From Epibacterium sp. Ofav1-8 (GTDB lineage Bacteria > Pseudomonadota > Alphaproteobacteria > Rhodobacterales > Rhodobacteraceae), in assembly GCF_022348185.1 (NCBI RefSeq), contig NZ_JAKRFD010000004.1:62001-126000 (forward strand): DNA of 64,000 nt, in the 5' to 3' direction. Position numbers and translations under genes: made by a program. Numbering within the stretch: position 1 is the stretch's first letter; each line of letters opens with the position of its first letter. A model generated the notes under the pieces. The model searched no databases. It was not told the origin of the DNA and worked only from the letters and a program-made list of their open reading frames with translations. Shown here in pieces: positions 1 through 64,000 of this stretch.

Positions 1-192
1 CTTTGGCCCGGTTGGGTTGCAGGTTTCATCCTGTTTCGCCTCTTTGACATCTGGAAACCGGGGCCTGTTGGCTGGGCGGACCGCAAGAAAGGCCCGTTTG
101 GTGTGATGATGGATGATGTGATCGCCGGGGTCATGGCCGGGATTGGCGTCGCCCTTCTGGCGGGGTTCTCGCATGGGGTGCTTGGGTTATGA
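1..192 (+). CDS. pgpA: Phosphatidylglycerophosphatase A, C-terminal part (cut by window edge)
   Basis: Only the last 63 codons are present. The protein removes the phosphate from phosphatidylglycerophosphate to make phosphatidylglycerol in the inner membrane. The visible part has the PgpA C-terminal pattern: a hydrophobic stretch, then FRLFDIWKPGPVGWADRK, then a DDVIAG motif and a final transmembrane helix ending in GVLGL. Its TGA stop overlaps the ATG of the downstream cinA-type gene by four bases (ATGA), so the two are probably translationally coupled. This pgpA-cinA order is common in alphaproteobacteria. Confidence 0.85.
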   Translation, partial: LWPGWVAGFILFRLFDIWKPGPVGWADRKKGPFGVMMDDVIAGVMAGIGVALLAGFSHGVLGL

Positions 193-668
193 ATATCAAC
201 ACCATGTTGGATCTTGCTAAAGCGCAAGGCGCAACCCTTGCCACCGCCGAGAGCTGCACCGGAGGCATGATCGCCGCCGCGCTGACGGATATTCCCGGCT
301 CCTCTGCGGTGGTGGACCGGGGGTTTGTCACCTACTCCAACGCGGCAAAGATGCAGATGCTTGGTGTAAGTGCCCAAACACTCAAGGATTTTGGCGCGGT
401 GAGCGAAGAGACCGCGCGCGAAATGGCCGAGGGCGCGCTGCGCGCCGCGGGAACCACCTTTGCGGTGTCCGTCACCGGCATCGCTGGTCCCGGAGGATCA
501 GAGCACAAACCCGAAGGGCGTGTCTGTTTTGGTCTGGCGCAATCCGGCGCAGAGACGGTGACAGAACTGGTGGATTTTGGCGCGTTGGGACGGGATAAGG
601 TGCGCCTTGCCAGCCGGGATCATGCGCTTGCAATGCTCCGGCGCGCGCTGGAACGGCGCACCGCCTAA
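189..668 (+). CDS. CinA C-terminal-type nicotinamide-nucleotide amidohydrolase (PncC)
   Basis: This 159-residue protein is a stand-alone CinA C-terminal domain, the family that deamidates NMN to nicotinic acid mononucleotide for NAD recycling. Family hallmarks seen are AESCTGG at residues 20-26, a GFVTYSN segment, a GAVSEETAREMAEG helix and the VTGIAGPGG loop. The length fits PncC without the N-terminal MoeA/COG1058 domain of full CinA. The start overlaps the pgpA stop by four bases, so it is probably co-transcribed with pgpA. A role in competence should not be assumed from the CinA name. Confidence 0.92.
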   Translation: MNINTMLDLAKAQGATLATAESCTGGMIAAALTDIPGSSAVVDRGFVTYSNAAKMQMLGVSAQTLKDFGAVSEETAREMAEGALRAAGTTFAVSVTGIAGPGGSEHKPEGRVCFGLAQSGAETVTELVDFGALGRDKVRLASRDHALAMLRRALERRTA

Positions 669-702
669 AACGCCAAAATCCCCTTGTTAGAGCCTGATAT
701 CT

Positions 703-1149
703 TCAGCCATAGAGCTCTGCTGCGCGGCGTTCAAACGCGCGCACGATCCGCTGCATCGCCTCGTTGAAGACCACACCGATGATCCCCTGCAACACGGCGT
801 TCTTGAACTCGAAATCGACAAAGAAACTCACATCACAACCGCCATCCGCACGATCAGCAAACGCCCAGTTGGATTTCATATAGCGAAACGGCCCATCGAG
901 GTATTCGGTGTCGATCTTGTGTTCATCGGGGTGCAGCACCACGCGGCTGCCGAAGCGTTCCCGAAACACCTTGAAGGAAATCACCAGATCCGCCTCCATC
1001 ACCTCGGACGCACCCTGCGGTGTGCGGCTGCGGATGCGCGCGGCGGCGCACCACGGCAGGAATTTCGGGTATGATCCCACATCCGCCACCAGATCATACA
1101 TCTGCTGGGCGCTATAGGGCATCGGTCGGGTTTCCGAATGTGTTGGCAT
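703..1149 (-). CDS. RatA/Coq10-type START-like (SRPBCC) protein
   Basis: This 148-residue protein begins MPTHSETRPMPYSAQQMYDL and continues VADVGSYPKFLPWCAAARI, the signature of the Coq10/RatA polyketide-cyclase-like family. Family members bind ubiquinone and support electron transport; the E. coli member RatA was named for an effect on ribosome subunit association. It converges on cinA with about 34 bp between stops. In many alphaproteobacteria this gene sits next to lipA; here hpt and an M20 gene lie in between. The family call is firm, but the ubiquinone role is inferred from homologues. Confidence 0.88.
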   Translation of the reverse strand: MPTHSETRPMPYSAQQMYDLVADVGSYPKFLPWCAAARIRSRTPQGASEVMEADLVISFKVFRERFGSRVVLHPDEHKIDTEYLDGPFRYMKSNWAFADRADGGCDVSFFVDFEFKNAVLQGIIGVVFNEAMQRIVRAFERRAAELYG

Positions 1150-1223
1150 CTCAGCTCAATTCGTCTTCTGTACAGGTGGCGCGTGGTGTCCTATGAACGC
1201 GTGCGAAATTCAAGGGGGCAAGC

Positions 1224-1760
1224 ATGTCAGAGCGACCATATGTCATTGATGTAATGATCTCGGCCAAGGCCATCGCTGCACGAATCGAAGAGCTATGCGG
1301 CGACATCACCGCCGAGTTTGGCGACACCGACAAGCTGGTGGTCGTGGGCCTGTTGCGCGGCAGTTTCGTGTTCATCGCCGATCTGGTGCGAGAGCTGGAC
1401 CTGCCGATCGAGGTGGATTTCCTTGAGGCGTCCTCGTATGGCGACGGCATGGAAAGCAGCCGAGAGGTACGCATTCTCAAAGACTTGCGCGGCGCAATTG
1501 AAGGGCGAGACGTGCTGGTGGTCGAGGATATCGTCGACACCGGTCACACGCTGAATCACGTGATCTCCCTCCTCAAGAGCCGCAAGCCCGCGCGCCTCAA
1601 ATCCATCGCCCTGCTCGACAAACCCTCCCGCCGCGAGGTGGATTTCCGCGCCGACTGGATCGGGTTTGAAATCCCGGATGAATTTGTCGTGGGATATGGC
1701 ATCGATTTTGCTCAGCGCAATCGCAACCTGCCCCACATCGGCAAGGTCCGCTTTACCTGA
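1224..1760 (+). CDS. hpt: Hypoxanthine phosphoribosyltransferase
   Basis: The 178-residue protein salvages hypoxanthine (and probably guanine) to IMP/GMP using PRPP. The PRPP-binding signature [12 protein letters not shown] is at residues 99-110 and the flexible-loop SYGD at 71-74. Length and motif spacing match bacterial HPRT. The ORF is preceded by an AAGGGGG-like purine stretch close to the ATG. It is divergent from the RatA-like gene and convergent with the M20 amidohydrolase. Confidence 0.95.
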
Positions 1761-1813
1761 GCCTGTTGCGCCAACGGGCCGAAATGCGCCGGTTCAACCT
1801 CTGTGACCGGCGG

Positions 1814-2956
1814 CTAACCCAAGACGCTGTAAATGGACCTCAGAAATATGCCGCTGCCGATCGGGATCAGCGCGTCAGGGAAATCATAGTCCGGATTGTG
1901 AAGCTGCGGATGATCCTCTCCGGCGCCCAACCAGAACATCGCGGATTTCGCCGAATGGGCAAATTGACCAAAGTCCTCGGAAAACGCTTGCGGATGATCG
2001 CAGAGCGTCACCGGGACGTCCCCTGCGCGGCAGGCCGCCTCGATCACGGCCACCGCTTCGGGCGCATTGGTGCAGGCCTCAAAGACGTCATGATAGGTGA
2101 TCTGATGCGAAAGCCCGTGTTTGGTCGCGCAGGCGGCAACCCGGGATAAGAGCGCATCGGTCAGCGCCTGCATTCTATCGTCTGTCACAGTGCGCAGGGT
2201 CACCCAGAGCTCCGCCACACCCGGCGCAACGCCAAAGGTCGGCTCGCCCAATTTGGCATGAGTCACGGTGGTGAGCGCGTACTCTTCATCCAGATCGCCG
2301 CCCGCGCCAAGAGTGGCCAGATCCTGCATCAACACCGCCAGCGCCGGAGCCGGCGACACCCCGTCCTGCGGCGCCGCAGCGTGGGAGGTACGCCCCTGCA
2401 ACCGGATGCGCGCACCGCGAGAGGCACAATTGGCAGCCGCCCTGGGCAGGGATACCGCCCCGAGAGCAAGCCCCGGAAGATTGTGCAAAGACAGGATCAT
2501 ATCCGGCGAGATCGCTGCGAACTTGGGATCGGCCCGATAAGCGATCGCGCCTTCGCCGGTTTCCTCGGCCGGCTGGAACATCAGCACCACGCGCCCGGAC
2601 CGGGGGCGGCGTTCGGACAGCGCCTCTGCGACTGCAAGCACCATGACCATATGCCCATCATGCCCGCAAAGATGCGCAGTTCCGGGCACTTGTGACGCAT
2701 AGCTCAGGTGGGTTTGTTCGGGGATCGGTAGCGCGTCCAATTCACAGCGGACGGCCAGCGTCGGCCCCGGCTCCTGGCCCTGAAACACGGCGGCGACACC
2801 ATGCCCGCCGAGACCCGTCAAAATCTCGTCCGGCGCATAACCGCCAAGGATCTCGACCACACGGGCCGCAGTTTGCTGTTCTGCGCCAGACAGTTCCGGC
2901 GCAGAGTGAAACCCATGCCGCAGCGCGGTCAGGCGGCCCAGCTGGTCCGGCGTCAT
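1814..2956 (-). CDS. M20-family amidohydrolase (hippurate hydrolase / IAA-amino acid hydrolase type)
   Basis: The 380-residue enzyme belongs to the M20D group of metal-dependent amidohydrolases that remove N-acyl groups from amino acids or related amides. Metal-site motifs are CGHDGH at residues 97-102 and PAEETGEG at 129-136, with a DFGQF-type segment near the C-terminus. There is no signal peptide, so it is cytoplasmic. Its ATG overlaps the lipA stop by four bases (ATGA), so it is very likely co-transcribed and translationally coupled with lipA. The substrate cannot be read from the sequence. Confidence 0.88.
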
Positions 2957-3903
2957 GCCAGTCCGAGCTTGGCGTTCCGCGCCGACCGCAGTTGCGCAAA
3001 GTCATCGCCGGCATGATAGGACGACCGGGTCAGAGGCGTTGCAGAGACCATCAGGAACCCCTTGCCATAAGCAGCCTTCTCATAGGATTCGAACTCTTCC
3101 GGCGTGACAAACCGATCCACCGCGTGGTGTTTCGGCGTCGGCTGCAGATATTGGCCGATGGTCAGGAAATCCACATCCGCAGCGCGCATGTCGTCCATCA
3201 CCTGTTTCACCTGCGGAGCCTGTTCGCCCAGCCCCACCATGATGCCCGACTTTGTGAAGATGCTCGGATCCAGCTCCTTGACCCGTTGCAACAGGCGCAG
3301 CGAGTGGAAATAGCGCGCCCCCGGCCGGACCTCGGGGTAAAGGCCGGGCACGGTTTCAAGGTTGTGGTTGAACACATCGGGTTTCGCCTCGACGACGGTC
3401 TCCAGCACCTCGGGGGCGCATTTCAGAAAGTCGGGCGTCAGGATCTCGATCGTGGTCGAGGGGGAGCGATGCCGCACCGCACGAATGGTCTGGGCAAAAT
3501 GTTCCGCTCCGCCATCGTCGAGGTCGTCGCGGTCCACAGATGTGATCACTACGTGATTGAGGCCAAGTTTCTGCACCGCATGCGCGACGCGCCCCGGCTC
3601 AAAGGCATCAAGCGTATCGGGCCGGCCGGTCGCAATGTTGCAGAAGGTGCAGCCGCGCGTACAGATCTCGCCCATGATCATCATGGTGGCGTGGCCCTGG
3701 CTCCAGCATTCGCCGACATTCGGGCAGCCCGCTTCCTCGCACACCGTGACGAGGTTGTTCTCGCGCATGATTTTATGAGTCTCGGCATAGCCCTTGCCGC
3801 CCGGCGCCTTGACGCGGATCCAGCTTGGCTTCTTCGGCTGAGCATTATCGGGACGGTGCGCCTTTTCCGGGTGGCGCTGCTCCGGGATCTTCAGATCTCG
3901 CAC
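2953..3903 (-). CDS. lipA: Lipoyl synthase
   Basis: This radical-SAM enzyme inserts two sulfurs into octanoyl groups on lipoyl domains. From the chosen start it has 316 residues. The auxiliary cluster cysteines C55, C60 and C66 ([12 protein letters not shown]) and the radical-SAM CTRGCTFC cysteines C81, C85 and C88 are present, as is an [10 protein letters not shown]-terminal serine motif. I chose a GTG start at 3903 because a GGAAGA purine stretch precedes it and the protein then begins VRDLKIPEQ, as in relatives. An upstream ATG at 3978 is in frame but would add an unusual 25-residue leader. It is coupled to the downstream M20 gene. Confidence 0.95.
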
Positions 3904-4379
3904 AGGGTCTTCCTTGTGACTGCGGCAGGTACTGGAGCGTAACATAACAGCACCGGCGGACCACGGCCAGTGCTGCATGGCCGGTTTGAGCGTGGTGCAA
4001 CCAATTGCCTTTAAATACCTAACCCTGCCCCCGCGGCGCCGAAACTGCTGACGCGCCGACGAGGACAGCCCGTGCCCCAGCGACCGGCGTCACCGCGCTT
4101 GCAGGCGAAGCGCGACTTTCGTTATGAAATACTCCGTCGCCAAAACAAAACCGCTCTTTCTGCGGTTCTTCAGGACCATTGATTTCGTTCGGACAGATCT
4201 TTGATTTCGACATGCCAAAAACCACCTGTGATTGCACGGTAGATAATTCAATCAAACCCAAACCTCTAAATACCCCGCATTTGTTCTCCATTCGCCCCAG
4301 GGCCCAAATAATTCTTGCGTGATTATTCTGGCGTGTGAATTGCCGTTTCTTTTATGGCGCCAAGAGAGTGTGATTTGCA
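3904..4379. other. Intergenic stretch between lipA and the DUF6456 gene
   Basis: This 476-bp stretch is more AT-rich than its surroundings, notably at 4110-4380. It holds the lipA promoter region and one weak minus-strand reading frame (see 4019-4213). I see no tRNA, terminator or repeat here, apart from a 6-bp inverted repeat TGATTG/CAATCA at 4229-4234 and 4249-4254. Confidence 0.5.
4019..4213 (-). CDS. Doubtful 64-residue hypothetical protein
   Basis: A frame of 64 codons starts [19 protein letters not shown] and ends in a low-complexity Ala/Val/Ser tail. In its favour, an AGGTGG ribosome-binding site lies 8 bases before the ATG, and a small inverted repeat sits just upstream at 4229-4254. 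Against it, the C-terminal half looks like random GC-rich translation and I recognise no family. A longer in-frame ATG exists at 4291. It is listed so that it can be tested. Confidence 0.2.
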
Positions 4380-5429
4380 TCAGCCTATCATCTGACTTTG
4401 CGGGGGCAGCGCGCTGTAGTATTCGTGCAGCTGCGCCAATGCGATGCGCAGCACGATTTTACCCGACCGCGCTGACCAGCCCAGCTCCCGTTCCGCGGCC
4501 TCCAACCCCTCCAGATGACAGCAGCACCGCAGCGCGATGTCGTTCAATCCGGGACCAAGCGCACAGAGCGCGTTTGACGCACGCTGAAACGCCTCCTGCG
4601 CCGGTCGATGCAAGTCGTGCCGTTCCTGATCAGAGCCCTTGTCAGCAAAGACCGCTTGTTCCCGCGCGACATGCTGGCCGATCTGAGCCAGTTCAAAGTC
4701 TTCTCGTAACCTCTCGCCTGCTCTGATCATTTCCGGGGTGAGGAAGGGGTTTCCATCGCGATCCGTCAACCGCGCCAGGACCTGCAGCGGAGTTTCCTGG
4801 ATACCGTATCGCGGCCGGCGCTGCGACGTCCGGTCATCCGTGTCATGGGACGCAATCACCCCGGCCACACCGGATTGGGTCAGGCTCTCCTGACGGCTGC
4901 GGCGACGCTGCTCCGCGGCGGCCAGCAGATCCGCCAGGGCCTGACGCCCCTCTTTGGTGATGCGATACCGATACACGCGCCCGGAGGCAAAACAGGCAAT
5001 CCAGTCGCGCAGCGCCAGCACTTCGGCCAGACCGCGCGCGACGACGGTCTTTTGGATCTCATCGTCCAGTTCGCGCAGGATGAGCACCTTGGGCATATCC
5101 CGGCTGGCCGCAAGCACCGCCCCGGAATGCGACAGCAAGGTCAAACAATGTACCGTATCCTCTTCGGAAAAATACGTTTTTCCGCAAGGACCATCTTTGT
5201 TGCAGGGGCGGTCGTAGAAGACATCTGTCAGGCGCTGCAATGCCCCGTCGACCAGCAGATCCTCGCGCAGTGTCTCCATCCGCCGGATCTGTCGCAACAC
5301 CGTGGACGCATGACAGTCCGCCTTGCGGGCCAGTTCCCGGATCGAAACCTGTGCCACGGTATGTTCCAGATAACGACGCACCTCTACAGAAACCCAATCC
5401 GGCAGCTCCGGTCCGGTCACCTCATCCAT
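4380..5429 (-). CDS. Helix-turn-helix protein with a C-terminal DUF6456-like domain
   Basis: The 349-residue protein has a predicted DNA-binding helix-turn-helix near residues 28-51 (SIRELARKADCHASTVLRQI). A winged-helix-like segment follows (RVYRYRITKEGRQALADLL). The C-terminal half contains PLQVLARLTDRDGNPFLTPE followed by AGERLREDFELAQIG, which I recognise as the alphaproteobacterial DUF6456 family. The start at 5429 (MDEVTG) is chosen because a GGGGG stretch precedes it; an in-frame start at 5489 would add 20 unlikely residues. It is divergent from the DUF6477-like gene, with about 230 bp between them. It is probably a transcription regulator; its targets are unknown. Confidence 0.75.
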   Translation of the reverse strand: MDEVTGPELPDWVSVEVRRYLEHTVAQVSIRELARKADCHASTVLRQIRRMETLREDLLVDGALQRLTDVFYDRPCNKDGPCGKTYFSEEDTVHCLTLLSHSGAVLAASRDMPKVLILRELDDEIQKTVVARGLAEVLALRDWIACFASGRVYRYRITKEGRQALADLLAAAEQRRRSRQESLTQSGVAGVIASHDTDDRTSQRRPRYGIQETPLQVLARLTDRDGNPFLTPEMIRAGERLREDFELAQIGQHVAREQAVFADKGSDQERHDLHRPAQEAFQRASNALCALGPGLNDIALRCCCHLEGLEAAERELGWSARSGKIVLRIALAQLHEYYSALPPQSQMIG

Positions 5430-5623
5430 AATTGACCCCCAATAGAGTTCCGGGACACAGATGGCAGAGGCGCGGCGACAGGATGTCACCGGGTGTCTCC
5501 TCCCTTCCCGCGAACGATTGAATTATGACGGCCGTGAAACCTTGCCATAGATTATCAAATCTATTGAAAATGCACCGTTCGCTGCTTTGCCCGTTTCCGC
5601 AACACCCGCTGGGGTTGAGTATT

Positions 5624-5656
5624 ATTCCCCTGTTGTTCACAGGTTAATAGGGGAAT
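5624..5656 (+). promoter_or_regulatory. Overlapping inverted repeats at the ribosome-binding site of the DUF6477-like gene
   Basis: ATTCCCCT (5624-5631) is perfectly complementary to AGGGGAAT (5649-5656), which contains the AGGGGAA Shine-Dalgarno of the gene starting at 5660. A second repeat, CCTGT (5629-5633) with ACAGG (5639-5643), shares bases with the first, so the two stems are mutually exclusive in RNA. It could be a DNA operator or an RNA element that hides the ribosome-binding site. Confidence 0.5.
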
Positions 5657-5659
5657 GTC

Positions 5660-5980
5660 ATGCAGGATCTTGCCACACGTCTCACCACGCTCAGCCGGCC
5701 GCGGCTTCTGTCCCGGGCGGCGCGTATCGGTGCCAGCGAGTATTCCCGCCCCCGCGACCTGAAACGTCTGCTGGGGGCCAGCTGCCCCTCACGACCGGCG
5801 CCGATCCTGATGCGGCTGCTCGATCTCGAAGCGCATCAGGAAGCCGCCCGAAAGACCCGCGATCCGGGATATTCGCTGGTGCGTCACGTGGACGTGCTGA
5901 TCGCCCTGGCTGCGGAAAGCCGATTGTTCCTGGCGACTCGGGCTGCGGGCACTGGCGCGTTGCAAACAGACACGCAGTAG
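5660..5980 (+). CDS. DUF6477-like small protein
   Basis: The 106-residue protein has a conserved-looking core: RPRLLSRAARIGASEYSRPR, then DLKRLLGAS, then YSLVRHVDVLIALAAESRL. I associate this with the Rhodobacteraceae DUF6477 family, whose function is unknown. It has no signal peptide or membrane helix and is rich in Arg and Leu. The ribosome-binding site AGGGGAA lies directly before the ATG and forms one arm of an inverted repeat. It is divergent from the DUF6456 gene, and the pairing suggests a shared regulatory circuit. The family assignment is from memory of the pattern, not a search. Confidence 0.7.
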   Translation: MQDLATRLTTLSRPRLLSRAARIGASEYSRPRDLKRLLGASCPSRPAPILMRLLDLEAHQEAARKTRDPGYSLVRHVDVLIALAAESRLFLATRAAGTGALQTDTQ

Positions 5981-5992
5981 GCGGGTGACAAC

Positions 5993-6019
5993 AAAAACGG
6001 CGCCACAGGGGCGCCGAAT
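5993..6019 (-). terminator. Intrinsic terminator of the MttB-like gene
   Basis: CGGCGCC (5998-6004) pairs with GGCGCCG (6010-6016) around a 5-base loop. On the minus strand the stem is followed by TTTTTGT, which suits the MttB-like transcript. It may also slow the converging DUF6477-like transcript. Confidence 0.7.
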
Positions 6020-6049
6020 TTGAATCATATAAAGATGTCGCCGATGGGC

Positions 6050-7594
6050 TTACATGAAGGCATCCGGCATCGAGGCTTTCTTCTCCGCGACATAGGCCAT
6101 CAGGGCCTCGCGGATTGCGGGATCCATCTCTGGCTGCTTGTAGGTCGCAAGCAGGTGATCCACGCGGGAGGAGGCGAGCCTATAGGTGTCGCGCGCGCCC
6201 TCTTCTTCCCATTGTTCGAACGGCTTGTAGTCGAGCAGTTCGGATTTCCAGAACGCGGTTTTGAAGTTCGCCTGGGTGTGCGCACAGCCGAGGTAGTGAC
6301 CACCGGGGCCAACCTCGCGGATGGCGTCCATGGCCTGATGGTTTTCGTCTGCGAACACGCCCTTGGCGAGACCATGCAGCACACCAAGCTGATCGGCGTC
6401 CATCACGAATTTCTCGAAATCGGCAACCAGCCCACCTTCGAGCCAGCCGCAGGAGTGCAACATGAAGTTGACACCGGCAAGGAGCCCCATGTTCAGGGAG
6501 TTCGCGGTCTCATAGGCGGCCTGCGCATCCGGCAGTTTGGAGCCGCAGAACGACCCGGCCGAGCGGAACGGCAGGTTCAGGCGCCGCGCCAGCTGGCCGG
6601 CACCATAGGTCACCAACGAGGCCTCGGGGGTGCCGAAGGTGGGCGCCCCGGAGTTCATGTCGATCGAGGACACAAAGGCGCCAAAGATCACAGGCGCGCC
6701 CGGACGGATCAGCTGGCTGTAGGCGACGCCGGCCAGAACCTCTGCCAGAACCTGGGTCAGCGTGCCCGCGACCGACACCGGCGCCATCGCGCCGCCAACG
6801 ATGAAGGGCGAGATGATGCAGGCCTGATTGTTCTGCGCGTAGATTTCAAGCGCGCCCATCATCACTTCGTCGAAGGTCATCGGCGAGTTGATGTTGACCA
6901 GCGAGGTGGTCACGGTGTTTTCCTGCACGAAATCCTTGCCGAACAGGATCGAACACATGTCGACGGTGTCCTGGGCGCGGCTTGGTTCGGTGACCGACCC
7001 CATGAAAGGTTTGTCGCTCAGCTCCATATGCGCCATCAGCATGTCCAGGTGACGCTTGTTCACCGGCACATCGGTGGGTTCGCACACGGTGCCGCCGGAA
7101 TGGTGCAGCCATTTGGACATATAGCCGAGTTTCACGAACTTCTGGAAATCTTCCAGCGTCGCGTAGCGGCGGCCACCATTGGCATCGCGCACGAAGGGCG
7201 GACCGTAGATCGGGGCCAGCACAAGGTTCTTGCCGCCAATGACCACGGATTTCTCCGGGTTGCGGGCGTGCTGGGTGAACTGGCTCGGTGCGGTTTCACA
7301 GAGTTTGCGCGCCAGACCACGCGGAATGCGCACCCGCTCGCCCTGCACGTCGGCCCCGGCTTCGCGCCAGCGGTCCAGAGCGGCCGGATTGTCGACGAAA
7401 TTGACGCCGACCTCTTCGAGAATGGTCTCGGCGTTGGTCTCGATGATCTGGAGCGCTTCTTCGTCCAGCACCTCGAAGTTCGGAATGTTCCGTTCGATGT
7501 ATTTCGCTGTCTCGATCTTGACGCTGGTCCGTTCCGCGCGACGGGCGGCGCCTCCGCCTCCCCGGCTGCGGCGACGTGGTGCTGCATCTGTCAT
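6050..7594 (-). CDS. Trimethylamine methyltransferase (MttB) superfamily protein, non-pyrrolysine type
   Basis: The 514-residue protein belongs to the MttB superfamily of corrinoid-dependent methyltransferases. It has an uninterrupted frame with no internal amber codon and ends in TAA, so it is not a pyrrolysine-containing archaeal-type MttB. Characterised non-pyrrolysine members demethylate quaternary amines such as glycine betaine. The N-terminus is a short basic, Gly-rich extension (RRRSRGGGGAARR) before the barrel. No corrinoid protein or reactivase gene lies beside it, so its partner must be encoded elsewhere. It is divergent from guaA across about 250 bp. The substrate is unknown. Confidence 0.85.
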   Translation of the reverse strand: MTDAAPRRRSRGGGGAARRAERTSVKIETAKYIERNIPNFEVLDEEALQIIETNAETILEEVGVNFVDNPAALDRWREAGADVQGERVRIPRGLARKLCETAPSQFTQHARNPEKSVVIGGKNLVLAPIYGPPFVRDANGGRRYATLEDFQKFVKLGYMSKWLHHSGGTVCEPTDVPVNKRHLDMLMAHMELSDKPFMGSVTEPSRAQDTVDMCSILFGKDFVQENTVTTSLVNINSPMTFDEVMMGALEIYAQNNQACIISPFIVGGAMAPVSVAGTLTQVLAEVLAGVAYSQLIRPGAPVIFGAFVSSIDMNSGAPTFGTPEASLVTYGAGQLARRLNLPFRSAGSFCGSKLPDAQAAYETANSLNMGLLAGVNFMLHSCGWLEGGLVADFEKFVMDADQLGVLHGLAKGVFADENHQAMDAIREVGPGGHYLGCAHTQANFKTAFWKSELLDYKPFEQWEEEGARDTYRLASSRVDHLLATYKQPEMDPAIREALMAYVAEKKASMPDAFM

Positions 7595-7842
7595 TGTTAT
7601 ACCTCGCGACAGTATGAATTCTGTGCAGACTAATTATCGAAGCAATTGCTGGCACCGTCGAAGGATAACGGCCATTCTCGCATAAATACGACATCCCGAC
7701 ATGGATTTTGCGGCTTCGCACTCGGATTTTGCGCCCTCGCCGCGCCCGGCACGCCACATGCCCGCCGGCAATCGCGCGAAAACCCTCTCGGGGACCGATC
7801 TGACCTCTTGCCAGACGTCCCGCCAGACCCTAAGAGCCAAGC

Positions 7843-9405
7843 ATGACCGAGACAGCCCATGACCGCCTCTTAATCATAGACTTCGGCAGCCAGGTAACGC
7901 AGCTCATCGCGCGTCGCCTGCGTGAGCTGAGCGTCTATTGCGAAATCCACCCCTACCAGAATGTCACCATGGACTTCGTGCGCAAATTTGCGCCCAAGGC
8001 GGTGATTTTCTCTGGTGGTCCTGACAGCGTGACGCGCGAGGGATCGCCGCGTGTGCCGCAGGAGATTTTTGACTACGGCGTGCCGATCCTGGGCATCTGC
8101 TACGGTCAGCAGGTGATGATGCACCAGCTCGGCGGCACCGTTCTCTCCGGTCATGGCACCGCGGAATTCGGCCGCGCCTATGTGACGCCCACCGAAGAGC
8201 GGATCGACATGCTGAGCGGCTGGTTCCTCGATCAGACCGAACAGGTCTGGATGAGCCACGGCGACCATGTCTCTGAAATCGCACCCGGTTTCAAGGTCTA
8301 CGGCACCTCGCCCAATGCCCCATTTGCGATCACGGCGGATCTGGAACGCAACTTCTACGCCGTGCAGTTCCACCCCGAAGTGCACCACACTCCGAACGGC
8401 AAGACGCTCTATGAGAACTTCGTGCGTCTGGCCGGGTTTGAGGGCGACTGGACCATGGGCGCCTACCGCGAGCAGATGGTCGAAACCATCCGCCAACAGG
8501 TCGGCGACAAGAAGGTCATCTGCGCCCTGTCCGGCGGCGTTGACAGCTCGGTCGCGGCGGCCCTGATCCACGAGGCGATCGGCGACCAGCTGACCTGCGT
8601 GTTTGTGGACCATGGCCTGTTGCGCAAGAACGAGGCGCAAGAGGTCGTCGGCATGTTCCGCGATCACATGAACCTGCAGGTGATCCACGCGGATGAGACC
8701 GAGCTGTTTCTGGGCGAACTCGAAGGCCAGTCCGACCCGGAAACCAAGCGCAAGATCATCGGCAAGCTGTTCATCGACGTGTTCCAGAAATACGCCGATC
8801 AGATCGAGGGTGCCGAGTTCCTCGCCCAGGGCACGCTCTACCCGGATGTGATCGAGTCGGTCTCCTTCTCTGGCGGACCGTCCGTGACGATCAAATCGCA
8901 CCACAACGTCGGTGGCCTGCCCGAAAAAATGGGCCTGAAACTGGTGGAGCCGCTGCGCGAGCTGTTCAAGGACGAGGTCCGCGCCCTGGGGCGTGAACTT
9001 GGTCTGCCCGACAGTTTCATCGGACGGCACCCCTTCCCCGGCCCCGGTCTGGCAATCCGTTGCCCCGGCGAGATCACCCGCGACAAGCTGGACATCCTGC
9101 GCGAGGCGGATGCGATCTACATCGACCAGATCCGCAAGCACGGTCTCTATGACGAGATCTGGCAGGCCTTTGTGGCGATCCTGCCGGTGCGTACCGTGGG
9201 CGTGATGGGCGATGGCCGCACCTATGATTATGCCTGCGCGCTGCGCGCGGTCACCTCGGTGGATGGCATGACGGCGGATTACTACCCGTTCAGCCATGAG
9301 TTCCTTGGTGAGACCGCCACCCGGATCATCAATGAAGTCAAGGGCATCAACCGCTGTACCTATGACATCACCTCCAAACCTCCGGGCACGATCGAGTGGG
9401 AATAA
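7843..9405 (+). CDS. guaA: GMP synthase (glutamine-hydrolysing)
   Basis: The 520-residue enzyme converts XMP to GMP with glutamine and ATP. The N-terminal class I glutamine amidotransferase domain has the nucleophile in GICYGQQ (C86) and the FHPEVHHTP His/Glu motif. The ATP-pyrophosphatase domain has the PP-loop [14 protein letters not shown]. The C-terminal dimerisation domain ends [16 protein letters not shown], the usual family terminus. The gene is followed by a strong intrinsic terminator, which points to a monocistronic unit. Confidence 0.98.
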
Positions 9406-9435
9406 CCCCCCTCTGAAACACCCCGAACACCGATC

Positions 9436-9466
9436 AAAACCCCGGCCTGCAAAGCGCCGGGGTTTT
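9436..9466 (+). terminator. Intrinsic terminator after guaA
   Basis: An 11-bp perfect stem, AAAACCCCGGC (9436-9446) with GCCGGGGTTTT (9456-9466), encloses a 9-base loop about 30 bp after the guaA stop. Confidence 0.9.
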
Positions 9467-9588
9467 GCGTATCTATTTGCGGAGAATTTATCTTAAGCCG
9501 GTCAACCCGCCCTTAACCCCGGCGGGGTAGAAACAGGGGACATCTCTCAAGCACCCGTTTCCGACGGTGCCAACCCAAAAGGCGGCAC

Positions 9589-10296
9589 ATGATCATCTGT
9601 CACACGCAGCGGCTCATTTTTGTAAAGACAAAAAAGGTCGCGGGGACCTCCTTTGAAATCGCGTTGTCCGGGCTTTGCGGGCCGGATTGCACCATCACCC
9701 CGATCTCTCCTGTGGACGAGGAGATGCGGCGGCAGTTGGGCTGTCGCGGCGCGCAGAACTATCAGACCCCTGTCTGGCAGCTTGGTGCGGGGCGCGGCGA
9801 ATTCCGGTCTCCTGCGACCTTCTACAACCATATGCCCGCCCCCGACATCCAGGCGGCGGTCCCGGCAGAGCTGTGGGAGAGCTACCGAAAGGTGACCCTG
9901 GTGCGCAACCCGTATGACGTGGCGATCTCCATGTACTTCTGGCAGGATCATGTCAGCAATCTGGCGGCGCAGGGGGTCGATTTTGGCCAGTTTGTCGCCG
10001 CCCTCGGCGATGGTCTCAACTTCAACGACCAGATCGCACCGCTGGAAGGCCCCGCACGCATGGATCACTACCTGCGCTACGAGCACCTCCATGACGACAT
10101 AGACTCCCTCGGGATCAAGGGGTTGGCCGATGTTCTGGATGTCCTCAAGAGCAAGGCGGACATTCGCCCCAAGACCGGGACCTCGATGCAGGACATGTAT
10201 CAACGCCATCCGGAGGCGGCAGCGACCGTCGCGCGCGCCTGTCGCGCCCAGATCGACGCCTTCGGCTATGCCCATCCGCTGCAATCCGCTGCCTGA
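9589..10296 (+). CDS. Sulfotransferase-family protein
   Basis: The 235-residue protein has the 5'-phosphosulfate-binding loop of PAPS-dependent sulfotransferases (KTKKVAGTS, residues 13-21) and a 3'-phosphate motif VRNPYDVAISMYFW about 90 residues later. It has no signal peptide or membrane helix. The next gene is another sulfotransferase-like protein only 15 bp downstream, so the two probably form an operon. Two TTAA half-sites (TTAAG near 9493, TTAACC near 9512) lie upstream but with a 16-base gap, not a CtrA spacing. The acceptor molecule is unknown. Confidence 0.82.
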   Translation: MIICHTQRLIFVKTKKVAGTSFEIALSGLCGPDCTITPISPVDEEMRRQLGCRGAQNYQTPVWQLGAGRGEFRSPATFYNHMPAPDIQAAVPAELWESYRKVTLVRNPYDVAISMYFWQDHVSNLAAQGVDFGQFVAALGDGLNFNDQIAPLEGPARMDHYLRYEHLHDDIDSLGIKGLADVLDVLKSKADIRPKTGTSMQDMYQRHPEAAATVARACRAQIDAFGYAHPLQSAA

Positions 10297-10311
10297 CCAA
10301 AGGACCTCCCC

Positions 10312-11112
10312 ATGAGCCAAGTCTATTTCTCTCTCGCGGCCGGCCGGTCAGGATCCTCCTGGCTGGCGGAGTTCCTGAGCGCCAACCTGGGCATCAATGC
10401 CATTCACGAACCGCTCGGAATCGAGGATTTCGGCACCCGCATGCCTGACATCCGCCTGATGCGCAGCTTCAACACCTACGGTTCAAACGCGGAGATCCGC
10501 GCGTTCTGGCAAAGCAAGCTGGACGCGTTGCCCCTGCAGACGCCCTACGGCGAAACCAATCACACGCTGGGGAAATGCGGTCTGATCGAGGCGCTCGTCG
10601 ACCACCCCCGCAACGCCGACACCACGGTGATCGTGCTGCGTCGCGACCTGGCCCGGCAATGCGCCAGCTATGTCAATCGGCACGATTTCACCAATATCAC
10701 CCTGCTGTGGCAATGGTATCTGGCGCCGCAATACCCCAACAGCATGGTCAGCGCGGTGCCGTTTCTGCCGATGGGGCCGGTTGGGCATGCGATCTGGTAC
10801 ACGCTGGAAATGGAATGCCGCCAGACCTATTACGAGCGCGTTTTCGGCGACCGCATCCGGTTTGTCCGCGCGCAACTCGAAGAGATCACCCGCCCGCAAG
10901 GCGCCGCCGCGCTGCTGAGCGCGCTTGGACAGGACACCGCGCCGGTCTTGCCGCCCAAGAAGAACGCCAATGCCGTCGCCACCTCCGATGAACTGGTGGA
11001 TCAGATCGATATCGCAATCCGGCGGCATAAATTCGACCCGGAGGCGCTGGTGGACAAATATATCGCCGTCAACGGCTCTCTCGACATGGCTGACCGGCAG
11101 GCCGCGGCCTGA
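10312..11112 (+). CDS. Sulfotransferase-like P-loop protein
   Basis: The 266-residue protein begins with a strand-loop-helix motif (AAGRSGSSWLAEFLSAN) typical of the 5'-phosphosulfate loop of sulfotransferases. A second motif, VLRRDLARQCASYVNRH, fits the 3'-phosphate site. It starts 15 bp after the preceding sulfotransferase gene, with a GGACCTCCCC leader. The two proteins are not close copies of each other, so this is not a recent duplication. The substrate is unknown; sulfation of a cell-surface glycan or lipid is one guess from family knowledge. Confidence 0.72.
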   Translation: MSQVYFSLAAGRSGSSWLAEFLSANLGINAIHEPLGIEDFGTRMPDIRLMRSFNTYGSNAEIRAFWQSKLDALPLQTPYGETNHTLGKCGLIEALVDHPRNADTTVIVLRRDLARQCASYVNRHDFTNITLLWQWYLAPQYPNSMVSAVPFLPMGPVGHAIWYTLEMECRQTYYERVFGDRIRFVRAQLEEITRPQGAAALLSALGQDTAPVLPPKKNANAVATSDELVDQIDIAIRRHKFDPEALVDKYIAVNGSLDMADRQAAA

Positions 11113-11173
11113 CCGGGGTTGACCCGGCACTGATTTGTCCCCCAATTGCACAGCAGAGCAGCAGGGGGACACC

Positions 11174-12067
11174 ATGCAAGATCGTATCGCCGAAGCCGAC
11201 GCCGCGCGCGACAGCACCTTGCTGCGCGCCGCCACTTGGATGATCGGCGCCATCCTGTCGTTCTCCGCCATGGCGATCGCCGGTCGCGAGGCCAGCCTGT
11301 CGCTCGATACTTTCGAGATCATGATGTACCGCAGCCTGGTCGGCGTCGTGGTGGTGGCCGCGATGATCACCGCGCTGCGGCGCTGGCCCCAGGTCAGCAC
11401 CGAACGGCTGAAACACCACGGCCTGCGCAACATGGCGCATTTTACCGGCCAGAACCTGTGGTTCTACGCGGTGTCGGCGATTCCGCTGGCGCAGGTCTTT
11501 GCGCTGGAGTTCACCTCGCCGATCTGGGTGATCCTGCTGGCGCCACTCCTGCTCGGAGAACGGCTGACGCGGATGCGCATGCTGGCGGTCAGCCTCGGGT
11601 TTGTCGGCATCCTCATCGTGGCCCGCCCCAGCCCCGCGACCTTTAACATCGGACTCGCCTGCGCCGCCGGTTCTGCCGTGTTCTTTGCCCTGACCAATAT
11701 CGCAACCAAGCGCCTGACCCGCACCGAGAGCATCTGGTCGATCATGTTCTGGTTGACCCTGATGCAGCTGGTCTTGGGCATCCTCTTTGCCGGCTATGAT
11801 CTGGATGTGGCCTTCCCCGATGCCCAGAGCCTGCCGTTCCTGCTGATCATCGGCTGCGCCGGTCTGAGCGCCCATTTCTGCATCACCAACGCGCTGTCTC
11901 TGGCGCCCGCTGCGGTGGTGGTGCCGGTGGATTTCGCCCGCCTGCCCTTCATCGCCCTGCTGGGTTGGCTGATCTACGGTGAGTCGGTCGAGATCTGGCT
12001 GTTCGTCGGTGCCGCACTCATCTTTACCGGGAATTTCATCAATATTGTATCCTCTCGGCAACAGTAG
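11174..12067 (+). CDS. DMT-superfamily (EamA) permease
   Basis: The 297-residue protein has about ten hydrophobic helices in two EamA repeats, the layout of drug/metabolite transporters. The start at 11174 (MQDRIAEADAARD) is preceded by CAGGGGGAC; an upstream frame from 11135 lacks a good site. Family members usually export amino acids, nucleosides or small metabolites. It follows the two sulfotransferase-like genes after about 60 bp, so it may belong to the same transcript. The substrate cannot be predicted. Confidence 0.85.
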   Translation: MQDRIAEADAARDSTLLRAATWMIGAILSFSAMAIAGREASLSLDTFEIMMYRSLVGVVVVAAMITALRRWPQVSTERLKHHGLRNMAHFTGQNLWFYAVSAIPLAQVFALEFTSPIWVILLAPLLLGERLTRMRMLAVSLGFVGILIVARPSPATFNIGLACAAGSAVFFALTNIATKRLTRTESIWSIMFWLTLMQLVLGILFAGYDLDVAFPDAQSLPFLLIIGCAGLSAHFCITNALSLAPAAVVVPVDFARLPFIALLGWLIYGESVEIWLFVGAALIFTGNFINIVSSRQQ

Positions 12068-12198
12068 CCGGATTCCCGCAAAAAGGTGACGTCAACTGCC
12101 GCCCCGTCAACATTGCCGGGACTGTCATATTGTCTTTACGCTCGGATCAGAATGCGCAGCGAAACAAAATTTCGCACGCAGCTGAGGGAGGACAAGAA

Positions 12199-13338
12199 AT
12201 GAAGACTTATATCGCCGCATCCCTTGCGACGACATTGCTGGCATCCACCGCCATGGCGGCGGGGCTGGATCGCACCGGTCAACCGGTAGATATCATTTTC
12301 GAAGAGGGAACCTATGCGGAGTTCTCCTTTGCCACCACATCCCCGGACCTGAACGGCAACGATCTTGCCACGTTCAACCCGGCGGAATCGGCAACCGGGA
12401 ATGTTGCCAACCGCTTCAACATGTTCGGCGGCGGGTTCAAGACCGATATCAATGATCGCCTGGCGCTGGCCGTGATTTTTGATCAGCCTTGGGGCGTGGA
12501 TGTCGCCTATCCCTCGACCGGTGGCTCCGCCCTGCTGAACGGCACCTTTGCCGATGCGACATCAAACGCGATCACCACGCTTCTGCGCTACAAGGTGAAC
12601 GACCAGTTCAGCCTGCACGGCGGTCTGCGCTATCAGGAGATCAAAGGCGATCTGGCCTTGTCCGGTGCGGCCTATGGCGCGCTTTCCGGCTATAACGTCA
12701 ATGTTGCAAACGAGGGCGGCTTTGGCTTCGTTGTCGGCGGCGCGTATGAGATCCCGGACATCGCCCTGCGTCTTGCTGTCACCTACAACTCTGAAATCAC
12801 GCATGATTTCGAAGTGACCGAGAACTTCCCGGTGGCTCTGGGCGGCGCGTCCACCGTCACCGAGCACAAGACCAAGACGCCGCAGTCGCTGAATATCGAC
12901 TTCCAGACCGGGATCGCGCAGGACACGCTGCTTCTGGCTGGCATCCGCTGGGTGGAACACAGCACCACGCGTCTTGACCCGGTTGCCGTCAATGCGGCCC
13001 TGCCGGTGCCGGTCGAGCTGATCACGCTTGACGATTCCATCACCTACACGCTTGGGGTTGGGCGCCGGATCAACGAAAACTGGTCTGCGTCGCTGGCATA
13101 TATGTACGAGGATGTGGATGGGGATGATCTGGTGTCGCCCCTGGCGCCAACGCATGGCGCCCAGGCAATCCGTCTTGGCGTTCAGTACAAGAACGAGAAC
13201 ATCAAGGTCGCCGCGGGGCTGCGCTACACCATGCTGGATGATGCGTTTGCGGAAACCGGCACGCCGGATACCGCCCGGGCCAGCTTCAAGGACAGCGATG
13301 CGCTCAGCTTTGGTCTGAAAGTCGGCTTCTACTTCTGA
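12199..13338 (+). CDS. FadL/OmpP1-family outer-membrane transport protein
   Basis: The 379-residue protein starts with a clear Sec signal peptide (MKTYIAASLATTLLASTAMA) and then an N-terminal segment typical of FadL/TodX hatch domains. Alternating beta-strand patterns run to a C-terminal aromatic end (LKVGFYF), as in outer-membrane barrels. FadL proteins admit hydrophobic molecules such as long-chain fatty acids or aromatics. An in-frame upstream start at 12130 would place the signal peptide internally and was rejected. A GGGAGGAC ribosome-binding site precedes 12199, and a terminator follows the gene. Confidence 0.9.
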   Translation: MKTYIAASLATTLLASTAMAAGLDRTGQPVDIIFEEGTYAEFSFATTSPDLNGNDLATFNPAESATGNVANRFNMFGGGFKTDINDRLALAVIFDQPWGVDVAYPSTGGSALLNGTFADATSNAITTLLRYKVNDQFSLHGGLRYQEIKGDLALSGAAYGALSGYNVNVANEGGFGFVVGGAYEIPDIALRLAVTYNSEITHDFEVTENFPVALGGASTVTEHKTKTPQSLNIDFQTGIAQDTLLLAGIRWVEHSTTRLDPVAVNAALPVPVELITLDDSITYTLGVGRRINENWSASLAYMYEDVDGDDLVSPLAPTHGAQAIRLGVQYKNENIKVAAGLRYTMLDDAFAETGTPDTARASFKDSDALSFGLKVGFYF

Positions 13339-13365
13339 TCCGTCTTCGGATGTGACCACAGCAAG

Positions 13366-13390
13366 CGCCCCCGGCCCTGTGCCGGGGGCG
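13366..13390 (+). terminator. Stem-loop after the FadL-type gene
   Basis: CGCCCCCGGC (13366-13375) and GCCGGGGGCG (13381-13390) form a 10-bp perfect stem with a 5-base loop. The T-tract after it is weak, so it may stabilise the mRNA as much as terminate it. Confidence 0.65.
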
Positions 13391-13487
13391 ATCTGCTTTC
13401 TGGGCGCCACTGCCGTCAACCGCAATTGACCTGCCGCGCCCGCCTGTCTAGCAAGGCGGGACAGACCGCGAAAAAGGCAGCAGTTTC

Positions 13488-14351
13488 ATGCTTTACTCCT
13501 CCGCTCAGGCGTGGCGCGATGCGCCCTCAAAACGGGTTCTTTTCTTTGGCATGTCCGGCCTTGGGAAAACCTATATCAGCAACGTGCTGCGGGGCTCGGG
13601 GCAGTGGTTCCACTATTCCGCCGATTACCGCATCGGCACGCGCTATATGGGTGAGTATATCGCCGACAATGCCAAGGCCGAGGCGATGAAGGTGCCGTTT
13701 CTGCGCCAGTTGCTGCTGAACGATTCCATTGATATTTCCTCCAACATCACCTTCGAGAACCTGAGCGCGGTCACCGCCTATCTCGGGGTGCCGGGCGATC
13801 CCGCCAAGGGCGGCCTGCCGATTGCCGAATATCACCGGCGGCAGGACCAGTTCCGCCGGGCCGAGATCGACGCCCTGCTGGACACCCGCTACTTTATCGA
13901 ACGCTCGGAACGCATCTACGGCTACCCGCATTTCATCTGCGATTCCGGCGGCTCCATCTGCGAATGGGTGGATGCAAACGATCCCAATGATCCGCTGCTG
14001 ACGGAACTGAGCGCCCGGACCCTGCTGGTCTGGATCAAGGGCACCGAGGCCCACACGCAGGAGTTGATCCGCCGTTTCGACCGCGCGCCCAAGCCGATGG
14101 CCTATCAGCCCGAATTTCTGACCCGCGTCTGGCAAGAGTATCTGGCAGAGAACCAGCTCTCCGACAGCGAGGTCGATCCGCATGCCTTTCTGCGCTGGAC
14201 CTATGCCCAGGCGCTGGCCCACCGGCAGCCGCGATACGAGGCGATGGCCGCGCAATGGGGCGTCACCGTCACCGCCGACCAGATCGCACAGGTGCAATCA
14301 AATTCCGATTTCGAGGAGTTGATCTCATCCGCCCTTGAGGCCCGGTCGTAA
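13488..14351 (+). CDS. P-loop NTP-binding protein of unknown function
   Basis: The 287-residue protein has a Walker A motif GMSGLGKT at residues 21-28 right after a hydrophobic strand, giving a kinase-like or ATPase-like P-loop. Later it has YPHFICDSGGSICEW and TLLVWIKGTEAH segments, consistent with an alternating strand/helix nucleotide-binding fold. There is no signal peptide. It is preceded by its own leader after the FadL terminator. I do not recognise a characterised family. It could be a nucleotide or sugar kinase, or a regulatory ATPase. Confidence 0.7.
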   Translation: MLYSSAQAWRDAPSKRVLFFGMSGLGKTYISNVLRGSGQWFHYSADYRIGTRYMGEYIADNAKAEAMKVPFLRQLLLNDSIDISSNITFENLSAVTAYLGVPGDPAKGGLPIAEYHRRQDQFRRAEIDALLDTRYFIERSERIYGYPHFICDSGGSICEWVDANDPNDPLLTELSARTLLVWIKGTEAHTQELIRRFDRAPKPMAYQPEFLTRVWQEYLAENQLSDSEVDPHAFLRWTYAQALAHRQPRYEAMAAQWGVTVTADQIAQVQSNSDFEELISSALEARS

Positions 14352-14486
14352 CAGTCCTATCTACCGGAGCTGGCCCGTCGGGCCCGGACCGCCCCGCCCG
14401 CTATCGCCATCTGAAACCCTTCGCTAAGATTCCATCGTTCAAGATCCCGCCCCGAGACCACGGCACATTCCCAAAAAGGACCTGAC

Positions 14487-15425
14487 ATGCCTATCAAGAT
14501 TCCCGCTGACCTGCCCGCCTACTCCGTTCTGTCGAACGAAGGCGTCATGGTCATGTCGCCGGATCAGGCCGCCCGTCAGGATATCCGACCGATCAAGATC
14601 GGCCTGTTGAACCTGATGCCGAAGAAGATCCAGACGGAAAACCAGTTTGCCCGGCTGATCGGGGCAACGCCGTTGCAGATCGAGTTCTCGCTGATCCGGA
14701 TGACCGAGCATCAGACCAAGAACACCGCGGCGGCGCATATGGAGGAATTCTATCGCCCCTTCCAGGAGGTCAAGGATCAGAAGTTCGACGGGCTGATCAT
14801 CACCGGAGCGCCGATCGAGCATCTTGACTTTGAAGATGTCACCTACTGGCAGGAACTCTGCGAGGTCTTTGAATGGACCCAGACCAATGTGCATTCCACA
14901 TTTGGCGTCTGCTGGGGCGGCATGGCGATGATCAACTACTTTCACGGCGTGCGCAAACATATGCTGGAGAAAAAGGCCTTTGGCTGTTTCCGGCATCAGA
15001 ACCTGCGGCCGACCTCGCCCTATCTTCTTGGGTTTTCGGATGATTTCGTGATCCCCGTCTCCCGCTGGACGGAGATGCACCAATCCGAAATCGACGCGGC
15101 ACCGGGGTTGCGCACCTTGCTCGGCAGCCCGGATGTCGGCCCCTGTCTGGTCGAAGACCCCGGCCATCGCGCGCTCTATATCTTCAACCACTTTGAATAT
15201 GACAGCGACACGCTGAAGCAGGAATATGATCGCGATGTGGCCTCCGGTACGGAAATCAACGTGCCGCTGAACTACTATCCCGACGATGATCCGTCCAAGA
15301 CGCCGCTGAACCGCTGGCGCAGCCACGCGCATCTGCTCTATCGCAACTGGATTTCGGAGATTTACGAAACCACGCCCTTCGACGTACAGAAGATCGGGCT
15401 GGAATCCACGGACCTGCGGGCCTGA
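14487..15425 (+). CDS. metA: Homoserine O-acyltransferase (MetA family), predicted acetyl-CoA type
   Basis: The 312-residue enzyme activates homoserine for methionine synthesis. The catalytic cysteine is C142 in GVCWGG, and a Lys/Glu-rich core matches MetA. Residue 111 is Glu (GAPIEHL). In characterised MetA proteins a Glu at this position favours acetyl-CoA, while Gly, as in E. coli, favours succinyl-CoA. The product is therefore probably O-acetylhomoserine despite the common name succinyltransferase. An AAGGACC ribosome-binding site precedes the ATG. The downstream hydrolase begins right after the stop codon. Confidence 0.94.
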
Positions 15426-16400
15426 GTGGTGCGCATGGGGGCACTTACCCTACTGGTTCTGGCGCTTGCGCTTGCGGCGGGCTGTGCCTCGCTGTCCTCC
15501 CGCATCACCACGCGGGAGGCGCGGGCGATGGCCGCCTATCCGCCGCAGGGGCAGTTCATAGACGTGCAGGGACATCGGGTGCATGTGGTGGAACGGGGTC
15601 AGACCAGGGGGAGTGCTCCGGATCTGGTGCTGATCCATGGCTCCAACGGCAGTTCCCGGGACATGACATTCCGCCTGTCACCGGCGCTGGAGGATGCCTA
15701 TCATATCCTGATCTTTGATCGCCCCGGCCTCGGCTATTCCGATCCGGTCAGCCCGACCGGCACCAGCATCCAGACCCAGGCGGAGATCCTGCAGGCCGCC
15801 AGCGCGCAGCTCGGCGTCAGCCGTCCGATCGTTCTGGGACAAAGCTATGGCGGCGCAGTTGCCCTCGCCTGGGCCACGCAGTTTCCCGAACACACGGCGG
15901 CGGTGGTCAATGTGTCCGGAGTCTCCCACCCCTGGGAGGCGCCGCTTCCGGCGTTCTATCAGCTCACCTCCTCGCGTCTTGGCGGCCAGCTGGTGGTGCC
16001 CTTGCTGACGGCCCTGGTGCCCAAAAGCTATGTCCGCAATTCGCTTGCCGAGGTCTTTGCCCCGCAGGAGGTGCCGGAGGGGTTCGCCGAGCATTTCGGG
16101 CTGGAGATGAGCCTGCGGCGGTCCTCGTTGCGGGCCAATGCGCGCCAGCGGGCCAACCTCCTGTCCGAGGTCGAGGCCATGGCGCCGCAGTATCCGGACC
16201 TGACCATGCCGATCGAAATCGTGCATGGCACCGCAGACACCACAGTGGGAATTTCCATTCACGCAGAGCGGCTTGTGGCCGATACTTCAACTGCGCGCCT
16301 GACGCCGCTCGACGGGGTCGGACATATGCCGCATCAAACCCATACCCAGGCGGTGGTGGATGCGGTGCATCGGGCGGCCCAGCGGGCTGGCTTGCGTTAA
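15426..16400 (+). CDS. Alpha/beta hydrolase with lipoprotein-like N-terminus
   Basis: The 324-residue protein has an alpha/beta hydrolase fold: an HG oxyanion motif (LIHGSNGSSRD), a nucleophile elbow GQSYGG at residues 138-143 with S140, an acidic residue in HGTADTTV and a catalytic His in GHMPHQ. The N-terminus is a hydrophobic segment ending LALALAAGC, which resembles a lipobox, although the -3 residue is Ala rather than the usual Leu. A membrane-anchored periplasmic esterase is plausible. The GTG start abuts the metA stop; an in-frame ATG at 15435 is the alternative. The substrate is unknown. Confidence 0.85.
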   Translation: MVRMGALTLLVLALALAAGCASLSSRITTREARAMAAYPPQGQFIDVQGHRVHVVERGQTRGSAPDLVLIHGSNGSSRDMTFRLSPALEDAYHILIFDRPGLGYSDPVSPTGTSIQTQAEILQAASAQLGVSRPIVLGQSYGGAVALAWATQFPEHTAAVVNVSGVSHPWEAPLPAFYQLTSSRLGGQLVVPLLTALVPKSYVRNSLAEVFAPQEVPEGFAEHFGLEMSLRRSSLRANARQRANLLSEVEAMAPQYPDLTMPIEIVHGTADTTVGISIHAERLVADTSTARLTPLDGVGHMPHQTHTQAVVDAVHRAAQRAGLR

Positions 16401-16460
16401 GCCCGTTAACATTGGACAGTACCGCTGCATGTATCCTGGCGCAGAAAGGACGGACACGAC

Positions 16461-17330
16461 ATGACATTGCCGTTTGACGGGGCGATCAGCACGTTCTTCG
16501 AGGACGAGGCGCCCAAGGAGATCCGCAAGGCGATCAAGACCGCGCATAAGGACGATATCCTGAACCCAACCTACCCTTACCGCGAAGAGATCGCGAAACA
16601 GGACTACAAGGACCAGTACGAGGCGTTGCAGATCGAGCTGGTGAAACTGCAAGCCTGGGTAAAGGCCTCCGGACAGCGCATCGCCATCGTCTTTGAGGGC
16701 CGGGATGCGGCTGGCAAAGGCGGAACGATCAAGCGCTTTCGCGAGAACCTCAATCCGCGGGGGGCGCGTGTTGTCGCGCTCAACAAGCCCACGGAAACGG
16801 AAGCCACGCAATGGTATTTCCAGCGCTATATCACCCAGCTTCCGGCCGGCGGCGAGATCGTTTTCTTTGACCGCAGCTGGTACAACCGCGGCGTGGTGGA
16901 AAAGGTTTTCGATTTCTGCACCGACGCGGAACGCGAACATTTCTTCTCGCAAGTCATTGATTTTGAAAAGATGCTGGTGGATGAGGGCATTCACCTGTTC
17001 AAGTTCTGGCTCAACGTCGGCCGCGCGGAGCAGCTGCGGCGCTTCCTGGCCCGGGAACGTGACCCGTTGAAGCAGTGGAAACTGAGCTGGATCGATGTCG
17101 AGGGGCTGAAACGCTGGGACACCTACTCCAGGGCGATCCGCGAAACCCTCTATCGCGGCCAAAGCCCGCATGCGCCCTGGACCGTGGTGCGCTCTGACGA
17201 CAAGAAGCGGGCGCGGCTGGAGGCGATCCGGCACGTGCTGTTGAACACGGACTACGACAACAAGGACGTCGAGGCCATCGGCGTCGCTGACACCAGCATC
17301 TGTGCAGGGCCGGACATCTGGGATGCCTAA
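16461..17330 (+). CDS. ppk2: Polyphosphate kinase 2
   Basis: The 289-residue protein uses polyphosphate to phosphorylate nucleotides. The Walker A motif GRDAAGKGG is at residues 80-88 and the Walker B/lid motif [10 protein letters not shown] at 136-144. An [13 protein letters not shown] segment and DPLKQWKLS are also typical of class I PPK2. It starts with an AGAAAGGACGG-type ribosome-binding site. Its 3' end overlaps the downstream TetR-family gene by 8 bp, so they are co-transcribed. Whether it acts on GDP or ADP cannot be read here. Confidence 0.95.
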
Positions 17331-17940
17331 ACGCGGCTATCATCACGGCAACCTGCGTCAGGCGCTGGTGGAGGCCGCCCTGCGCCTGATCGAGGTCAAG
17401 GGCCCCACCGGGTTCACCCTCTCGGAGGCGGCAAAGCAGGCCGGCGTCACCCCGGCTGCGGTCTATCGCCACTTCGAGGGGCGCGAGGACCTGATCGCCG
17501 AGGCCGCGCGGCAGGGATTTGTGATGTTTGCCGACCTGATGCAGCACGCCTATGACAAGTATCAGCCCTCTGCCCTCGCCGCCTTCGAGGCCACCGGCCG
17601 CGCCTATCTTGCCTTTGCACGCAAGCATCCCGGCCACTATATTGCGATGTTCGAAAGCGGTATTTCTGCAAATCGCACGCCGGAGCTGGCCGATGCCGCC
17701 AAACGGGCGCGTGGCGTGCTGGAACAAGCCGCCGCGGAGTTGAGCCAGCACATCCCGGCGGAAAAACGTCCTCCGGCCTCGATGTTCTCCGCCCATATCA
17801 TGGCGATGAGCCATGGCGTCGTGGAACTCTTTGCCCGCAACGCGCCCGGAACCGCCTCCCCCTATGCGCCCGAGGACCTGCTGGAAAGCGGGATCGGCAT
17901 TTACCTGCGGGGTCTGGGCCTGATCGACCCGGACCTGTAG
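17323..17940 (+). CDS. TetR/AcrR-family transcriptional regulator
   Basis: The 205-residue protein has an N-terminal TetR DNA-binding domain: [20 protein letters not shown], then the helix-turn-helix [22 protein letters not shown]. The C-terminal ligand-binding part is all-helical. The start at 17323 ([10 protein letters not shown]) lies inside the last codons of ppk2, an 8-bp overlap. The overlap suggests coupled expression and perhaps feedback on the ppk2 promoter. The ligand is unknown. Confidence 0.88.
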
Positions 17941-18007
17941 CGCTCTCCCCCCCAAACACCCATGATGCATCACGTCTGAGGCGCCCGCTCGTGGTCCCGC
18001 CCCGAAT

Positions 18008-18030
18008 AAAACGGGATCGTGCCCGTTTTT
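18008..18030 (+). terminator. Intrinsic terminator after the ppk2-tetR unit
   Basis: AAAACGGG (18008-18015) pairs with CCCGTTTT (18022-18029) across a 6-base loop, followed by a further T. Confidence 0.75.
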
Positions 18031-18146
18031 CAGGCAGTCCACGGCCTGCTGCGCGCTTTTGACGATGGGCTTACTCTTGCTTCAGAACGCCTTAAAGCAC
18101 CGCTCCTAGGGTCTGCCCTGTGCAAGGTAGGTGTTAGGAGCTTGGT

Positions 18147-20303
18147 ATGCCTCTTCGATTGATTATGTTTTTGGTTATCATGCCCCTGTTTGCCATGGGC
18201 GGTTTCTTTGCCGCCCTCGAGCTTCAGAGGCACTGGGAGGACCGCGCGGACGCCGCCGCAACCCGCCTGGAAACGCAAGAGGAGACACTCGTCAACACGC
18301 TCGTGCACGAGTTGCAAAAGGAACGGGGCTATTCCGCCGGTTTCATAGCCTCGAAAGGGCAGAACTTCCCGCAAGAGCTGGCCGCGCAGCGGCAGTTGAC
18401 CAACGAGGCCCTGGCGGTTGTCTCCGACCGGGTTCAGTTCCTGATCGCGAAAAAGCCGGATCTCAACCAATCGCTGCACGCGCGGATGGACCAGCTTGCC
18501 GCCATGCGCGCTCAGGTGGATGCGCTCGCGCTGACCGTGCCCGAGATGGCGAAATACTACACGACAACCATCGGGATGTACCTGGATCTGGCCCGCCCCG
18601 TTCAACTCGAAACCCCGTCACACCGGGTCCAGTCCCTCGTTCAGGCGCGAACCTTGCTCGGTGCCGCTAAGGAGGCCGCCGGGCTGGAGCGTGCCATGGG
18701 GGCCACCGGCCTGGGCGGCGGGTTCTCGCTGGCTTTGCATGACCGCTTCGTCTCTCTGGGCGGCGCGCAGCAGGCACATCTCCATGAGGTTGACGCGATG
18801 GTCGATCTCGACGTCTGGCTGGCAGAGCTGATGGCGACTGAGGAATACGCCCGGATCGCAGAGGCGCGGCAGACCATTCTTGGCGGTTTCGAAAGCGGTG
18901 ACTATGGCGCCCTGACCGCGCCGGACTGGTTTTCCCTTTCGACCGACTGGATCAATGCACTGCGCATGCAGGAAGAGCTCCTAACCGCTGAAATCAAACA
19001 GATTTCCACCGAAATCGAGAACCGTTCCGACAGCGTCTTCCGGACCTACGCGATCCTGTGCGCGCTCGCCGTCACTGGCGCCCTGGGGTTTGCGGTGTTT
19101 GTGTTCGAACGCATGATCAAGCGTATTCACGGGCTCACCGCTGCGGTGGACGGCTTTGCCAACGGTAAATTCGACATTCATGTCGAGGGCATCGATGGCA
19201 AGGATGAGCTGAGCCGGATGGCGCGTGTCATTTACAGGTTCAAGCAGGAAACCCTGCAAATGCGCCGCGATGCCGAGGCGCTGGCGGCCGAACAAGACAA
19301 GCGCAAATCCGAACAGGATTTTGTTGTCGCTGAGCTGCGGAGTGGCCTGTCCCGCCTCTCTGACGGCGATCTGACCGTGAGCGTCGATGCCGCCTTCCCG
19401 CAGGACTACGAAGATCTTCGTGCCGGGTTCAATCAGACCATCAGCCGTTTGCGCGATGCCATGGAACAGGTGATCGATGCCGCCCACAGCCTGAGTACGG
19501 GTGCTGCGGAAATCGACCAGGCCGCGGGCGACCTGTCCCATCGCACCGAAAGCCAGGCGGCCACGCTGGAGGAAACCGCAGCTGCCCTGGAGGAGCTGAC
19601 CGCCAGCGTCAAATCCGCCGCAGACGGCGCGCGTTCGGTTGAACAGACCACAGAGAATGCCAAAATCGAAGCCACCCGCAGCGGCACCGTGGTCAAGGAT
19701 GCCGTGGACGCCATGACCGAAATCGAGAAAGGTTCCGATCAGATCGCACAGATCATCGGCGTGATTGACGACATCGCGTTCCAGACCAACCTTCTGGCCC
19801 TGAACGCCGGTGTGGAGGCCGCACGCGCCGGCGAGGCCGGGCGCGGGTTTGCCGTCGTTGCCTCCGAGGTGCGCGCCCTTGCGCAACGGTCGTCCAGCGC
19901 CGCGATGGAGATCAAGGCATTGATCGGAGACAGTTCTCATCAGGTGGAACGCGGGGCCGGGCTGGTCAGAGATGCAGGCAACGCGCTTGAGAGCATCGTC
20001 AAGCAGGTCACGCATATCTCCGGCCTGGTCAGCGATATCGCCGAAGGGGCGCTGGAGCAATCGACGGGTCTGGAAGAAATCAACACCGGCGTGGTTCAGC
20101 TCGATCAGGTCACCCAGCAGAACGCAGCCATGGTGGAGGAAACCACCGCCGCCAGCACGTTGCTGAATAGCAATGCGCGGCAACTCGATGATATCGTGCA
20201 GCGGTTCAGGATCCGCGCAGAAAACACCCCGATCGAGCAACGCCCGCCGGCCACCGACCTGCCACCAGAGACACAGCGCACGGCGCTCCCTCACGCCAGC
20301 TGA
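18147..20303 (+). CDS. Methyl-accepting chemotaxis protein with NIT (nitrate/nitrite-sensing type) domain
   Basis: The 718-residue chemoreceptor has an N-terminal membrane anchor (residues 3-24). A periplasmic NIT-type domain follows (about 40-275), with the signature HELQKERGYSAGF at 54-66. A second membrane helix lies near 300-320, then HAMP and a cytoplasmic signalling domain with the hairpin tip AFQTNLLALNAGVEAARAG at about 544. There is no CheR-binding pentapeptide at the C-terminus. NIT domains bind nitrate or nitrite in characterised proteins, so the ligand is inferred. AGGAG precedes the ATG. The gene stands alone, with no che genes nearby. Confidence 0.93.
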   Translation: MPLRLIMFLVIMPLFAMGGFFAALELQRHWEDRADAAATRLETQEETLVNTLVHELQKERGYSAGFIASKGQNFPQELAAQRQLTNEALAVVSDRVQFLIAKKPDLNQSLHARMDQLAAMRAQVDALALTVPEMAKYYTTTIGMYLDLARPVQLETPSHRVQSLVQARTLLGAAKEAAGLERAMGATGLGGGFSLALHDRFVSLGGAQQAHLHEVDAMVDLDVWLAELMATEEYARIAEARQTILGGFESGDYGALTAPDWFSLSTDWINALRMQEELLTAEIKQISTEIENRSDSVFRTYAILCALAVTGALGFAVFVFERMIKRIHGLTAAVDGFANGKFDIHVEGIDGKDELSRMARVIYRFKQETLQMRRDAEALAAEQDKRKSEQDFVVAELRSGLSRLSDGDLTVSVDAAFPQDYEDLRAGFNQTISRLRDAMEQVIDAAHSLSTGAAEIDQAAGDLSHRTESQAATLEETAAALEELTASVKSAADGARSVEQTTENAKIEATRSGTVVKDAVDAMTEIEKGSDQIAQIIGVIDDIAFQTNLLALNAGVEAARAGEAGRGFAVVASEVRALAQRSSSAAMEIKALIGDSSHQVERGAGLVRDAGNALESIVKQVTHISGLVSDIAEGALEQSTGLEEINTGVVQLDQVTQQNAAMVEETTAASTLLNSNARQLDDIVQRFRIRAENTPIEQRPPATDLPPETQRTALPHAS

Positions 20304-20360
20304 CCCGCTAGCCACGGATCAAAGCGGTCCTCACCGGTACATAGCCGGGACCATCAACAA

Positions 20361-20386
20361 AAAAGGCCACCCGAAGGTGGCCTTTT
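20361..20386. terminator. Bidirectional intrinsic terminator between the chemoreceptor gene and rpsI
   Basis: AAAAGGCCACC (20361-20371) and GGTGGCCTTTT (20376-20386) form an 11-bp stem closed by a CGAA tetraloop. A/T tails on both sides serve both converging transcripts. Confidence 0.9.
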
Positions 20387-20409
20387 GTAAAGTCGTATGA
20401 TCCAGCGGA

Positions 20410-20895
20410 TTAACGCTTGGAGAACTGGAAGGAACGACGGGCCTTGCGGCGGCCGAACTTCTTACGTTCCACAACGCGGCTGTCGCGGGTCAGGAAGCCT
20501 GCGGCTTTCAGGGCGCCACGCAGCGAGGGATCATAAAGCTGCAGCGCTTTGGAGATGCCGTGCTTGACCGCGCCGGCCTGACCGGAGAGGCCACCGCCCT
20601 TGACGGTTGCGTAGACGTCGAACTGGTCTTCCACACCGGCAACGGTGAAGGGTTGACGCAGGATCATCTGCAGCACCGGACGGGCGAAGTATTTGTTCAG
20701 CTCTTTGCCGTTCACTTCGACCTTGCCGGAACCCGGCTTGATCCAGACACGGGCAATCGCGTCTTTCCGCTTGCCGGTGGCGTAGGAGCGACCCAGCTCG
20801 TCACGAACGGGCTCGCGCGGGGCCAGCTCTTCGGCTGCGGTTTCGACGCCTGCGACAGCGCCCAGCTCTTCGAGAGTGTTGATCTGATCAGCCAT
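20410..20895 (-). CDS. rpsI: 30S ribosomal protein S9
   Basis: S9 of the small ribosomal subunit, 161 residues. The conserved core begins [15 protein letters not shown] and the C-terminus ends SFQFSKR, the P-site tRNA-contacting tail. A 35-40 residue acidic N-terminal extension is typical of alphaproteobacteria. I chose the second ATG (20895, MADQINTL) because a GGAG site lies 9 bases before it; the first ATG at 20901 is only 3 bases from that site and overlaps the rplM stop. It is co-transcribed with rplM, the usual L13-S9 pair. Confidence 0.96.
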
Positions 20896-20900
20896 CGTCA

Positions 20901-21359
20901 TTAGCTCCGGGTGTTTTTCTTGTTCATGGATTTGACATCCAGAACTTCGGGGCTCTGGGCTTCATGCGGGTGCTCGGCACCGGCATAGATGCGCAGGTTG
21001 GTCATCTGCTGACGGGACAGGCGGTTGCCCGGCAGCATGCGTTTCACGGCCTGCATGACCACGCGCTCGGGGTGTGCACCGTCGAGGATCTGCTGCTTGG
21101 TGCGGGACTTGATGCCGCCCGGGTGGCCAGTGTGCCAGTAGAAGTGCTCGTCGCGCTTCTTGCCGGTCATCTGGATCTTGTCCGCGTTGATGACGATGAC
21201 GTTGTCACCCATGTCCATGTGGGGGGTGAACGACGGTTTATGCTTGCCGCGCAGGCGGGTGGCAACGATCGACGCCAGACGGCCCAGCACCACGCCCTCG
21301 GCGTCGATGATGATCCACTTCTTGTCGATGTCTGCCGGAGTAGCAGAGAAGGTTTTCAT
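20901..21359 (-). CDS. rplM: 50S ribosomal protein L13
   Basis: L13 of the large subunit, 152 residues, with the family hallmarks [28 protein letters not shown], and a [14 protein letters not shown] segment. It is first in the rplM-rpsI operon; its TAA stop touches the first possible rpsI ATG. A sigma70-like promoter is visible upstream at 21426-21454. Confidence 0.97.
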
Positions 21360-21425
21360 GTCAGGTCAATCCTGTTTGTCGTGACGATAGCGCCGCAAGC
21401 GACTCCATCTGAATTCGATGGACGG

Positions 21426-21454
21426 GGTTTACGGCGCTGTCACACAACAGTCAA
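21426..21454 (-). promoter_or_regulatory. Sigma70-type promoter of rplM-rpsI
   Basis: On the minus strand TTGACT (21454-21449) and TAAACC (21431-21426) are separated by 17 bases, close to the -35/-10 consensus. This leaves a leader of about 60 nt that contains a small CCATC/GATGG hairpin near 21404-21420. Confidence 0.5.
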
Positions 21455-21532
21455 CACAGGCAAATCACATAAAACCCTTTGATTTCAATGTCTTGAAAAA
21501 TAGGTATTAAAATACCCCACGTTCTGATGGGT

Positions 21533-22948
21533 TCAAACGCTGATTTGCTCCGGTGGATTGTCCAAAAGCATGCGCAGCCGCAGCATCGCATCCTCGAACC
21601 GCGCCAGCGTGACATGCCCGTTGATGGCGATGCGCACTGCATTTGGCGCGCGCCCGTCGCGCAGGGCAAACTCATCCGCGGACCGCAGTTGCACCCCCTG
21701 CCCCTCGGCCGCACGGGTAAAGGCCCCGGCCCGCCAGCCGGATGGCAGGCGCAACCACAGGAAGGGCACCTGCGCGTCCCAGGTCAGCTCAAACGCGCCA
21801 AGCGCATTGACGGCGACCCGCACGTAATCTGCCATTTCCTCACGTACCGCTTGCACCAGCTTCTTGCTGCGCGGATCGGACAGCAGGATACGCGTGACCT
21901 CGGCCAGGGGCTGGGCGAGACCGAAATACCCGTATTCCGCCACCCGACGCAGTTCAGAGGATTTCCCGACCGGCGCGATCGCAAAGCCGACCCGCAAGGC
22001 CGGGGTCAGGGATTTGGAAATCGACGTGACATGCCAGCTGAGGTCCGGCGCCAGGGCCCGATAGGTGGGCGCCCGCGCTTCGCCCATGCGGTAACAGTCA
22101 TCCTCGATTATTTGTACCCCATGCCGGCGCAGCACAGCCAGAATCTCCTTGCGGCGTTCCAGCGGCGTGAACGTCCCTGTGGGATTGTGCACCTCCGGAC
22201 TGGTACAAAGCACAGAGCCCCCCGATTTCTTGATCGCAAGTTCCAGTGCTTCGGGCACAATGCCGTGCTCGTCAATGGCGACACCGACAACCTTGGCGCG
22301 CAGGACTTCTGCCGCGCGCCGGAACCCGGCGTAGGACAGATCCTCTACCAGAATGGTCGGATTGTTGTCTTTCAGGATGGCCTGCAACACGGTCATCACG
22401 GCGTTCTGCCCGCCGTGTGTCAGCACGATGTCTCGCTCGCCCAACGGGCCAAGCGGCGTGTCCGACAGCCAGTCGACCACCGCCTGCCGCACGGGTTGAT
22501 AGGCGTCACGCGTCGGATAGTTCAACAGCGAGAGCCGGTCGCAATCAGCTGATTTTCTTAGTGCTTCTCGGATGAGCTTGACCTGGCCCACATCTACCAG
22601 GCGCGGACTGAACAGGCTGACGTGGTTGGGATTGCTCTGCTCCAGCAGATGCAACTGACGCGACCAGACATCATCCATCACGGCGGTTTCACGCTCGGCC
22701 ACAAAGGTGCCGCGGCCGACTTCGGCCTGCAAAACCCCCTCGTCGGTGAGGATGGTATACGCGCGCGCTACGGTGCCGGGCGTGATGCTGAGCTGATAGG
22801 CGAGCTCCCGCACAGGTGGCAATTTTGCACCCACCTGCAATGTACCACTCTCGACCGCCAATCGTATCGTATCTGCGACGCGCTTGTATTTCGGGCCGGG
22901 TTTCTCGGCCAGCGATCCGGTCAAGGTGGAGGGCCAAATTGTACCCAT
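21533..22948 (-). CDS. MocR-family (GntR-aminotransferase) transcriptional regulator
   Basis: The 471-residue protein joins an N-terminal GntR winged helix (residues about 15-85, with YKRVADTIRLAVESGTLQVG and TPGTVARAYTILTDEGVL) to a fold-type I aminotransferase domain. The PLP lysine is in TSISKSLTPALRVGF near residue 313. MocR proteins sense PLP or amino acids and usually regulate a divergent gene and themselves. The ATG at 22948 has GGAG upstream. The DUF1127 gene is divergent only 92 bp away, and a perfect 12-bp inverted repeat lies between them. Confidence 0.92.
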   Translation of the reverse strand: MGTIWPSTLTGSLAEKPGPKYKRVADTIRLAVESGTLQVGAKLPPVRELAYQLSITPGTVARAYTILTDEGVLQAEVGRGTFVAERETAVMDDVWSRQLHLLEQSNPNHVSLFSPRLVDVGQVKLIREALRKSADCDRLSLLNYPTRDAYQPVRQAVVDWLSDTPLGPLGERDIVLTHGGQNAVMTVLQAILKDNNPTILVEDLSYAGFRRAAEVLRAKVVGVAIDEHGIVPEALELAIKKSGGSVLCTSPEVHNPTGTFTPLERRKEILAVLRRHGVQIIEDDCYRMGEARAPTYRALAPDLSWHVTSISKSLTPALRVGFAIAPVGKSSELRRVAEYGYFGLAQPLAEVTRILLSDPRSKKLVQAVREEMADYVRVAVNALGAFELTWDAQVPFLWLRLPSGWRAGAFTRAAEGQGVQLRSADEFALRDGRAPNAVRIAINGHVTLARFEDAMLRLRMLLDNPPEQISV

Positions 22949-22974
22949 CACAATCTCCGCTTAGACAATCCGTA

Positions 22975-23032
22975 TCACATTTTGTACTCATCATATGCCA
23001 GCACATTCAAATTGCATCAATACAAAATGTGA
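22975..23032. promoter_or_regulatory. Candidate MocR operator: perfect 12-bp inverted repeat
   Basis: TCACATTTTGTA (22975-22986) is repeated as its exact reverse complement TACAAAATGTGA (23021-23032). The start-to-start distance is 46 bp, about four helical turns. Both arms lie in the 92-bp gap between the MocR gene and the DUF1127 gene, and the right arm ends 8 bp before the DUF1127 ATG, where a ribosome-binding site would be. Confidence 0.7.
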
Positions 23033-23040
23033 GACGTACC

Positions 23041-23271
23041 ATGACAAATGTGACAGAACACCCGACACACCTTGCCTATCTGACCAGCCGCCCGGCGCTG
23101 CCGATGGTTGCAGAAGCGGCGATCGGATTTGCGGTTCTGGTCACCAAATGGTCCGTCCGAAAGCGCACCCGCCGCCAGCTGAGCCGCCTCGAGGCGCATC
23201 AGCTGCGCGATATCGGCCTCCAACGAGAGGACGCCATGCGCGAAGGAACTCTTCCGTTCTGGAGACCCTGA
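23041..23271 (+). CDS. DUF1127 small protein
   Basis: The 76-residue protein ends with the DUF1127 pattern TRRQLSRLEAHQLRDIGLQR, an Arg-rich helical motif. Some DUF1127 proteins bind RNA or affect phosphate and stress physiology in other alphaproteobacteria. The N-terminal half has a short hydrophobic stretch (EAAIGFAVLVTKW). No good Shine-Dalgarno precedes the ATG; instead the right arm of the 12-bp inverted repeat occupies that place. It is followed by its own terminator, so it is a single-gene unit, probably under control of the divergent MocR protein. Confidence 0.85.
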   Translation: MTNVTEHPTHLAYLTSRPALPMVAEAAIGFAVLVTKWSVRKRTRRQLSRLEAHQLRDIGLQREDAMREGTLPFWRP

Positions 23272-23297
23272 TCCCCGGGGCACAGAACCAACTGGCA

Positions 23298-23327
23298 GGC
23301 CGGAGCATGTCTCCGGCCCTTTTTTTG
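23298..23327 (+). terminator. Intrinsic terminator after the DUF1127 gene
   Basis: GGCCGGAG (23298-23305) pairs with CTCCGGCC (23311-23318) across a 5-base loop and is followed by C and a run of T. Confidence 0.9.
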
Positions 23328-23487
23328 GCCAAGCGCGATCCCGCTTCCCTACATTTTTACCTTGATCGAATCCCCGCGCTTTCCTATCTGCGCCTCACTT
23401 TCGGTACCGATCCCAACCCTGAACTCTTATTCGGGGGGGCGCTAAGGACCGTCTGGATTGTCATCTACTGGAACGAAGGGGAGTGTC

Positions 23488-23994
23488 ATGTCAGACGCCA
23501 ACCTCTTCCAACTGGGGATCGGTCTGGAGACAGGCGCCCATGAGGAAGATACCGCCCGCGGTGTGTCCACCGCTATTGTGAACTCTTTGGTCGACGCCGA
23601 CCGCGAGGATCACTTCATCCGTCGCGACGGCAAGGTGTTTGCCGGCACCCATCTGATCATCGAAGTGATGAAAGGCACCGGTCTGGACTGTCAGACCCGG
23701 ATCGAAGACGCCTTTCGCAAGATGGTCGAGGTTTGCGGCGCAACCCTGCTGCATATCCACACCCATAAATTCTCGCCGCAGGGCGTCTCCGGTGTGGCCG
23801 TGCTGGCCGAGAGCCATATCTCCGTGCACACGTGGCCGGAAATTGGCTATGGCGCATTTGACGTCTTCATGTGTGGCGATGCAGAGCCATGGAAGGCCGT
23901 CGATGTGCTGAAATCCGCCTTTGAAACCAATATGGTCGAAGTGCGTGAACTGTTGCGCGGCGAGGAAATCGTCGCAAAGGAGGTCGCCGCATGA
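23488..23994 (+). CDS. speD: S-adenosylmethionine decarboxylase proenzyme
   Basis: The 168-residue proenzyme decarboxylates SAM to supply aminopropyl groups for spermidine. Self-cleavage between E108 and S109 (AESHISVHTWPE) would make the pyruvoyl group; TLLHIHTHKFSPQG holds the other active-site residues. I chose 23488 because AAGGGGAG precedes it, and an in-frame start at 23458 adds a meaningless decapeptide. Its stop overlaps the speE start by four bases (ATGA), so the two are translationally coupled. Confidence 0.95.
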   Translation: MSDANLFQLGIGLETGAHEEDTARGVSTAIVNSLVDADREDHFIRRDGKVFAGTHLIIEVMKGTGLDCQTRIEDAFRKMVEVCGATLLHIHTHKFSPQGVSGVAVLAESHISVHTWPEIGYGAFDVFMCGDAEPWKAVDVLKSAFETNMVEVRELLRGEEIVAKEVAA

Positions 23995-24845
23995 CGGATG
24001 AGGTCTGGAACACCGAACGCCTGCACGATCATTTCGCCCAATCCCTGCGGGTGAGCGAAATGTATTACGACAGCAAGACCGAGCACCAGCGGCTCAAGGT
24101 CTTTCAGAACGGCACCTTCGGGCGTGTTCTGACGCTCGATGACGTGGTTCAGACCACCGAAGGCGACAATTTCATCTATCACGAGATGCTGACCCATGTG
24201 CCGATCCTGGCGCATGGGGCCGCAAAACGCGTGCTGATTATCGGCGGCGGCGATGGCGGCATTGCGCGTGAGGTGCTGAAACACGCCTCGGTCGAGCATG
24301 TCACCATGGTGGAAATCGACGCCGGCGTTGTCGATTTTTCCAAGGAATACCTGCCGATGTTGAGCCAGGGCGCCTTTGACGATGCGCGGCTCACTCTGGT
24401 GATCAACGATGGCGCGGTCTTCATGAAGGAGACCGATGACAAGTTCGACGTCATCATTGTCGATTCCACCGACCCGATCGGCCCCGGTGAGGTTCTGTTT
24501 ACCGATACATTCTATGGCCATGCCGCCCGCGCCCTGACCGAGGACGGCATTATCGTCACCCAGAATGGCGTGCCCTTTATGCAAGGGGATGAGCTGACCA
24601 ATACGATGCGGGCCTTTCAGGCGCTGTTCCAGGACGCCACCTGCTATATTGCCACCATTCCGACCTATGTCGGCGGGCCGATGGCGCTTGGCTGGGGCAG
24701 CCCCTCGACCAAGGCGCGCGATGTGGATCTGGCAACGCTAGAGGCGCGCTTTGCCGCCGCGAACCTTACCCCCGACTACTACACGCCCGAGGTGCACAAG
24801 GCGGCGTTTGCCCTGCCGGGCTATGTCAAAAAACTGTTCCCTTGA
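23991..24845 (+). CDS. speE: Spermidine synthase (polyamine aminopropyltransferase)
   Basis: The 284-residue enzyme transfers the aminopropyl group from decarboxylated SAM to putrescine. Hallmarks are the LIIGGGDGGIAREVLKH dinucleotide-binding loop, VEIDAGVVDFSKEYLP, and the VDSTDPIGPGEVLF catalytic region. It overlaps speD by four bases and is followed by a terminator, making a two-gene polyamine operon. Confidence 0.96.
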   Translation: MTDEVWNTERLHDHFAQSLRVSEMYYDSKTEHQRLKVFQNGTFGRVLTLDDVVQTTEGDNFIYHEMLTHVPILAHGAAKRVLIIGGGDGGIAREVLKHASVEHVTMVEIDAGVVDFSKEYLPMLSQGAFDDARLTLVINDGAVFMKETDDKFDVIIVDSTDPIGPGEVLFTDTFYGHAARALTEDGIIVTQNGVPFMQGDELTNTMRAFQALFQDATCYIATIPTYVGGPMALGWGSPSTKARDVDLATLEARFAAANLTPDYYTPEVHKAAFALPGYVKKLFP

Positions 24846-24872
24846 AACAGGTTGCACAGCGCATTTAAAGAG

Positions 24873-24900
24873 CGCCCGCGGAGCGATACGCGGGCGTTTT
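24873..24900 (+). terminator. Intrinsic terminator after speDE
   Basis: CGCCCGCG (24873-24880) pairs with CGCGGGCG (24889-24896), with an 8-base loop and TTTT after it. It directly abuts the 3' end of the converging thioesterase gene. Confidence 0.85.
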
Positions 24901-25322
24901 TAGCGTTTCGGCGGGATCGAGTATGTCATGGTCGAGCGCGCAACCGGCGCGGATTTTCCTTCGGAGAACAGCAGCACATCCCCCACCGCCAGACTTCGGC
25001 CAAGCTTCAGCAGTCGCGCCTGCCCCAGCAGGTCGCAGCCGCTTTCGGGTTTGCGCATAAAATCAAGCGAGGCATTGGTCGTGACCGCAAGCGCCTCGCG
25101 TCCCAGATGCGCCAGCACCAGCGCATAGACCGACACATCGGCGAGCGCGAACATCGAAGGCCCCGACACGGTGCCACCGGGACGCAGGTGCCGATCCTGG
25201 ACGTTCAGGCGCATGGTGATCGCACCGGGGCTCAGCTCATCAATGCTGAACTCACCCCGGATCTGCGGAAAAACATCCTCCAGATAGGCGCTCAGCCCCT
25301 CTTTTTCAAAAACCAAGTCCAT
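24900..25322 (-). CDS. PaaI/YigI-type hotdog thioesterase
   Basis: The 140-residue protein has a hotdog fold: RHLRPGGTVSGPSMFALADV, then a TTNASLDFMRKP strand and a final STMTYSIP strand, as in PaaI-like acyl-CoA thioesterases. The start at 25322 (MDLVFEKEGL) has GGGGA about 8 bases upstream; an in-frame ATG at 25406 would add 28 residues with no relatives I can recall. Its acyl-CoA substrate is unknown. It converges on speDE and stands alone. Confidence 0.8.
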   Translation of the reverse strand: MDLVFEKEGLSAYLEDVFPQIRGEFSIDELSPGAITMRLNVQDRHLRPGGTVSGPSMFALADVSVYALVLAHLGREALAVTTNASLDFMRKPESGCDLLGQARLLKLGRSLAVGDVLLFSEGKSAPVARSTMTYSIPPKR

Positions 25323-25723
25323 CCCGGCGTCCCCACTTCTGTCTGCGCGCCAGTGTGCATGCAGCAAGGGCCGCCTCAAGAAATTTTGCATAAAACGCCA
25401 CGGCATTTCAGGTCCTGCCGTTCACGGGTTCAGAACTTCTGATGATTTTTCCTAAAATTTTCGGACAATTTAGCCTTTGTTTACGAATGGCGCGGTATTG
25501 TTTCCATATTGAGGCTTCTAAAGAAGGCAAGATCGTGGCAAGAGTTGGGCAGGCCAACTGGCTTGCCGCAATTCGGGCCGCTGCTTCGGATCGTCCCTCC
25601 TACCGGATCTCTCACCCGGGTTTGACGTCCACGAAGCTGCGGCCCTAATTATTTCCGCCTCCCCGCACCGATGACCATCAGGCGATATTGCGCCCGCAGG
25701 CCACCTGCCCTATGTGCCCTGTC
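25323..25723. other. Intergenic stretch between the thioesterase gene and trmFO
   Basis: This 401-bp gap is relatively AT-rich at 25430-25520. It contains a short plus-strand frame at 25442-25648, but that frame has no ribosome-binding site or recognisable pattern. It presumably holds the divergent promoters of the flanking genes. I see no RNA gene, repeat or terminator. Confidence 0.5.
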
Positions 25724-27064
25724 ATGACACAAGAGCTTCATATCGTCGGCGGCGGAATGGCCGGATCCGAGGCCGCCTGGCAGGCGGCCCACATGGGCGT
25801 CAACGTGGTGATCCACGAGATGCGGCCCAAGGTTGAAACCTTTGCCCACCAGACCGGCAACTTGGGCGAAATGGTCTGCTCCAACTCCTTCCGTTCGGAT
25901 GATGATGAGCAGAACGCCGTGGGGCTTTTGCATTGGGAAATGCGCGCGGCCAATGGTCTGATCATGACCACGGCGGACGAGCACCGCCTGCCCGCCGGTG
26001 GCGCCCTGGCCGTCGACCGCGATCCGTTTGCGGAAACCGTGACGGCCAAGCTCAAGGCCCTGCCCAACGTGCGGATCTCTTACGAGGAAGTCACCGACCT
26101 GCCCGCGGACGGACAGTGGATCTTTGCCACCGGCCCGCTGACCTCGCCTGCCTTGGGTGAGGCAATCCAGCGCGAGACCGGCGCAGAGCGACTGGCGTTT
26201 TTCGATGCCATTGCGCCGATTGTCTATGCAGACAGCATCGACATGTCGCAGGCTTGGATGCAGTCGAGATACGATAAGGGCGAAACCGAGGAAGAGCGCA
26301 CCGCTTACCTCAATTGTCCAATGACCAAGGATCAATACGAGGCCTTCATCGACGCGCTTCTGGCTGCAGACAAGACCGAGTTCCACGAAGGCGAGACCGC
26401 CGGGTATTTCGACGGCTGCCTGCCGATCGAAGTAATGGCAGAGCGCGGGCGCGAGACCCTGCGCCATGGCCCGATGAAACCCGTGGGCCTGACCAATCCG
26501 CATAAACCGGACGAGAAAGCCTGGGCCGTGGTGCAGCTGCGCCGTGACAATGCGCTGGGTACGCTGTTTAATATCGTCGGCTTTCAGACCAAGATGAAAT
26601 ACGGTGCACAAGCTGATGTTTTCCGTATGATTCCTGGGCTGGAGAACGCAAGTTTTGCGCGCCTTGGCGGCATCCACCGCAACACATTCCTGAATTCGCC
26701 CACATTGCTGGATCATGAGATGCGGCTGAAATCAAAGCCCAACATCCGCTTTGCCGGTCAGGTCACGGGCGTCGAGGGCTATGTGGAAAGCGCCGCCATG
26801 GGGCTGCTGGCCGGGCGCCTTGCTGCGGCAGAGATCCTCGGCAAAGAGCTGCCGCACGTGCCGCAGGACAGCGCCATGGGGGCCTTGATCCATCACATCA
26901 CCGGCGGTGCCGAGGCAAAAACCTTTCAGCCGATGAATGTGAACTTCGGCCTGTTCCGCCCTGTTGAGGGGCTGAAAGGTGGGCGTCGCGGGCGCAAGGA
27001 CCGTTACAAGGCCTATACCGACCGCGCCAAGGTGGCGTGGCAGGACTGGCTGCAAAACTTTTGA
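25724..27064 (+). CDS. trmFO: Methylenetetrahydrofolate-tRNA (uracil-54 C5)-methyltransferase
   Basis: The 446-residue FAD enzyme makes ribothymidine at position 54 of tRNA using methylene-THF. The FAD-binding motif [12 protein letters not shown] is at the N-terminus, and [14 protein letters not shown] and PMNVNFGLF near the C-terminus are typical of TrmFO/GidA-like proteins. The start at 25724 ([11 protein letters not shown]) is preferred over 25688, which adds a 12-residue leader. It is followed by a methyltransferase and gluQRS, making a tRNA-modification neighbourhood. Confidence 0.95.
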
Positions 27065-27100
27065 TGGACGCGTGCATGATCCCGGCTCTAGACTGGGATC

Positions 27101-27715
27101 ATGACTGAAAAGTTCCTCGAAAAGGTCTACGGTCTCAATACAGTTGAAGAGACTGTCGACCATTACAATCGCTGGGCAGCCAGCTATGATGCGGAAATCG
27201 CTGAAAATAATTATGCGACTCCCGGCCGGATTGCCGATGCGCTATGGTCCGTGCTGCCCGATGCCACGGCGCCGTTGCTGGATTTTGGCTGCGGGACCGG
27301 GCTCTCCGGGATTGCCCTGCGCCGGGTTGGATATGAGGTTGTAGACGGTTTTGATCCCTCGCAGGAAATGCTGAACGTCGCTCGCAGCAAGGGTGCCCAC
27401 AGGAACCTGACGCAGATCGATCCCGACAGCAGCACCCCGTTCAAATCAGGTGTCTACAAAGCGGTTGTCGCCTGTGGCGTGCTTGGTACCGGGGCGGCGC
27501 CAGCCTCCGTCTTTGGACATTTGATGCATGGATTAAACCGGGGCGATCTGCTGGCGTTTTCTCTGAACGATCATGCGCTTGCCGATCCCAGCTACATCGG
27601 TGCGATGAATGAATGGCTTGATTGCGGGGCGGCCCGGTTGCTATTCAAGGAAAGTGGCCCGCACCTACCGGGCCTCAACTTGAACGCTGACGTCTATGTG
27701 ATTGAAAAAGTGTGA
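27101..27715 (+). CDS. Class I SAM-dependent methyltransferase
   Basis: The 204-residue protein has a SAM-binding motif I LLDFGCGTGLSG and a motif II-like VDGFDPSQEMLNVARSKG. The N-terminus (VYGLNTVEETVDHYNRWAAS followed by YDAEIAEN) resembles the METTL27/WBSCR27-type family, whose substrates are unknown. It sits 36 bp after trmFO, and its TGA overlaps the GTG start of gluQRS, so it is translationally coupled to a tRNA-modifying enzyme. A tRNA or small-molecule substrate is possible. Confidence 0.82.
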   Translation: MTEKFLEKVYGLNTVEETVDHYNRWAASYDAEIAENNYATPGRIADALWSVLPDATAPLLDFGCGTGLSGIALRRVGYEVVDGFDPSQEMLNVARSKGAHRNLTQIDPDSSTPFKSGVYKAVVACGVLGTGAAPASVFGHLMHGLNRGDLLAFSLNDHALADPSYIGAMNEWLDCGAARLLFKESGPHLPGLNLNADVYVIEKV

Positions 27716-28560
27716 CCTTCACCACTCGTTTTGCTCCATCTCCGACGGGGCCACTGCATCTCGGACATGCCTATTCCGCGCTGCTCGCGTCAGATATGGC
27801 CAAACAGCAGAACGGTCAGTTCCTGCTGCGCATTGAGGATATCGACCAATCCCGCGCCCGGATCTCTTGGGAGGAGCAGATCTATGAGGATCTGACGTGG
27901 CTTGGCCTGACATGGCCCACACCCGTTTTGCGCCAATCAGATCGCCTGCCACGATACCGTGCAGCGTTAGAACGGCTCAATGCGCGTGGCCTGACCTATC
28001 CGTGCCGGTGCAACCGCTCTGATATTGAGCTGGCTGCGGGCGCGCCCCAAGAAGGCGTGCCGCAGTTCGGCCCAGATGGACGGATCTACCCCGGAACTTG
28101 CCGCCAGCGTCGTATGGCAGAGGCAGGCTCAACTGATGTGATCCGGCTGAATATGGCGGCCGCGCTGGATCAGCTCTCTCAATTGGCTTTTTTTGAGACA
28201 TCGCAGGATCTTGGCGGATGTATTTCACTCGAACGGGACCACCTGATTCAGGCGGTGGGCGACATCATTCTCGTGCGCCGCAATATGGGCAGCTCCTATC
28301 ACCTGTCCGTGGTGGTGGACGATGCAGATCAGGGGATCACCGATGTAGTGCGTGGGGCAGATCTGTTTGAGAGCACGCAGATCCATGTGGTGTTGCAAGC
28401 CCTCCTGGACCTGCCGGTACCGCGTTACCACCACCACAGATTGATCCGCGATCCGGACGGCAAGCGCCTCGCCAAGCGGGATGACGCCCGCGCGATTGCA
28501 AAATATCGTGCCGACGGCGCCAGTCCGCAAGACATCAGAGCGCTTGTCGGATTGGACTAA
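27712..28560 (+). CDS. gluQRS: Glutamyl-Q tRNA(Asp) synthetase
   Basis: The 282-residue protein is a truncated GluRS that attaches glutamate to queuosine 34 of tRNA(Asp). It has the HIGH-type motif HLGHA in APSPTGPLHLGHAY, a CRC cysteine pair with a later YPGTC cysteine that would bind zinc, and the KMSKS-like KRLAKRD. The anticodon-binding domain is absent, as expected. It starts with GTG, overlapping the methyltransferase TGA by four bases (GTGA). Confidence 0.94.
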   Translation: MTFTTRFAPSPTGPLHLGHAYSALLASDMAKQQNGQFLLRIEDIDQSRARISWEEQIYEDLTWLGLTWPTPVLRQSDRLPRYRAALERLNARGLTYPCRCNRSDIELAAGAPQEGVPQFGPDGRIYPGTCRQRRMAEAGSTDVIRLNMAAALDQLSQLAFFETSQDLGGCISLERDHLIQAVGDIILVRRNMGSSYHLSVVVDDADQGITDVVRGADLFESTQIHVVLQALLDLPVPRYHHHRLIRDPDGKRLAKRDDARAIAKYRADGASPQDIRALVGLD

Positions 28561-28573
28561 ATCCTCAGAAAAA

Positions 28574-28945
28574 TCAGGACATTGGCGTCATAATCTCAAC
28601 TTCTTCGCCATCGCGCACCGCGGTATAGAAGCAGCTGCGCCGGTTGGTGTGGCACGCGGGGCCGGTCTGCCGCACCAGCGCCAGCAGCGCATCCCGATCA
28701 CAGTCCACCCGCAGCTCCACCAGCTCCTGAACGTGGCCGGAGCTTTCGCCCTTGATCCAGAACGACTGGCGGGAGCGCGACCAATAGGTCACGCGCCCGG
28801 TCTCGAGTGTCTTGGCAACGCTTTCCGCATTCATCCAGGCCATCATCAGGATTTCGCCGCTTTCCACGTCCTGCGCGATACAGGGCACCAGCCCCGCCTC
28901 ATTGTAAGTCAACGTTTCAGGCGAAAATTTCACCGGATCTTGCAT
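28574..28945 (-). CDS. hisI: Phosphoribosyl-AMP cyclohydrolase
   Basis: The 123-residue enzyme opens the purine ring in the third step of histidine synthesis. Motifs are LMMAWMNAES, TYWSRSRQSFW.KGESSGH, VDCDRDALL and CHTNRRSCFY, with the metal-binding Asp/Cys set. The ATG at 28945 is preferred because AAAAGG precedes it; an earlier in-frame ATG at 28963 lacks a site. It is separate from other his genes, and HisE is not fused. Confidence 0.92.
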   Translation of the reverse strand: MQDPVKFSPETLTYNEAGLVPCIAQDVESGEILMMAWMNAESVAKTLETGRVTYWSRSRQSFWIKGESSGHVQELVELRVDCDRDALLALVRQTGPACHTNRRSCFYTAVRDGEEVEIMTPMS

Positions 28946-29022
28946 GTCAAAAACCTTTTGCATCTCGGGGGCGCGCCCCTATGTATGGGGAACACGGCCT
29001 TAGGGAAACCCAGGAAATCTAC

Positions 29023-29475
29023 ATGTCCGGCGAAACCGATCTGATCAAGCTTTACTCCACCAAGATCCTCGCGCTGGCGGCGGATATTCCGCATCAGGGG
29101 TCGCTGGACGCGCCGGATGCGACGGTCAAGCGGCGCTCGCCACTGTGCGGGTCAACTGTAACGGTGGATGTGGCGCTGGAGGATGGCAAGGTCGCGCGAT
29201 TTGCGCAGGACGTCAAAGCCTGCGCGCTCGGCCAGGCCTCAGCCGCCGTCGTGGGCGCAGCGATCATCGGGCGCAGCACGGGTGAGGTTGAAACAGCCCG
29301 CGATCAGCTGAAGGCGATGCTGACCGAAGGCGGCCCTGCCCCGGATGCCCCATTTGACGGTCTCGAAGTGCTGACGCCGGCCCGGGAATTCAAGAACCGG
29401 CACGCCTCGATCATGCTGGCGCTGGAGGCCACGCTGGAGGCGATGCAGACCGCACAAAAGGCCGACTGCGCCTGA
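29023..29475 (+). CDS. NifU-like iron-sulfur cluster assembly scaffold protein
   Basis: The 150-residue protein resembles NifU/IscU-type scaffolds. It has the C42 region SPLCGSTVTVDV and the KACALGQAS motif around C71, and a late Cys near the end (C149). It begins MSGETDLIKLYSTKIL with AGGAA six bases upstream. An in-frame ATG at 28981 would add 14 residues. It is divergent from hisI and has no isc/suf genes beside it. The role is inferred from the family. Confidence 0.82.
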   Translation: MSGETDLIKLYSTKILALAADIPHQGSLDAPDATVKRRSPLCGSTVTVDVALEDGKVARFAQDVKACALGQASAAVVGAAIIGRSTGEVETARDQLKAMLTEGGPAPDAPFDGLEVLTPAREFKNRHASIMLALEATLEAMQTAQKADCA

Positions 29476-29514
29476 CCTGCCGCGGTACCATTCTCTCCTA
29501 AACAGCAGTAACCA

Positions 29515-29552
29515 AGAAAAAACCGCCGCACATCCGGGCAGATGGCGGCGGT
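29515..29552 (-). terminator. Intrinsic terminator of the 40-residue peptide gene
   Basis: ACCGCCGC (29522-29529) pairs with GCGGCGGT (29545-29552). On the minus strand the stem is followed directly by TTTTTTC. No longer gene reads into it on that strand except the small peptide gene at 29720-29842. Confidence 0.8.
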
Positions 29553-29719
29553 AAGTCAAAGCACTGTCACGCGGGACCCGGGAGACACCAAACACCGGAG
29601 GCAATGCTCTGGTGCGGATCGAACAGGCAATCGATCCTTACGGGACTTGAGGCTGGTGCCCCCGGCATGACAGCACAAAGGAAACTGTGAACGGGTTACA
29701 AAAGGCGTGAAGACGTCGT

Positions 29720-29842
29720 TTAGATCAGGCCCGGCAGATGCAGTCCGACGATCAGCATGACAACCAGAGACGCCGCGCCCAGAGCATCCTGCAACAGGGT
29801 GGACTGTGAATTGCGCAGTGCGGATTTGAATTGCGTGACCAT
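29720..29842 (-). CDS. 40-residue single-span membrane peptide, candidate SOS-regulated gene
   Basis: The peptide starts MVTQFKSALRNSQSTLLQDA and continues into one hydrophobic helix (about residues 20-38, LGAASLVVMLIVGLHLPG), ending LI. A perfect AGGAGG site lies 7 bases before the ATG, and an intrinsic terminator lies 168 bases after the stop. Upstream, on the same strand, are four tandem GTTC half-sites, one pair at the exact alphaproteobacterial LexA spacing (29923-29937). I know no named family for it. A short, SOS-controlled bitopic membrane peptide recalls Caulobacter SidA, a cell-division inhibitor, but sequence identity to SidA is not claimed. Confidence 0.7.
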   Translation of the reverse strand: MVTQFKSALRNSQSTLLQDALGAASLVVMLIVGLHLPGLI

Positions 29843-29922
29843 CTGAAAACCTCCTCGATCTCTGTCCTGCGTTCGCGACGCCTTGTTGTCCTTTTGTTCT
29901 CATTTCACGCGAGTCGTGTAAA

Positions 29923-29957
29923 GAACTTTTTGAGAACATTTGCGAACAAACTGGAAC
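29923..29957 (-). promoter_or_regulatory. Candidate LexA (SOS) operator: four phased GAAC/GTTC half-sites
   Basis: GAAC occurs at 29923, 29934, 29944 and 29954. The first pair is GAAC-N7-GAAC, a perfect match to the GTTC-N7-GTTC LexA box known in Rhodobacter and other alphaproteobacteria. The following gaps are 6 bases, so all four lie on roughly one face of the helix. The array sits 81-115 bp upstream of the 40-residue peptide start. Confidence 0.65.
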
Positions 29958-29988
29958 AAAGATGAGAGCGCGTTTCCGGAGGAACGGA

Positions 29989-32079
29989 TTATCCCACTGA
30001 AATCAGGCGGATAGCCTCATCCTGACGCAACAGCCACAACAGCGTGCGCGCCGCGCGCCCCCGGTCACTGGTCAGATCCGGGTCAGAGGTCATCAGGGCA
30101 CGTGCGTCGCTCTGGGCGATCGCCATCAGATCCGCCTGCCGTTCCAGATCCGCGATCCGGAAACGCGGCAGGCCGGATTGGGCGGTGCCGATGACATCCC
30201 CCGCACCACGCATTTGCAGGTCGGTTTCGGCAATGACAAAACCATCCTCGCTTTCGCGCAGCACCTCAAGCCGCCTGCGCCCGCCCTCGGTGAGCGGAGG
30301 CTGATACATCAACAGACAGGTGGATTGGGCCGTTCCACGCCCGACACGTCCGCGCAGCTGGTGCAATTGCGCAAGGCCAAAGATCTCGGCGCGCTCGATC
30401 ACCATGATGGAGGCATTGGGCACATTCACCCCCACCTCGATCACCGTCGTTGCGACCAGAACCCGAGTGCGCCCTTCCTGGAAGGCGGTCATGGCGGCGT
30501 CTTTTTCTGCTGGGGGCATCTGACCATGCACCAACCCCACCACATCATCGCCCAGCACCGCCCGCAGGTGTTTGAACCGCTCATCGGCAGCGGTCAGATC
30601 CATAACCTCGGATTCTTCGACCAGTGGGCAGACCCAATAACACTGTCGCCCCTCGGCAATGGCGCGGCGCAGATGGTCCACCACCTCGGACATGCGTTCG
30701 GTGCTGAGGATCGCGGTTTTGATCGGTTTGCGACCCGGTGGTTTCTCGTCGAGGATCGAGACTTCCATATCGCCGTATTGGGTCAACGCCAGCGAGCGCG
30801 GGATCGGCGTCGCGGTCATCACCAGCACATCGGCACGCTTGCCCTTTTCGGCCAGCTCCATCCGTTGCCGCACGCCAAAGCGGTGCTGTTCGTCGACAAT
30901 GACCAGCCGCAAATCGTCAAAGACAACATCCTGCTGAAACACCGCATGGGTGCCGACAAGGATATGAATATCGCCACGTTGCAGCGCCTCGGTCTTGGCA
31001 CGCCGGTCCTTGCCCTTGTCACGCCCGGTCAGGATCTCAAGCACCACACCGGCGTCATCGGCCAGGGGTTTCAGCCCCTCAAGGTGTTGACGCGCAAGGA
31101 TTTCTGTCGGCGCCATCATCACGCCCTGGCCACCAGCCTCCACGGCCACCAGCAGCGCCATAAAGGCCACCAGCGTCTTGCCCGCCCCGACATCGCCTTG
31201 CAGCAACCGGTTCATCCGCCGCCCGGAGGCCATATCGGCGGTGATCTCTTCGATCGCGCGCCCCTGTGCGCCCGTGGGCTTATACGGCAGCGCAGAGAGC
31301 ACTTTGCTTTGCAGTTTTCCCGTGGCGACAGAGCTGCGCCCCGGCTGTTCACGCTCCACCGAGCGGGCAATGGCCAGCGTCAGTTGATGGGCGAACAACT
31401 CATCATAGGCAAGCCGGGCCCGCGCCGGGGATTCGGGCTCCAGATCGCTCAGGTGCCCCGGTGCGTGGGCTGTGGCGATGGCCTCGTGCCAATCCGCCCA
31501 GCCCTGCTTGGCCTTATAGGATGCATCCATCCATTCGGTGAGCTCGGGCACCCTTTGCAAGGCGCTCTGCACCGCCTTGAACATGGTTTTCTGCGTGATG
31601 CCGTGAGTCAGGTGATACACCGGTTCGAAATCCGGAATATCGCCCGCCTCCTCCAAGGGCAGCATGTGATCCGGGTGGACCATCTGCGCCATGCCGTCGA
31701 ACAGCTCCAGCTTGCCCGAAACCACACGGCGGGACCCTTCCGGCAATTGCGCGGTCAGATAGCGGCTGCGCCCGTGGAAAAAGACCAGTTGAAACTCCGT
31801 TTCCTGATCCGTCACATCAATCCGGTAGGCCCCGCCCTTGTTGCGCGCGGGGCGATGACGTCCGACCGTGATCTCAACCGTCGCCGTCGTAGGTAACTCA
31901 AGCCCCCGAATGGTCTCGCGCCGACGCCGATCCACAACGCTATAGGGGAGCGCGAACAACAGATCCCGCGGCGCCGTGATCTGCAACTGTGCAAAGTGTT
32001 CGGCGGTTTTTGGACCGACACCTTGCAAAGTCTCCAATTCCGCAAAAAGCGGGAACAGTTGTTCCGGACGTCCGCTCAT
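29989..32079 (-). CDS. recG: ATP-dependent DNA helicase RecG
   Basis: The 696-residue helicase remodels stalled forks and Holliday junctions. The N-terminal wedge/OB part is followed by helicase motifs: Walker A GDVGAGKTL, a DEQH box (VDEQHRFGVRQ), TATPIPRSLA, and motif VI QLRGRVGRG. Length is normal for RecG. It is 8 bp downstream of ligA on the same strand, probably in one transcript. The small-peptide gene and its SOS-type sites lie just beyond its stop. Confidence 0.96.
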   Translation of the reverse strand: MSGRPEQLFPLFAELETLQGVGPKTAEHFAQLQITAPRDLLFALPYSVVDRRRRETIRGLELPTTATVEITVGRHRPARNKGGAYRIDVTDQETEFQLVFFHGRSRYLTAQLPEGSRRVVSGKLELFDGMAQMVHPDHMLPLEEAGDIPDFEPVYHLTHGITQKTMFKAVQSALQRVPELTEWMDASYKAKQGWADWHEAIATAHAPGHLSDLEPESPARARLAYDELFAHQLTLAIARSVEREQPGRSSVATGKLQSKVLSALPYKPTGAQGRAIEEITADMASGRRMNRLLQGDVGAGKTLVAFMALLVAVEAGGQGVMMAPTEILARQHLEGLKPLADDAGVVLEILTGRDKGKDRRAKTEALQRGDIHILVGTHAVFQQDVVFDDLRLVIVDEQHRFGVRQRMELAEKGKRADVLVMTATPIPRSLALTQYGDMEVSILDEKPPGRKPIKTAILSTERMSEVVDHLRRAIAEGRQCYWVCPLVEESEVMDLTAADERFKHLRAVLGDDVVGLVHGQMPPAEKDAAMTAFQEGRTRVLVATTVIEVGVNVPNASIMVIERAEIFGLAQLHQLRGRVGRGTAQSTCLLMYQPPLTEGGRRRLEVLRESEDGFVIAETDLQMRGAGDVIGTAQSGLPRFRIADLERQADLMAIAQSDARALMTSDPDLTSDRGRAARTLLWLLRQDEAIRLISVG

Positions 32080-32086
32080 GATGCGC

Positions 32087-34450
<2,364 letters not shown>

Positions 34451-34482
34451 GAAAACCTTCAGGTTTCCGGATTTTTCTGCGT

Positions 34483-35202
34483 TCAGGCGCCAACCGCCAT
34501 GCGTGGACCACCGGCCGAGAGATCTTCTTGTGGATCGCGCAGCACGTAGCCACGGCCCCAGACGGTCTCGATATAGTTCTCGCCATCCGTTGCGGTGCTG
34601 AGCTTCTTGCGCAGTTTGCAGATGAACACGTCGATGATCTTCAGTTCCGGTTCATCCATGCCGCCATAGAGGTGGTTCAGGAACATCTCTTTGGTCAGGG
34701 TCGTGCCCTTGCGCAGGGAGAGCAGCTCCAGCATCTGGTATTCCTTGCCGGTCAGATGCACGGATTTGCCCTCGACGTCGACGGTCTTGGCATCCAGGTT
34801 AACCGAAATCTTGCCGGTCTTGATGATCGACTGGGAATGCCCCTTCGAGCGGCGGATGATCGCGTGAATGCGCGCCACCAGTTCCTCGCGGTGGAACGGC
34901 TTGGTCAGATAGTCATCCGCGCCAAAGCCAAAGCCCTTGATCTTGTTCTCGGTGTCATCGGCGCCGGAGAGGATCAGGATCGGGGTCTCAATACGCGACA
35001 AACGCAGCTGACGCAGAACCTCATGACCGTTCATGTCCGGCAGACCCAGATCCAGCAGGATCAGGTCATAGTCGTAAAGCTTTGCCAGATCGATGCCCTC
35101 TTCGCCGAGGTCCGTGGTGTAAACGTTCAGGTTTGCATGAGTCAGCATCAGCTCGATGCTTTTCGCTGTCGTGGGATCATCCTCGACCAGAAGAATGCGC
35201 AT
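34483..35202 (-). CDS. ctrA: Cell-cycle response regulator CtrA
   Basis: The 239-residue OmpR-type regulator has a receiver domain with phosphoacceptor D51 ([11 protein letters not shown]), acidic E7/D8/D9 and conserved K101 (DDYLTKPF). A winged-helix domain follows (about 127-225; [15 protein letters not shown]). In Rhodobacteraceae CtrA mainly controls motility and gene-transfer agents rather than being essential. The C-terminus ends in hydrophobic AVGA, somewhat like the ClpXP-signal Ala-Ala of Caulobacter CtrA. GGAG precedes the ATG. It lies downstream of its inhibitor gene sciP, with CtrA-like half-sites between them. Confidence 0.97.
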
Positions 35203-35241
35203 ATTGGGTCTCCGCCTGTACTCTGTTGTCCTCAGGTTGCG

Positions 35242-35276
35242 TTAACCTTGCTTGGAAAAGGTTAATGTCCCGTTAC
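35242..35276. promoter_or_regulatory. CtrA-like half-sites upstream of ctrA
   Basis: TTAACC (35242-35247) and GGTTAA (35260-35265) form an inverted repeat with 12 bases between arms. The second arm also begins TTAA-N7-TTAC (35262-35276), one base off the TTAA-N7-TTAA CtrA consensus. The elements lie 40-75 bp upstream of the ctrA ATG, consistent with autoregulation. Confidence 0.5.
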
Positions 35277-35327
35277 CATGTTGGTTAATTTTCCCGGATC
35301 GAACAAGTTAACGCGGCGGTTTTTACC

Positions 35328-35606
35328 TCAGGGATTACGATAATCCTTCAAACGCGTGGTTTTGAGGGCGTCTTCGCCGTGATCGGCAACCGCGGCGACC
35401 CAGCTCCGGAACTCTTCTTCACTCAGATTATACAGACGTAGTGCCTCGGTCTGGGGAATCAATCCGTACAAAACCCCGCGCACAACCGCGGCCTTGCGCG
35501 ATGCCACCCATCGTTTTGTGGTTTGCGGCGGTAAATCCGCCCGAGTCATGACTGTTCCGTCCGGCAGAGTGACCGCACGGGGGCCATCAACTTTCTTTAA
35601 AAACAT
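35328..35606 (-). CDS. sciP: CtrA inhibitor SciP (DUF1153)
   Basis: The 92-residue protein matches the SciP/DUF1153 pattern: GPRAVTLPDGT, ADLPPQTTKRWVASRKAAVV, LYNLSEEEFRSWVAAV and a LKTTRLKDYRNP tail. In Caulobacter SciP binds CtrA and blocks its recruitment of RNA polymerase. The ATG at 35606 has AAGG upstream; an in-frame start at 35666 adds 20 unlikely residues. It reads toward ctrA with a 125-bp gap; this adjacency is also known in Rhodobacter. Confidence 0.93.
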   Translation of the reverse strand: MFLKKVDGPRAVTLPDGTVMTRADLPPQTTKRWVASRKAAVVRGVLYGLIPQTEALRLYNLSEEEFRSWVAAVADHGEDALKTTRLKDYRNP

Positions 35607-35763
35607 CGCTATGCCCTTACTAGGATGCGTAATCAGCTTGGTAGAGGCAGAGTGGCGCGCAGGCATTAACGGTAAGTGAAATCGCCCCCTTGAGAATACT
35701 TAGCATTTTCCTATATTCTTCGATGCTTTCCCTCTCCTCTTTCGGACCCGCAAGGAGTACGCC

Positions 35764-36909
35764 ATGGCACTGGACAATGAGGCACCAGTGAATTCGCTAG
35801 GTTTTGCAAAATCGCCCGCCGAGACGCGCGTCGTCGTTGCCATGTCCGGCGGCGTCGATAGCTCTGTTGTGGCGGCCTATCTGGCGGAACAGGGCTATGA
35901 TGTGGTTGGTGTGACGCTGCAGCTTTATGACCACGGGGCGGCTCTGGCCAAAAAGGGCGCCTGCTGCGCCGGCATTGATATTCACGACGCCCGCCGAGTC
36001 GCGGAGGAGCGCGGCTTTCCACATTATGTTCTGGATTATGAGAACATTTTTAAGGATGCCGTGATTGACGAGTTCGCCGACAGCTATTTGGCCGGGGCGA
36101 CGCCGGTGCCCTGCATCCGCTGCAACGAGCGCGTGAAGTTCAAGGATCTGCTGGAAACCGCCAAGGATCTGGAGGCCGACTGTATGGCAACCGGTCACTA
36201 TATCCAGCGCAAGATGGGCGAACATGGCCCGGAGCTGCACTCCGCCGAGGATGCCAACCGCGATCAGAGCTATTTCCTGTTCTCCACCACGCCCGAGCAG
36301 CTCGATTTCCTGCGCTTTCCGCTGGGCCATTTGCCCTCCAAGGACGCCACCCGCGAGATGGCGGCGCAATACGGCCTGTCGGTTGCGGATAAACCGGACA
36401 GTCAGGACATCTGCTTTGTCCCCAACGGCGACTACGCCTCGGTGATCGAGAAACTGCGCCCCGGCGCGGCAGAGCCGGGACAGATCGTGCATGCCGATGG
36501 CCGCGTGTTGGGAGACCACAACGGAGTCATTCACTACACCATCGGCCAACGTCGCGGCCTTGGCATCGGTGGGCTGAGCGAGCCGCTTTATGTGGTAAAG
36601 CTCGATGTGGACCAAAAGCAGGTAATCGTCGGCCCGAAAGAAATGCTGGCCACGCGCCGGGTGCCGGTGCGCGAGATCAACTGGCTGGGGGATGAGCCTT
36701 TCACCAGCCGTGCGGAATGGCATCTGAGCGTCAAGGTGCGCTCCACCCGTCCACCGCGCGATGCGATCATCCGACCGATCTCGGACACCGAGGCGGAGGT
36801 GGAACTGTTCTCCGCCGAGGAAGGCATTTCGCCCGGTCAGGCCTGTGTGTTCTATGATCCAAACGGCAGCCGCATTTTTGGCGGCGGCTGGATCTGGAGA
36901 GGTCACTAA
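35764..36909 (+). CDS. mnmA: tRNA-specific 2-thiouridylase
   Basis: The 381-residue enzyme thiolates U34 of Glu, Gln and Lys tRNAs. The PP-loop [16 protein letters not shown] and the [14 protein letters not shown] catalytic cysteine region are seen, with [11 protein letters not shown] and [12 protein letters not shown] further on. It is divergent from sciP and ends at a bidirectional terminator shared with lpxB. Confidence 0.97.
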
Positions 36910-36913
36910 AACG

Positions 36914-36937
36914 AGGGAGCCTCCGGGCTCCCTTTTG
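36914..36937. terminator. Bidirectional terminator between mnmA and lpxB
   Basis: GGGAGCC (36915-36921) pairs with GGCTCCC (36926-36932) around a TCCG loop. CTTTT follows on the plus strand and TCGTTTT on the minus strand. Confidence 0.85.
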
Positions 36938-36963
36938 GTTCGCTCAGCCCCAGTAGAGTCGCC

Positions 36964-38130
36964 TCAAACCTGCGGCAATCTTTCAAGGACCGCGCGCGCG
37001 GCACGCAGGCCGGGTGCATCGCCCCCCTCGCCAACCCGATCCATCGTCAGGCGCATGGCATCCTGTTGCGCGTCAGGCGCGCTCAGCACCTGATCAAGCC
37101 GCGCCGCAATATTTTCGGCGGTGCATTCGGGACCAAGGCATTCCGGCACCACGCGGGTCTCGCTCACCAGATTGACCAATGTCACCGTGTCAATCAGTGC
37201 CATGCGCTTCATGATCTGCCACGTGAGCCAATTGAATCGATAGGCAATCACCATCGGTGTGCGGGCCGCCGCCAGTTCCAAAGACACCGTTCCCGATGCG
37301 GCCAAAGCCAGACCCGCAGTGGCAAAGGCTGCACGCTTGTGCGCGGCAAACTCAGCGCCCGTATGATCAGCAGGATCAAGCACGATGCAGCCCTCGGGCC
37401 AATCCACGAGTTTTTCACGCACCAAGGGCGCCACATGCGCGGCTGCCGGAACGACGATCCGGTGCCCCGGGTGTTTGGCGTTGAACTCACGCAGGGCTGC
37501 GCCGAAGACATCCGCAAGCCGTGCAACCTCGGAGCGGCGCGACCCCGGCAGCGCCAGCAAAACCGGCGCATCACCCAGATCGAATGCCGCACGGAACACC
37601 GCAATCTCAGCCTCTGTCGCCTGGGGTTCCGCCACCACCGGATGGCCGACAAAATCGCACTCCATCCCGGCGGCTTCCATATAGGGCGGCTCGAACGGCA
37701 GCAGCGCCAGCACATGGTCGATGACCTTCGCCATCTTTGTCGCACGCCCCGGACGCCAGGCCCAGACGGAGGGCGCAACATAGTGCACGGTGCGAATATC
37801 GCTGGCGTCCTTCACCAGCTTTGCAACGCGCAGGGAAAAATCCGGGCTGTCGATGGTGATCATCACGTCAGGCTGCATGGCCACCACCGCATCGGCGGTT
37901 TCCTGAATGCGGCGCTTGAGGTCGAAATACTTTGGCAGAACCTCGGCGATCCCCATGACGGAGAGTTCCTCCATCGGGAATTGCGAGCGGAGCCCCTCGG
38001 CCTGCATCAGGCTGCCGCCGATGCCTTCAAAGGACACCCCCGGTGACAGCTCCTTGAGGCCGCGCATCAATGCGGCACCAAGCCGGTCGCCCGAAGGCTC
38101 ACCCGCGAGGATAAACACCCGAAGGCTCAT
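36964..38130 (-). CDS. lpxB: Lipid A disaccharide synthase
   Basis: The 388-residue glycosyltransferase joins UDP-2,3-diacylglucosamine and lipid X to make the lipid A disaccharide. Features are FILAGEPSGDRLGAALM, TIDSPDFSLRVAK, a YVAPSVWAWRPGRA segment and FVGHPVVAEP. It is last in the envelope cluster, 4 bp downstream of lpxI. Confidence 0.95.
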   Translation of the reverse strand: MSLRVFILAGEPSGDRLGAALMRGLKELSPGVSFEGIGGSLMQAEGLRSQFPMEELSVMGIAEVLPKYFDLKRRIQETADAVVAMQPDVMITIDSPDFSLRVAKLVKDASDIRTVHYVAPSVWAWRPGRATKMAKVIDHVLALLPFEPPYMEAAGMECDFVGHPVVAEPQATEAEIAVFRAAFDLGDAPVLLALPGSRRSEVARLADVFGAALREFNAKHPGHRIVVPAAAHVAPLVREKLVDWPEGCIVLDPADHTGAEFAAHKRAAFATAGLALAASGTVSLELAAARTPMVIAYRFNWLTWQIMKRMALIDTVTLVNLVSETRVVPECLGPECTAENIAARLDQVLSAPDAQQDAMRLTMDRVGEGGDAPGLRAARAVLERLPQV

Positions 38131-38134
38131 GGGA

Positions 38135-38923
38135 TCAGGCCTGACGCAGCCAGAGGAACATGCCCCGGCGGTCGCACGCGGCGATGACCTCTTCGCGGTC
38201 CAGAACGATCACGCCCTCGGCCTCGAGGACAATGCCGTTCAGACCGGCCATGGCCGCACCTTCGACGGTGGCCGGGCCGATGGTCGGCAGATCGGCGCGC
38301 CGGTCCTGTCCGGCCTTCGGGGCCTTGTAGAACAGACCTCCCTGCCCGTCCGGACGATTGGCGAGGCTCGCGAGCATCCAATCCGTGCCAAACAGGGTCT
38401 CGATTGCGATCGCCTGACCGGACCGCACCGCACAGGCCTGCCCGATGTCGGCGGCGCTCAGGCCAAAGGCGATGACAGCGGCGCGTTCGGCATCGGCCTT
38501 GTCGATCTCGCCCGGCTGTACCTTGGTCGGAACACCCTCATCCATCAACAGATCCGGCGCGATCTCATGGGCGGCCTTCACGGCAAAGCCGCTTTGTTCG
38601 AGAATGCCGATCACTGCTCGCAGCGCCCCGTCGTCGCCTGCGGCAATGGCCGCCTGCAACACCGGCACCAGCGGCAAAGTGGCGGCATCAATCGCGCCCG
38701 GGTCAATCTGCGGTCGCGTCACCGCGCCCGCCAGGCAGACCTCGGTCGCGCCCCGGGATTTCAGCTCTTCCAGAAAGCTGCCCAATTGTTCGAGGCGGAA
38801 GGTGATGTCGGCCTCGACCGTGTCCGGTTCGGACCCGGCCATGGCGCATACCATGGGGCGCTCCGGCAGCCGCGCAATCAATTCCGCGGGCAAGGCCCCG
38901 CGTCCGGCAATCAGTGCAATCAT
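38135..38923 (-). CDS. lpxI: UDP-2,3-diacylglucosamine pyrophosphatase LpxI
   Basis: The 262-residue protein is the DUF1009/LpxI type that replaces LpxH in alphaproteobacteria and hydrolyses UDP-diacylglucosamine to lipid X. It begins LIAGRGALPAELI and has a FYKAPKAGQDRRADLPTIGP segment with GLNGIVLEAEG near the C-terminus. It lies between lpxA and lpxB as in related genomes. Confidence 0.92.
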   Translation of the reverse strand: MIALIAGRGALPAELIARLPERPMVCAMAGSEPDTVEADITFRLEQLGSFLEELKSRGATEVCLAGAVTRPQIDPGAIDAATLPLVPVLQAAIAAGDDGALRAVIGILEQSGFAVKAAHEIAPDLLMDEGVPTKVQPGEIDKADAERAAVIAFGLSAADIGQACAVRSGQAIAIETLFGTDWMLASLANRPDGQGGLFYKAPKAGQDRRADLPTIGPATVEGAAMAGLNGIVLEAEGVIVLDREEVIAACDRRGMFLWLRQA

Positions 38924-38936
38924 GTCGGGACCTTTC

Positions 38937-39722
38937 TCAGCCGCCGGGGGTCAGGAAGTGGCGGTCGCTCTGACCGGTGATAAAGGCGACGATTTCCTGC
39001 ACATATTCGCTGTCGTTTTCGTCGCCCAATCGGCGGGCGCGTTCGGAAAACGTGCCCTCGCCCTGCGCCAGCATCTGAAACGCGGCCCGAAGCGCGGTGA
39101 TATCGGCGCGGCTGACACCACGCCGCTTGAGCCCGACGAGGTTCAGCCCGTCCAGTTCCCCGCGCGAGGCCTGCACCAGACCGTAGGGAATGACGTCGTT
39201 GGTCACCATGGTGACGGCGCCGATAATGGCACCACGTCCGATGCGCACAAACTGATGGATGCCGGACAGACCGCCAATGATGACATCATCCTCGAGAATG
39301 CAGTGCCCAGCGACGGCGGCAGAGTTCACCACGATCACCCGATCCCCGATCTGGGCATCATGCGCGATGTGGCAGCCCGCCATGAACAGGCCATCGTCGC
39401 CGATGCGCGTCACACCGCCGCCCCCATCGGTGCCCGCGTTCACGGTCACATGTTCGCGGATGCGATTGCGCTTGCCGATGACGGTGCGGCACTTCTCGCC
39501 CTTGAATTTCAGATCCTGCGGGATTTCCCCCAGCACGGAGAAGGAAAACACCACCGTGTCCTCGCCGATCTCGGTGTCGCCGGTGACAACCACGTGGGAT
39601 TTCAGCACCACCCGGTCGCCCAGAACCACCTCAGCGCCGACGATGCAGAACGGGCCGATCTCGCAGCCTTCGCCGATTTTGGCGCCATCCTCGATAATGG
39701 CGCTGGGGTGAATGGTGCTCAT
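38937..39722 (-). CDS. lpxA: UDP-N-acetylglucosamine acyltransferase
   Basis: The 261-residue acyltransferase adds the first 3-hydroxyacyl chain in lipid A synthesis. It shows the left-handed beta-helix hexapeptide pattern, with catalytic-His segment MAGCHIAHDAQIGDRVI and the C-terminal LNLVGLKRRG. Its start overlaps the fabZ stop by one base. Confidence 0.96.
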   Translation of the reverse strand: MSTIHPSAIIEDGAKIGEGCEIGPFCIVGAEVVLGDRVVLKSHVVVTGDTEIGEDTVVFSFSVLGEIPQDLKFKGEKCRTVIGKRNRIREHVTVNAGTDGGGGVTRIGDDGLFMAGCHIAHDAQIGDRVIVVNSAAVAGHCILEDDVIIGGLSGIHQFVRIGRGAIIGAVTMVTNDVIPYGLVQASRGELDGLNLVGLKRRGVSRADITALRAAFQMLAQGEGTFSERARRLGDENDSEYVQEIVAFITGQSDRHFLTPGG

Positions 39723-40204
39723 CAGCCGTCCTTTCCGTCCCGGTCGATCATCGCGGTGAACTCGGCCTCGGCCGCCAGTTCGCCGTCGACCGTGGCGCGA
39801 CCGGAGAATTTGAAGATCTTGCCGCCGGGCTTGCCGCGCACGGTTTCCACATGCATTTCCAGCACGTCACCGGGCACAACCTTGCGGCGGAATTTGCATT
39901 TGTCGATGTTCATGAAATAGATCAGCATATCGGTGCCGATCAGATCCATGCCGACCCCCAGCATCACGCCCGAGGTCTGCGCCATGGCCTCGACGATGGT
40001 GACGCCCGGCATGATCGGCGTGCCCGGGAAATGGCCCTGGAAATGCGGCTCGTTCATGGTGACGTTCTTGATGCCACGCGCGGACTGATAGCCGTCGATG
40101 TCAACCACCTTGTCCACCAGCAGAAACGGGTAGCGATGCGGCAGGATTTGCTGGATCAGGCCGATGTCGGCGCTCTTGAGGTCGGGATTGGCGTCAGCAC
40201 TCAT
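39722..40204 (-). CDS. fabZ: 3-hydroxyacyl-ACP dehydratase
   Basis: The 160-residue hotdog dehydratase makes trans-2-enoyl-ACP. It has the signature [21 protein letters not shown] and the catalytic [20 protein letters not shown] stretch with its His and Glu. An N-terminal extension of about 15 residues is typical of the group. It precedes lpxA; no lpxD gene is present in the usual place before it. Confidence 0.96.
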
Positions 40205-40265
40205 GGGTCACGTTCCGTTTGTTATGTTTGGTTTTCCCTACCAAGCCAGCGGGAACGGGGCAAGC

Positions 40266-40859
40266 TCAGGGCTTGTCCGCCGGGGCCACATCCGCCTCTG
40301 CCCCATCCCCCAGAATGGCATCGACACGGGCAATCGCCAGATCGGTCACATCAATTGCCTCGGCGCTCAGCAAAACGGTGGATTGCTCCAGGATCGCCGC
40401 CGCACCGGTCTCCGTCATGATCCGTTCCAGGATCGGGATCGAGGTCTGGCGGAACTCGCGGCGGGCCTCTTCGCGGGCGTTGGTGATTTCCAGAAACTTT
40501 GCTTCCTGGGTGCGCCGGGTTTCCTGAACCTTCTGATCAAAGGCCTCGGCCAGGGCGCGAAACGCTTCTGGATCGGTGGTGGACCGACGTTCCGCAAGGT
40601 CCAGCTCTTCGGCACGCAGCTCGGCTTCGATACGGCGGTTTTCGGCCATCAGTACCGCGCTGCGCCCTTCCATCTCCTGCGCCACGCGCTTGCCATAGGC
40701 GCTTTCGGAAAACAGCCGATCAGAGTGGATCGTCAGCAGCAGGCTGCTTGGCACCCCGAGGTTCTGCTCCGGTGAAAACCCGCCGAGCCCCACCGTGGAG
40801 CCGACGCCCTGCGCCAGCGCGAGGCCACCGCAGGACAGCCAGGCCATCAGCCCGGCCAT
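40266..40859 (-). CDS. OmpH/Skp-family periplasmic chaperone
   Basis: The 197-residue protein has a signal peptide (MAGLMAWLSCGGLALAQ) and a long charged helical middle (RVAQEMEGRSAVLMAENRR) typical of the Skp coiled-coil arms that hold unfolded outer-membrane proteins. The ATG at 40859 lacks a clear ribosome-binding site, so the exact start is uncertain; longer in-frame starts would precede the signal peptide. It lies 38 bp after bamA. Confidence 0.85.
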   Translation of the reverse strand: MAGLMAWLSCGGLALAQGVGSTVGLGGFSPEQNLGVPSSLLLTIHSDRLFSESAYGKRVAQEMEGRSAVLMAENRRIEAELRAEELDLAERRSTTDPEAFRALAEAFDQKVQETRRTQEAKFLEITNAREEARREFRQTSIPILERIMTETGAAAILEQSTVLLSAEAIDVTDLAIARVDAILGDGAEADVAPADKP

Positions 40860-40897
40860 CCAGAGTTTGTGCAAGGTCGCGGCAGGTCGCAACGGGG

Positions 40898-43249
40898 TCA
40901 GAACCGCGCCTGAATGGTCAGGTCGAAGTTCCGCTCCTTGTCGTAGTCTTCCTTGACCAGCGCCTTGGAGAAGTTGAACCGCAAGGGGCCGATACCAGTT
41001 GTCCAAAGCACCGAGAAGCCGACCACATGGCGGAAGGAGCCATCACGCCCGACGACGTTGCCGCTGGCGCCCGCATTGGAATCGTCCAGCCCCCAAAGGT
41101 TGCCCACGTCATAGAACAGACCGCCACGGATCCCCAGTTCTTCGGGCAGGCCCAGCGGGAACTCCGCATCAAACCGCGCCACGGCATAGAGGTTGCCGCC
41201 AAGCGCATCGTCATAGGACCCGCCGCTGCCGGTTGCGGACTGATCCCGAGGACCGATACCGCCCGGTTCAAAACCGCGCAGGGTTTCCGACGCTAGCAGG
41301 AAGCGATCCACGGTGCGGCTGTTGTTGTCACCAAGCCAGCCCAGATAGCCGGTTTCGACCGTGGCCCGCAGGGTGACTTCCTCGTTGAAGACCAGTTTCT
41401 GCGCCACAAATTTGCTGGTGGCGCGGATATATTCGTTGTCGCCCCCGAGGCCCGCATAGTCAAAGCCGCCCTGGATCAGGAAACCGGCGGTCGGGTTCAG
41501 CCCTGCACGGCGGCTATCATAGGTGAAGGTCGCCCCGATGGAACTTGTAGTCCGCTTGCCCTCGGCGATATCGGCCTGCAGCACGGGACCTGCCAGCGGA
41601 TCGCCGTTGCTGTCGTTGCCGCGGCCTTCCATCTCGTCCAGATCCAGCGCGTAGCGCAGTTGCAGGGACGTTGTATCGCTGGCGTCAAAGGTGATCGACG
41701 GGCGGAAGATAATCGCGGAGGTGTCGTATTGCGAAAAGCTCGATTCTGTCTCACTCAAACCTAGATTGATGGCAAATTGAAGGTCCCGGCCCAGCAGCTG
41801 AGGCTCTACAAACCGCAGGTTGTAGGCTTCTGTATCCTGCGCCGTGGAGATATTGAACGAGAGCTTCTGACCCCGACCGAGGAAGTTGTCCTCGGAAATG
41901 CCAATCGCCACACCGATCCCGTCATCGGCCGAGTAGGAGCCCCCCAGCGTGAACGAGCCGGTTGGCTGTTCCTCGACGTCCACATCGACGATGACTTCGC
42001 TTGGGGTGCTGCCCTCGCGCACATCGACCTCGGATTCGGAAAAGAACCCAAGCGCCCGGATGCGCTCGGCGCTGTTGCGGATCTCGCGCTGGTTCAACGG
42101 ATCGCCTTCGACGATCTTGAACTGACGGCGGATCACCCGGTCGAGCGTGGTGGTATTGCCCTCGATGTCGATGCGCTCGACAAAGATCCGAGGACCGCGG
42201 ACCATGGCAAATTCCACGTTCAGCGTCAGATCCCGGTCGTTGCGGGTCACCCGCGGTTCCACCCGCAGGAAATCGATCCCCTGCTTGACCGCCAGCTGTT
42301 CCAGCGTGGTGATCGCATTCTCGATCACCAGCGGCGAATAGGTGACGCCCGGTTTGACTCGCAGCTTGCTGCGATACGCGTCGGGATCGGCTTGGGGGAA
42401 TTCGCTGGTGACGGTGATCTCGCCAAACTCGAACTTCTGCCCTTCGGTCACATCCACCACCAGGAAGGCGGCATCTCGTTCCTTGGTCACCTCGGCGTTC
42501 ACGCCATTGATGCGGAAATCGACATAACCGCGCGAGCGGTAGAAATCCGTCAGCACCTGACGGTCGAACTGGATCCGGTCTTCGATCAGCGTATCCCGAT
42601 TGATCAACGCCCGCAGGAAGGTCGCCTGTTTGGTTTCCAGCACCCGACGCAGACGCCGGTCGGAGAAGGCGCGGTTGCCGACGAAGGAGACGCGCTCCAC
42701 CTCGACGGTATCGCCTTCGGAGATTTCGAACACCAGATCGACGCGATTGTCATTGCGGCGAATGATACGTGGGGTGACGCGCGAAGCCAGACGCCCTTGG
42801 GCACGGTAGAGATCGGCGATGGCCGCCGCGTCCCGCTCCGCCTGATCGGCGCTGAACACCCGGCGCGGCGAGGACAGCACGACTTCTGAAAGGGCATCGT
42901 CCTTCAGGCGTTTGTTACCCTCGAAATTGATCCGGCTGATGGTCGGGTATTCCACCACCTTGATGACCAGCGTGTTGCCGCGCGGGATCAGTTCCACGCT
43001 CTCGAACAGACCGCTGTCGAACACGCCGCGGTAGGCGTCATTCAAGGCGCCGCCGCTTACCGTCTCGCCCCGCGCCAGCCCGGTGTAGGCGACGATGGTC
43101 GAGCTTTGAATACGTTGATTGCCTTCGACACGCACATTGGTAAAGCGATAATCCTGGGCCCCGACCGAAAGCGGCGCCAGCCCCAATCCCAATGCCAGGA
43201 CCGCGGACAATGCGGTGGATCCAAGAAACCTCTTTGCAGAAATCGACAT
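40898..43249 (-). CDS. bamA: Outer membrane protein assembly factor BamA
   Basis: The 783-residue protein inserts beta-barrels into the outer membrane. A signal peptide (about 1-27) is followed by five POTRA domains (for example VRVEGNQRIQSSTIVAYTGL and INFEGNKRLKDDALSEVV), then a C-terminal barrel with GSGGSYDDALGGNL and ending LTIQARF. The start at 43249 (MSISAKRFLG) is right before the signal peptide; 43303 is too far upstream. It is expressed with skp and, upstream, rseP. Confidence 0.97.
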   Translation of the reverse strand: MSISAKRFLGSTALSAVLALGLGLAPLSVGAQDYRFTNVRVEGNQRIQSSTIVAYTGLARGETVSGGALNDAYRGVFDSGLFESVELIPRGNTLVIKVVEYPTISRINFEGNKRLKDDALSEVVLSSPRRVFSADQAERDAAAIADLYRAQGRLASRVTPRIIRRNDNRVDLVFEISEGDTVEVERVSFVGNRAFSDRRLRRVLETKQATFLRALINRDTLIEDRIQFDRQVLTDFYRSRGYVDFRINGVNAEVTKERDAAFLVVDVTEGQKFEFGEITVTSEFPQADPDAYRSKLRVKPGVTYSPLVIENAITTLEQLAVKQGIDFLRVEPRVTRNDRDLTLNVEFAMVRGPRIFVERIDIEGNTTTLDRVIRRQFKIVEGDPLNQREIRNSAERIRALGFFSESEVDVREGSTPSEVIVDVDVEEQPTGSFTLGGSYSADDGIGVAIGISEDNFLGRGQKLSFNISTAQDTEAYNLRFVEPQLLGRDLQFAINLGLSETESSFSQYDTSAIIFRPSITFDASDTTSLQLRYALDLDEMEGRGNDSNGDPLAGPVLQADIAEGKRTTSSIGATFTYDSRRAGLNPTAGFLIQGGFDYAGLGGDNEYIRATSKFVAQKLVFNEEVTLRATVETGYLGWLGDNNSRTVDRFLLASETLRGFEPGGIGPRDQSATGSGGSYDDALGGNLYAVARFDAEFPLGLPEELGIRGGLFYDVGNLWGLDDSNAGASGNVVGRDGSFRHVVGFSVLWTTGIGPLRFNFSKALVKEDYDKERNFDLTIQARF

Positions 43250-43368
43250 TTCACACCCCCGGCGTGTCACGCGGGCCTGTGCCCCGCTCTTCCCCCAAGT
43301 CATTCGTTTTTTAACCCAACTTTATAGCAGCTTGAAAAAGGGCGTACCGGGTTTGCCTGCGGTTGTCA

Positions 43369-43402
43369 AAAACAAGAAAAGCAGCGGCGCAATGCCGCTG
43401 CT
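43369..43402 (-). terminator. Intrinsic terminator of the 42-residue peptide gene
   Basis: AGCAGCGGC (43380-43388) pairs with GCCGCTGCT (43394-43402) across a 5-base loop. On the minus strand it is followed by TTTCTTGTTTTTG. Confidence 0.8.
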
Positions 43403-43472
43403 GTCTCGTTGCAGGGGAGTCACGTCCCTCTGCCTTAAAAATATGGCTGTGGCCGCCGGTTTTTGCGCCTGT

Positions 43473-43601
43473 TCAGAAGCTCGAGGCGATCCACGTTCCG
43501 GTCAGAATCGCCGCCGAAATGGCGCTAAGAAACAGCACTCGATCCACGTTCAGACGGACCAGCAGACTCAACCCGTGATAGGATTGCTCCAGCACTTGCA
43601 T
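43473..43601 (-). CDS. 42-residue single-span membrane peptide
   Basis: The peptide reads MQVLEQSYHGLSLLVRLNVD followed by a hydrophobic helix (RVLFLSAISAAILTGTWIAS) and SF. A GGGAG site lies 6 bases before the ATG, and an intrinsic terminator lies 70 bases after the stop. Both signals point to a real gene too short for most callers. It sits between rseP and bamA on the same strand, so an envelope or RseP-related role is possible but unproven. I know no family for it. Confidence 0.65.
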   Translation of the reverse strand: MQVLEQSYHGLSLLVRLNVDRVLFLSAISAAILTGTWIASSF

Positions 43602-43732
43602 GACATGCTCCCGATTTTACGAAGACCGGTCAGGACGACCGGCCTCACTCACCCGGGATCTGGTCTACAGGCCGTTTGTGGCGAGAAAGCGGCGCCAATA
43701 TGGCTCTCCGGCGCCGCCCACCTCTGATTGTA

Positions 43733-45085
43733 TCAGCAAAACAGAATGTCGTTGCTGACGGAGAACAGCATCAGCCCCAGCACCAGCGCCAGGCCCATCA
43801 TCATCAGCACCTGCATCGCACGGTCGTTGGGCGCTTTGCCGGTCACCGCCTCATAGGCGAAGAACACCAGATGCCCGCCATCCAGAACCGGCACCGGAAA
43901 CAGGTTCAAGAGGCCAATGCCGGTGGACAAAGCCGCGATCAGCAGAATGAACTCCATCGCGCCCTGGCTTGCCATCGTGCCCGAGACCTCGGCGATCGCC
44001 ACCGGGCCGGACAGGTTGCAGGTGCTGATCTGGCCGGTGATGATGTGTTTCAGCCCCGAGAGCGATTGCTCGATCATCACCCAGATCTGGGTGGTCGCGC
44101 GCCCAACCGCCACCAGCGGAGAGATCGACTCGGAGGCCGGTTCAAACGCCAGCCCGCCGGCAATGCCGATCCGCCAATGGGTTGCAAAGCCGCCCTCCGC
44201 CGTCGGTTCATCGGTGCGACGGGGCGTCAGCGTCACCTCACGCTCTCCGTCGCGGTTCCAGACGCCGAGCGTCAAGGGCGCGCCGTTGCCGGCCTCGACC
44301 TTTTCCTTCAACTGGCCGAAGGTGAAGATCTCATCGCCGTCGACGCTCTGGATCACGTCCCCCTCGCGCAGACCGGCGTCAGAGGCCGCACTGCGCGGCG
44401 CAACCCCCGTCACCAGACTGGGGCTCAGATAGGGGCCGCGTACAATGCGTTCCGCCCCGTCACGCAGGACGCGGTACTCCAGCACCGGCTCCACCGGCAC
44501 CGCCTGCTCAAACGCGCTCCAGGCGGCCTGATCGGTAAAGGCCGGCGTCTCCAGACCGCTGATCGCCTTGATTTCATCCCCGGGGCGCAAGGTCAGGCTT
44601 TGATCCGGCAACGGACGAAGCTCTCCCACGGTCAGGGGATCTTTCATCTGGCCTTGCACCAGGATCACCCCGGTGAAGATCACGATCGACAGGATGAAGT
44701 TGAAGATCGGCCCCGCCGCGACGGTGGCCGAGCGCGCCCAGAGCGGTGCGCCGTGCATGGTCTTGCGCAGCAGCGCCGGGTCCTGTTCGGCTGCCGACAG
44801 GCTGCCGGTGTCCTTGCCCGAGGCCGCATCCGCATCGCCGAGGAATTTCACAAACCCGCCAAAGGGAAAGGCCGCAACCTGCCAGCGGGTGCCGCGTTTG
44901 TCGACACGGCTGGCCAGCACCGGACCGAAGCCAAGCGAGAACACCTCCGGGTGGATGCCGCACCAGCGCCCGACGATGTAGTGACCGTATTCATGCACGG
45001 CCACGATGATCGAAAGCAGAACAACAAAACTGCCAACCGTGTAGAGGAACCCGCTCAGCTGCGAGACCAGAGATACTGCGTCCAA
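43733..45085 (-). CDS. rseP: Site-2 intramembrane zinc metalloprotease RseP
   Basis: The 450-residue protease cleaves transmembrane anti-sigma factors and leftover signal peptides. The zinc site HEYGH is at residues 31-35 in the first membrane helix. PDZ domains occupy roughly 125-300, and the second zinc-binding motif NLFPVPVLDGGH is near 395-406. It is 4 bp downstream of dxr and upstream of the peptide gene and bamA, the usual dxr-rseP-bamA order. Confidence 0.96.
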   Translation of the reverse strand: MDAVSLVSQLSGFLYTVGSFVVLLSIIVAVHEYGHYIVGRWCGIHPEVFSLGFGPVLASRVDKRGTRWQVAAFPFGGFVKFLGDADAASGKDTGSLSAAEQDPALLRKTMHGAPLWARSATVAAGPIFNFILSIVIFTGVILVQGQMKDPLTVGELRPLPDQSLTLRPGDEIKAISGLETPAFTDQAAWSAFEQAVPVEPVLEYRVLRDGAERIVRGPYLSPSLVTGVAPRSAASDAGLREGDVIQSVDGDEIFTFGQLKEKVEAGNGAPLTLGVWNRDGEREVTLTPRRTDEPTAEGGFATHWRIGIAGGLAFEPASESISPLVAVGRATTQIWVMIEQSLSGLKHIITGQISTCNLSGPVAIAEVSGTMASQGAMEFILLIAALSTGIGLLNLFPVPVLDGGHLVFFAYEAVTGKAPNDRAMQVLMMMGLALVLGLMLFSVSNDILFC

Positions 45086-45089
45086 AACT

Positions 45090-46262
45090 CTATCCTGTTC
45101 GTTGCGTCACGACCTGATCCGTCGCCTGCCGCGCCAGATCGTCAACTCGGGTGACGTTTTCAAGTGTCATTGCGGCGTCAATAAGGCCCGGATGCGCCTC
45201 CAGCGATGCCAACACCTGTTCAGTTATGGTCGCCATGTCGAGAAAGCCAATGCGCCCCGCGATAAAGTGATCGAGCGCCTGCTCCTTGGCCCCGTTGAAG
45301 GCCGCTCCGCTGAGACCACCACGCGCCATGACCTCCTGCGCCAGCCGCAGCGCCGGGTAGCGGTTGGGATCGGGCGCGCGAAACTCCAGCTGCCCCGCCG
45401 CCGCAAGATCCAGTCGCGGCACCGGCAGCGTCTTGCGCTCCGGCCAGTGCAGCGCATATCCGATCGCATGGCGCATGTCCGGCGCGCCAAGGTGGCTCAT
45501 CAACGCGCCATCGCGAAACCCCACCAGGGCGTGGACCAGGGATTGCGGATGCACCAGCACCTCGATCTGGCTGGGGTCGACACCAAAGAACTCTCTGGTT
45601 TCAATGACTTCCAGAGCCTTATTGAACATGGAGGCACTGTCGATGGTGATCCGCTGCCCCATGTCCCAATTCGGATGCGAGGAGGCCTGCGCAAGGGTCG
45701 CGGTCCGCAGGGCCTCCAGCGGCCAATCCCGAAACGCACCACCGGAGGCGGTGATGATGATCCGCTCGACCTCGTCTAGGCGCTCGCCCACAAGCGCCTG
45801 AAACACGGCGGAATGTTCACTGTCCACCGGCAGGATGCGGGCACCGTGGCGCTCTGCGGTCTGCATCAGCAGCGCCCCGGCACAGACCAGCGACTCCTTG
45901 TTGGCGAGGGCCAGGGTGGTCCCCTGCTCCAGCGCCTTGAGGCCCGGCGCAAGCCCGGCGGCCCCGACGATGGCCGACATGATCCAGTCCGCCGGTCGGC
46001 TGGCAGCCTCCAGCAGCGCCTCCGGGCCAGCGGCGGCTTCGACCGCGCTTCCGGCGAGGGCCGCGCGCAACTCCGGCAGGCGCGCATCATGGGCGGTGAC
46101 GGCGATCTCCGCGCGCAGCTCAATGGCGTCCTGCGCCAGTTGCGCGATATTGTGCCCCCCGGTCAGCGCCACCACGTCATAGGCATCCGGCTGGCGGCGG
46201 ATCAGGTCGATGGTGTTCTGCCCGATGGAGCCGGTGGCCCCGAATATGGAAATCTTTCTCAT
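45090..46262 (-). CDS. dxr: 1-deoxy-D-xylulose-5-phosphate reductoisomerase
   Basis: The 390-residue enzyme commits DXP to the MEP isoprenoid pathway. It begins with the NADPH motif IFGATGSIGQNTIDLIRR and has ILPVDSEHSAVFQAL and TITASGGAFRDW (read as IIITASGGAFR), plus MFNKALEVIE. It precedes rseP by 4 bp. Confidence 0.96.
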   Translation of the reverse strand: MRKISIFGATGSIGQNTIDLIRRQPDAYDVVALTGGHNIAQLAQDAIELRAEIAVTAHDARLPELRAALAGSAVEAAAGPEALLEAASRPADWIMSAIVGAAGLAPGLKALEQGTTLALANKESLVCAGALLMQTAERHGARILPVDSEHSAVFQALVGERLDEVERIIITASGGAFRDWPLEALRTATLAQASSHPNWDMGQRITIDSASMFNKALEVIETREFFGVDPSQIEVLVHPQSLVHALVGFRDGALMSHLGAPDMRHAIGYALHWPERKTLPVPRLDLAAAGQLEFRAPDPNRYPALRLAQEVMARGGLSGAAFNGAKEQALDHFIAGRIGFLDMATITEQVLASLEAHPGLIDAAMTLENVTRVDDLARQATDQVVTQRTG

Positions 46263-46299
46263 CGCCGATCATTCCTCATCCGCGTCGCAGGCGATCCTG

Positions 46300-47094
46300 T
46301 CAGGACAGGACCATCGCAACCACGAAACACAGCGCCCCGGCCCCCAGCATCCCGTCAAAGCGGTCGAACACGCCGCCATGGCCCGGGATCAGCTGGCTGG
46401 AGTCCTTGACGCCCAGGTATCGCTTCAATGCGCTTTCGGCGATGTCACCCGCCTGGCTGGCCATAGAGACCACCACCGAGAGAGGGATAACGCTGGCGGG
46501 CAGCCCGCCGAGCCAGGCAAACAGCACTCCGATCACCGCCGCAGCCACCCAGCCACCAGCGGTGCCGGACCAGGTTTTCTTGGGGCTGACAGCCGGCCAG
46601 AACTTCGGCCCGCCAAAATGCTTACCCGCAAAATAGCCCGCGACATCCGTCGCAACCACCACCAGGATCAGCCAGAGCATCCAGCCAAAGCCATAGGCGT
46701 CACGCAGCCAGATCAGCCCGAAGCCCCCCAGCAGCACCCAGCCCGCAATCATGAGGAAATAGCGGCGCCGCGACTGCAGCACCCAGGCCCCGGCCGCCAG
46801 CGGCACCGCCAGCACCAGCGGCATCAGCAGCAGGGGCAGCATCGCGGCCAACAGTATTGCAAGCGCCGCCAACAGGCCGCAACCCAGGGCTGGCAGGCTC
46901 AGGTCGGCGCGGTACATGCGCAGCAGCTCCCAGAACACCGCCCCAAGGCATGCGGCCACAAACACGAGGAAGGCAAGCCCGCCGATCGCCAGAGACCCGC
47001 CCCCGAGCCCCAGCAGCACCGCAGCTGACAGGCTCCGGGTCCGCAAGTCGGCCCAACGGCCCGGCGTCTGCGCAAAAGGGGATCGGGCGCTCAT
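46300..47094 (-). CDS. cdsA: Phosphatidate cytidylyltransferase
   Basis: The 264-residue membrane enzyme makes CDP-diacylglycerol. Many hydrophobic helices and the C-terminal signature DIAESALKRYLGVKDSS, with IPGHGGVFDRFDGM, identify CdsA. The ATG at 47094 overlaps the uppS stop by four bases (ATGA). An in-frame start at 47220 would overlap uppS and was rejected. Confidence 0.94.
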   Translation of the reverse strand: MSARSPFAQTPGRWADLRTRSLSAAVLLGLGGGSLAIGGLAFLVFVAACLGAVFWELLRMYRADLSLPALGCGLLAALAILLAAMLPLLLMPLVLAVPLAAGAWVLQSRRRYFLMIAGWVLLGGFGLIWLRDAYGFGWMLWLILVVVATDVAGYFAGKHFGGPKFWPAVSPKKTWSGTAGGWVAAAVIGVLFAWLGGLPASVIPLSVVVSMASQAGDIAESALKRYLGVKDSSQLIPGHGGVFDRFDGMLGAGALCFVVAMVLS

Positions 47095-47855
47095 GTCTTC
47101 ACCGCGCCAAACCGCCGGTCCCGGCGCCCATAGCTGCGACACAGGCGCGCCAGTTCCTCGGCGGTGAAATCCGGCCAGAGCGTATCGATGAACTCGTATT
47201 CGGCATAGGCCGACTGCCACAGCAGGAAGTTCGAAATCCGCGCCTCGCCCGAGGTCCGGATCACCAGATCCGGATCAGGCAACACATGGGTATCGAGGTA
47301 GCGCGGCAGCGTTTCCTCATCGACGTTTTCCGGGTCAAGCTTGCCATCGGCAACATCCTGGGCCAGCCGCTTGGTGGCGCGGGCGACCTCGTCGCGACCG
47401 CCGTAATTGAGCGCGATGGTCAGATGCGTGCCGTCATTGGTCTCGGTTTCACGCTCCAGCGCATCCATCAGCTGGATCAGTTTCCGATCCAGCCGCACCC
47501 GGTCGCCGATAAAGCGCACGCGCACGTTCTTGGCCGCCAGCGCCTTCATTTCCTTGGAGATATAGCGCCGGAACAGGCTCATCAGACCGGCAACTTCAAC
47601 CTGGGTGCGTTTCCAGTTCTCGGTCGAAAAGGCAAATATCGTCAGGTATTTGACCCCGAGGTCCGGACAGCATTCCACCACTTCGCGCACCCGGCGGGCA
47701 CCGGCGTGATGGCCAAACAGCCGCGGCCGCCCGCGTGCCTGCGCCCAACGACCATTGCCATCCATGATAATGGCAATGTGCCGGGGCCCGTCACCAGAGC
47801 CACCCGGGTCCGCTGCGTCTACGGCCGGTGTGCCGCTGTCCGTCCCAAAGGCCAT
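47091..47855 (-). CDS. uppS: Isoprenyl transferase (undecaprenyl diphosphate synthase)
   Basis: The 254-residue cis-prenyltransferase makes the lipid carrier for peptidoglycan. Catalytic D32 lies in IAIIMDGNGRWAQARG, followed by HHAGARRVREVVE, and RTSGEARISNFLLWQSAYAE closes the active site. It has no clear Shine-Dalgarno; it starts 9 bp after frr, so it may depend on coupling. Confidence 0.95.
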   Translation of the reverse strand: MAFGTDSGTPAVDAADPGGSGDGPRHIAIIMDGNGRWAQARGRPRLFGHHAGARRVREVVECCPDLGVKYLTIFAFSTENWKRTQVEVAGLMSLFRRYISKEMKALAAKNVRVRFIGDRVRLDRKLIQLMDALERETETNDGTHLTIALNYGGRDEVARATKRLAQDVADGKLDPENVDEETLPRYLDTHVLPDPDLVIRTSGEARISNFLLWQSAYAEYEFIDTLWPDFTAEELARLCRSYGRRDRRFGAVKT

Positions 47856-47864
47856 AAGCGCGGA

Positions 47865-48428
47865 TCAGACCTGCATGATTTCGGCTTGCTTGGTTTCAAG
47901 CGCATCATCGACGGATTTGATCATCTTGTCGGTCAGTTCCTGGACCTCGGTCTCCCAGAATTTCTGGTCGTCCTCGGACATGCCGTCGGCCTTGGCCTTC
48001 TTGATCTGGTCCATGCCGTCGCGACGCACGTTGCGGATCGAGACCCGGGCGTGTTCGGCGTATTGGCCCGCCACCTTGCCCAGCTCGCGGCGGCGCTCTT
48101 CGTTCAGCTCCGGGATCGGCAGCATGATGATGGTGCCATTGAGCTGCGGGTTGATGCCAAGACCCGACTCGCGGATCGCTTTCTCCACCTTGCCCACGAG
48201 GGATTTGTCCCAGACATTGATGGTGACCATGCGCGGTTCCGGCACGTTCACGGTGCCGACCTGGTTGATCGGTGTCATCGAGCCGTAGGCGTCGACCATC
48301 ACCGGCTCCAGCATCGAGGCGGAGGCGCGACCGGTCCGCAACGACGCGAATTCGGTCTTCAGGTTCGCCATCGCACCATCCATGCGGCGTTTCAGGTCAT
48401 CGGTGTCCAGTTCGAAATCATCAGACAT
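47865..48428 (-). CDS. frr: Ribosome-recycling factor
   Basis: The 187-residue factor splits post-termination ribosomes with EF-G. It shows the three-helix-bundle pattern with [44 protein letters not shown] and [13 protein letters not shown]. It follows pyrH after a 189-bp gap and leads into uppS-cdsA. Confidence 0.97.
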
Positions 48429-48617
48429 GCTGCTCTCCCCTTGCTTGAGGCGGTCTTGAGGACGGCTCTTACGCCATCAGGTGTCTCTTGTATAGCGATC
48501 TCGGCGGACAAACACCCGCGAAACCTTCGGAACGTGGTGAAATTCCACGCAAAACAGGCGCCGGACTGGCGACGGCGCGAGGCGCCGTTCACCCTGGCCC
48601 AGTCAGCCGCAACCCTG

Positions 48618-49367
48618 TCAGCCGTGCACCTTGGTATAGGTGCCCTCGCCCGCCAGAACGCCCCGGAACCCGCCGGGTTCATCAAGGCCAAAGACAATCA
48701 GGGGCAGATTGTTGTCGCGCGCCAGCGCGATGGCAGAGGCATCCATGACCTTGAGACGTTTCGCCAGAACATCGTCATAGCTGACGCTGTCATACCGCTT
48801 GGCATCATCGTTGGTCTTGGGATCCTTGTCATAGACACCATCGACGCCGTTCTTGCCCATGAAGATCGCTTCGCAATTCATTTCATTGGCCCGCAGCGTG
48901 GCGGCGGTGTCGGTGGTGAAATAGGGGTTGCCGGTGCCGGCAGCAAAAATGCAGACCCGCTTTTTCTCCAGGTGACGCACCGCGCGGCGGCGGATGTAGG
49001 GCTCTGCCACCTCATCCATGCGGATGGCGGAAATCACCCGTGTGAACACGCCCAGATCCTCGAGCGCTGATTGCATCCCCAGCGCGTTCATGACGGTGGC
49101 CAGCATCCCCATGTAGTCCGCCGTGGTGCGCTCCATCCCCTGGGCAGAACCGGACAGCCCGCGAAAGATGTTGCCGCCGCCGATCACCATGCAGATCTCG
49201 ACGCCAAGGTCGTGCACCGACTTCACCTCTTCGGCGATTCTGCGCACGGTTGGCGGGTGCAGGCCGAACCCCTGCGTTCCCATCAGGGCCTCGCCGGAAA
49301 TCTTCAGCATCACACGGTTATAGCTGGCGGCCGTCGAGACGTCCGGCTGGTCAGGGGTTTCGGGCAT
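48618..49367 (-). CDS. pyrH: Uridylate kinase
   Basis: The 249-residue kinase phosphorylates UMP. It has [11 protein letters not shown], the [18 protein letters not shown] loop, and [34 protein letters not shown] is near the end. A GGAG site lies 8 bases before the ATG. It heads the pyrH-frr-uppS-cdsA-dxr-rseP run and is divergent from miaA. Confidence 0.97.
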
Positions 49368-49517
49368 GTTGCGCTCCGCAATATGTCGGGGTTAAATCTC
49401 GCGGCAAAATGGAGCAAAAGCCGCCGAGGATCAATCCGGGCTGCCGGATAATTGCCGATCTTCTTCGGGCTCTCCCTCTGACATGGATGCGTTCCCCGAG
49501 GCGCGCAGCGGAAAACA

Positions 49518-50384
49518 TTGATAGATTTGACAAATATCCCCGCCGACCGTCCTGTGCTGATCGCCGGCCCGACAGCCTCCGGCAAATCGGAGCTGGCGCT
49601 GCGCATCGCCGACCGGGATGGCGGCGTCATCGTGAACGCCGATGCAAGCCAGGTCTACGCGTGCTGGCGGGTGGTTACGGCCCGTCCCAGCGTAGAGGAC
49701 GAATCCCGTGCGCCGCATCGGCTTTATGGTCATCTGAGCCATGACGCGCCCTATTCTGCCGGGCACTGGCTGCGCGAGGTCGCACCGCTGCTGACCGGGC
49801 CCGAGCGGCCCATTATCGTCGGCGGCACCGGGCTCTATTTCCTGGCGCTGACCGAAGGCATGGCAGAAATCCCCGCCACACCGGCCCCGGTCCGTGCCGA
49901 AGCCGACCTGATGTCGCTGGAGGCCCTGTCCGCAGAGCTGGATGCAGAGACATGTGCCCGTATCGACATGCAGAATCGCGCGCGCGTGCAACGGGCCTGG
50001 GAGGTGTTGCGGGCCACCGGACGACCGCTGGCGCAATGGCAGAATGACACCCCGCCCCCGTTGCTGCCCCCCGAGGCCTGTACCGCGTTGGTGGTCGAGG
50101 CGGAGCGCGACTGGCTGGAGGCGCGTATCCGGCACCGGTTTTCGCGAATGATGGCGGCGGGGGCCCTGGAGGAAGCCCGCGCCATGCAGAGCCGGTACGA
50201 TCCCGCGCTGCCCTCCTGCAAGGCGATCGGGGTGCCGGAACTGATGGCCCATCTGCGCGGCGAACTCACGGTCGAGGAAACCGCGGAACGGGCCTCCATC
50301 GCCACCCGTCAATATGCCAAACGACAGCGGACCTGGTTCCGCGCCCGCATGTCGCAATGGTTAAAACTGGTACCGGAACCGTAA
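49518..50384 (+). CDS. miaA: tRNA dimethylallyltransferase
   Basis: The 288-residue enzyme adds a dimethylallyl group to A37 of tRNAs reading UNN codons. The Walker A motif [17 protein letters not shown] is near residue 12, followed by [25 protein letters not shown] and [14 protein letters not shown]. No in-frame ATG exists upstream of the conserved part, so it starts with TTG, either 49518 or 49527; a GGAAAA stretch favours the first. It is divergent from pyrH. Confidence 0.93.
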
Positions 50385-50394
50385 AAACGCGGCA

Positions 50395-50420
50395 AAATCC
50401 GCTTCTGTAACAGCGGTTTT
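50395..50420 (+). terminator. Probable terminator after miaA
   Basis: A short stem CCGCT (50399-50403) with AGCGG (50412-50416) encloses an 8-base loop and is followed by TTTTTGG; AAAA precedes it. Confidence 0.5.
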
Positions 50421-50516
50421 TGGCCTTCTGGCGAAAAAGCGGCAAAAAAATTGATCGAATCACGCGCGCGGGTCAAGGTCCCATGCACTTAGGATTGGAA
50501 CGACCTGAACGCCGCC

Positions 50517-51347
50517 ATGTCATATGCCCCGCCTCTCTCCGGCCCGCTGGACGTCAGCCCGCTGCTGCGGCTCGTGTCCGGCGATTCCTGGCAGGTGGAA
50601 CTGGCGCATGAACGTGACTGCCACCTGTTGATCTGGGTCACCCGGGGCCAGGGACGGGCGCTGCTGGATGGGCAGCGTCGCGGTTTTGGCCCTCATACGG
50701 TGCTGTCGATTCCCGCGCGATCGCTGTTTTCGCTGGAAGTCGGGCGCCAGAGCATCGGACAGGTGCTGCGCATTGGCGAAACCATGCCCTGCGCCCTGCC
50801 CGACCAGCCGATGCAGATGCGGATCGGTGATATGCAGGAACAGGCCCGTCTCAACACATTGTTCGAGGCGACCCAGCGCGAACAGCAGTTGGGGGACACC
50901 CACAGCCCCCGCGCAATCCTCAGCTACGGCGAACTCATCGGCATCCACCTGCAACGCCTGTGGGCGGCAGCGCCCGAGAATGGCAAGGTCAGCGCGGCCC
51001 GACGCCTGTCGCGGGCCTTTTGCCAGCGGCTTGCTGCGGATTCCGAGGGCGTCTTCAACATGGCGGGCCACGCGGCGGAACTGGGGGTGACGCCGACGCA
51101 TCTGACCCGGGTCTGCAAGCAGGAAACCGGCAAGACCGCCGCCGCGCTGCTGACCGAACGCCAGTTGCACGCCGCTCGCAGCCTGTTGGTCCGCACCAGC
51201 CTGCCGATGCGCGACATTGCCCATTCGCTGGGCTTTGGCAGCGCGGCTTATTTCACCCGTTTCATCACCCAGCACACCGGCGAAACCCCCAGCGCCCTGC
51301 GCAAGATGGCACGCGAGTCGGCCCGCCCCGCGGCGCTGGCGTCCTGA
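50517..51347 (+). CDS. AraC-family transcriptional regulator
   Basis: The 276-residue protein has an N-terminal cupin-like sensor part (LIWVTRGQGRALLDGQRRG). Its C-terminal AraC DNA-binding domain has two helix-turn-helices: HAAELGVTPTHLTRVCKQET, and MRDIAHSLGFGSAAYFTRFI with the typical GETPSALRK end. It lies 260 bp upstream of and in line with an oligopeptide-type ABC transporter, so it may control that operon, but AraC regulators next to transporters can also act elsewhere. Confidence 0.88.
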   Translation: MSYAPPLSGPLDVSPLLRLVSGDSWQVELAHERDCHLLIWVTRGQGRALLDGQRRGFGPHTVLSIPARSLFSLEVGRQSIGQVLRIGETMPCALPDQPMQMRIGDMQEQARLNTLFEATQREQQLGDTHSPRAILSYGELIGIHLQRLWAAAPENGKVSAARRLSRAFCQRLAADSEGVFNMAGHAAELGVTPTHLTRVCKQETGKTAAALLTERQLHAARSLLVRTSLPMRDIAHSLGFGSAAYFTRFITQHTGETPSALRKMARESARPAALAS

Positions 51348-51606
51348 CATCGGTGCGTGTATCCTGATTGCGCCACCAAACTGGACACAAGTGTCGTTTT
51401 GTCAAAACCGACAGGGAGAATGTCGCATTTTTACCGTCTGGTGCCGATACTGTGCATTGACGTCGGCCCGGATCTGTTGCCGTATGGTGAGGCTGAGAAA
51501 CATTGTGACAATTCAACTACCTCAGCGCGATATAAAATAGCCCGCGACTGAGAACCTCGTGACCGAGGGCGCCCTTCAAATGACGGTCTAGAACAGGGAG
51601 ACATCA

Positions 51607-53271
51607 ATGACCACCACCACACTCAAGAGCTCGACCCCCCATTGGGCGGCAGAGATGCACGCGCAGGAACTGAAAGCCGGCAAGATCTCCCGGCGCGAAT
51701 TCCTGACCCGTGCCACCGCTCTGGGCGTATCCGCCACTGCCGCCTACGGCATGATCGGCCTGTCCGCCCCGGCCCGCGCTGCCGGCGACATGCAGGAAGG
51801 CGGCACCATGCGTGTCCAGATGAACGTCCGCGGCCTGAAGGATCCGCGCACCTATGACTGGTCCGAAATCGGCAACGAGACCCGCGGCACGCTGGAGTAT
51901 CTGGTCGAATACAACAACGACGGCACCTTCACCCCCATGCTGCTGGAAAGCTGGGAAGTGAACGACAGCGCCGACGAATATACATTGAATGTCCGCAAGG
52001 GCGTGAAATGGAACAACGGCGACGATTTCACCGCCGAGGACGTGGCGCGCAACATCGCCGGCTGGTGCGACAAGGACATGGAAGGCAACTCCATGGCCGG
52101 CCGTTTCGGCAGCCTGATCGACCCCGACACCAACAAGGCCATCGACGGCGCGATCGAGGTGGTCGACAGCCACACCGTGAAGCTGAAGCTTCCGAACTCC
52201 GACATCTCGATCATTCCGGGCATGGCGGACTATCCGGCGGCGATCACCCACGCCAGCTTTAGCGCGGATGATGCACAGAACGCGGTCGGCACCGGCCCCT
52301 ATCTGATCTCCGAACTCGAGGTCGGCGTGAAATGCACCCTGACCCGCAACGAGGACCACACCTGGTGGGGCGAAGAGGTCTTTGGCCGTCCGGCGCTGGA
52401 CAGCATCGAATACATCGACTTCGGCACCGACCCGTCCTCGTGGCTGTCGGCGCTGGAAGCGGAAGAAGTGGACATGCTCTACGAATCCGTGGGCGAATTC
52501 ATCGACGTGATGGACGCGCTGGGCTTTGTGAAGTCCGAAGTTGTGACCATGTCCACCATCGTGATCCGTCCCAACCAGCTGGCCGAGATCGATGGCAAGA
52601 AGCCCTATGCCGATCAGCGCGTGCGCAAGGCGTTGCAGATGGCGATCGACAATGATGTCTGCCTGGAACTGGGATATGGCAACCGCGGCGTTGTCGCCGA
52701 GCATCACCATGTCGGCCCGGCGCACCCGGAATATGCCGAACTGCCCAAGCAGGAAGTCGATGTCGAAGGCGCCCGCGCCCTGATGGAAGAAGCCGGCATG
52801 ATGGATTTCGAGCACGAGATCATCTCCATCGACGACGACTGGCGCAAGAACACCACCGATGCGGTGGCCGCTCAGCTGCGCGACGCGGGCTTCAAGGTGA
52901 AGCGCACCGTCCTGCCCGGCTCCACCTTCTGGAACGACTGGACCAAATATCCGTTCAGCTCCACCAACTGGAACCACCGTCCGCTTGGCGTTCAGATCTG
53001 GGCGCTGGCCTATCGTTCGGGCGAGGCCTGGAACGAATTCGGCTGGTCCAACGAGGAGTTCGATCAGATCCTGTCCGACGCGCTGGCGATCGCCGATGCC
53101 GACAAGCGCCGCGAAATCGTCGCCAAGGGCGAGAAGCTGATCCAGGACGAGGGTGTCACCATCCAGCCCTACTGGAAATCACTGTTCCGCCACATGCGCG
53201 AGGGCGTGATGGGGGCTGACATGCACATCTCCTACGAGCACCACCACTACAAGTGGGGCTGGGCGGCCTGA
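51607..53271 (+). CDS. ABC transporter substrate-binding protein, family 5 (peptide/opine type)
   Basis: The 554-residue protein has a Tat signal: twin Arg in SRREFLTRA (residues 28-36) followed by a hydrophobic stretch to SAPARAAG. The mature part fits family 5 extracellular solute-binding proteins ([20 protein letters not shown], and [19 protein letters not shown]). It is the first gene of the transporter; GGGAG precedes the ATG. Tat export suggests it folds before crossing the membrane. The ligand cannot be read from the sequence; peptides, opines or oligosaccharides are possible. Confidence 0.92.
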
Positions 53272-53305
53272 TCGCCTGAGATCACGCCCACGCCTGATGC
53301 TCCGT

Positions 53306-53327
53306 CCCCGGCCCCTGCGGTCCGGGG
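53306..53327 (+). terminator. Stem-loop between substrate-binding protein and permease genes
   Basis: CCCCGG (53306-53311) pairs with CCGGGG (53322-53327) across a 10-base loop in the 174-bp gap. There is no T-tract, so it likely protects the upstream mRNA, allowing more binding protein than permease, rather than fully terminating. Confidence 0.45.
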
Positions 53328-53445
53328 GCGGACAACCCAAAGAAAAACAAGAACAGCTACACGATAAAAACGGCCCCCACCGGATCGGAAGACCCAGTTC
53401 CGGACCGCATCAGGGCCAGCCGACCGCCAGTCTGCAGGGGATCAC

Positions 53446-54498
53446 ATGGGACTATTCATATTGCGTCGTTCGGGCGTGATGATCATCACGGCATTGTGCC
53501 TGACGTTCATCGTGTTCTTTCTGACCAACCTCTATCCGAACCTTGAAAAACTCGCCAAGACCGAGGGCAACTTCCGCATGTCGGACGAGGCCGTCGCCAG
53601 TTGGCTTGAGAAGAACGGCTACGCCCAGCCCATAGCGGTGAAATACGGCCAGTGGCTCGGGGTTGTGCCCGGCTGGACCCGCACCGAAGACGGCACGGTG
53701 ACCGGCCGCTGTCTGGATGGCGGCGTCTCGCCCGAAGTGGCGGCGGATGCGCCGCGCTATTGTGGCATCATCCAGGGCGACTGGGGCTATTCGACCCGGT
53801 TCAAGACCGAGGTCGGCGAAATCATCGAAACCCGTCTGGGCAACACCGGCTACCTGATGATGTGGGTGCTGATCCTGATGGTGCCCTCCGCACTCATCAT
53901 CGGCGTCCTGGCCGGCATGCGCGAGGGATCGGCCACCGACCGGTCGCTGTCGACCCTGTCGATCATGACCACGGCCACCCCCGAATATGTCTCCGGCGTG
54001 ATCTTCATCGCGGTGTTTGCCTCCTCCACCGTGGGGCTCAAATGGTTCAAGGGCACCGCCACGGCGGCAATGGAGAACCCGACGTTCGAGAACTTCTTCC
54101 TGCCGGTGCTGACCATCGCGCTCTATGGCATGGGCTATATCGCGCGGATGACGCGCGCCTCGATGACAGAGGTGATGACCGCGCAATATATCCGCACCGC
54201 GCGCCTCAAAGGGGTCAGCTTTCCGAACATCGTTCTGAAACACGCCCTGCGCAACGCGCTGATCGCCCCCTTCACGGTCATCATGCTCCAGTTCCCCTGG
54301 CTCCTGAACGGCGTGGTCATCGTGGAAAGCCTGTTCAACTACAAAGGCTTTGGCTGGGCGCTTGTGGAGGCCGCCAGCAACAACGACATCGAGCTGCTTC
54401 TTGCGGTCTCCGTTGTCTCCGTCGTCGTGGTTCTGTTGACGCAGCTGATTTCCGATATCGGCTATATCTTCCTGAACCCACGTATCCGTATCTCTTAA
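53446..54498 (+). CDS. ABC transporter permease, DppB type
   Basis: The 350-residue permease has an N-terminal helix, a long periplasmic segment with two cysteines (GRCLDGGVSPEVAADAPRYC), and a core with the EAA-type coupling loop (RTARLKGVSFPNIVLKHALR). Five to six helices follow the usual DppB pattern. AGGGG lies close before the ATG. It pairs with the downstream DppC-type permease to form the membrane pore. Confidence 0.92.
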   Translation: MGLFILRRSGVMIITALCLTFIVFFLTNLYPNLEKLAKTEGNFRMSDEAVASWLEKNGYAQPIAVKYGQWLGVVPGWTRTEDGTVTGRCLDGGVSPEVAADAPRYCGIIQGDWGYSTRFKTEVGEIIETRLGNTGYLMMWVLILMVPSALIIGVLAGMREGSATDRSLSTLSIMTTATPEYVSGVIFIAVFASSTVGLKWFKGTATAAMENPTFENFFLPVLTIALYGMGYIARMTRASMTEVMTAQYIRTARLKGVSFPNIVLKHALRNALIAPFTVIMLQFPWLLNGVVIVESLFNYKGFGWALVEAASNNDIELLLAVSVVSVVVVLLTQLISDIGYIFLNPRIRIS

Positions 54499-54513
54499 GG
54501 CAGGAGGCTTTTC

Positions 54514-55950
54514 ATGGATCCCTTGACCTGGACAGGCGCTCTTGCCTTTCTCAACCCGATCTACCAGATCGCGCTTCTGCTGCTGGCTGCGGCGATCGTG
54601 ATCTGGATGGTGATGTCCATCCTCAGCGCCGGCACCCGTCAGGTGGCCAATGCGGACGGCACCGTCACGCTGGCGGGCAATCCGCAGGCGATGGCGAGCC
54701 TGGGCGTGCGCTTTGCGTTCCTTGCGGTCGCCGCCCTGTCGCTGGCCTACCTCCTGCTGGGGCTGGTGATGAACACCGGCGCCGGCATCGTCGGCGCGAT
54801 GTCGCGCCAACTGCTGCCGACCTGGGTCGCGCTGGTTGTGCTCTTTGGCCTGTCGATCAGCTTCAAGCGTCGCCTCGGCCTCTATGGCAAACTGTTTGAC
54901 AGCCCCATCGGCATGATCGGCTTTGGCCTTGTCATGTTCTGGGTGTTCACCGGAATCTTTGCCGCCGCCGACCTGATCGCCACGCATGACCCGCTGGCAC
55001 AGGTCTCCGGCATGAAGAACAAGGTTCCCGGCACACCGCTGCGTGGGGCCGAAGACGGCGAATACGCCTGGTATCTTCTGGGCGGTGACAACCTCGCCCG
55101 CGACGTGTTCTCGCGCATGGTCAAAGGCGCCTGGGAGGTGCTGAAATACGCGCCGCTGGCCACGCTCTTTGCCTTTATGGTGGGGATCACCCTGGGGCTT
55201 CCGGCGGGCTACTACGGTGGTCGTCTGGATACGGTGCTGTCGTTCCTTGCCAACCTCATCCTCGCCTTCCCGGTGATCCTGCTGTTCTATCTGCTGGTGA
55301 CGCCGGAGATCGTGGCCACCGGCCTGCCGCAGTTCATGGCTGTCGTGCTCTTTGCCTTTCCGATGGTGTTCTGCGGCGTGTTGATCCACTCGCGGTTCCG
55401 CACCCAGCCCAACAAGGACTACATGTGGCTGGCGCTGGTGCTGGTGCCCATGTTCCTGCTCTACATGTCGCTGATCAATGCGCGCGGCTCCAAGATCGAC
55501 TTCTGGCCGCTTGATTTCTTTGACATTCCCGGCGGCGTGCTGGTGGTGTTCGTGTCGGTGGTCTTTGTGAACTCGCCCACCGTGTTCCGCATCGTTCGCG
55601 GCCTGGCGCTGGACATCAAGACCCGCGATTACGTGGCTGCGGCGCAGACCCGGGGCGAGCGGCCCTGGTACATCATGCTGTGGGAGATCCTGCCCAACGT
55701 GCGCGGTCCGCTGATCGTCGATTTCTGCCTGCGCATCGGCTACACCACGATCCTGCTTGGGACGCTCGGCTTCTTTGGCCTCGGCCTGCCGCCGGAAAGC
55801 CCGGATTGGGGCTCCACGATCAACGACGGGCGCAAGCTGTTGTCGATCTACCTGCACCCGGCCCTGCCGCCCGCGGTGGCGCTGATGAGCCTGGTGCTGG
55901 GCCTCAACCTGCTGGCCGACGGCCTGCGCGAAGAGAGCCTCAAGGACTGA
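54514..55950 (+). CDS. ABC transporter permease, DppC type, with N-terminal extension
   Basis: The 478-residue permease is longer than typical DppC (about 300). The first 130 residues carry three extra hydrophobic segments, for example LNPIYQIALLLLAAAIVIWM and RFAFLAVAALSLAYLLLGLV. The canonical first helix begins near residue 133 (IGMIGFGLVMFWVFTGIFAA). The coupling loop AAAQTRGERPWYIMLWEILP and the end LNLLADGLREESLKD are normal. The extra helices are unusual and may dock an accessory factor or change pore assembly. Confidence 0.9.
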   Translation: MDPLTWTGALAFLNPIYQIALLLLAAAIVIWMVMSILSAGTRQVANADGTVTLAGNPQAMASLGVRFAFLAVAALSLAYLLLGLVMNTGAGIVGAMSRQLLPTWVALVVLFGLSISFKRRLGLYGKLFDSPIGMIGFGLVMFWVFTGIFAAADLIATHDPLAQVSGMKNKVPGTPLRGAEDGEYAWYLLGGDNLARDVFSRMVKGAWEVLKYAPLATLFAFMVGITLGLPAGYYGGRLDTVLSFLANLILAFPVILLFYLLVTPEIVATGLPQFMAVVLFAFPMVFCGVLIHSRFRTQPNKDYMWLALVLVPMFLLYMSLINARGSKIDFWPLDFFDIPGGVLVVFVSVVFVNSPTVFRIVRGLALDIKTRDYVAAAQTRGERPWYIMLWEILPNVRGPLIVDFCLRIGYTTILLGTLGFFGLGLPPESPDWGSTINDGRKLLSIYLHPALPPAVALMSLVLGLNLLADGLREESLKD

Positions 55951-55960
55951 TGTGAGCTTT

Positions 55961-56012
55961 GCCGGGGGCACCGCCCCCGGCCCCCAAGATATTCAGGGCC
56001 AAAAGAAGCGAT
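55961..56012 (+). repeat. Rhodobacteraceae-type intergenic GC-hairpin repeat
   Basis: A hairpin GCCGGGGGC (55961-55969) / GCCCCCGGC (55973-55981) is followed by CCCCAAGATATTCAGGGCCA and AAAGAAG. This resembles an intergenic element (GC hairpin, then GATATT, then GGCCAAAAGAAG) that I recall as frequent in Rhodobacteraceae genomes. Only one copy is visible here, so the repeat status is from family memory. Confidence 0.45.
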
Positions 56013-56044
56013 CCCATATCGCCCGGCCCACCAGGGAGACAAAG

Positions 56045-58132
56045 ATGAGCAAACTTGCAGACTACGACGGTCCGATTCTCGAAATCGACAAGCTGTCGAT
56101 CTCCTTCTTCACCCGCCTGCGCGAAATTCCGGCGGTGATGGATTTCTCCGTGGCGGTGCAACCCGGCGAGGCCGTGGGCCTTGTGGGGGAATCGGGCTGC
56201 GGCAAATCCACCGTGGCGCTGGGCGTCATGCAGGACCTTGGCAAGAACGGTCGCATCGTCGGTGGCTCGATCAAGTTCAAGGGCCGCGATCTGGCCGAAA
56301 TGAGCACGGAAGAGCTGCGCGATGTGCGCGGCAACGAGATCGCGATGATCTATCAGGAACCGATGGCCTCGCTGAACCCGGCGATGAAGATCGGCAAGCA
56401 GCTGATGGAAGTGCCGATGATCCACGAGGGGCTCAACGAAAAGGACGCCTACGCGCGCGCCCTCGAGGTGGTGACGGACGTGAAGCTGCCGGACCCCAAG
56501 CGGATGCTGAACTCATATCCGCACCAGCTCTCGGGCGGCCAGCAGCAGCGGATCGTCATCGCCATGGCGCTGATGTCGAAACCCTCGCTGCTGATCCTGG
56601 ATGAGCCCACAACCGCGCTCGACGTGACGGTGGAGGCCGCGGTGGTCGAGCTGGTCAAGGATCTGGGCAAGAAATACGGCACCTCGATGCTGTTCATCTC
56701 CCACAACCTCGGGCTGGTGCTGGAAACGTGCGACCGGCTCTGCGTGATGTACTCCGGCGAGGCGGTGGAGCGCGGCTCGATCGAGGATGTGTTCGACGAC
56801 ATGCGCCACCCCTACACGCAGGCGCTGTTCCGCTCGATCCCGCTGCCCGGCGCCGACAAGAACGCGCGCCCGCTGGTGGCGATCCCCGGCAACTTCCCCC
56901 TGCCCCATGAACGCCCCCCGGGCTGCAACTTCGGCCCGCGCTGCGATTATTTCGAAGCCGGGCGGTGTGACGCCGGTGACATCCTGATGGAACCGGTGCC
57001 GGGCAATGACCGTCACCATACCCGTTGCCTCAAATTCCAGGAGATCGACTGGAACGCCCCCATCAATGCGGGCGAGCAGAAGGAAAAAAACGAACCCGGC
57101 CGCGTTGTCCTGAAGATGGACAATCTCAAGAAATACTACGAGGTCGCGGCCAATGCGCTGTTCGGCGGCGGCACCAAGAAGGTTGTGAAGGCCAACGAGA
57201 CGCTGAGTTTCGAAGCCCGCGAATCCGAAACGCTAGCCATCGTCGGCGAGTCGGGTTGTGGCAAGTCGACCTTTGCCAAGGTGCTGATGGGGCTGGAGAC
57301 AGCCACCGAGGGCGAGATCCTGCTGGACAACCGCAATATCGAACAGGTGCCGATCCAGCAGCGCGACGCCGGCACCATCGCCGATGTGCAGATGGTGTTC
57401 CAGAACCCGTTCGACACGCTGAACCCCTCGATGACCGTGGGCCGTCAGATCATCCGCGCGCTGGATATCTTTGGCATCGGCAAGAATGATGCCGAACGCA
57501 AGCAACGCATGCTGGAACTGCTGGATCTGGTAAAACTGCCGCGCGCCTTTGCCGACCGCATGCCGCGACAGCTGTCCGGTGGCCAGAAGCAGCGGGTGGG
57601 CATCGCTCGCGCCTTTGCTGGCGGGGCCCGGATCGTGGTCGCGGACGAGCCGGTTTCGGCGCTTGACGTCTCCGTGCAGGCGGCGGTGACCGATCTCTTG
57701 ATGGAGATCCAGCGCAACGAGAAGACCACGCTCTTGTTCATCTCCCACGATCTGTCGATCGTGCGCTACCTGTCGGACCGGGTGATGGTGATGTATCTCG
57801 GGCATGTGGTGGAACTCGGGGACACCGAACAGGTGTTCTCGCCGCCCTATCACCCCTATACCGAAGCGCTCTTGTCGGCGGTTCCGATCGCCGACACCTC
57901 GGTGGAAAAGACCCACATCGTGCTGGAGGGCGACATTCCCTCGGCGATGAACCCGCCGTCCGGCTGCCCCTTCCAGACCCGGTGCCGCTGGAAATCCGAA
58001 GTCCCCGGGGGCTTGTGCGAAAAGGAAGTGCCACCGATCCGGACCCTCGACGGGGGCCACCAGATCAAGTGCCACCTGAGCGAAGAGATCCTCGAACGCA
58101 TGGAGCCGGTGATCAAGATCGCCGCCGAATAA
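56045..58132 (+). CDS. Fused oligopeptide-type ABC ATPase (DppD-DppF)
   Basis: The 695-residue protein carries two ABC domains. Domain 1 has Walker A GESGCGKS at 48-55 and signature LSGGQQQR; domain 2 has Walker A GESGCGKS at 401-408 and signature LSGGQKQR. Each domain ends in an oligopeptide-type region with Cys clusters (for example PGCNFGPRCDYFEAGRCD). The start at 56045 (MSKLADYDG) has GGGAG upstream. Fusion of DppD and DppF is common in alphaproteobacteria. It powers the two permeases before it. Confidence 0.95.
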   Translation: MSKLADYDGPILEIDKLSISFFTRLREIPAVMDFSVAVQPGEAVGLVGESGCGKSTVALGVMQDLGKNGRIVGGSIKFKGRDLAEMSTEELRDVRGNEIAMIYQEPMASLNPAMKIGKQLMEVPMIHEGLNEKDAYARALEVVTDVKLPDPKRMLNSYPHQLSGGQQQRIVIAMALMSKPSLLILDEPTTALDVTVEAAVVELVKDLGKKYGTSMLFISHNLGLVLETCDRLCVMYSGEAVERGSIEDVFDDMRHPYTQALFRSIPLPGADKNARPLVAIPGNFPLPHERPPGCNFGPRCDYFEAGRCDAGDILMEPVPGNDRHHTRCLKFQEIDWNAPINAGEQKEKNEPGRVVLKMDNLKKYYEVAANALFGGGTKKVVKANETLSFEARESETLAIVGESGCGKSTFAKVLMGLETATEGEILLDNRNIEQVPIQQRDAGTIADVQMVFQNPFDTLNPSMTVGRQIIRALDIFGIGKNDAERKQRMLELLDLVKLPRAFADRMPRQLSGGQKQRVGIARAFAGGARIVVADEPVSALDVSVQAAVTDLLMEIQRNEKTTLLFISHDLSIVRYLSDRVMVMYLGHVVELGDTEQVFSPPYHPYTEALLSAVPIADTSVEKTHIVLEGDIPSAMNPPSGCPFQTRCRWKSEVPGGLCEKEVPPIRTLDGGHQIKCHLSEEILERMEPVIKIAAE

Positions 58133-58479
58133 GACTGCTCCGGGTCGGGCCATCCGGCCTTTGGCGCAGGCCCGGGCAGGCTCTGCCCCGGGTCTGCACG
58201 GCCCGGCAGACCTGAGAAAACGGCCCGATTTGAATGACTTCGGCTCTACGGCCCATTGAACGGCCAATCTGGCCGGCCCCGCGCGTCGGACAGCACAGAA
58301 AACGGCTCCACCCTGCGTTGGGTGGAGCCGTTTTGTTTGTGTACCGGGCACAACCGCCAACCGTCTCTGCCCCCCCGAGGGACGAGGGGCAGGACGTTGA
58401 ATCAAGATCGCACCTCTACAGCCGGACGGGATCTTTGCCGATGCCCGTGCCCGCTCTTGCAAGCGGTCACGGCGCGCAT
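58133..58479. other. Stretch between the ABC operon and the TPR-sulfotransferase gene
   Basis: This 347-bp gap separates converging transcripts and contains a very strong bidirectional terminator at 58299-58334. Otherwise I see only non-coding sequence and no RNA gene. Confidence 0.7.
58299..58334. terminator. Strong bidirectional intrinsic terminator
   Basis: A perfect 15-bp stem, AAAACGGCTCCACCC (58299-58313) with GGGTGGAGCCGTTTT (58320-58334), encloses a 6-base loop and has A/T tails on both sides. Confidence 0.95.
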
Positions 58480-59895
58480 TCAGCGCAGGGCTGCGTCGAA
58501 CGCCTCCCAGGCCTCGACCCAGCGGGCGCCGCCCAGGGCGTCATAGACCGGCTTCAGCTGTTCTTCATAGGCCTGCCACTGGCCTTGGGTGTCCGGCGTC
58601 AGCTCTTCTTGTCCCAGCATCCCGGAAATCGCATCCAGGTTGCACAGCGCGTTGGGCGTCAGACAATCCACGTGGAAATCCAGCCCTGCATGATCTAGCA
58701 GCAGCGCGATTTCCGTTTCGGGACGCTGCACCAGCGCCTCGTAGGATTGCAGGCGCATCGCATCGCCCAGCGTCGCGGCATAGTTGGTCGCCGAGGAGTA
58801 GACCGTGCGCGTGACCTTGGCGATCCATTCCGGGCGCGACGCCAGCGCGTTGCCGTTCAGCACATTGGAGGCGACATTTGCCAGCGCCGTATCCAGCGGA
58901 TGGCGCGACAGGAAGACAAACTTCGCCTCGGGGAACAGGAATTGCGCAAGCGCGAACTCCAGGCAGCCGAGCGGATGGGCATCCACGATCGTCTTGCCGC
59001 CCGCAACCTGCCCACCCAGGGCACGTTCCAGATAGTACTGGCGGAAAATATCGACCTCTTCCGCCGTCAGCTGGTCCATCCAGTCCCAGTAGTTGCAGGG
59101 ACGGTCAGTTTTGGCCAGATGCATGCGGATCGCACCGTGGGTGCGCGACAGCGCCGTGTTTTCGCCAACGCTGAACACGCCGGGGTGTTTGGCCAGGATC
59201 CGCTCCACCAGACCGGTGCCGGCCATGGGCATGCCGCCGACAAAGACGATCTTGGGCAGGAGGGTGGCATCCTCGGAGGCCGGACGCGGTTCGAACAGGG
59301 CTTCCTGCTCTGCAACCATCTCGTCAAAGATCGCCGGGGCAAAGGCGCCTGCGACCTCCTGGCGGGAGGATTGGAACAGGGTGTAGGCGACATCGGTCTC
59401 ACCCGCCGCATGCGCAATCTGCGCCAGCGCGTGATGAACCAGCGCCCGGTGGCGCGTATCCAGGTTGGTGCGCTCGGACAGCGACAACAGACGCTGTGCG
59501 TAGATGCTGTCGACGCCAAATGTCTCGATCCCGTTGAGCGCGGTCAGCGCCGGGATCGAATTGGGGTCCAGTCGCAGCACCTCTTCAAAGGCATGCGCGG
59601 CGCTGGCCAGATCCCCATTGGTCTGCAGCATCAGCCCCAGCTTGCCCCAGCCCGCGGCATCCTCTGGCGCGGCTTCGGTGATGTGGCGCATCACCTTGAT
59701 GGCATTGGGATAATCGCGCATCTCAAAAAAGCAGTCGGCGGTCCGCTCAAGCAGGCCGATGTCCAGCTCGCCCGCTTGGACATAGGGCAGCATCACGCTA
59801 AGGGAGCGCGCAAATTTACCCGTGGCCATGAGACCGTCGACGGTTGCAAATGCCTCAGCCAAGGCATCGGGAGTTTGGCTGTTTTCTACCAGCAT
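58480..59895 (-). CDS. TPR-repeat sulfotransferase-family protein
   Basis: The 471-residue protein has N-terminal tetratricopeptide-like helices (for example TADCFFEMRDYPNAIKVMRH, then WGKLGLMLQTNGDLASAAHA) and a C-terminal sulfotransferase domain with the phosphosulfate loop VGGMPMAGTGLVERIL near residue 224 and FLSRHPLDTALANVA as the 3'-phosphate motif. TPR-sulfotransferases often act on proteins or glycans at the membrane. No signal peptide is visible. The substrate is unknown. Confidence 0.85.
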   Translation of the reverse strand: MLVENSQTPDALAEAFATVDGLMATGKFARSLSVMLPYVQAGELDIGLLERTADCFFEMRDYPNAIKVMRHITEAAPEDAAGWGKLGLMLQTNGDLASAAHAFEEVLRLDPNSIPALTALNGIETFGVDSIYAQRLLSLSERTNLDTRHRALVHHALAQIAHAAGETDVAYTLFQSSRQEVAGAFAPAIFDEMVAEQEALFEPRPASEDATLLPKIVFVGGMPMAGTGLVERILAKHPGVFSVGENTALSRTHGAIRMHLAKTDRPCNYWDWMDQLTAEEVDIFRQYYLERALGGQVAGGKTIVDAHPLGCLEFALAQFLFPEAKFVFLSRHPLDTALANVASNVLNGNALASRPEWIAKVTRTVYSSATNYAATLGDAMRLQSYEALVQRPETEIALLLDHAGLDFHVDCLTPNALCNLDAISGMLGQEELTPDTQGQWQAYEEQLKPVYDALGGARWVEAWEAFDAALR

Positions 59896-60024
59896 GTGAT
59901 GTTCGCCCTTCTGTAACGATGAGGCCGAACCTGCTGGAGAGAAGTGAATCAGCGGTAAAGCGCTTGGTTCGAATTTGTGTCTTTTTCTTGGAATTTAACG
60001 CAGCATCGCCGCAAAGGTTACCCG

Positions 60025-61167
60025 TTACTCGCTCAGAAGCGGTTCGTAGCGCGCATCGGTCAGCGTTTTCAGAAAGGCCACCAGCGCATCAATCCGGCGT
60101 TCGTCCAGCGCCGGCCCATGGGTCAGCTCTGTCGTCGACAGGGTGTCCGGCACCGGGATCGGTCCCCAGGATGCGCCGGTTTCCGGGTTGATCTGCGCCA
60201 CATCCGCCTTGCTGTTGTAGCGGTTGTAGAAGGTCACCACGGTGCGCAGATCCTGGAAGACGCCATTGTGCATATAGGGGCCAGTCACCGCCACATTGCG
60301 CAGGGTCGGTGTCTTGAACTTGCCGCGCTGGTGCGGATCATCCACAAGTGGGTTGTCCAGCAGGCCGTTGTCGACCCACTCCGCCGCAACCCCGTTTTCC
60401 TGCCGGCCCGGCAAATTCGCCGGCACGCCGATATTGTGGTACTTGAAATCGGTAAAGGGCTCGGCCGGGTCCATCGCACTGCGGCGCAACTGATGACACT
60501 GGTTGCAGTTGGTGAACTGTTGCGAAAAGAACAGGAGCCGCCCCAGTTCCTCCATCTTTGTCAGTTCGGCCTCGCCGCGCAGATAGCGGTCGTATTTGCT
60601 GTCGAAGGGCCGAAAGACCTCGGTCTGTTCGAACCGCGCCAGCGCCAGGGTAAGTGCATCATAACCTGCCTCGGCCTCTGAAGGGTCTGTAATATCAACG
60701 TCATAGAGGTCGCGAAATGCGGTCACATAGGCCGGGGTTTCGGCCAGGCGCGCGACCGCCTCCGCCTCTGTTTTCAGCCCCAGTTCGATCGGATTGAGGA
60801 TCGGACCGCCGGCCTGTACCGCCAGGTCGCCCGCACGCCCATCCCAGAATTGACCGCCGACCCAGTCGCCGGCTTCATTCTGGTGAAAGGCAGGCGACAG
60901 CATCGCATAGCTTGTCGTCGGCGCGTGCCGTGCGCCCAGCGACTGCCCGTCGTCCCCGCGTGAGAAAGCCCCCGCCGCATCGCGCCGGGGATCGGCGAAA
61001 CCCGCCTCCGGATCATGACAGCTGGCGCAGGACTGGCTGCGGTTGGCAGAGAGGTCGGTTTCAAAAAACAGGGCCTGCCCCAGCGCCTCCGGCGTCGCAA
61101 ATTCCTCGGCGCAGACAGGCGTCGCCGCCAGGGCAGCGCAGGCGACCAAACGCAAAAGCACGGACAT
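60025..61167 (-). CDS. Diheme cytochrome c peroxidase / MauG-family protein
   Basis: The 380-residue protein has a signal peptide (MSVLLRLVACAALAATPVCA) and two c-type heme sites, CASCH at 47-51 and CNQCH at 221-225. This layout fits bacterial cytochrome c peroxidase or MauG-like enzymes of the periplasm, which reduce peroxide or oxidise protein side chains. AAGGAGG precedes the ATG at 61167; a longer frame from 61641 lacks a site and would bury the signal peptide. The choice between CcpA and MauG-like cannot be made from motifs alone. Confidence 0.88.
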   Translation of the reverse strand: MSVLLRLVACAALAATPVCAEEFATPEALGQALFFETDLSANRSQSCASCHDPEAGFADPRRDAAGAFSRGDDGQSLGARHAPTTSYAMLSPAFHQNEAGDWVGGQFWDGRAGDLAVQAGGPILNPIELGLKTEAEAVARLAETPAYVTAFRDLYDVDITDPSEAEAGYDALTLALARFEQTEVFRPFDSKYDRYLRGEAELTKMEELGRLLFFSQQFTNCNQCHQLRRSAMDPAEPFTDFKYHNIGVPANLPGRQENGVAAEWVDNGLLDNPLVDDPHQRGKFKTPTLRNVAVTGPYMHNGVFQDLRTVVTFYNRYNSKADVAQINPETGASWGPIPVPDTLSTTELTHGPALDERRIDALVAFLKTLTDARYEPLLSE

Positions 61168-61307
61168 GAAACCCTCCTTGGACTTGCGGATCGACCTAGC
61201 GCAGCGGTTCCCGAGAATCCAGATGCAGAAAGGACGCATCCCTTGCGGAACGCGCCCTTTCTCCCTCCCACAGTCCCACCCGCGGGTATTCTTTGGTGTG
61301 GCCAGGA

Positions 61308-61682
61308 TCAGGCCACGGCGACGATCCCCAGCGTCAGCAGGTTGATCGAGGCAAATTGCAACAACACCGGACGCTTGCCCGCGCGCAGCACGGCCCAGGC
61401 CGCAAGCCCGACGGCGCTGGCAAGGCCGAGCACGCCAGCGGCCGTGAGCGCGACAGCCACCCAGCCGCCCTGCGCGTCCCCAAGGGCAGTTTCCAGCACC
61501 AGCGCTTTCAACAGCAGGCCCACCACCGCGCCAAAGGCCACTCCCAACACGGTCGGGCCGATCTCGCGCCGTTGTCCGCGTCCATGTTGATCCAGGATCA
61601 GATCCACCAGCTCGGGCCGGGGTTTCGCACCGGCTTCCCAACCGAGGCGTGTCACCTGTCCTTGAAATGTTTTCCCACTCAC
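61308..61682 (-). CDS. Small membrane protein preceded by a CtrA-type box
   Basis: The 124-residue protein has a basic, soluble N-terminus (MSGKTFQGQVTRLGWEAGAK) and about three hydrophobic segments (VLGVAFGAVVGLLLKALVL; WVAVALTAAGVLGLASAVGL; LLQFASINLLTLGIVAVA). I do not recognise a family. A perfect TTAA-N7-TTAAC motif at 61732-61747 lies about 50 bp upstream, suggesting control by the CtrA encoded in this window. Surface, motility or gene-transfer-agent roles are possible but unproven. Confidence 0.65.
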   Translation of the reverse strand: MSGKTFQGQVTRLGWEAGAKPRPELVDLILDQHGRGQRREIGPTVLGVAFGAVVGLLLKALVLETALGDAQGGWVAVALTAAGVLGLASAVGLAAWAVLRAGKRPVLLQFASINLLTLGIVAVA

Positions 61683-61731
61683 CAGTCTTCCCTCCGTGTT
61701 GAGGGCGAAATTTACCTCCGATTAAGGCGGA

Positions 61732-61747
61732 TTAATGACCGGTTAAC
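61732..61747 (-). promoter_or_regulatory. CtrA-type binding box
   Basis: TTAA (61732-61735), 7 bases, then TTAAC (61743-61747) is a full match to the alphaproteobacterial CtrA consensus. It is 50-65 bp upstream of the 124-residue membrane protein start on the minus strand, with additional TTAA half-sites at 61722 and near 61768. Confidence 0.6.
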
Positions 61748-61832
61748 GATAGCGCAGAGGCAAATGGTTAACGCCGGCGGAAACACGCCGCGCCGCTGGG
61801 CAAACTGGCAAGATCCGGCTCAGGGGCAGCCC

Positions 61833-62408
61833 TCAGCTGCCGAGGATCTTGCGCACGTAGGTCTGGGTTTCCTTGTAGGGCGGCACGCCGCCGTAACGGC
61901 TGACCGCATCCGGGCCGGCGTTATAGGCGGCCAAGGCCAGCCGCCAGGAGCCGAATTTGCGGTATTGCTGGGCCAGGTATTTGGCCCCCCCGCGCAGGTT
62001 TTCTGCCGGCACCATCGGGTCAACGCCAAGGATACGGGCCGTCTGCGGCATCAGCTGCGCCAGCCCCAGCGCGCCCTTGTGCGACTGCGCCGCCGGGTTC
62101 CAGTTGCTCTCCTGTTGTACCAGACGCAGGAACAGGTCCTCGGGCACCCCATGGGCCCGGGCAGCGCTGCGCGCCACCTCGAGGTATTCCCCGCGATAGT
62201 TGCCGTTGTAGATCGGCAGGATATCATCCTTGAGGCTGTCGGGCTTCAACCGCGCCGACCCGCGATATTGCGTGGCCCCCCGCGTGTCGAGGAACTTTGT
62301 CTGGGCGGCAAAGACCTTGCGCTTGGACTTGTTCTGAAACAGGTCCGCCGCCGCCGCAGGGCTGGTGCAGACGGACAGGATAAGAGTAGCAATAGCAAAG
62401 CGTCGCAT
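61833..62408 (-). CDS. Lytic transglycosylase (SLT family)
   Basis: The 191-residue protein has a signal peptide ([20 protein letters not shown]) and an SLT domain with catalytic E100 in QQESNWNP, then [19 protein letters not shown] and [18 protein letters not shown]. It cuts the glycan chains of peptidoglycan in the periplasm. The start at 62408 sits right before the signal peptide; an upstream ATG at 62483 would add 25 residues and was rejected. It is divergent from ssb. Confidence 0.92.
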
Positions 62409-62682
62409 CGAATGGGCAGCACATCTGATTTTTCGGCTGAGCGCACTATAAACGAGTTTACCGCAAATGGAAGATATCCACATCTATCTGGCGCGGAGGT
62501 CGTTTTTACGCCGTCTCCGCACGCCGGAGGTGGCCCGCCGCTCTTTCATCAACCGGTCAGGGTCGCTACTGTAACGGTCAGGCAACGGACGGGATTCGAC
62601 CTCCTGTCCCGGCGGCCCGCCGCGACCGCTGTAGATCTGACACGATACAGAACAAGACAAAGACACAAAGGACAGGACCCAC

Positions 62683-63219
62683 ATGGCCGGATCCCTGAAC
62701 AAAGTAATGCTCATCGGCAACCTGGGCCGCGACCCGGAAGTGCGCAGCTTCCAGAATGGCGGCAAGGTGTGCAACCTGCGCATCGCGACCTCTGAGACCT
62801 GGAAAGACCGCAACACCGGCGAGCGTCGTGAAAAGACCGAATGGCACTCCGTCGCGATCTTCAGCGAGGGTCTGGTCCGCGTGTGCGAACAATATCTGCG
62901 CAAGGGCTCCAAGGTCTTTGTCGAAGGCCAGCTGCAAACCCGCAAATGGCAGGACCAGAATGGTCAGGACCGGTATTCCACCGAGGTGGTCCTGCAGGGC
63001 ATCGGCGGCACGCTGACCATGCTCGACGGTCGCGGCGAAGGCGGCGGCGGTGGTGGCGGCGGCTACGGCGGAGGCCAAGGTGGCGGCGGTGATTACGGCG
63101 GCGGCGGTGGCGGCTATGGTGGCGGCGGCAGCTACGGCGGCGGCGGTGGCAACCAGGGCGGTGGCTTTGGCGGCGGTGGCCCCTCGCAGAACATCGACGA
63201 CGACGAAATCCCGTTCTGA
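62683..63219 (+). CDS. ssb: Single-stranded DNA-binding protein
   Basis: The 178-residue protein protects ssDNA in replication and repair. The OB-fold runs about 1-112 ([20 protein letters not shown], and [19 protein letters not shown]). A Gly-rich flexible linker follows (about 118-165), and the C-terminus is the partner-binding acidic tip DDDEIPF. The linker codons make a GGT/GGC-rich stretch that is not a DNA repeat array. An AAGGAC site precedes the ATG. Confidence 0.97.
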
Positions 63220-63246
63220 GGCCCCGGCCCGGACCAATTCGCACAA

Positions 63247-63281
63247 GAAAACACCCGGTGCTGTCCGCGCCGGGTGTTTTT
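63247..63281. terminator. Intrinsic terminator between ssb and aroB
   Basis: AAAACACCCGG (63247-63257) pairs with CCGGGTGTTTT (63269-63279), with an 11-base loop and more T after it on the plus strand; A/T tails serve both converging genes. Confidence 0.88.
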
Positions 63282-63327
63282 TTCATCTCACTCTTGATCG
63301 GAACAGGGCCCGTTCCGCGCCGCTACC

Positions 63328-64000
63328 TCAGGCGCGCTGGCGCAACGCCTCTTCCAGCACCGCCAGAACCTTGTCCTGCGGCACATCTGCCGTCACGAAA
63401 GCCGCGCCGATGCCACGGGCCAGAATGAACCGGAGCTGGCCGTCCACCACCTTTTTGTCCTGCCCCATCAGCGCCACGAGATCCGCAGCCGGGGGCAGAT
63501 CGCCGGGGATATCCGCCAGATCGGTCTTCATCCCCATCGCCTTAAGATGGGCGCGCACGCGGCTTGGGTCCTCCTGACTGCACAGGCCGAGCTGCGCCGA
63601 CAGCTCAAAGGCCAGCGCGCAGCCGATCGCCACGCCTTCACCATGCATCAGCCGGTCGCTGTAGCCGGTCGCCGCCTCCAGCGCGTGGCAGAAGGTATGG
63701 CCGAGGTTCAGCAGCGCGCGATCCCCCTGCTCGGTCTCGTCGCGCACCACAATGTCGGCCTTCATCTGGACCGACCGGGCCACCGCCTCGACCCGCAGCG
63801 CCATGTCGCCCGCCGCCATCGCAGGCGCGTTGGCTTCGAGGCAATCAAAAAATGCCGCATCCCCCAACAGGCCGTATTTCACGACCTCGCCATAACCGGC
63901 GAGGAAATCCCGCGCGCTCAGGGTGCCCAGAACCGAGGTATCGGCCAGCACCATCGCCGGTTGGTGAAAGGCACCGATCAGGTTCTTGCCTTGGGGCGCG
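63328..64000 (-). CDS. aroB: 3-dehydroquinate synthase, C-terminal part (cut by window edge)
   Basis: The gene continues past the right edge; only the C-terminal two thirds is visible. It converts DAHP to 3-dehydroquinate in the shikimate pathway. Recognised parts are ADTSVLGTLSARDFLAGYGE, VVKYGLLGD, LNLGHTFCHALEA and a HGEGVAIG zinc-ligand motif. It converges on ssb across a shared terminator. Confidence 0.93.
   Translation of the reverse strand, partial: APQGKNLIGAFHQPAMVLADTSVLGTLSARDFLAGYGEVVKYGLLGDAAFFDCLEANAPAMAAGDMALRVEAVARSVQMKADIVVRDETEQGDRALLNLGHTFCHALEAATGYSDRLMHGEGVAIGCALAFELSAQLGLCSQEDPSRVRAHLKAMGMKTDLADIPGDLPPAADLVALMGQDKKVVDGQLRFILARGIGAAFVTADVPQDKVLAVLEEALRQRA

What the first reader, a model, noticed from the sequence alone, without database searches (positions are those of the whole stretch)
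29720..29957. Phased LexA half-sites driving a 40-residue membrane peptide: candidate SidA-like SOS division inhibitor
Between recG and the hisI/NifU region, a 40-residue single-span peptide has AGGAGG 7 bases before its ATG and a minus-strand terminator downstream. Upstream are four GAAC half-sites (29923, 29934, 29944, 29954). The first pair is GAAC-N7-GAAC, the known alphaproteobacterial LexA box, and the others follow at 10-bp steps. Small SOS-controlled membrane peptides that block division are known in Caulobacter (SidA), so this may be an unrelated or distant equivalent in Rhodobacteraceae. The division role is inference.
Basis: partly seen in the sequence, partly recalled or inferred. 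Interest (0 to 1): 0.82.

Follow-up and report, generated by a model that had tools for sequence, protein, structure and literature searches.

The report
SOS-controlled membrane peptide with structured RNA
Next to recG, most Rhodobacteraceae examined carry an undescribed gene for a 40-residue membrane peptide whose promoter bears conserved sites for the DNA-damage repressor LexA and whose message ends in a conserved folded RNA; it is a good candidate for a damage-triggered brake on cell division in this family.

Summary
The 40-aa ORF (29842-29720, minus) is a real gene: 254 of 295 sampled family genomes have it, it is under purifying selection (median Ka/Ks 0.13), and it fits no Pfam or NCBIfam family. 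Its promoter carries an exact GTTC-N7-GTTC LexA box (29937-29923) touching the -35 and a one-mismatch box over the -10 (29899-29885). Of 156 family genomes whose promoter I read, 146 keep the exact first box and 139 keep both boxes at near-fixed spacing. The promoter is far better conserved than the protein (86% against 42% mean identity). Three genomes without detectable LexA or a recA box lack the gene; a fourth keeps the gene but has lost its operator. LexA control is very likely, though unproven. Division inhibition remains inference from the peptide's form and the SidA precedent. New here: the message continues into a conserved structured RNA (29685-29563) with strong covariation, no Rfam match, and a terminator. 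This may be a dual-function SOS transcript. The gene family was found only in Rhodobacteraceae, bar two marginal hits.

The parts
29720..29842 (-). 40-aa single-span membrane peptide ORF (ATG)
   Evidence: 254 of 295 family genomes at E<=0.01; median Ka/Ks 0.13 over 80 genus pairs with unsaturated Ks; AF2 one helix 2-39, mean pLDDT 80; D19 kept as D in 128 and G22 in 128 of 130 relatives of exactly 40 aa
29850..29855 (-). AGGAGG ribosome-binding site, 7 nt before ATG
   Evidence: sequence
29885..29899 (-). LexA operator O2 GAACAAAAGGACAAC (one mismatch), over -10 and start region; resembles the recA operator
   Evidence: exact GAACN7GAAC in some relatives (L281, L369, L371)
29894..29902 (-). 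TGA-GAACAA, proposed extended -10, 17 bp after the -35 (inference)
   Evidence: near-invariant TGAGAACA; no sigma-70 consensus hit
29917..29922 (-). TTTACA, proposed -35 (TTGACN or TTGCNN in some relatives)
29923..29937 (-). LexA operator O1 GTTCTCAAAAAGTTC (exact GTTCN7GTTC)
   Evidence: exact box in 146 of 156 family genomes, 80 of 80 loci
29944..29947 (-). third GTTC half-site, 10 bp upstream; often conserved
   Evidence: 109 of 139; 74 of 80; 10 of 17 in own genus
29954..29957 (-). fourth GTTC half-site; weakly conserved
   Evidence: 27 of 139; 53 of 80
29563..29685 (-). conserved structured RNA (model R1) in the 3' part of the message; arms of stem P1 at 29672-29661 and 29582-29565, inner hairpin 29637-29616 with loop UUGCCUGU
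   Evidence: no Rfam match here
29517..29552 (-). intrinsic terminator
   Evidence: z -4.7
29989..32079 (-). recG, conserved upstream neighbour
   Evidence: recG end found within 700 bp upstream in 73 of 80 loci by a strict pattern

Best explanation
This is a LexA-repressed SOS gene of the Rhodobacteraceae. In undamaged cells LexA dimers occupy two boxes that bracket the -35 (O1 just upstream, O2 over the -10 and start), so transcription is off. When RecA-ssDNA makes LexA cleave itself, a message of about 370 nt is made. It is translated into a 40-residue inner-membrane peptide, N-terminus inside, with an uncharged helix and the near-invariant residues D19 and G22. The peptide docks through this helix onto a late divisome membrane protein (FtsW, FtsI or FtsN are the likeliest) and delays septation until repair is done, the role SidA plays in Caulobacter. 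Shown: gene, operators, conservation, partial co-loss with the SOS system, structured RNA. Inferred: LexA binding, induction, start site, topology, target and division block.
For: Operator conserved at near-fixed geometry far beyond the protein; 67 of the 80 loci of the genomes picked for (lower-scoring or LexA-negative) still have the double operator, and 73 of 80 have an exact box in one orientation. The same genus's recA and lexA promoters carry boxes of the same form (of those I printed, 9 of 10 recA and 9 of 9 lexA); recA boxes are exact in 19 of 23 relatives. O2 (GAACAAAGGGGCAAC in relatives) resembles recA operators such as GAACAAGGGGCGAAC. In L369 and L371, where O1 is gone, O2 is an exact GAACN7GAAC. 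Co-loss: G046, G076, G184 have no detected LexA DNA-binding domain, no recA box with fewer than 2 mismatches and no detected gene; G174 likewise has no LexA and no recA box and has lost this operator. The membrane segment (20-40) is uncharged in 128 of 130 and keeps specific residues, which suits a specific partner. Precedents: SidA, 29 aa, LexA-controlled, binds FtsW (PMC4211646, passages); in Caulobacter a lexA deletion filaments because of sidA (PMC12700426, passages); a 2026 paper proposes FtsW as a common target of such proteins, from models it calls not of high confidence (PMC13396833, passages).
Against: No expression, binding or phenotype data. Eight genomes in which LexA was not found keep the operator (G045, G086, G164, G167, G175, G176, G177, G213). 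Several of these are incomplete or fragmented, and the six in which recA was found keep a recA box (exact in G164, G175, G177, G213; one mismatch in G045 and G167; recA not found in G086 and G176), but G167 is 3 contigs and 100% complete, so LexA absence there is unexplained. In G174 the structured RNA persists although the operator is lost. 31 of 253 near-complete LexA-positive genomes have no detected copy (from the tallies). The -10 is poor by sigma-70 consensus. The structured 3' RNA suggests that the transcript may act, wholly or partly, as RNA. I read promoters of 156 of the 254 gene-positive genomes of that sample, not all.
Confidence: 0.5

Rival explanations
1. Dual-function or RNA-led SOS transcript (not exclusive of the best explanation): LexA controls the message, but its main or equal product is the structured 3' RNA, whose loops show CUGUCCC, UGCCUGU and UGCCUC and which base-pairs in trans with mRNAs or titrates a protein; the peptide is a second output.
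For: RNA model R1 (seeded on 11 loci) finds the element in 63 of 100 and 13 of 60 gene loci at E<=0.01 (7 of the 76 are seeds), always on the ORF's strand and, in 75 of 76, starting from about 20 nt before to 84 nt after the stop codon; 0 of 22 other own-genome loci at that threshold and nowhere else in the 64-kb window at E<=1. 20 of 20 pairs show changes on both sides, 151 cells against 27 in shuffles; sliding the partners destroys the pairing. No Rfam match at this place.
Against: The A3 alignment (61 hits) was fitted to the structure, which inflates counts; RNAalifold on the MAFFT alignment A2 did find the same two stems with 5 covarying pairs. The element is shorter or undetected in many distant members while ORF and operator persist. 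No target known.
Confidence: 0.25
2. Membrane-depolarising SOS toxin like TisB or DinQ, which causes dormancy rather than a specific division block.
For: Small SOS-controlled single-span peptides of this kind exist in E. coli (DinQ: PMC3567139, abstract and outline).
Against: Membrane segment uncharged in 128 of 130 with conserved sequence-specific residues; estimated 5' UTR only 16-70 nt, median 34, in 221 loci with standard spacing (start site assumed), leaving little room for the long structured leader of type I systems (recalled). Pairing between own 5' UTR and 3' RNA is no better than between mismatched species.
Confidence: 0.15
3. SOS-induced small regulator of another membrane complex (transport, respiration, envelope stress, GTA or competence) with no direct role in division.
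For: Only form and regulation are known; the target is not. In Dinoroseobacter LexA sites were predicted for pilus, flagella, c-di-GMP and GTA genes (PMC6473078, passages).
Against: Several SOS-induced single-span proteins with known action hit late division proteins (PMC13396833, passages); DinQ, by contrast, does not (PMC3567139, section heading in the outline).
Confidence: 0.25
4. The GTTC repeats bind a regulator other than LexA.
For: Operators persist in some genomes without detectable LexA, G167 above all; promoter conservation extends beyond the half-sites.
Against: Same half-site form and spacing as the recA and lexA boxes of the same genus; the operator is lost along with the recA box in G174.
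Confidence: 0.06

Closest known systems
SidA of Caulobacter crescentus
   Same: Very small inner-membrane protein in an alphaproteobacterium, under LexA, whose box there is GTTCN7GTTC (PMC4211646, PMC12700426, passages)
   Different: SidA is 29 aa; sequence relation not tested; outside the family only two marginal A1 hits in the class sample; division effect of the present peptide unknown; I know of no structured RNA described behind sidA (recall, not searched)
DidA of Caulobacter
   Same: Small membrane inhibitor induced by DNA damage, targets FtsN (PMC4211646, passages)
   Different: DidA is induced by DriD and is SOS-independent
YneA, SosA, ChiZ (Gram-positive SOS division inhibitors)
   Same: SOS-induced single-span proteins acting on late division, perhaps through FtsW (PMC13396833, passages)
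   Different: YneA and ChiZ have LysM domains and SosA an extended helix; the present peptide ends at the membrane
TisB and DinQ (E. coli type I toxins)
   Same: SOS-controlled short membrane peptides
   Different: DinQ has antisense RNA control and depolarises membranes, with similarities to tisB-istR (PMC3567139, abstract); the present peptide has a short estimated 5' UTR and an uncharged span
SgrS/SgrT and RNAIII (dual-function RNAs; recalled)
   Same: One transcript with a small ORF and a conserved regulatory RNA
   Different: Here the ORF lies 5' of the RNA and the promoter is a LexA-type promoter; no target known

Membership tests
SOS (LexA) regulon of alphaproteobacteria | GTTCN7GTTC box at the promoter, conserved in relatives | tested here: met
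   146 of 156 exact; 80 of 80
SOS (LexA) regulon of alphaproteobacteria | Box of the same type as recA/lexA boxes in the same genus | tested here: met
   also uvrA and an MmcB-like gene in the own genome
SOS (LexA) regulon of alphaproteobacteria | Operator lost where the SOS system is lost | tested here: inconclusive
   G174 lost operator and recA box; G046, G076, G184 lack the gene; but G167 keeps the operator without detectable LexA
SOS (LexA) regulon of alphaproteobacteria | LexA binding and RecA-dependent induction by DNA damage | not testable with these tools
   needs wet-lab work
SidA family | Sequence homology to SidA | not tested
SidA family | Short single-span inner-membrane protein | tested here: met
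   (prediction only)
SidA family | Inhibits division through FtsW/FtsN | not testable with these tools
   no complex prediction or phenotype available
Type I toxin (TisB/DinQ) | Antisense RNA and long regulated leader | tested here: inconclusive
   estimated 5' UTR 16-70 nt; no antisense search beyond Rfam
YneA/ChiZ | Extracellular LysM domain | tested here: not met
   40 aa, no Pfam domain
Known Rfam RNA families | Covariance-model match to the 3' RNA | tested here: not met
   no match at E<=1 over the element in the window; in 13 relatives only six hits, all below gathering score and outside the element

The most novel reading that the evidence does not exclude
A family-wide dual-function SOS transcript: one LexA-controlled message that makes both a membrane peptide that halts septation and, from its 3' part, a stable multi-hairpin RNA with C-rich loops that reprograms translation in trans after DNA damage.
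Probability: 0.3. Interest if true: 0.88.

Novelty: new variant of a known kind. Interest (0 to 1): 0.74.

Why it matters
Rhodobacteraceae (Roseobacters, Rhodobacter and kin) are among the commonest bacteria in the sea (recalled), and the literature searches listed no SOS division inhibitor for them. A gene found in 254 of 295 sampled genomes, with a strikingly conserved LexA-type promoter and no family in Pfam or NCBIfam, could fill that gap. It would give an independent case of small membrane peptides as damage checkpoints. The attached structured RNA is itself not in Rfam 15 and makes an SOS-linked dual-function RNA testable.

Tried and rejected
Box counting alone: rejected as evidence (103 against 99; 43 against 44). 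Autoregulation by pairing of the 3' RNA with its own ribosome-binding site: cognate pairs are not better than mismatched pairs (126 loci; mean -25.5 against -26.3 kcal/mol; permutation p 0.997). Mobile origin: no match in phages or plasmids at E<=1. Known family: none for the peptide itself in Pfam or NCBIfam; of 39 aligned relatives, Pfam gave none, PHROGs two families with one member each (best E 0.0026) and NCBIfam three, the best being NF007711 (YgaH) in 3 of 39 at E 0.0021, all taken as stray. PADLOC was not searched. Weak hits L018-L021 and L389 are chance matches and were left out. RNAalifold on A2 gave the two stems plus four doubtful pairs, which I dropped before building R1; I also added four pairs by hand at the base of P1. 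Literature: ten searches (open-licence PMC only, judged from listings) showed no paper on this gene or RNA; the 2004 alphaproteobacterial LexA regulon paper is not held, so it may already list the site.

Full report
What is there. On the minus strand, downstream of recG, lies a 40-codon ORF (29842-29720) with AGGAGG 7 nt before its ATG. The four GAAC half-sites are at the stated positions. The terminator is real (29552-29517; -24.2 kcal/mol, z -4.7), though the simple scan did not list it.

Is it a gene? In the genus 17 of 18 genomes have a clear copy; the 18th is 67% complete with only a chance-level match. In the family 252 of 295 match at E<=1 with the single sequence and 254 of 295 at E<=0.01 with a profile, 225 of 260 among near-complete genomes. 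In a class-wide sample of 385 genomes seven match: five family members, and two others at E 0.007, no more than chance gives. Median Ka/Ks is 0.13 (largest 0.36) over 80 genus pairs with unsaturated Ks. No Pfam or NCBIfam model fits the peptide; scans of 39 relatives gave only stray weak hits. No phage or plasmid record matches.

The promoter. An exact GTTCN7GTTC by itself is worthless as evidence: the own genome has 103 against 99 for the control pattern. Conservation is what counts. In 45 of 45 loci the box is present, with GAGAACA or GGGAACA starting 36 bp from the box start (37 in one). In the best 80 of 215 relatives from named records (Tritonibacter, Phaeobacter, Ruegeria, Leisingera, Rhodovulum and others), which overlap in part with the unnamed sets, 80 of 80 have it with identical spacing. 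I then read the promoters of 156 distinct genomes of the 254 gene-positive ones (98 not read), including all 80 genomes, which I had picked as lower-scoring or LexA-negative: 146 have the exact box within 130 bp of the start, 148 an exact box in either orientation, 154 a box with at most one mismatch, against 3 and 172 of 2787 control windows for exact and one-mismatch boxes. Box one followed by a second box of the form G.AC-N7-.AAC is present in 139 of 156 (spacing 23 nt in 125; 20, 22 or 24 in 14). In the 125 with GAAC at standard spacing, the 38 promoter positions compared are 86% identical on average, the 15-nt spacer inside the promoter 39%, the 40-aa proteins 42%.

Why LexA. In the same genus recA has GAACAAGGGGAGAAC or close variants and lexA has GAACATGAATAGAAC (I printed 10 of 24 recA and 9 of 21 lexA loci; 9 and 9 show an exact box). 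Over 23 relatives recA shows an exact box in 19. In the own genome uvrA and an MmcB-like gene also carry boxes. The second element here, GAACAAAAGGACAAC, is a recA-type box with one changed base. In L369 and L371, where the first box is gone, an exact GAACN7GAAC stands in the second place; in L281 the first box is shifted upstream and the second is exact. TTTACA, replaced by TTGAC or TTGC in several relatives, sits directly after the first box and fits a -35; 17 bp on, TGA-GAACAA is the likely extended -10, although it is not a good sigma-70 match (inference; one search finds no consensus promoter). Both boxes would thus cover the core promoter. The third half-site is kept in 109 of 139 (10 of 17 in the own genus), the fourth in 27 of 139.

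Co-loss. 17 of 295 family genomes showed no LexA DNA-binding domain. A full-length search found LexA at or near contig ends in two of them (G139, G250) and only a distant protease-like match in G076. I sought recA in 13 of the 17 and found it in 11 (G025, G050, G139, G250 were not included and have no detected peptide gene). G046, G076 and G184 have no recA box with fewer than 2 mismatches and no detected peptide gene. G174 also has no such recA box, and its peptide gene has lost the operator and is extended at the C-terminus, although its structured RNA persists. Against this, G164, G175, G177 and G213 keep an exact recA box and the peptide operator, and G045 and G167 keep a one-mismatch recA box and the operator, so LexA may be missing from those assemblies; but G167 is nearly closed, and that case is unexplained. 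G086 and G176 keep the operator with recA itself not found. G212 has a recA box but no detected gene. Among near-complete genomes, 4 of 7 LexA-negative against 31 of 253 LexA-positive lack the gene (Fisher p 0.007; for the three with no recA box, chosen afterwards, p 0.002).

The peptide. One helix from 2 to 39 is predicted (mean pLDDT 80). Among 130 relatives of exactly 40 aa (of 171 read), residues 1-15 carry +1.2 net charge on average and residues 20-40 none in 128; D19 and G22 are each kept in 128, L34 in 127 and P37 in 119. This fits an N-in single span with a specific partner better than a pore-forming toxin, but it is a prediction.

The message has a second conserved part. Between the stop codon and the terminator lies a structured RNA. 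A long outer stem (P1) closes hairpins whose loops carry CUGUCCC, UGCCUGU or UGCCUC. RNAalifold on the MAFFT alignment of 11 loci found the two main stems with 5 covarying pairs. A covariance model with these stems hits the element in 63 of 100 and 13 of 60 gene loci at E<=0.01 (7 of the 76 are seeds), in the window at 29685-29563 (E 7e-5), and in none of 22 other own-genome loci at that threshold. All 76 hits lie on the ORF's strand; 75 start from about 20 nt before to 84 nt after the stop codon, the other is the extended ORF of G174. On 61 of these hits all 20 pairs show changes on both sides, 151 cells against 27 in shuffles, with pairing falling from 93% to 45% or less when slid; this alignment was fitted to the structure, so the figures flatter it. 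Rfam has no match at this place. Many distant members keep ORF and operator with a shorter or undetected RNA. Pairing of this RNA with its own ribosome-binding site was tested and not supported.

How it most likely works. LexA represses; damage releases it; the peptide is made and inserted; by analogy with SidA it inhibits FtsW/FtsI/FtsN and holds division. In Caulobacter a lexA deletion filaments because of sidA (PMC12700426, passages), and small membrane inhibitors of late division are described as widespread (PMC13396833, passages). I put LexA control at about 0.93, the membrane location at about 0.95 and the division role at about 0.5. These three figures are judgement.

Novelty. The kind (SOS-controlled membrane peptide) is known. 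The family, its rigid double operator and its attached RNA are not in the protein and RNA libraries searched. Ten literature searches listed no paper on it, but the open-licence library misses key papers such as the 2004 regulon study.

Noticed in passing
It lies on the same likely transcript.
   Followed up: partly
L126 (G000:C33) and L127 (G000:C34): Two near-identical copies in the own genome of a 93-aa ORF (one copy, L126, scanned: no Pfam or NCBIfam family), each behind an AT-rich exact LexA-like box (GTTCTGTTTTTGTTC, GTTCCGTTTTTGTTC).
   Followed up: no
G046, G076, G184, G174 (family genomes): Lineages that appear to have lost LexA together with the recA operator, a natural test set for SOS regulon membership.
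   Followed up: partly
G167: 3-contig, 100% complete genome with no LexA found in two searches, yet the peptide operator is intact and the recA box has one mismatch.
   Followed up: partly
window 29944-29947 (-) and relatives: Third GTTC half-site at N6 spacing, conserved in 109 of 139, of unknown use.
   Followed up: no
L021 (G006:C4): A longer small protein with a faintly similar span (GDVLGAISLAIIFGGLLYAPLLW), E 1.7; perhaps a separate family.
   Followed up: no
L217 (JAHVJD010000001.1): Record titled Nocardioides marinus carries the Rhodobacteraceae-type recG-peptide locus; its contig length equals that of family genome G255, so the organism name looks wrong.
   Followed up: no
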